Below are positions 1 through 22,425 of a DNA stretch of 22,425 bases, in pieces. Under the pieces are notes generated by a model that did no database searches, was not told the origin of the DNA, and saw nothing but the letters and a program-made list of their open reading frames with translations. The DNA comes from a virus, in the IMG/VR virus record IMGVR_UViG_3300025099_000160, positions 1 through 22,425 of that record; one strand, written 5' to 3'. Position 1 is the stretch's first letter. Each line of letters begins with the position of its first letter. The translations under genes were made by a program, and so were the position numbers.

Positions 1-1
1 T

Positions 2-796
2 ACAGATGCAGAAGATACAAGTGGAGAATCAACTAGCTATCTTACTAGCTTTGATAGTGATGGTTTTACTGTTGCTGGTGGTTATAATAATACAAATAAT
101 TCTGGTAGCACCTATGTTGGTTGGGGTTGGAAAAAACAATCTGGAGTATTTGATATAGTTACCTACACAGGAAATGGTAGCAATAGAACTATTTCACATA
201 ACTTAAATTCTATACCAACTATGATGATTATAAAAAATTATGAAAGTGGTGGAACTAATTGGTTTGTGTATCATGTAGGAATAGGAGATGCCTCAAAATA
301 TGTTAAATTAAATCAAAGTAATACTGAATCCACAAAAGCCTCTTTATTTAACTCAACAGCACCAACATCAAGTGTTTTTAGTTTAGGAACTGATAATGAT
401 GGAAATGAAAATAACCAAGATTTTATTTGTTATTTATTTGGCAACAAGCAAGGTGTAAGCCATTGTGGAAGTTTTGTCGGCAACAACTCAAGTGACGGAA
501 CATTTGTGCCATTATCTTTTAAACCAAGATGGATTATGATTAAAGGTATAAATATTGCAAGAAACTGGGGTATCAACGACACAAAAAGAAGTCCAATAAA
601 TCAAACACAAGATAGTTTATATGCAAATGTTAGTGACGCTGAAACTGGATCAGGTAATTATATAGATTTTACAGCATCAGGTTTTAAATTAAGAGATTCA
701 GCTTTAACAATGAATGGTGCATACAATTACATCTACATGGCTTTCGCTGAAAATCCATTCGTAACGTCAACTGGTGTACCAGCTTGTGCTAGATGA
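2..796 (+). CDS. Tail/receptor-binding structural protein, DUF7483-like (5' truncated)
   Basis: The frame is open from base 2, so the gene starts before the window; 264 codons remain. It reads as two related modules. The first ends in YVGWGWKK after a Ser/Gly/Asn-rich stretch. The second starts at SGVFDIVTYTGNG, passes HNL..IPTMMIIKN and NWFVYH, and ends in YNYIYMAFAENPF. The pattern 'FDIVTYTGNG..TISHNL..P.MII.K....NW.VYH' is typical of DUF7483 modules in marine phage tail or fibre proteins, probably a lectin-like beta fold at the virion surface. The partial repeat (TDAED..YLTSFDSDGFTV against SDAET..YIDFTASGFKL) suggests modular growth. It is followed by other virion genes on the same strand. 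The structural assignment is confident; a receptor-binding role is inferred. Confidence 0.75.
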   Translation, partial: TDAEDTSGESTSYLTSFDSDGFTVAGGYNNTNNSGSTYVGWGWKKQSGVFDIVTYTGNGSNRTISHNLNSIPTMMIIKNYESGGTNWFVYHVGIGDASKYVKLNQSNTESTKASLFNSTAPTSSVFSLGTDNDGNENNQDFICYLFGNKQGVSHCGSFVGNNSSDGTFVPLSFKPRWIMIKGINIARNWGINDTKRSPINQTQDSLYANVSDAETGSGNYIDFTASGFKLRDSALTMNGAYNYIYMAFAENPFVTSTGVPACAR

Positions 797-857
797 TTAT
801 GTTCGTATTTACTCACATAACCATCAAGAATAAAACAAGGTTTTAAGCAAGGTAATT

Positions 858-1199
858 ATGGCAAATTTATATAAAAACTCAATGTTTGATTTAACAACTA
901 CTAATAGTACAGTTGTTTATACCTGTCCTACAGACAGAACAGCTTTAATTAAAACTATACAAGTAACAAATATTCATAGTGGAGCTAATGAGATAGAAGC
1001 ATTTACAACAGACGCATCAAATTCTGGTGCAGTACATGAAATATCTCATATATCTTTAGCATCAAAAACTACTGAAAATTTAGCTAAAGGTACTATAGTT
1101 TTAGAATCAGGAGATACTTTAAAATTAAAAGCACAAACTGCTGACGATATAGCAGGGATAGTATGTGTATTAGAAATATTTGACGAAAAGAGTGCGTAA
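858..1199 (+). CDS. Small virion-associated protein (conserved marine phage type)
   Basis: 113 aa, preceded by AAGGTAA as ribosome-binding site. The sequence alternates short beta-strand stretches (VVYTCP, ALIKTIQVTNI, GTIVLESGDTLKLKA, GIVCVLEIFDE). I recognise the general pattern 'MAN.YKN...DLTTTN.T..YT.P..RTALIK.IQVTN' from small proteins encoded next to tail genes in cyanophages and pelagiphages. There is no signal peptide or membrane segment. A beta-sandwich decoration or tail-accessory protein is the most likely role given the neighbouring tail and ejection genes; no enzymatic motif is visible. The family resemblance is from memory and the function is inferred. Confidence 0.65.
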   Translation: MANLYKNSMFDLTTTNSTVVYTCPTDRTALIKTIQVTNIHSGANEIEAFTTDASNSGAVHEISHISLASKTTENLAKGTIVLESGDTLKLKAQTADDIAGIVCVLEIFDEKSA

Positions 1200-1234
1200 T
1201 AATATATTGTTATTAATCATTTTTTAATGTATTT

Positions 1235-1678
1235 ATGGAATTAGTACAAATACCAATTAAAGAACTTGATAAAGTTTGGGGTATGGTAGAAAAAAATATC
1301 AAATCTGCTTTAGCTTATTCAGGTCAACTTACCGATTCAGATTTTGTTTACGACCTAGCTAAACAAGGTAAATTTCAAGTTTGGGTTATTTGGGATAAAA
1401 ACCAAAAAAAAACAAATGATAAATATTTTGGTGTAGTCGTTACTGAAATAATAAAAAGAAAACATGGTAAAGTATGTCATGTCTATATTGTAACTGGAAG
1501 GCAAATGTCTAAGTGGCAACATCTCATAAGTAGAGTTGAAGAATTTGCTAAAGACGAAGGTTGCAAAATGATGGAACTAATTGCTAGACCAGGTTGGCAA
1601 AAAGTCTATAATAATCATGGTTACAAAAGAACCCATGTTGTTTTAGAAAAACAAATTAAACAAGAGGATAAAATATGA
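1235..1678 (+). CDS. GNAT-fold acetyltransferase-like protein
   Basis: 147 aa. The C-terminal half has the GNAT layout: a central strand (HVYIVTG, about residue 82), a helix (WQHLISRVEEFAKDEGC), a strand (MMELIARP), then a helix and final strand (GWQKVYNNHGYKRTHVVLEK). Position and spacing match motifs A and B of N-acetyltransferases, but the classical Q/RxxGxG/A pyrophosphate loop is degenerate (TGRQMSKWQ), so acetyl-CoA binding is uncertain. Such GNAT-like proteins are common between tail and ejection genes in marine podovirus-like genomes, where their substrate is unknown. The stop overlaps the next start (ATGA), indicating translational coupling. It may be catalytically inactive and structural. 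Confidence 0.6.
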   Translation: MELVQIPIKELDKVWGMVEKNIKSALAYSGQLTDSDFVYDLAKQGKFQVWVIWDKNQKKTNDKYFGVVVTEIIKRKHGKVCHVYIVTGRQMSKWQHLISRVEEFAKDEGCKMMELIARPGWQKVYNNHGYKRTHVVLEKQIKQEDKI

Positions 1679-2385
1679 GTTTTGGCGGAGGATCATCAGG
1701 CGGTAATACAGCAACAACACAAGGGGTAACACCTTATGCAGCAGCAGAACCTGCTTTAGGACAAATACTTTCAGAAGCTACAAATTTATATGGTCAAGGT
1801 GTAGGTGCAACTGGATATGTTCCACCATCACAACAAACTTTAACAGGACTTGCAGGACAAGAAGCATTAGGTACAGCTGCACAACAACAAATGGCTGCAA
1901 CACTTGGTGGACAATATTTAAATCCTTTCCTTTCACCCTTATTACAAAAAACTGCTGGAGATGTTTATACTAATGTAGCACAACAATTTAGTGGTGCAGG
2001 TAGAACACCAGGTTCTCCAATGATGCAAAATCAAGTAGTTTCTCAAGTAGCTCAAGCTGCACTACCTTTAGCATTTCAAGAATATGGTCAAGAAAGAGGT
2101 AGACAATTAGGTTTAGCTACTCAAGTACCTAGTTTAACTCAAACAGGATCTCAATTAGAAAACATTCAAAGACAACAACAACTAGCTCCACTACAAGCAT
2201 TACAACAATATGCAAGTTTAGCTACTCCAATAGCAAGTGGATTTCCAGTAACAACTGCTCAATCTCAAACACAAGCTAATCCATTCTCAACTGCTATGGG
2301 TGGTGCTTTATTAGGTGGATCATTCGGTGGAGCTCCAGGTGCTATAGTTGGTGGTATAGGTGGATTATTAGGAGGACTATTATAA
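1675..2385 (+). CDS. Putative DNA-ejection/internal virion protein with glycine-zipper tail
   Basis: 236 aa, coupled to the preceding gene by ATGA. It starts Gly/Ser-rich (residues 1-13), has a Gln- and Ala-rich helical middle with little charge (about 60-180, many QQQ runs), and ends in a Gly/Ala/Leu-rich segment (about 205-236, ALLGGSFGGAPGAIVGG). That tail resembles a glycine-zipper membrane-inserting helix. This composition is typical of P22 gp7-like ejection proteins that leave the capsid and help form a channel across the envelope. It heads a run of similar proteins through 6889. The role is inferred from composition and order; no catalytic motif is seen. Confidence 0.6.
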   Translation: MSFGGGSSGGNTATTQGVTPYAAAEPALGQILSEATNLYGQGVGATGYVPPSQQTLTGLAGQEALGTAAQQQMAATLGGQYLNPFLSPLLQKTAGDVYTNVAQQFSGAGRTPGSPMMQNQVVSQVAQAALPLAFQEYGQERGRQLGLATQVPSLTQTGSQLENIQRQQQLAPLQALQQYASLATPIASGFPVTTAQSQTQANPFSTAMGGALLGGSFGGAPGAIVGGIGGLLGGLL

Positions 2386-2495
2386 TGGATAAAATAAATA
2401 AAATAATTTACGATTTAAAAACAGACATAGATAATAATACATCTAAGTATATTATTATACTTGGTGTACTATTTGTAATTTCAATAATTTTATAA
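2385..2495 (+). CDS. 36-aa single-pass membrane protein
   Basis: A short frame starts in a TAATG overlap with the previous stop and ends 9 bp before the next ATG. The first 21 residues are charged and polar (MDKINKIIYDLKTDIDNNTS). Residues 22-36 are almost purely hydrophobic (YIIILGVLFVISIIL), giving one C-terminal membrane helix. The exact overlap with its neighbour and the lack of any other use of this 110-bp stretch support a real gene. It could be a small inner-membrane partner of the flanking ejection proteins. No family is recognised. Confidence 0.55.
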   Translation: MDKINKIIYDLKTDIDNNTSKYIIILGVLFVISIIL

Positions 2496-2504
2496 GGAGA
2501 ATTT

Positions 2505-3248
2505 ATGGCTGGTGGTAGAGATGCTTCACAATCCGATTTCGGTGGTTCATCAAGTGGTGGTAATAATAATTCTGATGGTGGAGATGCTAGAGAACAATAT
2601 GGTGCTGTAGGTCAATATTCATCTCCTAGTCCTAGTCCTACTTCAAGTGGTGATGGTGGTGACAGACCAACTATGGCAGATATAGCTGGAGCAATAACAT
2701 CTACACCTGATATGTCACATTTTGGAGATACAGGAGATATAATACAAGCAGATTTTACACCTTACAATGTAAGACCAGATACCATTACAAGTTTTTTTGA
2801 TAACTATGCAGCTAATGTTAAATCAAATCCATTAAATCTTGGAGTAATTGGTGGATTAAAAACATTATATCAAACTCAACAAGCTAAAGATTTGTTAGGT
2901 TTTGGATCATCTGGATTTCAAGGTGGTGATGGTGATGGTGGTGATGGTGGTGATGGAGAACAAGCATTTATAAATAATGCAATATCTCAATTACCTTATG
3001 CTATGACAGGAACAACACCTCAAGATTCTATGGTCAATCAATACTTTAGTAATCTTGGCACATCAGGTTCAGGGTTAAGTTCTGATTTGCAAACTAGCTA
3101 TAATAATGCTAAAAATAACATCAGTAGTATATTGGGTACAAATCAGCAGTTTGGCTATTCTACAGCTCCCTATGGCTTATTAAGTAGCATAAATATGGCA
3201 GACAACCCTTTCAATATACCATACTTACAACAAAGAGGATTAATATAA
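2505..3248 (+). CDS. Gly/Ser/Asp-rich virion protein
   Basis: 247 aa with a strong ribosome-binding site (AAGGAGA) 6 bp upstream. The first 55 residues are low-complexity Gly/Ser/Asn/Asp. A second low-complexity block (GGDGDGGDGGDG, about residues 141-152) is encoded by a short tandem DNA repeat. Between and after them are more ordered stretches (PDTITSFFDNYAANVKSNP; INNAISQLPYAMTG; YNNAKNNISSILGT). There is no signal peptide or membrane helix. It lies between two ejection-type genes and overlaps the next by TAATG, so an internal virion or ejection role is likely but unproven. The flexible glycine linkers suit a protein that must unfold for passage through the tail. Confidence 0.55.
   Translation: MAGGRDASQSDFGGSSSGGNNNSDGGDAREQYGAVGQYSSPSPSPTSSGDGGDRPTMADIAGAITSTPDMSHFGDTGDIIQADFTPYNVRPDTITSFFDNYAANVKSNPLNLGVIGGLKTLYQTQQAKDLLGFGSSGFQGGDGDGGDGGDGEQAFINNAISQLPYAMTGTTPQDSMVNQYFSNLGTSGSGLSSDLQTSYNNAKNNISSILGTNQQFGYSTAPYGLLSSINMADNPFNIPYLQQRGLI
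2922..2956 (+). repeat. GGTGAT/GGT microsatellite inside the 2505 gene
   Basis: About 35 bp made only of GGT and GAT codons, encoding alternating Gly-Gly-Asp. It is the most repetitive stretch of the late region and could change length by replication slippage, varying the length of the linker. Confidence 0.7.
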
Positions 3249-4183
3249 TGATAGATTTTTCAGAAAGATTAAAAAAATTACAAGGTTTATTAAATTCACC
3301 AATGAATCAATCTGGTGGACTTTTAGATAAAATACCTCAAGGTGCTTTATTGGGTTCTGCTATTTATGGTCAAGGTATTCAAGGCAAAGATCCTTTTGCA
3401 TCATTACTTCCTGCTGCTTTACAAACAGCACAATTACAAAAATATATGACTCCTAAAGCTAGTACTACAAAAGCTGTTTATAATTCAAAAACAGGTAAAA
3501 CTGAATTTGCTACTGAAAGAGAAATTGCAGCTAATCCTAATTTATCCCCAGCACCTACAGGAACAGTAACAAGATTCAATACTGAAACAGGTCAAGTTGA
3601 GATATTACCAGCAGGTATGGCAGGACAACAAATTAAAGATCAAACAACAGCAAGATCAATAGGAACTCAATATGGTATATTAGAAGATTTTATTGGAGAT
3701 ATGAAAAATAGACTACCTGAAACTAAAACAGGAGCTGTTGGTATAGGTTATTCTGTTGTAGAAAATCTAGCAGATCAAACCTCACAATTAGCAGAAAGTT
3801 TAGGTGTAAAAGATACTTTAAAAATTGAAAATACAGAAGCATTAGATAATTATTTAAAATCAAAAGGATTTACAAAAGCTGCACAAAATTATGCAACAAT
3901 GAAAGGTTCAGTTACTAATGTAGGTTATGCTTTAGCAAAAATTGCAGAACCTGATAACCCAAGATTATCTGAAGGTGATATTATAAGACAATTAGATAGA
4001 CTTAATTTTGGTGGTTCAAGAGAAGTATTTGCAGCATCTTTAGATCAAATTTTAAAAGAAGAAGGAATAAGAGCTAAAGCAGAAATGCAATCTTTAGGTG
4101 GTGATATGTCTATATTTGATCCACAAAAAAATAATAAAAAAAAAGAAAAAGAACAAGGCGATATACTTGATTTAGGATTTTAA
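3248..4183 (+). CDS. Putative internal virion/ejection protein
   Basis: 311 aa, start overlapping the previous stop (TAATG). Residues 20-75 are Gly/Ala/Leu-rich (GGLLDKIPQGALLGSAIYG; LLPAALQTAQL). About 80-125 has beta-type repeats (KAVYNSKTGKTEFAT; TVTRFNTETGQVEILP). The rest is helical, with MKGSVTNVGYALAKIAEPD near residue 220, then LSEGDIIRQLDRL and SREVFAASLDQILKEEG. This helical block is a pattern seen in internal virion proteins of marine podovirus-like phages. The C-terminus is Lys-rich. The following gene starts on the next base, so the two are tightly co-translated. The assignment rests on context and composition. Confidence 0.55.
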   Translation: MIDFSERLKKLQGLLNSPMNQSGGLLDKIPQGALLGSAIYGQGIQGKDPFASLLPAALQTAQLQKYMTPKASTTKAVYNSKTGKTEFATEREIAANPNLSPAPTGTVTRFNTETGQVEILPAGMAGQQIKDQTTARSIGTQYGILEDFIGDMKNRLPETKTGAVGIGYSVVENLADQTSQLAESLGVKDTLKIENTEALDNYLKSKGFTKAAQNYATMKGSVTNVGYALAKIAEPDNPRLSEGDIIRQLDRLNFGGSREVFAASLDQILKEEGIRAKAEMQSLGGDMSIFDPQKNNKKKEKEQGDILDLGF

Positions 4184-6889
4184 ATGCCAAAAAGTATTCA
4201 AGATATAAAAAAAGAATATCCTTACTACAAAAATGTGCCTGATTTAGAATTGGCAGATAGAATTTACGATAAATATTATAAAGAAAAAGAAGTTAGTAAG
4301 GAAGATTTTTATTTAAATGCTTTTCCAGATTTAGCAGATCAAATTGTAGAAAATCAAGATTTAATTTCTCCAGATGATGAAATGTTTTTACCTGAAGGTG
4401 GTAGAGAACTTTTAAATTTTAGACCTACAGTAGGAATGATTGCTGAAAGATCAGGAGTATCTATTGACGATCCTGCAACTGCATCTTCAAGAATGGGTGG
4501 ATCATTTGGTATAAATCCAGAACAAAAAGCTATTGCAATTAAAAATTCTTTATCAAAATTATATGGTCAAGATATAGATGTTCGTATTGGTGCTAATACA
4601 GGTCAACTTGAATATTATAATCCAAAAAAAAAACAATATTCTTTAGTAGATAAACCAGGTGTTGATATAGGTGATTTTGGAGATATGGCTGGTGATGCTA
4701 TGGTTATTATTCCTGATTTAGCTGTTACAGTTTTAACAGCTCCAGTTTTAGGTACAGGTGCTATTCCAGCAGGTGCTGTTGCAGCAGGTGTTGGAGAATA
4801 TGCAAGATTAAAAATAGGTCAAGTAGCTTACGATATTAATAAAAAAAATCAAGATGGTTCTGAAATAACTGATGGTCAATTATTTAACGAAGCTGCAAAA
4901 ACTGCTGGAGTGTCATTAGCTTTTGGATATGGTGGATTAGGTGCTGCAAAAATTATTAAAGGAGTAAATAATATTGTTAAAGGTAGAATACAAAGTGATG
5001 ATTTTGTTGATTTAGTTAATAGTAAAACAGATGCTGAAGATATTTCAAAAGCAATTAATTCTAAATTAGAAGAAGCAAAATTAAATACAAAATTAAGGTT
5101 TAAAACATCTCAAGCATTAGATGATCCAGATTTAATGGCTGCACAAGAAGTCTTTGAAAAATCTAACAGACTAGGTTATGTGGGAGATTTTAAAAGAGCT
5201 AATACTGCTGAAATGAATGCACTTAATGATTATTTTACTTTATTAAGGTCAGAATTTGATCCTAAAGGATTATATAAAAATCAAAATCAATATGATTTAG
5301 GAAATTTAATAAAAGGAGTTATTACAAAAAGAAATGAACCTCAAATTAAATCATTAATTAAACAACAAGAAACAACAGAAAATTTATTAAATCAAACTAT
5401 TAATGAATTACCTAATGGAACTAAGGTTGCTACAGGTGTAAATGTTAGAGATGCAATAACTAGCACTAGAGAAATATTTAAAAAACAATCAGATTTTGCT
5501 TTACAAAAATTAAATCAAGCATCTGGTGGAATACAAATAAAAACAGATATTATTAGTGGTGCTTTAAAAACTTTAGAAAAACAAGGAAAAGATAATATTT
5601 TTAATTCTGCTGAATCTAGTTTAGCAAAAAGTGTTAAAAATAAAAAAATATTAAAAGGGGAAGTAGATGTTCCAGTTACAACTTTAAGAAATGCTATGTC
5701 TTATTTAAATAGACAAATCAGAAAAGGTGAAAAAGGATTAACTACTGAAGATATAGATGTTGGTGCTTTAAAATTTATGGTTGGTGAAATTAATAAACAA
5801 GTTCGTAGAGATGCACCAGATTCATTTGTAAATGCTTTTGATATTTTTAATGATGTTTATGCTAAAGGTAAAGCAAAATTAGATAATACTATTATAGCTG
5901 ATATTATGAAAATTAGAAATAAACAATTAGTTTATGGTGATGAAGCTATATTTAAAACTACTTTTAAAACAGGAAATAATAGCAAAAAAGTTGCAGATGA
6001 TTTATATGATGTAATTAAAGATTATCCAGATGCTATGTTAGCTTATAAAAATTCTATAAATGATTTTTACAAACAAGAAGTAATTGATAATCTTGGTAAA
6101 GCTAATTTAATTAAACATAGAAATTTTTTAAAAAACTATGAAGATAAATTAAAAGTATTTTTTACACCTAAGGAATATAATAAAATTACTAAAATTGGAG
6201 GACTTCAAGAAACTGTAAATAACATAGAAAAAACAAGATCAGATTTAATAAAACAATTAAGTAAATCATTTGAAGGTAAACTAGAAAGTTCTACTCCAGG
6301 TGAGTTAGTTAATAAAATTTATAAACCAAATAATATTGGTGAAATTAGACAGTTAAAAAATATCTTATCTAAAGATCCTGATATATTTCAAGCATTTCAA
6401 ACTAATGTAATGAAAGACTTAAATGAAAGAGTTACTGTAAAAAATGGTTCTTTGGGAATGGATATTATAAGTCCTGAAAGATTTAAACAATATGTTTATG
6501 GTTCAGGTGGTGAAAAAGGTTACCAATTTGCTATGAAAGAAATATTTGGTAAAGAATTTATGGGTAATATAAAAACTTTAAATGATGCTTTACAAATTAC
6601 AGCAAGATCAGCTCCTGCTTCTTTACAAAGAGAAGGTGTTTATGGTAATTTCTTTACAGATATAATTAGAGCAAGAGTAGGACAATTTACTCCTACTGGT
6701 AGATTGTTAACAGCAGGTAAAAGAATATACACTAGATCATCCAATGCTATACTTAAGAATGCTATTTTAAATCCTGAATCTTTAAAAGATTTAGTAAAAT
6801 TAAAAACCTTAAAGAAAAGTTCTGCCGAAGCTGCATATATTTTAGGCAAATTAAATGGAATGATTTTTATGGATTATACTCAAGGATAA
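4184..6889 (+). CDS. Large internal virion/DNA-ejection protein (901 aa)
   Basis: The longest protein in the window. The N-terminus is acidic and helical (about 1-75). A hydrophobic Gly/Ala-rich region covers roughly residues 165-260 (AMVIIPDLAVTVLTAPVLG; AIPAGAVAAGVGEYA; VSLAFGYGGLGAAKIIKG), suitable for membrane insertion. Residues 270-880 are almost entirely charged helices and coiled-coil-like. This layout matches the large proteins that close the ejection operon in short-tailed phages, comparable to T7 gp16 or P22 gp16 in size and context. I see no transglycosylase motif (no clear catalytic Glu in a lysozyme-like context). Codon use is the same as its neighbours. A tail tape measure is a less likely alternative because of its position after the tail fibre. 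Confidence 0.6.
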   Translation: MPKSIQDIKKEYPYYKNVPDLELADRIYDKYYKEKEVSKEDFYLNAFPDLADQIVENQDLISPDDEMFLPEGGRELLNFRPTVGMIAERSGVSIDDPATASSRMGGSFGINPEQKAIAIKNSLSKLYGQDIDVRIGANTGQLEYYNPKKKQYSLVDKPGVDIGDFGDMAGDAMVIIPDLAVTVLTAPVLGTGAIPAGAVAAGVGEYARLKIGQVAYDINKKNQDGSEITDGQLFNEAAKTAGVSLAFGYGGLGAAKIIKGVNNIVKGRIQSDDFVDLVNSKTDAEDISKAINSKLEEAKLNTKLRFKTSQALDDPDLMAAQEVFEKSNRLGYVGDFKRANTAEMNALNDYFTLLRSEFDPKGLYKNQNQYDLGNLIKGVITKRNEPQIKSLIKQQETTENLLNQTINELPNGTKVATGVNVRDAITSTREIFKKQSDFALQKLNQASGGIQIKTDIISGALKTLEKQGKDNIFNSAESSLAKSVKNKKILKGEVDVPVTTLRNAMSYLNRQIRKGEKGLTTEDIDVGALKFMVGEINKQVRRDAPDSFVNAFDIFNDVYAKGKAKLDNTIIADIMKIRNKQLVYGDEAIFKTTFKTGNNSKKVADDLYDVIKDYPDAMLAYKNSINDFYKQEVIDNLGKANLIKHRNFLKNYEDKLKVFFTPKEYNKITKIGGLQETVNNIEKTRSDLIKQLSKSFEGKLESSTPGELVNKIYKPNNIGEIRQLKNILSKDPDIFQAFQTNVMKDLNERVTVKNGSLGMDIISPERFKQYVYGSGGEKGYQFAMKEIFGKEFMGNIKTLNDALQITARSAPASLQREGVYGNFFTDIIRARVGQFTPTGRLLTAGKRIYTRSSNAILKNAILNPESLKDLVKLKTLKKSSAEAAYILGKLNGMIFMDYTQG

Positions 6890-6893
6890 TATT

Positions 6894-7070
6894 ATGCCAA
6901 GAAAATCTGCAACAGAAGTAAAGATAGATTTTTTAGTTAAAGAGGTGAAAGAACTCAAAGATGAAACTAAATCTTTAAGAGCAGACATTAACAAGGGAAA
7001 GGGTGCTATATGGATATTACTTGCCATATCAGCAGTTGTTACAAGCGGATATAATTACTTTATAAAATAA
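6894..7070 (+). CDS. 58-aa XhlA/haemolysin-like coiled-coil membrane protein
   Basis: This small gene begins 5 bp after the preceding stop. Residues 9-33 form a charged coiled coil (EVKIDFLVKEVKELKDETK). Residues 38-52 are a single membrane helix (AIWILLAISAVVTSG). The order coiled coil, then KGKGA hinge, then C-terminal membrane helix resembles XhlA-type accessory lysis proteins that work with a holin. It is the first gene of the lysis and small-protein block; the lysozyme and holin genes follow about 1.5 kb downstream. The resemblance is by architecture only. Confidence 0.6.
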   Translation: MPRKSATEVKIDFLVKEVKELKDETKSLRADINKGKGAIWILLAISAVVTSGYNYFIK

Positions 7071-7074
7071 TATC

Positions 7075-7404
7075 TTGCCATCAGATAAAAAAATAATCTC
7101 TGACAGACAAAAGAAAACATCAATTAAAGGTACTGTAGGCGAATATGAATCTATTGCTAATCTAACTAGGCAAGGTTATTTTGTAGCAAAAGCAGTAGAT
7201 CCTGCTTGTCCATTTGACATTGTAATCGTAGATAGAAATGGTAAAATACAATTAATAGACATAAAAACAAATACCTTTAGAAAACATAAAAAAGGTAAAA
7301 GTCTTAAAAATAAACCTAAAGGTTCTTATAGAATATGCAGAAGTCCTACAAAAGAACAAAAAAAATTAGGTATAAAATTAATGATGGTAGATTATGAAAA
7401 ATAA
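7075..7404 (+). CDS. PD-(D/E)XK-type endonuclease-like protein
   Basis: 109 aa from a TTG start at 7075. No in-frame ATG lies near the N-terminus and no clear Shine-Dalgarno is visible, so the start may depend on translation from the gene ending 4 bp upstream. The sequence follows the restriction-endonuclease fold: helix with Glu (KGTVGEYESIANLTRQGY), then FDIVIVD with the acidic Asp, then a strand ending IDIKT, the (D/E)xK motif. The tail is Lys-rich. Closest in style are group I intron-type or Holliday-resolvase-like PD-(D/E)XK proteins. It could process phage or host DNA. It overlaps the next gene by 11 bp. Fold is likely; substrate unknown. Confidence 0.6.
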   Translation: MPSDKKIISDRQKKTSIKGTVGEYESIANLTRQGYFVAKAVDPACPFDIVIVDRNGKIQLIDIKTNTFRKHKKGKSLKNKPKGSYRICRSPTKEQKKLGIKLMMVDYEK

Positions 7405-7771
7405 ACCACTTAACATATCAGAATCGGCTGCTGTGCAAATGCCAATGAAAACAGTTGCTAGTTTAATTATTCTAGTAGCTATGGGTGTATTTGCATATAC
7501 AGAACTAACTTCAAGGTTAGTATCGTTAGAAACTTCAAGAGAATTGTTTGAAAATGATTTGCTTAAAAAATCTGAACAAGTACCTGTAGATCAAGAGCAA
7601 CATTTTTTATTAGAAGATTTATATAAATCTGTAGAAAAAATGGAAGAAACTCAAGAGATGAATATGACTAATAAAGTTAATATAGAATTTTTAAGAGATC
7701 AATTAGAAAAAGCATTAAGTGATATTGAAGATTTAAAAGATAAGGTTAGAGCAAATGGAAAGAGTTACTAG
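7394..7771 (+). CDS. Membrane-anchored coiled-coil protein
   Basis: 125 aa. A short polar N-terminus (KNKPLNISESAAVQMPMKT) leads into one membrane helix at about 20-36 (VASLIILVAMGVFAYTEL), followed by a long charged coiled coil (about 40-118: RLVSLETSRELFENDLLKK; EKMEETQEMNMTNKVNIEF; LEKALSDIEDLKDKVRA). The 'NISESAAVQMPMKTVASLI' start is a pattern I associate with small proteins in the lysis region of marine phages. A signal-anchor with a periplasmic coiled coil would suit an inner-membrane spanin, but no outer-membrane partner is obvious. Function unknown. Confidence 0.6.
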   Translation: MKNKPLNISESAAVQMPMKTVASLIILVAMGVFAYTELTSRLVSLETSRELFENDLLKKSEQVPVDQEQHFLLEDLYKSVEKMEETQEMNMTNKVNIEFLRDQLEKALSDIEDLKDKVRANGKSY

Positions 7772-7919
7772 AAAAATAGTTGAGTACATTAGTGATATGG
7801 AAAAGAAAGCTAAACAAATGAACTTTATAAAAAATTTAAAAAAAGAAGTAGAAACTGGCAAACATGGTACACAAAAGTATGTCATTAAACAAGGACAAAA
7901 CAAAGGTAAAGTATTATGA
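7755..7919 (+). CDS. 54-aa basic hypothetical protein
   Basis: A small frame overlapping its neighbours at both ends: it begins 17 bp before the end of the upstream gene, and its TGA overlaps the next ATG (ATGA). The protein is Lys-rich (15 Lys) with an amphipathic helix (residues 1-33, EYISDMEKKAKQMNF) and a tail GTQKYVIKQGQNKGKVL. No membrane segment or Cys. The coupled start and stop and the otherwise empty 150 bp support a real gene. No family recognised. Confidence 0.55.
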   Translation: MERVTRKIVEYISDMEKKAKQMNFIKNLKKEVETGKHGTQKYVIKQGQNKGKVL

Positions 7920-8128
7920 TTGAAACAGTTGTGGCTTTACTAATGATAGTAAATAATGAAATTAAAGAACATAGAATACAAGTTTCTATGAGTGATTGTT
8001 TAAAAGGTAAAAGAGTAGCTTCAAGATCAATAGATAATAATGTTTCTTATCAATGTATTAAATCAAAAGCAGAATTAGAAGATAATATAGATGGTAGTAA
8101 ATCAATTAAAAAATTAATATTAGAATAA
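7916..8128 (+). CDS. 70-aa conserved small phage protein
   Basis: Starts in an ATGA overlap and ends in a TAATG overlap. Layout: short hydrophobic strand (ETVVALLMIVNN), charged middle (EIKEHRIQVSMSDCLKGKR), then SRSIDNNVSYQCIKSKAEL. The two cysteines (in MSDCLKGKR and YQCIKSK) could form a disulfide if the protein is exported, but the N-terminus is a poor signal peptide. Proteins of this size with a '..C...R.....V.Y.C....A' pattern occur in the lysis regions of marine phages. Function unknown. Confidence 0.55.
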   Translation: MIETVVALLMIVNNEIKEHRIQVSMSDCLKGKRVASRSIDNNVSYQCIKSKAELEDNIDGSKSIKKLILE

Positions 8129-8322
8129 TGGATAAATATATATATAAAATTTTAGGTTTCTTTGATGAATGGTCAGAAAAATTAGATAAAGTATTTTTTC
8201 CACCAAAAAAGAAAAGAAAAAAAAAATGTAAAGATTGTCATTGCAACTGCCATTGTAAAGAAGAATTTCATACACATTGGTATGATAACGATTTATGCAC
8301 TTGTGAAGGGTGTAAACATTAA
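8128..8322 (+). CDS. 64-aa Cys/His-rich putative zinc-binding protein
   Basis: Starts on the last base of the previous stop codon (TAATG). The N-terminal half is aromatic and helical, then a very basic stretch (PPKKKRKKK, residues 25-33). The C-terminal half has eight cysteines (C34, C37, C39, C41, C43, C57, C59, C62) and several histidines (H38, H42, H48, H50, H64), far more than chance. This density suggests binding of zinc or another metal, possibly in two clusters, with the Lys/Arg stretch contacting nucleic acid. No known family fits exactly. Confidence 0.6.
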   Translation: MDKYIYKILGFFDEWSEKLDKVFFPPKKKRKKKCKDCHCNCHCKEEFHTHWYDNDLCTCEGCKH

Positions 8323-8342
8323 GGATTTTATGAGGTATAGTT

Positions 8343-8480
8343 ATGGAATATTTGTTAATAAAACTAGAATGTTTATGCAGAAAACTATATGGTCTTGTTT
8401 GGAGATGGAGAATAAGATTTACAACAAACCTGGAGAAAAAAAATGTACGAAGAATTAAAGGAAGAAATAAAACTTTGTGA
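8343..8480 (+). CDS. 45-aa Arg/Trp-rich peptide overlapping the lysozyme start
   Basis: A frame beginning with GAGG seven bases before its ATG, encoding MEYLLIKLECLCRKLYG, then VWRWRIRF and a basic tail. It overlaps the start of the lysozyme gene by 38 bp. An overlapping ATG at 8330 in another frame (42 codons) has a poorer setting. The amphipathic, aromatic and cationic character would suit a membrane-active peptide. Evidence is limited to the ribosome-binding site, the otherwise unused 120-bp gap and the composition. Confidence 0.4.
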   Translation: MEYLLIKLECLCRKLYGLVWRWRIRFTTNLEKKNVRRIKGRNKTL

Positions 8481-8874
8481 GGGTTATGTTCCAAAGATTT
8501 ATAAATGTTCAGAAGGATTTGATACTATCTTTTATGGACACAAGATAACACCTGATGATGATTACGAAAGTGATATAGAATATACTAAAGAAGAAGGTGA
8601 AAGAGTATTTGAACAAGACTTTAATAGAACACTACAAGCTGCTGAAAGATTAATAGGAGAAAGAAATATTAATTATATTGCTAAAGAAGTAATTGTTAAT
8701 ATGGTCTATCAGATAGGAGAAGGTGGTGTTTCTAAGTTTAAGAATATGTGGAAAGCTCTTGATAGTGAGGACTATGGTGAAGCATCATTCCAAATGCTAG
8801 ACTCACTTTGGGCTAAACAAACACCAGCTAGAGCAGGTAAGTTGGCTGGAAAAATGAGGAGTGCAAAGTCATAA
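8443..8874 (+). CDS. Endolysin, T4-type lysozyme (GH24) with Cys in place of the catalytic Asp
   Basis: 143 aa, ribosome-binding site GGAG. It hydrolyses the peptidoglycan MurNAc-GlcNAc bond. The active-site block aligns with T4 lysozyme: E13 with E11 (CEGY), C22 with D20 (YKCSEG), T28 with T26 (FDTI) and H33 with H31 (YGH). The catalytic Asp is therefore Cys here. A T4 D20C mutant is known to stay active, so this is probably functional. Further family signs are helical segments with VNMVYQIG and a C-terminal region with LWAKQTPARAG, matching the conserved 'S.W..QTP.RA' of T4-type enzymes. There is no signal peptide, so release needs the adjacent holin, whose start overlaps this stop (TAATG). 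At 143 aa it is slightly shorter than T4 lysozyme (164). Confidence 0.9.
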   Translation: MYEELKEEIKLCEGYVPKIYKCSEGFDTIFYGHKITPDDDYESDIEYTKEEGERVFEQDFNRTLQAAERLIGERNINYIAKEVIVNMVYQIGEGGVSKFKNMWKALDSEDYGEASFQMLDSLWAKQTPARAGKLAGKMRSAKS

Positions 8875-9263
8875 TGTGGTTAAGTATAGCATCTAAATTA
8901 GTTCCAGGTATGATTAAAACTGGTATGTCTATTGCTTCCAATAGAAGAAAGACAAAAGAATTAGAATCAGTAGCTGAATTAAAATTGGCTGAACGCATGG
9001 CAAATGGTGAAGTAGAATTTAAAAAAGCTGTTATTGATTCACATAGAAATGATTGGAAAGACGAATTTTGTTTAGTGTTAATTTCAATTCCTCTGCTTTT
9101 ATTAGCTTGGTCTGTGTTTAGTGATGATCCAGATATACAAGCAAAGATAGATATATTTTTTGATAAGTTTGCAAATCTTCCAATGTTTTATCAAGCTCTT
9201 GTAGTCGGTGCATTTTCTACAATTCTAGGTATTAAAGGTGTTTCTACTTTTAAAAAAAAATAA
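8874..9263 (+). CDS. Holin (Holin_3TMs-like)
   Basis: 129 aa, coupled to the lysozyme by TAATG. An amphipathic N-terminus (1-22) and a charged linker lead to SHRNDWKDEF (residues 56-65), the conserved approach to the first membrane helix in 3TM-type phage holins. Membrane helices are at about 66-82 (CLVLISIPLLLLAWSVF) and 103-120 (PMFYQALVVGAFSTILGI). The tail is Lys-rich (STFKKK). It would accumulate in the inner membrane and open holes that release the lysozyme. The order lysozyme then holin is unusual compared with lambda but common in marine phages. Confidence 0.8.
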   Translation: MWLSIASKLVPGMIKTGMSIASNRRKTKELESVAELKLAERMANGEVEFKKAVIDSHRNDWKDEFCLVLISIPLLLLAWSVFSDDPDIQAKIDIFFDKFANLPMFYQALVVGAFSTILGIKGVSTFKKK

Positions 9264-9466
9264 TGTCTGATAGTATAGATTTAATAAATGAATATAAAGA
9301 CCAAGTTCGTATTCTGAAACAAGAAGTTGCAGAATTACAGGATGCTGGTAAATCTAAAGATTCAGCAAACAAAAGATGTTTGCAAAAATTAGAACATTTA
9401 ACCAAAGACCTTGAAGATGCTAACGATAAGATCAAAAAGTTGGAGGAGATAAAGGATGATAAATGA
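9263..9466 (+). CDS. 67-aa coiled-coil protein of the lysis cassette
   Basis: Starts in a TAATG overlap with the holin stop. Nearly the whole protein is predicted coiled coil (DLINEYKDQVRILKQEVAEL; KLEHLTKDLEDANDKIKKL) with heptad Leu/Ile spacing. There is no membrane segment or signal peptide, so a classical Rz spanin is unlikely unless the anchor comes from a partner. It overlaps the next gene by 4 bp. It may regulate the holin or be a soluble part of a spanin-like complex; unknown. Confidence 0.6.
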   Translation: MSDSIDLINEYKDQVRILKQEVAELQDAGKSKDSANKRCLQKLEHLTKDLEDANDKIKKLEEIKDDK

Positions 9467-9699
9467 AAATAATGCTAACAATAGTGATGTGCAGTACCAT
9501 AGCAAACACTTGCCTAGACCCTCATACTTTTCCTAAAGGTTACGATACTTATTATGATTGCCTGTTAGATGGCTACCAAAAATCTATAGAAAAGACCAAA
9601 GAGGTAGGTAGAGAAGAAACGAATCAATATCAAATATATTCTAAGTTTGGCTGCCAAGAAATAATAGTTCCTAAACCAAAACCTAAAACAAAAGCATGA
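9463..9699 (+). CDS. 78-aa Cys-containing, possibly exported protein
   Basis: Begins ATGA-coupled to the coiled-coil gene. A short hydrophobic N-terminus (MKIMLTIVMCSTIANTC) may be a weak signal segment. Four cysteines (C10, C17, C33, C64) and the pattern 'HTFPKGYDTYYDCLLDGYQ...KFGCQEI' resemble small proteins that recur downstream of lysis genes in marine phages. The end is Pro/Lys repeats (VPKPKPKTKA). If exported, the cysteines could form disulfides. No lipobox is present, so it is not a clear Rz1. Function unknown. Confidence 0.55.
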   Translation: MKIMLTIVMCSTIANTCLDPHTFPKGYDTYYDCLLDGYQKSIEKTKEVGREETNQYQIYSKFGCQEIIVPKPKPKTKA

Positions 9700-9878
9700 T
9701 TTATTGTGTAGTTTGGAAACAAGATGATAAATATAGAATGTTTACTAACACCATATTTGAAACCGAAAAGAAAGCCACAGAATTTAAAGATAAACAAAAG
9801 TCTATGCGTAAAAAACATGATTGCAGAGTTTTAGAATTTGACTATAAATACTTTAATGGAGTTGATAAAATAGATTAA
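9696..9878 (+). CDS. 60-aa hypothetical protein
   Basis: ATGA-coupled to the gene before and ending 1 bp before the next ATG. Layout: a strand (IYCVVWKQDDKYRMF), a charged helix (FETEKKATEFKDKQKSMR), then KHDCRVLEFDYKYF. This beta-alpha-beta plan looks like a tiny globular domain. No motif is recognised. Confidence 0.5.
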   Translation: MIYCVVWKQDDKYRMFTNTIFETEKKATEFKDKQKSMRKKHDCRVLEFDYKYFNGVDKID

Positions 9879-9879
9879 T

Positions 9880-10119
9880 ATGGCAATAAACAAAGCAAAA
9901 ATGAAATGTAATAGTCCTAAACGACAAGTTCAGGGTGGTAAAAAGTTTGTTGTTAAAGCTTGTAAAGGCGGTAGAGAAAAGATTATTAGATATGGTGATG
10001 CCAATATGACTATTAAAAAGTCTAACCCTGCTAGACGAAAGAGCTTTAGAGCTAGGCATAAATGTGCTACTGCTAAAGATGTATTTTCTGCAAGGTATTG
10101 GTCTTGTAAGAAATGGTAA
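9880..10119 (+). CDS. 79-aa basic Cys protein of the small basic cluster
   Basis: About a third of residues are Lys or Arg. The C-terminus (NPARRKSFRARHKCATAKD, then ARYWSCKKW) is a pattern shared with small proteins of marine phages and giant viruses: 'RRKSFRARH.C.TA.D...ARYWSC..W'. Four cysteines (in KCNS, KACK, HKCA, WSCK) might bind metal or form disulfides. The charge suggests nucleic-acid binding, for instance DNA condensation in the capsid. It is the first of five successive small basic genes. Function is not established. Confidence 0.65.
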   Translation: MAINKAKMKCNSPKRQVQGGKKFVVKACKGGREKIIRYGDANMTIKKSNPARRKSFRARHKCATAKDVFSARYWSCKKW

Positions 10120-10253
10120 GAAAGTTTTTAAAATTCATAGTGAAAGCTAGAATGCTGTATGCTGATATAAGAGGACATCATGGTAAAAGATGGAATTATG
10201 AACCTGGCGATTGGTATATGGGAAGAAATAAAAACAATAAAAATAGGAGATAA
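10113..10253 (+). CDS. 46-aa basic hypothetical protein
   Basis: Starts inside the last codons of the previous gene (7-bp overlap) and ends 2 bp before the next ATG. A hydrophobic and basic N-terminus (VRKFLKFIVKARMLYADI) is followed by GHHGKRWNYEPGDWYMG and an Asn/Lys/Arg tail (NKNNKNRR). The 'N.EPGDW..G' part looks like a conserved turn. No family recognised; overlap at one end and tight spacing at the other support expression. Confidence 0.5.
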   Translation: MVRKFLKFIVKARMLYADIRGHHGKRWNYEPGDWYMGRNKNNKNRR

Positions 10254-10255
10254 CC

Positions 10256-10321
10256 ATGTACATGAAGAAGAAAAAAGACAAGAAGAAAAAAAAGAAAAAA
10301 ACTAAGAAAAAAAAATATTAG
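10256..10321 (+). CDS. 21-aa polylysine peptide
   Basis: A complete frame with AGGAGA six bases before its ATG. The peptide is MYMKKKKD, seven Lys, T, four Lys, Y: 15 of 21 residues are lysine. The good ribosome-binding site and its position among other small Lys/Arg-rich genes argue that it is translated. An A-run in an AT-rich genome could produce such a frame by chance, so caution is needed. If made, a polycation of this kind would bind DNA, RNA or acidic membranes. Confidence 0.5.
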   Translation: MYMKKKKDKKKKKKKTKKKKY

Positions 10322-10372
10322 TTTATTAGGAGTAGCTACTTGTTAGCTGGGAATGTTGGAGGGTTAAATAAA

Positions 10373-10570
10373 ATGAAAAAAACTATATTAAATGCTTTAG
10401 AAAAAAGATATGAAGCTATTATTGCTGAGTCAGATGCAACTTTAAATATATATCTAAATAATAGTGTGGGTATAGGAGAACATCCACAACATATTGACGA
10501 AGTGGATAAATTAATAGATAAAATAGCTAATGCAGAAGAAAAACTAAAAATATTAAAGGAGTTTGAATAA
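10373..10570 (+). CDS. 65-aa conserved marine phage protein
   Basis: The start at 10373 is chosen because GGAGGG lies just upstream; an in-frame TTG 33 bp earlier lacks a ribosome-binding site. The sequence is helical: KKTILNALEKRYEAIIAESD, then LNIYLNNSVGIGEHPQHID, then a C-terminal helix (KLIDKIANAEEKLKILKEF). The central 'YL..SVGIGEHP...E..D' pattern recurs in small proteins of cyanophages and other marine myo- and podoviruses (from memory). The stop overlaps the next start (TAATG). Function unknown. Confidence 0.65.
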   Translation: MKKTILNALEKRYEAIIAESDATLNIYLNNSVGIGEHPQHIDEVDKLIDKIANAEEKLKILKEFE

Positions 10571-10710
10571 TGGCAAAATTATGTGCAAAAGGTAAAGCAG
10601 CAGCTAGACGAAAGTTTAAAGTTTATCCTAGTGCTTATGCCAATATGTATGCTTCAGGTGTATGTTCAGGTAGAATAAAACCTAAGAAAAAGAAAAAAAA
10701 GAAAAGATGA
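10570..10710 (+). CDS. 46-aa small basic conserved phage protein
   Basis: Encodes KLCAKGKAAARRKFKVYPSA, then YANMYASGVCSGRIKP and a run of Lys/Arg to the end. The pattern 'CA+GKAAA+RKF.VYPSAYAN.YASGVC.G+IKP' is one I recognise from many marine phages and some large DNA viruses. Two cysteines are conserved in it. It is likely a DNA- or capsid-associated basic protein. TAATG upstream and ATGA downstream overlaps place it firmly in the operon. Confidence 0.7.
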   Translation: MAKLCAKGKAAARRKFKVYPSAYANMYASGVCSGRIKPKKKKKKKR

Positions 10711-10946
10711 GTTTAAGAAAATGGACATCAGAAAATTGGGTGGACATTGCTAACCCTAAAAAAGGTGGTGGCTTTCCTCCATGTGGAAGATCAAAGGGTG
10801 AGAAAAGAAAGAATTATCCTAAATGTGTAAAATCATCTAAAGCTAGATCCATGACAGCTAGTCAAAGGAGAGCAGCAGTTTCAAGAAAGAAAACAGCAGA
10901 GAGAAGGTCTAGGAAAGGCAAAAGACCTAACTATGCCAAAACCTAA
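10707..10946 (+). CDS. DUF5872-like basic protein
   Basis: 79 aa. Contains the recognisable block 'W..ENWVDIANPKKGGGFPPCGRS', then KGEKRKNYPKCVKSSKA and RSMTASQRRAAVSRKK. This matches the DUF5872 type found in phages and nucleocytoplasmic large DNA viruses (family name from memory). More than 30% of residues are Lys or Arg, with two cysteines (PPCGRS, YPKCV). It is ATGA-coupled to the gene before. A structural, DNA-binding virion component is plausible; no function is established. Confidence 0.7.
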   Translation: MSLRKWTSENWVDIANPKKGGGFPPCGRSKGEKRKNYPKCVKSSKARSMTASQRRAAVSRKKTAERRSRKGKRPNYAKT

Positions 10947-11133
10947 TAAAAAAACTTGGGTTAAACCTAAAGTAATTATAGTTGATATTGGTAAGTGTAA
11001 GTATTGTCATAAAGAGATGACGAATCAAGAAAGTTTTGTAGCTTTTTATCCTAAAGGTAAAGCTCATTATTTATGTATGAAGAAAGCAGACGAAGATAAG
11101 ACTTTTGAAAATGAGTCTAAATTTGATTGGTAG
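10933..11133 (+). CDS. 66-aa zinc-ribbon-like protein
   Basis: Starts 14 bp inside the previous gene. Residues C22-x2-C25 and H45-x2-C48 form a plausible zinc-binding site (KCKYCHKE; AHYLCMKK), with FVAFYPKGKAHYL between. The N-terminus is basic (PKPNKKTWVKPK) and the C-terminus acidic. It is the last gene of the plus-strand block; the convergent minus-strand gene ends 19 bp further on. A nucleic-acid-binding role is possible. Confidence 0.6.
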   Translation: MPKPNKKTWVKPKVIIVDIGKCKYCHKEMTNQESFVAFYPKGKAHYLCMKKADEDKTFENESKFDW

Positions 11134-11145
11134 TGAATAGAGTTA
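11133..11145 (+). repeat. Left copy of 13-bp inverted repeat around the 200-aa gene
   Basis: GTGAATAGAGTTA, starting on the final base of the preceding stop codon. Its exact reverse complement is at 11786-11798. Each copy is followed by GTTCT after 2 or 5 bases, so similarity extends a little further. The two copies bracket the minus-strand gene 11153-11755. Confidence 0.7.
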
Positions 11146-11152
11146 GTGTTCT

Positions 11153-11755
11153 TTAGTGTTTATTTAAGTATTTGACCTTTTTATTATATTTTCGTATAAA
11201 GGTATTGGCTAACTTTAATTTAGTTTGCCATTTACTTATTAGTTTTTGGTAGTGTTCTAATTTCTTTAGTCGTTTTTCATCTTTGGACAAGATAACGACT
11301 TTAGGCTTTAGGACACCATTTAACCAACCTTGATTGACAACATATTTTGCCATTTCAAGTTCTAGTTCAGCTTGTTGTATAGAATGTGGTTTAAAACCAT
11401 TTTGATTGTTCCTTGCAAAACCATGTCTATATCTATAAACCTTATGAGATATTACATGAACAATATCTCTCCATCCTTTAATAGGACTTTTTGGATTACC
11501 AGATAAACAAACATAAGTTTTATACCAAACATTCTTAACTGATCTGTACCTTGTCATATTATATTTAATACTAGGAGGTGCAAATCTTGGCTTTCCAAAT
11601 TTAACCATAAGTTTTTTGACAGCTTTTTCTGCTTCAACTTTGGTTACATAAGGAATGTTTTGTTTTTCCCAATACTCATTTACCTCATCATACTTAACAC
11701 TCATTCTTAAGTTATAAGGTAAAATGTTTAGTGAGTCTTGTGGTGGTGTTATCAT
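11153..11755 (-). CDS. Uncharacterised 200-aa protein in its own transcription unit
   Basis: Start set at 11755 because AAGGAG lies 9 bases upstream; an in-frame TTG further upstream (11776) lies 5' of that ribosome-binding site and is unlikely. It has no recognised family. Noticeable parts: a His-rich segment GWRDIVHVISHKVYRYRHG with HVISH (an HxxxH pattern), then KPHSIQQAELELEMAKYV, and a basic coiled C-terminus (KRLKKLEHYQKLISKWQTKL). The clustered His plus Glu suggest a metal site, but the spacing is not a classical HExxH protease. It has its own promoter (11866-11874) and is bracketed by an inverted repeat, like a moron gene. Convergent with the late genes, so its 3' end may overlap late transcripts. 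Confidence 0.65.
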   Translation of the reverse strand: MITPPQDSLNILPYNLRMSVKYDEVNEYWEKQNIPYVTKVEAEKAVKKLMVKFGKPRFAPPSIKYNMTRYRSVKNVWYKTYVCLSGNPKSPIKGWRDIVHVISHKVYRYRHGFARNNQNGFKPHSIQQAELELEMAKYVVNQGWLNGVLKPKVVILSKDEKRLKKLEHYQKLISKWQTKLKLANTFIRKYNKKVKYLNKH

Positions 11756-11785
11756 AAGACATAACTCCTTTTCCAAGAACTAACT

Positions 11786-11798
11786 TAACTCTATTCAC
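11786..11798 (-). repeat. Right copy of 13-bp inverted repeat
   Basis: TAACTCTATTCAC, the exact reverse complement of 11133-11145. It lies in the 5' untranslated leader of the minus-strand gene at 11153-11755. A short 7-bp hairpin (AGTGATT/AATCACT, 11814-11831) lies next to it in the same leader. Confidence 0.7.
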
Positions 11799-11865
11799 AA
11801 TGTTTAATAGCTAAGTGATTTTTTAATCACTAATAAAAATTTCTCATAAAAACTTTTATACAGAC

Positions 11866-11874
11866 ATTATATCA
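11866..11874 (-). promoter_or_regulatory. Extended -10 promoter (TGATATAAT) for the 200-aa gene
   Basis: On the minus strand the sequence reads TGATATAAT, a perfect extended -10 element (TGn plus TATAAT). No good -35 lies at 17 bp, which is normal for this class. Transcription would start near 11859 and give a leader of about 100 nt containing the 7-bp hairpin at 11814-11831 and one arm of the inverted repeat. The rest of the stretch from 11799 to 11994 has no frame worth calling and no convincing terminator for the early operon that ends at 11995. Confidence 0.5.
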
Positions 11875-11994
11875 TATTGAGTTTTACAAAATTTTTAGAA
11901 AAAAAACTTTTATTGAAGAATAGACGATTGGAGTTTTAGGGTAGTTTATTTTAGGTGCGACACTATTAATACTTTTTGGCTTTTTAGGTATTTT

Positions 11995-12633
11995 TTAATA
12001 TCCCCAAAATTTCATAGCATCTGAAAGATAATTTTCTTCTAAATCATTCTTCCAAAAGTAATGGTCAAATTGTGGTTGAATATAATCTTTAACAACTTTT
12101 GTATCTGAACTTAGTTGCATTAGGTTTTGTCTTATTTTACATCTCTGTATTATTTTAGGTATTCTTTTTTCAATGTTCTCAGGTTTTAATTCATCACAAT
12201 TATCAGCACTAAATACTTTGTAAGACTTTTCATTTATATAACAAAGATAAACTGGCACTTTAAATACTGACCAATAAAAATCTACTTGTAAAAGATTGTA
12301 AGGTTCAGGTCTATCTTCTGGTAGTTTACCAGGAAACCAAGACCTAGTTCCATCTTTCTTAACCATACCCCTTCTAGGAAATTTACATTTATCTTCAATA
12401 ATAAGTTTATCTCCTTTTAAATCTATATAGCCATGAACAGGAATATTAATACCATCAAACCATCTAAATGCTTCTATCTCTGGCTTACAATCTTCATAAC
12501 CTGGTATTGATTGATGAGCTGCATGACCATTGGCAATCATCTTTGGTAAGATTTGTTTATAATATTCAAATTCCTCATGTTGATCTAAGTTAGGAACTAT
12601 CTTTTTTAACTTTTCATTTATTGGAACAAACAT
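11995..12633 (-). CDS. PD-(D/E)XK exonuclease catalytic part (RecB/Cas4-like)
   Basis: 212 aa. Catalytic pattern: D71 in VHGYIDLKG, then E80-D81-K82 in LIIEDKCK, the D...(E/D)xK metal site, then Q116-x3-Y120 in NLLQVDFYW, the RecB-family motif IV. This identifies a RecB-like 5'-3' exonuclease that would make single strands for the ERF-like annealing protein encoded upstream in the same operon. The usual N-terminal helix ('SxSQL...') of such enzymes is missing; a candidate for it is the separate 83-aa protein at 15340-15591. The start overlaps the regulator stop (TAATG). It is the last gene of the early operon. Confidence 0.75.
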   Translation of the reverse strand: MFVPINEKLKKIVPNLDQHEEFEYYKQILPKMIANGHAAHQSIPGYEDCKPEIEAFRWFDGINIPVHGYIDLKGDKLIIEDKCKFPRRGMVKKDGTRSWFPGKLPEDRPEPYNLLQVDFYWSVFKVPVYLCYINEKSYKVFSADNCDELKPENIEKRIPKIIQRCKIRQNLMQLSSDTKVVKDYIQPQFDHYFWKNDLEENYLSDAMKFWGY

Positions 12634-12986
12634 TATTTTCTTTCTTCCATCTTTTGTAATTGCATTTCAATAGCTTCATTAAACTCATTAGCTATTACAT
12701 TGGGTTGTTGATATTCTTCTAAGAAATAACTTAATGGTTTCTTTAAAAATTTACTTATCTTAATTAGATTAATTATAGGTATTCGGTTCTCACCTTTTTC
12801 ATACTTACCTATTTGTTGAAATGTTGATTTAAGAGCTTCTGCAACTCTACTTTGAGTTATAACAGTTTCTTTACCTGTAAACTCATTAACTTTACTTTTT
12901 CTAGCTGCTTTTATTTTTTTACCTAAATCAATATAAAATTGATTATCTTCCTCAAAGTTCTTTTTTGCTTTATTTGATAGTTTCAT
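12633..12986 (-). CDS. XRE-family helix-turn-helix regulator
   Basis: 117 aa, ribosome-binding site AAGGAAGG. Residues about 20-90 are a Cro/CI-type five-helix domain: LGKKIKAARKSK, TQSRVAEALKSTFQQIGKYE (helices 2 and 3), KGENRIPIINLIKISKFL, then PLSYFLEE. The C-terminus is a short helical tail (AIEMQLQKMEERK), not a peptidase, so it would not self-cleave in an SOS response. It has its own promoter (13009-13037) with adjacent palindromes, suggesting autoregulation. A host-derived style of XRE protein with an insertion before helix 2 (VNEFTGKET). Probably represses early genes or its own operon. Confidence 0.8.
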   Translation of the reverse strand: MKLSNKAKKNFEEDNQFYIDLGKKIKAARKSKVNEFTGKETVITQSRVAEALKSTFQQIGKYEKGENRIPIINLIKISKFLKKPLSYFLEEYQQPNVIANEFNEAIEMQLQKMEERK

Positions 12987-13008
12987 TGTGTTCCTTCCTT
13001 TAATTTAG

Positions 13009-13037
13009 AGTATAGAATCCCTTAAGTGCAAATGCAA
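13009..13037 (-). promoter_or_regulatory. Sigma70-type promoter of the XRE gene
   Basis: Minus strand: -35 TTGCAT (13037-13032), 17-bp spacer, -10 TATACT (13014-13009), transcript start near 13002, only about 16 bp before the start codon. The -35 overlaps the direct TGCA-AA-TGCA element (13027-13036), a possible operator half-site pair. This gives the downstream pair (XRE and exonuclease) a promoter separate from the long early operon. Confidence 0.55.
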
Positions 13038-13044
13038 CTTTTTA

Positions 13045-13066
13045 TATATACTTAATTAAGTATATA
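13045..13066. promoter_or_regulatory. 22-bp perfect palindrome, candidate XRE operator
   Basis: TATATACTTAATTAAGTATATA is fully self-complementary; allowing one mismatched pair the symmetry extends to about 13041-13070. It lies 7 bp upstream of the XRE promoter -35 and covers the stop codon of the gene ending at 13056. The AT-rich background makes some palindromy likely by chance, but 22 bp with the central CTTAATTAAG block is notable. Likely an operator for the adjacent XRE protein. Confidence 0.5.
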
Positions 13067-13241
13067 AAAATCTAGCATCTTTGTTCTCTGCTTCAACAAT
13101 TCTTCGGAATAATTGATTGTATTCCTTGAATGCTTTCAGAGTATGTACACATTGCCTTCCCTTATCTTTAGCAGCATAAACTTTTTTATGTGCCTTATCT
13201 AGCTTATTGTACAATCTAACATTGCTATTTCTTAAGCTCAT
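13056..13241 (-). CDS. 61-aa basic helical hypothetical protein
   Basis: Start placed at 13241, the second of two adjacent ATGs, with GAGG six bases upstream; a TTG further upstream precedes that site. Mostly helical and basic: NVRLYNKLDKAHKKVYAAKD, then GRQCVHTLKAFKEYNQLF and RRIVEAENKDARFLYT. One Cys. The start overlaps the preceding gene by 17 bp. Resembles small early phage proteins of unknown role; no motif. Confidence 0.55.
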   Translation of the reverse strand: MSLRNSNVRLYNKLDKAHKKVYAAKDKGRQCVHTLKAFKEYNQLFRRIVEAENKDARFLYT

Positions 13242-13431
13242 CATTCTCCTCACCAACCATTTTTACATTTGCCTTAATAAGTTTGTTGTTGGTGATATTT
13301 ACTTTCGCAAACTCACTAGGCATTTTTTGATTATGTGCTTTTTGTGTAGCTTCTTCAATAGTTGCACCATCAAAAATTTCTTCAAAATCGGCTTCTAATT
13401 CTAAACTTGATGTCTTTAAAACTTTAACCAT
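13225..13431 (-). CDS. 68-aa acidic hypothetical protein
   Basis: The start overlaps the end of the LexA-like gene by 8 bp. Acidic N-terminal half (KTSSLELEADFEEIFDGATI, then EEATQKAHN) and a C-terminal half with VNITNNKLIKANVKMVG and EENDELKK. Not recognised. Its coupling to the LexA-like protein might mean a regulatory partnership, but this is only positional. Confidence 0.5.
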   Translation of the reverse strand: MVKVLKTSSLELEADFEEIFDGATIEEATQKAHNQKMPSEFAKVNITNNKLIKANVKMVGEENDELKK

Positions 13432-13660
13432 TTAAAACTATGTTTCTGCTATACCCAGAGTATTCTCTTTTAATTTCGTTTCTCTGTTCTAGCTTTTCAA
13501 TTAGAACACTAACTGAATTTTTACTTTTATAACCCATCTCTTTAGCCATTTCTGAAAAAGTCGGACTATATTTGTATTTTTTAGTATAATTTTCAATAAA
13601 TTGCAATAGCTTAAGCATTTTGGGTGTCATGGGTCTAAGACCTCTTTGTTTTGTTTTCAT
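13424..13660 (-). CDS. LexA-type winged-helix DNA-binding protein (no peptidase domain)
   Basis: 78 aa. Matches the LexA N-terminal domain: MTPKMLKLLQFIENYTKKY, then YSPTFSEMAKEMGYKSKNSV (recognition helix), VLIEKLEQRNEIKREY and a final wing strand (RNIVLNG). The typical LexA order 'T..Q...L.FI...........SPT..E+A...G..S..SV...+..LE..G.I.R' is followed almost residue by residue. The Ser-Lys peptidase domain of LexA is absent, so it cannot be inactivated by RecA-driven self-cleavage and would act as a simple binder, possibly competing for SOS boxes or regulating phage promoters. Overlaps neighbours on both sides. Confidence 0.75.
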   Translation of the reverse strand: MKTKQRGLRPMTPKMLKLLQFIENYTKKYKYSPTFSEMAKEMGYKSKNSVSVLIEKLEQRNEIKREYSGYSRNIVLNG

Positions 13661-13940
13661 CTATGACTAACCTCCTTAATAATTCTGAGTAGCCAGAAAT
13701 ATCATCAAAGCTATCTTTTTTATAATTTTCTGATTGCATGACTCTCCAACATTTAAGAAAAATCATAAATAAACCAAAGAATTTAAGGGGTATTTTAACA
13801 TCTTGGTTGTTATGAATTGATAAATATTTCTCCATAATTCCTACCATTACATAAGAGGTATGGTCAAAGTGTCCATAATCATTTTGTTTTTGTTTTAATA
13901 ATCTCTCTATCTCACTTATAAATTTTACATTATCTGACAT
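13635..13940 (-). CDS. MazG/DUF6378-like protein
   Basis: 101 aa from the ATG at 13940, preceded by AAAGGAA; an upstream in-frame Met does not have a ribosome-binding site. Helical with ISEIERLLKQKQNDYGHFDH, then VMVGIMEKYLS, IPLKFFGLFMIFLKCWRV and DSFDDISGYSELLRRLV. The order 'NDYG......I.....................LK..R......+D...DI.GY..L' is typical of DUF6378-like proteins, which resemble MazG nucleotide pyrophosphohydrolases. It may hydrolyse nucleotides, but the ExxE/ExxD metal set is not clear to me. Function tentative. Confidence 0.55.
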   Translation of the reverse strand: MSDNVKFISEIERLLKQKQNDYGHFDHTSYVMVGIMEKYLSIHNNQDVKIPLKFFGLFMIFLKCWRVMQSENYKKDSFDDISGYSELLRRLVIDENKTKRS

Positions 13941-14139
13941 AATTTCCTTTGTTATCCTCACACCAATGAGCAAAAGCTACTTTGTTTTTGTAAATTGGAT
14001 ATGTTCTTATTCCTATTTCTTTAAATTTAATTACTGATTGATGTATCTCCTCACAAGTGAGAGTAGTTTCAAATTTAACTTTATGTAAAACATATCCCTC
14101 ACTTGTAAGTAAAGCCAAAACTAAAAAAACAACTTTCAA
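13930..14139 (-). CDS. 69-aa possibly exported hypothetical protein
   Basis: The first 14 residues are hydrophobic after a Lys (MKVVFLVLALLTSEG), like a signal peptide, though the cleavage region is poor. The remainder (VKFETTLTCEEIHQSVIKF; YPIYKNKVAFAHWCEDNKG) has two Cys that could pair in the periplasm. This pattern of small early secreted two-Cys proteins resembles DUFs of marine phages. Function unknown; superinfection exclusion is one possibility. Confidence 0.5.
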   Translation of the reverse strand: MKVVFLVLALLTSEGYVLHKVKFETTLTCEEIHQSVIKFKEIGIRTYPIYKNKVAFAHWCEDNKGNYVR

Positions 14140-14147
14140 TGAACTAA

Positions 14148-14519
14148 CTAAAAAGGAGCTTCTTGTTGTTTCTGTTTCTGGCTATCTTGTTTTGGTCTAG
14201 GTTCATTCTTATAACCAGAGAGTATAGTTCCCTGATCGTTTAACCAACCAATTAAACCTTTATGTCCACCAGCTTCTGAGTAATTCATTTCGCCAGTAAA
14301 CTTGTCATCACCTTTAAATAAGACTCCGACTTGAGCATATACTTTGACAAACTTAGTGTTGCCATCTTTTGATTGACCTTTGACACCAAGTATTGTTCCT
14401 TTGTTGCCATTATCTAAATTTACATTTCCTGAGAAATCAATTCTGATGGCTTTTTCATTGTTGGCATCATAAGGAAATAGAACCCAATCCTTCTGCTTAC
14501 CACTACCATTGTTTTGCAT
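14148..14519 (-). CDS. Putative single-strand DNA-binding protein (DUF736-like)
   Basis: Start set at 14519, where GGAGG lies 5 bases upstream; the earlier in-frame ATG sits in that ribosome-binding site. 123 aa, beta-rich: KAIRIDFSGNVNLDNGNKG, TILGVKGQSKDGNTKFVKV, YAQVGVLFKGDDKFTGEMNY, IGWLNDQGTILSGYKNEP. The tail is Gln/Lys-rich and ends in EAPF, faintly like the acidic tip of SSB proteins. The strand pattern resembles DUF736, found near replication genes. Located immediately downstream of the ERF-like gene, which it overlaps by 17 bp, so a recombination SSB is likely. Inferred from context and fold. Confidence 0.55.
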   Translation of the reverse strand: MQNNGSGKQKDWVLFPYDANNEKAIRIDFSGNVNLDNGNKGTILGVKGQSKDGNTKFVKVYAQVGVLFKGDDKFTGEMNYSEAGGHKGLIGWLNDQGTILSGYKNEPRPKQDSQKQKQQEAPF

Positions 14520-15093
14520 TTTGTCCTCCATTGGTTTTAATGCTTTCTTGTTGTTTATTAAATAATTCTTCTAATGAATCATTTTCTTTTTTCCAATTAG
14601 AATACAAAGCAGTTAGTTTTGTTTCTGTAGTCTGCTTTTTTATTTTATCCTTTATTGAAACTTGTTGAGTTGTGCCTTGATTATTCAAAGCATTAACTAA
14701 TTCTTCTGCACTAGCATATTCTGAACCTGATAATCCAAATGCTGCAATACATCTTCCAAGAGCTGAACTAGAACAATTTTCCATAGCACTTGTTTTATTT
14801 ATAAAGTTAGCATTTCTATGTTCTTCTGCATGACCAACAGCATAAATAGTATCAGAAATATATAGTTCGGTTTTAACAACAACTCTGTCATTATCATGGA
14901 ATAATATTTCTTCATTAAATCTAGCTTCTGGAAAATATTGTAAAAGATGTCTATGTCTTTCATTAACAGTTGAATATTTCTTACCTTTAATATCAACTGT
15001 TGGAATTTTGTTTGCACTTGTTAAACATTCCCTTCTTCTTTCCTTAAATCCACCTTTACTTTTTTCTTCTGTCGTCTGTGTTTTTGTCGGCAT
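14503..15093 (-). CDS. ERF/Rad52-like single-strand annealing protein
   Basis: 196 aa with ribosome-binding site AAGGAAGG. The core is KYSTVNERHRHLLQYFPEAR, VVVKTELYISDTIYAVGHAE, then KTSAMENCSSSALGRCIAAF and GLSGSEYASAEELVNAL. 'A.E...+SALGR.IA.FG+...' is the conserved core of ERF/Rad52-like phage recombinases, which pair complementary strands. Residues 130-196 are a basic, Gln-rich tail, probably flexible. It works with the exonuclease (11995-12633) and the SSB-like gene downstream. The start lies within the end of the coiled-coil gene, so expression is coupled. Confidence 0.7.
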   Translation of the reverse strand: MPTKTQTTEEKSKGGFKERRRECLTSANKIPTVDIKGKKYSTVNERHRHLLQYFPEARFNEEILFHDNDRVVVKTELYISDTIYAVGHAEEHRNANFINKTSAMENCSSSALGRCIAAFGLSGSEYASAEELVNALNNQGTTQQVSIKDKIKKQTTETKLTALYSNWKKENDSLEELFNKQQESIKTNGGQNAKQW

Positions 15094-15340
15094 TTTTTCC
15101 TTCCTTTATTTTTTGGTTTTGTTTTATTTGGTCAACATCTTTCTGTACTTTAGCTTCTAAATAACTTTTATTTTTGGCTATCATATTTTCTTTAAGTTCT
15201 AATAAATCTATCTTCTTTTTAAGTTCTGATATTTCATCATCTCTTAAATGTAATTGCTCTATATGTTTCTTTTCATTTTGTTCATAAGCTCTTATTTTGG
15301 ATTGCATTTTTGCAAGTTCCATCATTACCTGGTCTGTCAT
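15056..15340 (-). CDS. 94-aa coiled-coil protein
   Basis: TAATG-coupled to the gene before it. Almost entirely heptad coiled coil (MMELAKMQSKIRAYEQNEKK; LRDDEISELKKKIDLLELKE), with a Lys-rich tail (EGKNADKNTDDRRKK). It overlaps the ERF-like gene by 38 bp. It probably helps assemble the recombination proteins on either side, but no family is known to me. Confidence 0.6.
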   Translation of the reverse strand: MTDQVMMELAKMQSKIRAYEQNEKKHIEQLHLRDDEISELKKKIDLLELKENMIAKNKSYLEAKVQKDVDQIKQNQKIKEGKNADKNTDDRRKK

Positions 15341-15591
15341 TATTTTTTTCCTTTCATAACTTCTTCTAATGTTAAATTTTCAGTAATTATATCTTGCATT
15401 GCTTGACCAGCTAAACCACCAAAAATCATTTTCATATTAGGTTTTATATTTTTTCTTTGTGCTGCTGTTAATACGCAGTAATCATAAAACCATTGATCTA
15501 TATTTTTATTTAATTGTGAAGGTGAAAGATGATCTGCTGTAAACATCCCTCCTTCTTCTTTCTTTAAAAACTCTTTTCCTATTGTTTTCAT
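15340..15591 (-). CDS. N-terminal module of a RecB-like exonuclease (possibly split gene)
   Basis: 83 aa with MFTADHLSPSQLNKNIDQW, then FYDYCVLTAAQRKNIKP and MKMIFGGLAGQAMQDIITE. The 'LSxSQ....+..W+.DY......R.NIKPN..M+FG...GQA+QD' plan is the start of Cas4/RecB-type PD-(D/E)XK exonucleases, where an N-terminal helix and a G-xxx-Q/H helix precede the metal site. It ends right after that (TLEEVMKGKK) with no catalytic residues. The catalytic domain is at 11995-12633, 2.7 kb downstream. No frameshift is seen here: the stop overlaps the next start (TAATG). Weak ribosome-binding site; an AT-rich 54-bp gap precedes it. Confidence 0.55.
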   Translation of the reverse strand: MKTIGKEFLKKEEGGMFTADHLSPSQLNKNIDQWFYDYCVLTAAQRKNIKPNMKMIFGGLAGQAMQDIITENLTLEEVMKGKK

Positions 15592-15645
15592 AGTTTGCTT
15601 TTATTAATTAATACAAAAATAGTCAATAAATTATACAAATTAAAT

Positions 15646-16302
15646 TCAATTTGAGAGTTTATCATTATCAAATATTATTGTTGCATTAAAACTAAATGAG
15701 ATTCTTTCCTTATCTTCATCATCAGTATTATAGGGATAAACAACATGAGAAAGAGAATTAGGAAATAATATCCAATCCCTAACCTCTGGCATAACTCTAT
15801 AAGAATTATTATTAAACATATTTTCTGATCCTTCTATAAACTCAGTTTGACCTGAGAAATCGTTATGTTCTTTTGCGTTAGTTGTTGAAATCATTTTAGG
15901 TATTTGTAAATAACCAACGCAACTTAAATGATAATTACCATGCACATATTCAGTATGGGTATGGCAAGGGTTATAATCTCCAGGTTTTGATATTACATAC
16001 CAAGCAGAATTAATTAAAATAGATTTAATTTTATGGTCTATATGATTTTTGACATAAGCATTAATAATTGGATCAAAAAACTTTTGTTTCCATTTAAGCA
16101 TAATTTCTGGTGAGATTAGATACTCTGAATCTACATGACCAACTAACTTTTTAGACCAATCATGGTTCTTTTGTTTCTCTTTATCTTGTCTTATTTGTTT
16201 TAAATCATCTTGAAAATCTTTCATTAATCCTAATGGCATAACTGCTTTAGCAACTGTTGAACCAAAAGGTTTAAATAATTTAAAATTTATCTTGTCTGAC
16301 AT
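15646..16302 (-). CDS. 2OG-Fe(II) oxygenase-like protein
   Basis: 218 aa. The beta-helix core is visible: INSAWYVISKPGDYNPCHTH (residues 97-116), VGYLQIPKM, then VRDWILFPNSLSHVVYPY (174-191) and ERISFSFNATI (199-209). Candidate iron ligands are H114/H116 and H186, and R200 with S202 fits the 2-oxoglutarate-binding R-x-S. The order matches phage 2OG oxygenases of the 2OG-FeII_Oxy_5 type (family name from memory). It could hydroxylate a protein, nucleotide or base. It overlaps the nuclease-like gene by 23 bp and lies in a module with a Mom-like protein. Substrate unknown. Confidence 0.75.
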   Translation of the reverse strand: MSDKINFKLFKPFGSTVAKAVMPLGLMKDFQDDLKQIRQDKEKQKNHDWSKKLVGHVDSEYLISPEIMLKWKQKFFDPIINAYVKNHIDHKIKSILINSAWYVISKPGDYNPCHTHTEYVHGNYHLSCVGYLQIPKMISTTNAKEHNDFSGQTEFIEGSENMFNNNSYRVMPEVRDWILFPNSLSHVVYPYNTDDEDKERISFSFNATIIFDNDKLSN

Positions 16303-16792
16303 CTTCCTCCATAGGTTTAAGTTCTTTTAATTCTATTTTATATACTGGTGGTCTTTCAAAATGTCCTAAATGTGTAAGTTTTTCTGGTGGTAAATCATTA
16401 TTATAAATAAATGAACCCATAATACTAAAATTAAAATCTTCGTTGTTGTCTTTAATAATTAAAATATATTTACCTTTCTTTTCTCCAGGTCTTATCAATA
16501 AAAAATTATATGATTTCTTTTCTTGAGTTCTTATTTCTATATTGTTTTGAAAGTCTGAGTCTGAATAGAATTGTTTATCATCACTATAAGAACCATTATA
16601 AAAGCTATTAGTAGCCTTTGCATAAGCCACTTCTCCTAAAGCTCCTAAAATCCCATCACTTATAGTTCTTTTAAAACCGCCTGAATGACCATAAGAAAAG
16701 GTTTTACCCATTCTAAGGTTGCCTATGTACCTTTTTGATGCAATATTTAAGGCAAGTTCAACTTCGTTGGCTTCTAGCTTAACTTTAATCAT
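16280..16792 (-). CDS. PD-(D/E)XK-like nuclease-fold protein with ExR
   Basis: 170 aa. Pattern: DGILGALGEVAYAKATNSFY (GxxGE helix), an acidic stretch (SDSDFQNN), IEIRTQEKKSYNFLLIRPG, KYILIIKD, then FSIMGSFIYNND. The typical phage family 'LGE.A.ak.l......D.....+VRT.......L+IR...........+.G' is followed well, in which the (E/D)xK is replaced by ExR (E-I-R). Either an unusual active site or an inactive relative. The position between the oxygenase and Mom-like genes suggests a DNA-directed role. Function inferred only from fold pattern. Confidence 0.6.
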   Translation of the reverse strand: MIKVKLEANEVELALNIASKRYIGNLRMGKTFSYGHSGGFKRTISDGILGALGEVAYAKATNSFYNGSYSDDKQFYSDSDFQNNIEIRTQEKKSYNFLLIRPGEKKGKYILIIKDNNEDFNFSIMGSFIYNNDLPPEKLTHLGHFERPPVYKIELKELKPMEEDVRQDKF

Positions 16793-16804
16793 ATTTATCC
16801 TTTG

Positions 16805-17461
16805 TTATAATAGTGTAAATTGTGTGTTAATATTATTATTTGTTTTGTAATTTTTATTAATTCCTTTTGGATAATTTGAAATAGGATATTTTAATTCTTT
16901 AAATAGTTTTTTTTTATTTTTTTTATTAGCAATAATATAAATATATCTATGCTTTCTTGGTCTATCTATTAAATAAAATTTATCAGGATTATTTTTTCTT
17001 TCTTCTAAAGTGTATTGTTCGCAAATTGTTTTACTATGTTTGTTGGTATTTTTCATTCTCCATTCAGTTCTTTTATCTGATAATCCAGTATATATAAAAT
17101 TAGTTGCTTGATATATATAACCATGATGATTTTGACTTGTATCAGCATAAGAAACTAAAATTGTTGGTTTTGGTAATAATTTAAATGAATTACCAACTAA
17201 ATAAGATGCTTCATTTTTTTTATTATATTTTAAAACCAATCTATTTAATTCTAAAATTATTTTTCTGTTATGAACTCCAGCTATTCCTTTGCATAATGAT
17301 TGTGATGGTGGAGAACCATAACAAACTATTCCTACAAGTTCATTTTTATAAAATAAACCAAATGAATAACTAATACTTGGCATTCTTTTAGCATAATGAA
17401 TATTTAATATAAAAGGTTTGGTATCTTCATAAGATATTTTATGAACAGAATAATCAATCAT
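16805..17461 (-). CDS. Mom-like DNA modification protein (GNAT fold)
   Basis: 218 aa, ribosome-binding site AGGAG. It follows phage Mu Mom, which adds a carbamoylmethyl group to adenine N6 and so blocks restriction. Shared blocks: H22-Y23 in NIHYAKRMP, FGLFYKNELVGIVCYGSPP, ILELNRLVL with R74, LVSYADTSQ with D107, and GYIYQATNFIYTG with Y117. These match the Mom residues predicted as active (His-Tyr, Arg, Asp, Tyr) in order and near-equal spacing. The C-terminus (141-218) is a basic Lys/Asn-rich extension absent from Mu Mom. Encoded beside a 2OG oxygenase, a nuclease-like gene and a lipoprotein. Confidence 0.75.
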   Translation of the reverse strand: MIDYSVHKISYEDTKPFILNIHYAKRMPSISYSFGLFYKNELVGIVCYGSPPSQSLCKGIAGVHNRKIILELNRLVLKYNKKNEASYLVGNSFKLLPKPTILVSYADTSQNHHGYIYQATNFIYTGLSDKRTEWRMKNTNKHSKTICEQYTLEERKNNPDKFYLIDRPRKHRYIYIIANKKNKKKLFKELKYPISNYPKGINKNYKTNNNINTQFTLL

Positions 17462-17567
17462 TCTTAGCTCCTTTTATTAGTTGTTTAATTATAGTTGTTG
17501 AGGGGTTAAAATCGTAATCACTAAAAGAGCAGCTTGATAGCAATATAAATATTATTAAGTATTTCAT
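17454..17567 (-). CDS. 37-aa lipoprotein
   Basis: A short frame starting ATGA-coupled to the zinc-ribbon gene and overlapping the Mom-like start by 8 bp. Residues 1-13 are MKYLIIFILLSSC: a short basic start, a hydrophobic core and a lipobox (L-S-S-C) with C13 as the lipidated residue. The mature peptide (SFSDYDFNPSTTIIKQL) is only 25 aa. Asp does not follow the Cys, so outer-membrane sorting is likely. Phage-encoded small lipoproteins often block receptors or DNA entry for competing phages. Confidence 0.6.
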   Translation of the reverse strand: MKYLIIFILLSSCSFSDYDFNPSTTIIKQLIKGAKND

Positions 17568-17746
17568 TTCTTTTTTATAAATCTTTCTTCTTCTTTTATC
17601 TGCTTATCCACTTCTTTAAAGCTCTTACCATTTACTTTTTTAAACCAGCAGTTGCAACAGTAATCTTTATTTGATTCTATTACATCCGCAGGATCTCCAC
17701 ATTTAACACAGATTTTATAATCCCCATATATGTTAGTTTTAACCAA
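17564..17746 (-). CDS. 60-aa zinc-ribbon protein, TTG start
   Basis: The start codon is TTG, placed by AAGGAG nine bases upstream and the absence of an ATG. C13-x2-C16 and C30-x2-C33 (ICVKCGDP; YCCNCWF) form a clear zinc ribbon, with an extra Cys at 31. The C-terminal half is charged helix (KSFKEVDKQIKEEERFIKKK). The start overlaps the end of the HNH gene. Such zinc ribbons in phage early regions often bind host transcription or translation components; the target here is unknown. Confidence 0.65.
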   Translation of the reverse strand: MVKTNIYGDYKICVKCGDPADVIESNKDYCCNCWFKKVNGKSFKEVDKQIKEEERFIKKK

Positions 17747-18683
17747 TATATCTAGCTCCTTTACTTAGGTTTTCATTTGCCCATAAAGGTTGTAAATTTT
17801 TATAATTACAACATTTATATTGGTCTTTAATATTTAATAAATTAAAATGTGCCATTGGTTTTATATGGTCAATGTGCCATTTACCAAAATTTTTCCAATT
17901 CATTCCTTGTTTAAATTGTTTTTCTAAATGGTTTTTTAAATATAACCAATCGCACCCTATTAATTTTGAGGTATTTACTTTTTTCTTTGCTAAACCTCTT
18001 TTAATATATTGGTAAAATCTTGTTCTTAATCTTGATTTTAAAATAAAAATAGGATCATTTTTTAATCTTTCTCTGATTAAATTTCTAGCTCTTTCTTTTA
18101 TTTCAGGTCTTTGTGAGTATTCTTTAGATTGTTTTTTAATATGATCTTTATTTTTTAGTTTATATGCTTTCTTTTTAGCTTTTACATAATCTCTCTTACG
18201 CCATTCTTTTGACCATAATAATCTTCTTTGTTTATTTTCAGGTTTACTTTCATATATTTTTAAATATAACTTTCTTTTAATTTTATATGATTCTTTTGAT
18301 TGAGCTTTTTTAGAATATAGCTTTATTTTATCTTTGTTTTTACTTAACCATGCTTTTCTTACATTATTGTAATGTTTTTTAAATTTAGGATTAGTATTTA
18401 ATAAATGTTTCTTTCTTATTCTATCTCTTTTTAAAGCCATTTGATGAGAGCAAGATTTAGAACAATACAAATTTCTAATAATATTAGGTTTTTGAAATTG
18501 TTTATTACAAAATTTGCAATTCAATTTAACATTAAAAACTTTTAATGCAGCTCTTTCTCTTTTTCTTTTGTTTCTATAATCCCTTTGGCATCTATAAGAA
18601 CAATGTTTTGGAATTGAAGTTATATTTTGAAAGGTAAATTTTTTATTACAACTTTTACAAACTAACTTTTTAATTGGTAGCAT
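17739..18683 (-). CDS. HNH endonuclease with N-terminal zinc fingers
   Basis: 314 aa. Two Cys4 fingers: C9/C12/C28/C32 and C56/C59/C74/C78. A long, very Lys/Arg-rich helical linker follows (about 80-245). The HNH domain is at 269-308: WHIDHIKPMAHF with D272-H273, CCNYKNLQPLW with N296, then ANENLSKG. This is the phage homing-type class that nicks DNA. No intron or intein is visible; it sits free-standing between small genes. The ribosome-binding site is weak, and the start lies just inside the overlap with a 20-aa frame. Confidence 0.85.
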   Translation of the reverse strand: MLPIKKLVCKSCNKKFTFQNITSIPKHCSYRCQRDYRNKRKRERAALKVFNVKLNCKFCNKQFQKPNIIRNLYCSKSCSHQMALKRDRIRKKHLLNTNPKFKKHYNNVRKAWLSKNKDKIKLYSKKAQSKESYKIKRKLYLKIYESKPENKQRRLLWSKEWRKRDYVKAKKKAYKLKNKDHIKKQSKEYSQRPEIKERARNLIRERLKNDPIFILKSRLRTRFYQYIKRGLAKKKVNTSKLIGCDWLYLKNHLEKQFKQGMNWKNFGKWHIDHIKPMAHFNLLNIKDQYKCCNYKNLQPLWANENLSKGARYIG

Positions 18684-18732
18684 AATAAAAAATCCATAGA
18701 GCTATCTCTACTGCGATAATTGTTTCAAGCAT
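18670..18732 (-). CDS. 20-aa hydrophobic peptide
   Basis: A frame with AAGGAAC upstream encoding MLETIIAVEIALWIFYYATN, nearly all hydrophobic. Its end overlaps the HNH start. It would insert in a membrane as one helix. It may exist to couple translation to the HNH gene. The evidence is only the ribosome-binding site and composition. Confidence 0.4.
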   Translation of the reverse strand: MLETIIAVEIALWIFYYATN

Positions 18733-18878
18733 TCTATTTGTTCCTTTCTTTTATGGTTTTTAATTTTATGATATGTCCAACCCTTAATAGCTATAGAACC
18801 ATAAACACAATTAGAAAATGTCTTAATCTTTAATTGTTCCATTTGTTCTTTTGTTAAAGGTTTTTCTTTATCTTTCAT
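18708..18878 (-). CDS. 56-aa basic hypothetical protein
   Basis: Starts TAATG-coupled to the small membrane-protein gene. A charged N-terminal helix (KDKEKPLTKEQMEQLKIKTF) is followed by CVYGSIAIKGWTYHKI and a basic tail (KNHKRKEQIECLKQLSQ). Two Cys. It overlaps the start of the 20-aa frame. No family recognised; it fills the stretch between the HNH gene and the gene before it. Confidence 0.5.
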   Translation of the reverse strand: MKDKEKPLTKEQMEQLKIKTFSNCVYGSIAIKGWTYHKIKNHKRKEQIECLKQLSQ

Positions 18879-19021
18879 TAAAATATAATTATTCCTACTG
18901 CTAGACCTATCAAAAACGATACAACAGACAAGACTATTTCTTTTCTATAGTATAAGCTCTTAATCTCCAGGTCTTGCTTCCATTTCTTATTATTAATTAC
19001 AACCTTACCAAATAATATCAT
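18878..19021 (-). CDS. 47-aa C-tail-anchored membrane protein
   Basis: TAATG-coupled at both ends. Charged N-terminal half (NNKKWKQDLEIKSLYYRK), then one membrane helix to the C-terminus (IVLSVVSFLIGLAVGIIIF, residues 29-47). The layout places its N-terminus in the cytoplasm or in contact with the inner membrane. It could be an anti-holin or superinfection-exclusion type peptide; unknown. Confidence 0.55.
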   Translation of the reverse strand: MILFGKVVINNKKWKQDLEIKSLYYRKEIVLSVVSFLIGLAVGIIIF

Positions 19022-19212
19022 TATTTCCCCTTTTTATTTAATTTTAAAAAAGCATTAATATCGTTTTTCATTTGTACTAAGAGTCCACAAAATAAGTTTC
19101 CTTCTAACCCTTCAAATGCTTTTTCATTTTTTACTTGATCTTCAATATTAATCATAAATTTATTAAATTTATTTTCATATTTGTTTATTGCTTTCTGTAC
19201 TTTATCTGTCAT
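19021..19212 (-). CDS. 63-aa helical hypothetical protein
   Basis: Excellent ribosome-binding site (AAGGAGG). Mostly helix: KVQKAINKYENKFNKFMINI, then NEKAFEGLEGNLFCGLLVQM and INAFLKLNKKGK. One Cys. TAATG-coupled to the next gene. No family recognised. The strong ribosome-binding site compared with the neighbours suggests good expression. Confidence 0.55.
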   Translation of the reverse strand: MTDKVQKAINKYENKFNKFMINIEDQVKNEKAFEGLEGNLFCGLLVQMKNDINAFLKLNKKGK

Positions 19213-19226
19213 TTATCCTCCTTTTG

Positions 19227-19661
19227 TTAATTTAAATGAATTTTAGCATAAGGAATATCTTTTGTAGCAAAATTTAAATCCCCTATATTATGTTCATTAA
19301 TAAACTTTTCTTTATAAGCTTTCTCTGGATTACTTGTATAAATAGAAATCATATCAACACCAGCTTTAGACCTATTACTTTTATCACTTTTATATCTCAC
19401 AACATAATGACGATTTACAAGATAACCTTTTTTTTTCAATTTATCTTTTAAATCTTTAGCTAGTTGTAAAATGTCATCATTACTAAAAACAGAAATAACT
19501 TTTTTACAATTATTTAATTTTTTAGCATATTCAATACAATCTTTTTTAGATTTAAAAAAACCTCTAAAAGTTCCTTGATGATAAACTTTACCAAATAACC
19601 ATCTTTTATCTTGTATCTTTTCTTTTAATTGGTAAACGCATTTAAAATATTTATCCTTCAT
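19227..19661 (-). CDS. 144-aa hypothetical early protein
   Basis: Perfect ribosome-binding site AAGGAGG. Alternating strands and helices: KYFKCVYQLKEKIQDKRWLF, FFKSKKDCIEYAKKLN, ISVFSNDDILQLAKDLKDK, HYVVRYKSDKSNRSKAGVDM. Basic overall, no membrane helix. It looks like a compact two-subdomain protein. I do not recognise the family. It is among the first genes of the early operon, where host take-over proteins are often found. Confidence 0.55.
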   Translation of the reverse strand: MKDKYFKCVYQLKEKIQDKRWLFGKVYHQGTFRGFFKSKKDCIEYAKKLNNCKKVISVFSNDDILQLAKDLKDKLKKKGYLVNRHYVVRYKSDKSNRSKAGVDMISIYTSNPEKAYKEKFINEHNIGDLNFATKDIPYAKIHLN

Positions 19662-19834
19662 TACTCCTCCTTTATTAGTTTAACTATATTATTAAAGTAT
19701 TGTTTAGGTAAAGGAACTATATCTTCCTTTATTCTATATTTAACATCTTCCATGTCCATAAAGTCGTAAAACTTCTTACCTTTATTTTGCGATTCTAGGA
19801 TATTGGTTATTGATTTGTAGTCTTTAGCTTTCAT
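19661..19834 (-). CDS. 57-aa hypothetical early protein
   Basis: Start set at 19834 because GGAGAG lies 9 bases upstream; an earlier in-frame ATG lies inside the previous gene without a ribosome-binding site. Helical sequence: KAKDYKSITNILESQNKGKK, then FYDFMDMEDVKYRIKEDI and a C-terminal helix (QYFNNIVKLIKEE). No motif. Overlaps both neighbours. Confidence 0.5.
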   Translation of the reverse strand: MKAKDYKSITNILESQNKGKKFYDFMDMEDVKYRIKEDIVPLPKQYFNNIVKLIKEE

Positions 19835-20210
19835 TTTTATCTTCTCTCCAATAATTCCAACCATCTCTATTTATTCTTATAGATTTTGGAGCAATCATTT
19901 TTATAAATGTTAATAAATGCCAAACTGCAAGATCATAAGGTTTTCTAGCAGTTTTACAAAAATTAAATTTTACATTGTCATCATTGTAAAAAGGTTCTCT
20001 AAAATTTTTAGTTAAAACAAAAGTTTCATGGTCAAGATTATTTTTAGATTTACCATTAAAAATAATTTCATCAGATTTTTCCGTTTGATCCTCTATTATA
20101 CCCTCATCATCTGAAAAATTATCTTTAATATATTCATATTCTTTTTTAATAATATTCCATTCTTTATTATTAAAGGGTTTTAATTGATCCCAATAGTTAG
20201 TATATCCCAT
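19824..20210 (-). CDS. 128-aa MGYTNYW-family early protein
   Basis: The start at 20210 is preferred: AAAGGAAAAT lies upstream, whereas the in-frame ATG at 20243 falls inside the hammerhead ribozyme core. It begins GYTNYWDQLKPFNNKEW and has RKPYDLAVWHLLTFIKMI followed by PKSIRINRDGWNYW. The combination 'MGYTNYW....' and 'ARKPYD.A+...L...+.....+.I.+DG' recurs in small uncharacterised phage and bacterial proteins. It is the first gene after the ribozyme, so its mRNA would begin with a 5'-hydroxyl end after cleavage. Function unknown. Confidence 0.65.
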   Translation of the reverse strand: MGYTNYWDQLKPFNNKEWNIIKKEYEYIKDNFSDDEGIIEDQTEKSDEIIFNGKSKNNLDHETFVLTKNFREPFYNDDNVKFNFCKTARKPYDLAVWHLLTFIKMIAPKSIRINRDGWNYWREDKNES

Positions 20211-20235
20211 TTTATTTTCCTTTCTTTTAGTTTCT

Positions 20236-20290
20236 GACCTCATCAGTTAGGGATTAACCCTAAGACACCCCTTGTGAGGGTGTTTCGGTC
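20236..20290 (-). ncRNA. Type II hammerhead self-cleaving ribozyme
   Basis: Minus strand, 5' to 3': GACC (stem II, 20290-20287), GAAA core (20286-20283), stem III CACCC/GGGTG (20282-20278 with 20270-20266) plus the A15.1-U16.1 pair and a possible T-G pair, U16.1-C17 giving a GUC cleavage site (C at 20264), stem I TTAGGG/CCCTAA (20263-20258 with 20252-20247) with loop TTAAT, core CTGATGA (20246-20240), then GGTC (20239-20236) closing stem II. G10.1-C11.1 is present. Stem II may extend through an AAA/AG internal loop to GTTT/AAAC (20297-20230). Every invariant core position fits. It starts two bases after the stop codon ending at 20292. Cleavage would be between 20264 and 20263. Confidence 0.9.
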
Positions 20291-20291
20291 T

Positions 20292-20762
20292 TTAAACTGC
20301 TAATATTTTGTATTTTTGTACTTTACCCTCCATAATATCCATTAAACCTTTTTGCCAATCATTTTTAAATTCATCTTTAATTTGTTTAATCCATTCATAT
20401 GATCTTAATTCATTGTCAAACCACATCCACTTTTTCTCTGTTTTCCAAATATTCTCATCATAATATTTTAATATTTCACTTGCTCTACTATCATCAATAA
20501 ATAAATATTTAGTCTGTGGAATATCATTTCTAACATTATCATTATTATAAATATCATTCATTCCATCAAAAGAACCATATTCAAATTGATAAGAATATTC
20601 TTTTAATTTATTAAAAGCATTGTCAGAACCTTTTAAAACATTAATTTTAACATGATCTCCCATACTATAATTTTTACTAGATCCAGTAACTGTAAGACCT
20701 AGTTCCTTTGCTTTCTTTTTTAATAATTTATTTACTTGAGCTGCTTCTGATAGTTTTCTCAT
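20292..20762 (-). CDS. 156-aa early protein, LPD29-like
   Basis: Start set at 20762, where AAAGGAAAG lies upstream; an earlier in-frame ATG is in the leader. N-terminal helix (SEAAQVNKLLKKKAKELGL), then KINVLKGSDNAFNKLKEYSY, QFEYGSFDGMNDIYNND, KYLFIDDSRASEILKYYDE and helices rich in Trp. The 'V.I.V.+G........+..+.YGSFDGM.D.Y' section resembles large polyvalent protein domain LPD29, known from phage and mobile-element proteins (family name from memory, low certainty). First gene of the leftward early operon, next to its promoter; the hammerhead ribozyme follows its stop codon. Confidence 0.55.
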   Translation of the reverse strand: MRKLSEAAQVNKLLKKKAKELGLTVTGSSKNYSMGDHVKINVLKGSDNAFNKLKEYSYQFEYGSFDGMNDIYNNDNVRNDIPQTKYLFIDDSRASEILKYYDENIWKTEKKWMWFDNELRSYEWIKQIKDEFKNDWQKGLMDIMEGKVQKYKILAV

Positions 20763-20798
20763 GTTTCTTTCCTTTGTTGATTTGTTAAACATACTATT

Positions 20799-20826
20799 TT
20801 TATATAACATTTGTTCTATATTGCAA
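20799..20826 (-). promoter_or_regulatory. Leftward early promoter
   Basis: Minus strand: -35 TTGCAA (20826-20821), 16-bp spacer, -10 TATAAA (20804-20799). Transcription would begin near 20792 and run through the early operon. The TTGCAA box is itself palindromic. The nearest gene start is at 20762. Confidence 0.5.
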
Positions 20827-20876
20827 GTGTTAAAAGCTAGAAGGGAATAAAAATATATGTTCGCTAAATGTTCTTA

Positions 20877-20903
20877 TTGATTACCCAAAATTTGACATAT
20901 AAA
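20877..20903 (+). promoter_or_regulatory. Rightward promoter for replication/packaging genes (tentative)
   Basis: Plus strand: TTGATT (20877-20882), a short 15-bp spacer and TATAAA (20898-20903), 30 bp upstream of the gene at 20933. A TTGACA (20892-20897) sits immediately before the -10 but is too close to serve it. The divergent layout with the leftward promoter, about 50 bp apart, suggests a shared regulatory region. Confidence 0.35.
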
Positions 20904-20932
20904 GAGGTCTAGCAAGGAAGGAATAAAAGAAG

Positions 20933-21325
20933 ATGGAAAAAGTTAAAAAAGGGTTCGCTATGATCCCAAATTCAATAATATATGATGATAAGATAGGGAA
21001 TGAAGCTAAAGTCTTATTTTGCTATATAAAGTCATTATCTGCTAATTATAGGAATTTGAGAAACTCTAATTTATGCAAGAAACTTGGTGTTTCTGTAAAT
21101 ACCTTACAAAAAGCTAAAAAAGAGCTGGTTGATAATGGTTACTTAATTATTCACAGGTTATCAAGTGCCAATAGATATACCCTAAGACTACCCAAAATTA
21201 GGGTAGGCAGGGTGTCAAAATTTAAGCAATCAGACTACCCAAAAAATGGGTACCATTTAGAGAGTAATAACAATAGTAATAATAACAATAATAATAAGAA
21301 AAAGTTTAAAGGTTTTAAGAAATGA
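20933..21325 (+). CDS. Winged-helix replication-initiator-like protein
   Basis: 130 aa, ribosome-binding site AAGGAAGG. N-terminal winged helix: KGFAMIPNSIIYDDKIGNEA, KVLFCYIKSLSANYRNLRNS, LCKKLGVSVNTLQKAKKELV (recognition helix) and DNGYLIIHRLSSANRYTL (wing). This is the HTH_36 / phage replication-protein N-terminal plan (lambda O or replisome-organiser style). After it is a short basic region with an Asn-run (NNNNNN, about 115-120) and a Lys-rich tail, not a DnaC-loading domain. It starts the rightward unit, and the Asn/Lys tail is encoded by a short AAT/AAC repeat. Could instead be a transcription regulator. Confidence 0.65.
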   Translation: MEKVKKGFAMIPNSIIYDDKIGNEAKVLFCYIKSLSANYRNLRNSNLCKKLGVSVNTLQKAKKELVDNGYLIIHRLSSANRYTLRLPKIRVGRVSKFKQSDYPKNGYHLESNNNSNNNNNNKKKFKGFKK

Positions 21326-21609
21326 ATGAGGAAGAATATCTTTATAATAATGAACCTTTACAAAAGAGTTATAATAACACTTACACCCCCCCTGAGAAGA
21401 TTGAAATAGTTTATCAGTTAATGAGAGATTATGAGTCTGGAATGGTGTCAGATTCTCAAGTCCGTTGGATTGTAAACAATGCCAAGTTTGGCAGCTTCAC
21501 TATTATGAAAATAATAGACAAATTATTATTTGAAAAGAAACTTAAATATAATCCAATAACCCTTGACAAGCGAACATTTTATAAGCCAAAAAGACCTTTT
21601 GATTTGTAA
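21322..21609 (+). CDS. 95-aa hypothetical protein
   Basis: ATGA-coupled to the winged-helix gene. Disordered N-terminus (NEEEYLYNNEPLQKSYNNTY), then PPEKIEIVYQLMRDYESGM, SDSQVRWIVNNAKFGSFTIM, KIIDKLLFEKKLKY and an end rich in Lys/Phe/Pro (FYKPKRPFDL). Not recognised. The pairing suggests an accessory to the initiator, possibly for helicase loading. Confidence 0.55.
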   Translation: MNEEEYLYNNEPLQKSYNNTYTPPEKIEIVYQLMRDYESGMVSDSQVRWIVNNAKFGSFTIMKIIDKLLFEKKLKYNPITLDKRTFYKPKRPFDL

Positions 21610-21636
21610 TCTACTACATATTGTGTTAGTAAATTA

Positions 21637-21667
21637 TTAGACTACTAGCTCCCTTGCGTTAGTCTAA
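21637..21667 (+). repeat. Hairpin 1 upstream of terS
   Basis: TTAGACTA (21637-21644) pairs perfectly with TAGTCTAA (21660-21667) around a 15-base loop. No U-run follows it closely, so it is not a classical terminator for the preceding gene. Confidence 0.5.
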
Positions 21668-21684
21668 AATAAGTTAATTAACTA

Positions 21685-21731
21685 GACCTGGTGAGTGCTT
21701 TTCTTTCCTTTCTTTCTTGCCTTGCCAGGTC
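21685..21731 (+). repeat. Hairpin 2 with polypyrimidine loop upstream of terS
   Basis: GACCTGG (21685-21691) pairs with CCAGGTC (21725-21731). The 33-base loop is a pyrimidine tract (mostly CTTT repeats). It ends 20 bp before the terminase small subunit start. GC-rich arms in such AT-rich DNA suggest selection: a TerS-binding, pac or cos-type site, or a regulatory RNA structure. Confidence 0.5.
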
Positions 21732-21750
21732 GTTAAATAAATAAAATATT

Positions 21751-22179
21751 ATGGCTGGACGACCTAAAAAATTAACACCTAAAAAAATAGATCAAATATT
21801 AGAAGCATTCAGTGATGGCTTAACTATTAGAGAAGTATTTAACAGAGAAGATATAGACTTTACTTGGTCTAGTTTTAGAAAGTATTTAATAACTGATAAT
21901 GATTTAATGATGAGATACCAAAAATCAAAAGAATTAGCCATTGATCTTAAACTTAGCCAATTGGAAGATAAAAGAAAAGAATTAGAACTAAAGATTGAAT
22001 CAGGTGATTTAGATCCTAAAGCTGCACAATCAATGGTGAACCTTTATAAAATTATTACAGCTCATAATCAATGGAGTGCCAGTAAAATTAGTTCAAAAGT
22101 TTATGGTAAAGCAGCTGAAACTTTATCAATAAAGGGTGATAACAACCAACCATTGTCAATTTCTTGGTCTAAACCTTAG
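21751..22179 (+). CDS. terS: Terminase small subunit
   Basis: 142 aa. N-terminal helix-turn-helix: AGRPKKLTPKKIDQILEAFS, DGLTIREVFNREDIDFTWSS, FRKYLITDNDLMMRYQKSKE, then a long helix (LAIDLKLSQLEDKRKELELK) for oligomerisation and a C-terminal segment (LYKIITAHNQWSASKISSKV). The 'GRP.K.T......I......G.+.+E.......+....+++YL..D' start is typical of phage TerS proteins. It would recognise the packaging site, possibly the hairpins just upstream, and hand DNA to the large subunit. The large subunit should follow; only a possible first few codons remain. Confidence 0.75.
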   Translation: MAGRPKKLTPKKIDQILEAFSDGLTIREVFNREDIDFTWSSFRKYLITDNDLMMRYQKSKELAIDLKLSQLEDKRKELELKIESGDLDPKAAQSMVNLYKIITAHNQWSASKISSKVYGKAAETLSIKGDNNQPLSISWSKP

Positions 22180-22186
22180 ATTTATT

Positions 22187-22279
22187 ATGGATATTTCTTT
22201 TGCTAAACCTTACAGAAGTATTGATTTAATTGGTGTTGTGGTAAAAACAACACACATAAAAAGCAAATGTTATACATGA
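22187..22279 (+). pseudogene. Possible truncated 5' end of the terminase large subunit
   Basis: An ATG 8 bases after the terS stop opens MDISFAKPYRSIDLIG, the kind of beginning seen in some TerL proteins, but the frame ends after 30 codons. A 7-bp hairpin (GTGTTGT/ACAACAC, 22233-22253) follows these codons. From about 22231 onward I find no coding frame on either strand: 22260-22425 is AT-rich with short inverted repeats (GATAA/TTATC; CAATT/AATTG). The TerL reading is weak. Confidence 0.3.
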
Positions 22280-22407
22280 GTTGTTGCAAAATTATCACAG
22301 AATTGATGCAGTTTAGAATAATTATAAGTTGTTTGGCTAGTTTTCTGATAACGATTATTTATCGGTCATTTTATTAATGGTAATCATCAATTATCAATTG
22401 AAAAGCT

Positions 22408-22425
22408 GTGGTTGTAATAGCTCAG
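22408..22425 (+). tRNA. Possible 5' end of a tRNA, cut by the window edge
   Basis: The last 18 bases read GTGGTTGTAATAGCTCAG. TAGCTCAG is the classical bacterial tRNA D-arm start (T8, A9, GCTCAG). The seven bases before it would be the acceptor strand (GTTGTAA), so the alignment is uncertain. Too short to fold or to name the amino acid. Confidence 0.25.

Follow-up and report, generated by a model that had tools for sequence, protein, structure and literature searches.

The window analysed here, the whole 22,425-nt stretch of viral DNA, is a 22.4-kb fragment whose minus strand carries a leftward regulatory and replication operon, and the element with which we are concerned follows the first gene of that operon, the early-operon position assigned to it in a preliminary description made from the sequence alone. 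This first gene (20292..20762, minus strand) encodes a 156-residue protein of the LPD29 (polyvalent-protein-associated) family; PF18847 (LPD29) is weakly matched by 10 of 11 members of the upstream family, with a best E value of 1e-4, and gives no match to the window copy. Polyvalent proteins of phages and conjugative elements are known to carry LPD29 domains. Ahead of the gene lies a divergent leader (20763..21000, minus strand) that is conserved with pelagiphage HTVC106P over 242 nt at 94.7-98.1% identity (20759-21000 of the window with 36756-36945 plus 1-52 of that genome), and the next gene in the operon (19824..20210, minus strand) encodes a 128-residue protein of the MGYTNYW family, which has no known function. 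The two genes are separated by one complete type II hammerhead ribozyme (20236..20290, minus strand), the single copy in the window, and by a short segment (20219..20235, minus strand) in which an AGAAAC tail and a Shine-Dalgarno-like AGAAAGG precede the downstream start codon. Only one base, A 20291, stands between the TAA stop codon (20294-20292) and the motif, rather than the two counted earlier. Elsewhere in the early operon (16805-17461 and 15646-16302) are genes for a Mom-like DNA-modification protein and a 2OG-Fe(II) oxygenase, possibly with roles in counter-defence.

Read directly along the minus strand from 20290 to 20236, the ribozyme begins with GACC (20290-20287), which pairs with the terminal GGUC (20239-20236) to form an open stem II of 4 bp. 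GAAA (20286-20283) follows, and its last base opens the 7 bp of stem III (A-U, five further pairs and U-G; 20283-20277 with 20271-20265), in which CACCCU and GGGGUGU flank the loop CACAA. C17 of the GUC triplet is at 20264; beyond it, UUAGGG (20263-20258) and CCCUAA (20252-20247) form the 6 bp of stem I around the loop UUAAU, and CUGAUGA (20246-20240) leads back to stem II. The core CUGANGA, GAAA and an NUH cleavage triplet are all present in the type II order, as are three stems, backed by covariation, of which I and III are closed by loops and II is open. The minimum free energy fold is exactly this hammerhead structure (-21.1 kcal/mol, z -2.2). The earlier assignment as a complete type II hammerhead with an open stem II is borne out by these readings, and the GUC triplet, which links stem III to stem I, places the predicted cut where it was put earlier, after C20264 (C17) and before U20263 (20263..20264, minus strand).

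A search of the minus strand with the Rfam Hammerhead_II model (RF02276), suggested in the same description, does find the ribozyme, as the only meaningful Rfam match of the window, but at 31.9 bits (E=0.0054), under the gathering cut-off of 37 bits, a curators' threshold rather than a structural feature; a family covariance model built here, R1, matches it strongly. The Rfam alignment misses the real 4-bp pairing of stem II (GACC/GGUC) and inserts 5 nt there. A mir-3613 match at 11248-11321 was rejected as a sub-threshold chance match. Nothing resembling an intrinsic terminator, that is, a G+C-rich hairpin followed by a T run, was found between 19600 and 21000, and promoter-like sites near the ribozyme are no more frequent than in shuffled sequences.

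The score under the Rfam cut-off might be taken to mean a hammerhead look-alike that is decayed or without activity, or just an ordinary pair of hairpins. We consider this extremely improbable, as the core, the cleavage triplet and the three stems are intact and are conserved with compensatory changes, and as descriptor matches do not arise in randomised sequence: a strict type II descriptor gave 297 matches in 2.74 Mb of viral loci, which had been fetched partly for the motif, and none in 13.7 Mb of order-2 Markov replicas, in reversed sequences or in 0.88 Mb of cellular loci. The argument is carried by an unselected set of 14 loci with a full-length homologue of the upstream gene (at least 72% identity), found by protein similarity without using the ribozyme. 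All 14 have an intact ribozyme right behind the stop codon of that gene, the catalytic core is identical in all 15 copies whose loci were selected through the upstream gene, that of the window among them, and no broken core was seen among these 15. In an alignment of 12 distinct sequences, from 13 of the 14 close-homologue loci or their neighbours and from the window, 5 of 16 pairs have changed on both sides and 96% of cells are paired, as against 35-55% when the partners are slid by 1-3 columns. The columns of the stem III hairpin covary, and in three loci (L009, L012 and L020) this stem is inverted, with GGGGG/CCCCC for CCC/GGG around a two-base mismatch. Compensatory changes, which the preliminary description had proposed to look for in related phages, are thus found in each of the three stems, also where the flanking gene alone was used to fetch the loci. 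A wider set of 17 diverse sequences shows changes on both sides in 12 of 16 pairs; this count is weaker evidence because a pairing descriptor had served to select the set.

The ribozyme is one of many. Two pattern scans of viral contigs, used together with R1, yielded at least 129 and at least 104 distinct ribozyme contexts and at least 204 distinct ribozyme sequences, and R1 itself finds close relatives in more than 100 uncultivated phage contigs. A 17-mer pattern in viral contigs led to a whole ribozyme in 109 of the 118 loci listed and to a cut-off half in one more (L115); in 11.3 million cellular contigs the same 17-mer, CTGAYGAGRYCAGAAAC, also had matches, with a hammerhead at none of the 118 loci listed, and the CTGAYGAGRYCAGAAAC pattern gave no lead among the matches listed in prophages of sequenced hosts. 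Searches of cultured phages by blastn with the region or the motif returned only the short HTVC106P leader match and chance matches; this variant was not found in the cultured phages of the phage collection, where the nearest isolate, HTVC106P, is without it, and there was no ribozyme match in HTVC106P or in the part of HTVC027P that was searched.

In relatives, several hammerheads on the coding strand flank single genes, with up to 11 per record. The largest array (L355, a 67.6-kb record) has 11 copies within about 5 kb (166-5156, minus strand); each of them sits between small co-directional ORFs, whose products are mostly of no known function. A 125.7-kb record has nine copies, at both of its ends, and two further records have seven copies each in a whole-record search; in the arrays of 11, 9 and 7 the copies are on one strand. 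An 8.2-kb record (L129) has eight copies, one of them weak. In 14 records just three copies pass the Rfam cut-off as against about 60 found with R1, while some of the L355 copies do pass. Beside the ribozymes of two different array phages (L342 and L123) are genes for an ATPase (phrog_1297) and a protein of an 'HNH endonuclease' family (phrog_1314), the latter being read by Pfam, in L342, as a DUF2201 metallopeptidase/VWA protein. The ribozyme in the window belongs to a large and mostly unannotated phage family that probably cuts long transcripts into single-gene messages.

What sets these relatives apart structurally is their compactness. The stem I hairpin (20247..20263 in the window, 6 bp and a UUAAU pentaloop) has a fixed length of 17 nt in 83 of 96 relatives and, in a second set that was selected for part of the 17-nt loop pattern, in 95 of 101, in both cases among the matches listed; its loop of 5 nt follows U-[U/A]-A-N-[U/G]. 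The majority of type II hammerheads, although not all, are reported to have a pseudoknot that joins loop I to the 3' tail (PMC3088659). In other type II ribozymes this pseudoknot supports fast cleavage. Here, potential for such a pseudoknot of at least 4 bp occurs in 18-19% of both observed and permuted sequences, and the mean helix is no longer than in permuted controls. The AGAAAC tail was considered as a universal mark of the family and rejected, since a scan without the tail requirement showed that it marks only the subfamily of the window.

Where the ribozymes are placed appears to follow rules. In 101 of the 129 contexts listed, a distance of 0-2 nt separates the end of the upstream stop codon from the base that opens stem II, compared with 1.3% at random positions, and in 67 of those 101 the last base of the stop codon, typically the G of UAG, is also the first base of the ribozyme. 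In the second set of 104 contexts, selected neither for the tail nor for a stop codon, the stop codon is 0-2 nt away in 47 and at most 5 nt away in 77 of those listed. The downstream ATG is more loosely spaced than the upstream stop. Where loci are AT-rich, a ribozyme is preceded by a median of one co-directional gene; counted from a strand switch, 97% of ribozymes but 48% of all co-directional junctions fall within the first three genes, a comparison in which the nominal p-value is too small as the loci are related. Behind the ribozyme in L023 (4641-4760), L027, L030, L032, L169 and L192 is a conserved promoter-like stretch (TTGATT, 16 nt, TATAAA) in place of a gene, and it is for this reason that a description as an element that splits two genes does not suit some of the copies.

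The genes on either side, by contrast with the tight placement at the stop codon, are freely exchanged. The 97 AT-rich copies are flanked by at least 39 upstream and at least 47 downstream protein families, with at least 67 distinct gene combinations among the 85 for which both neighbours are known; the upstream LPD29 family is followed by at least 16 different downstream families, and in most relatives the place held in the window by the MGYTNYW gene is occupied by other genes. So many combinations around one conserved sequence, together with identical copies within one contig (L084, L103 and L121), are what would be expected if the ribozyme DNA were chiefly a homology patch for swapping early genes by recombination, with cleavage secondary. 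This seems unlikely to us, as a homology patch needs sequence identity and not compensatory changes in all stems around an invariant catalytic core, and neighbouring ribozymes of the L129 array differ in stem sequence.

HTVC106P has a different first gene behind the same leader, and no ribozyme, so gene and ribozyme appear to have been exchanged as one unit. The shared leader with its differing first genes has the look of a conserved early promoter and leader ahead of swappable genes. At a more distant orthologous junction that has no ribozyme (L017, 2298-2329), a plain 13-bp hairpin stands behind the stop codon, and a still different homologue, also distant, has a strong terminator-like hairpin right behind the stop and no ribozyme (L019, 1381-1450).

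We consider it quite probable that we are dealing with a self-cleaving hammerhead of type II that punctuates the operon and creates mRNA ends. On the emerging early transcript, the ribozyme would fold just past the stop codon that closes the first gene and cut at 20264|20263. The upstream message would be left with a near-minimal 3' UTR that finishes at the stem III hairpin (20265..20283) with a 2',3'-cyclic phosphate about 28 nt past the stop codon, and the downstream message would begin with a 5'-OH on the hairpin of stem I, followed by the ribosome-binding site. In this way each gene of the early cassette would become a separate message with structured ends, whatever its neighbour. Exonucleases that act from the 3' end are hindered by a hairpin there, and the RNase E decay that depends on a 5' monophosphate acts poorly on a 5'-OH end; such end protection may matter for these phage messages, and cleavage in the cell may affect mRNA stability or translation and may benefit the phage. 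It is tempting to speculate further that cleavage may wait until translation has cleared the site, given that a terminating ribosome would cover stem II and GAAA. The putative role of operon splitter put forward in the preliminary description fits the anatomy of at least about 230 relatives. Counting against the reading as a whole are the cultured phages searched, which yielded no copy of the variant, the copies that precede a promoter-like stretch, and a loop I-tail pseudoknot that is not evident.

It is possible, although in our estimate the case falls somewhat short of even, that the ribozyme mainly serves the upstream gene as a substitute for a terminator, providing a defined, hairpin-protected 3' end, and that what comes next is incidental. 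This is favoured by spacing that is much tighter on the side of the upstream stop than on that of the downstream start, by the constancy of the ribozyme across all 14 close relatives of the upstream gene, whose downstream neighbours vary, by its absence from HTVC106P where the same leader precedes another first gene, by the plain hairpin at the orthologous place in L017 and by the several copies that precede a promoter-like stretch. The AGAAAC subfamily, however, is also regular in its downstream spacing and its ribosome-binding site, and the arrays do not let a 5' role be told from a 3' role. Within the punctuation model, the closer tie to the stop codon, the replacement by hairpins and the copies before promoter-like stretches suggest the 3' end of the upstream mRNA as the main product. 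A third use of the predicted ends is conceivable, in which paired ribozymes free the RNA of each gene, with its 5'-OH and 2',3'-cyclic phosphate, which an enzyme such as RtcB could then close into a circular mRNA. Arrays would yield fragments with exactly those ends, but the window has one ribozyme only, an RtcB gene is present in 0 of 14 ribozyme-bearing records (several of them fragments), and circular or spliced products were not detected for other phage hammerheads (PMC3088659), so that we regard this as very unlikely.

Returning to operon punctuation, the more general proposal is that compact, pseudoknot-free type II hammerheads are a standard device of many uncultivated phages, in which stop-codon-fused makers of 3' ends, set in arrays, give swappable early host-takeover genes separate, end-protected mRNAs; we see the case for and against this broader statement as about evenly balanced. 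Since current covariance-model thresholds miss most such ribozymes in phage metagenomes, self-cleavage in phage mRNAs has probably been undercounted. The biological role of prokaryotic hammerheads was called open in a 2017 review (PMC6155905), and a consistent rule, by which the ribozyme starts at a stop codon, at the first junctions of an early operon and between any pair of genes, offers a concrete hypothesis for that role that can be tested by a single core mutation. Natural ribozymes that are fused to stop codons and whose products are sealed by hairpins could also serve as insulators in multigene constructs.

In the early mRNA of T7, the host RNase III cuts a polycistronic transcript between genes. 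The parallel is close in that a polycistronic early phage transcript is cut between genes and hairpin ends are left, but T7 uses the host enzyme whereas here the RNA is predicted to cut itself, leaving 5'-OH and 2',3'-cyclic phosphate ends. The theta (HDV-like) ribozymes of gut phages are likewise small self-cleaving RNAs in phage genomes with a proposed role in RNA processing; they belong to another ribozyme class and are tied to tRNA genes and recoding (PMC10879173). Also close are the bacterial type II hammerheads (RF02276; Perreault et al. 2011, PMC3088659), which share the circular permutation with an open stem II, the core CUGANGA, GAAA and NUH, and an occurrence in phages or prophages, sometimes several nearby, and from which the present ribozymes differ in the fixed 17-nt hairpin I with its 5-nt loop, in having no pseudoknot beyond permutation and in scoring mostly under the Rfam cut-off. 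In prophages of Agrobacterium, Azorhizobium and Clostridium scindens, clusters of hammerheads flank single genes or small gene blocks, as they do in relatives of the window; cleavage has been shown for these clusters in vitro and, for Agrobacterium, in E. coli, and they were proposed to process long phage transcripts to mRNAs of gene length (PMC3088659). Type II hammerheads, their prophage association, gene-flanking clusters, the cleavage of such clusters and the idea of operon splitting were all published in 2011. The term 'stop codon' is absent from that paper, and in the literature searched, which largely left aside subscription journals and preprints, we found no description of stop-codon fusion, of arrays this large or of the compact variant. 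Abutment to the stop codon, the separation of the first one to three operon genes, in arrays of up to 8 (L129) and 11 (the 67.6-kb record) with freely swapped flanks, and compactness, with a 17-nt hairpin I and no loop I-tail pseudoknot above chance, look new. Relative to the prophage clusters, what distinguishes the ribozymes described here is that they reside in uncultivated phages, reach up to 11 copies, abut stop codons and are biased to the first genes of the operon.
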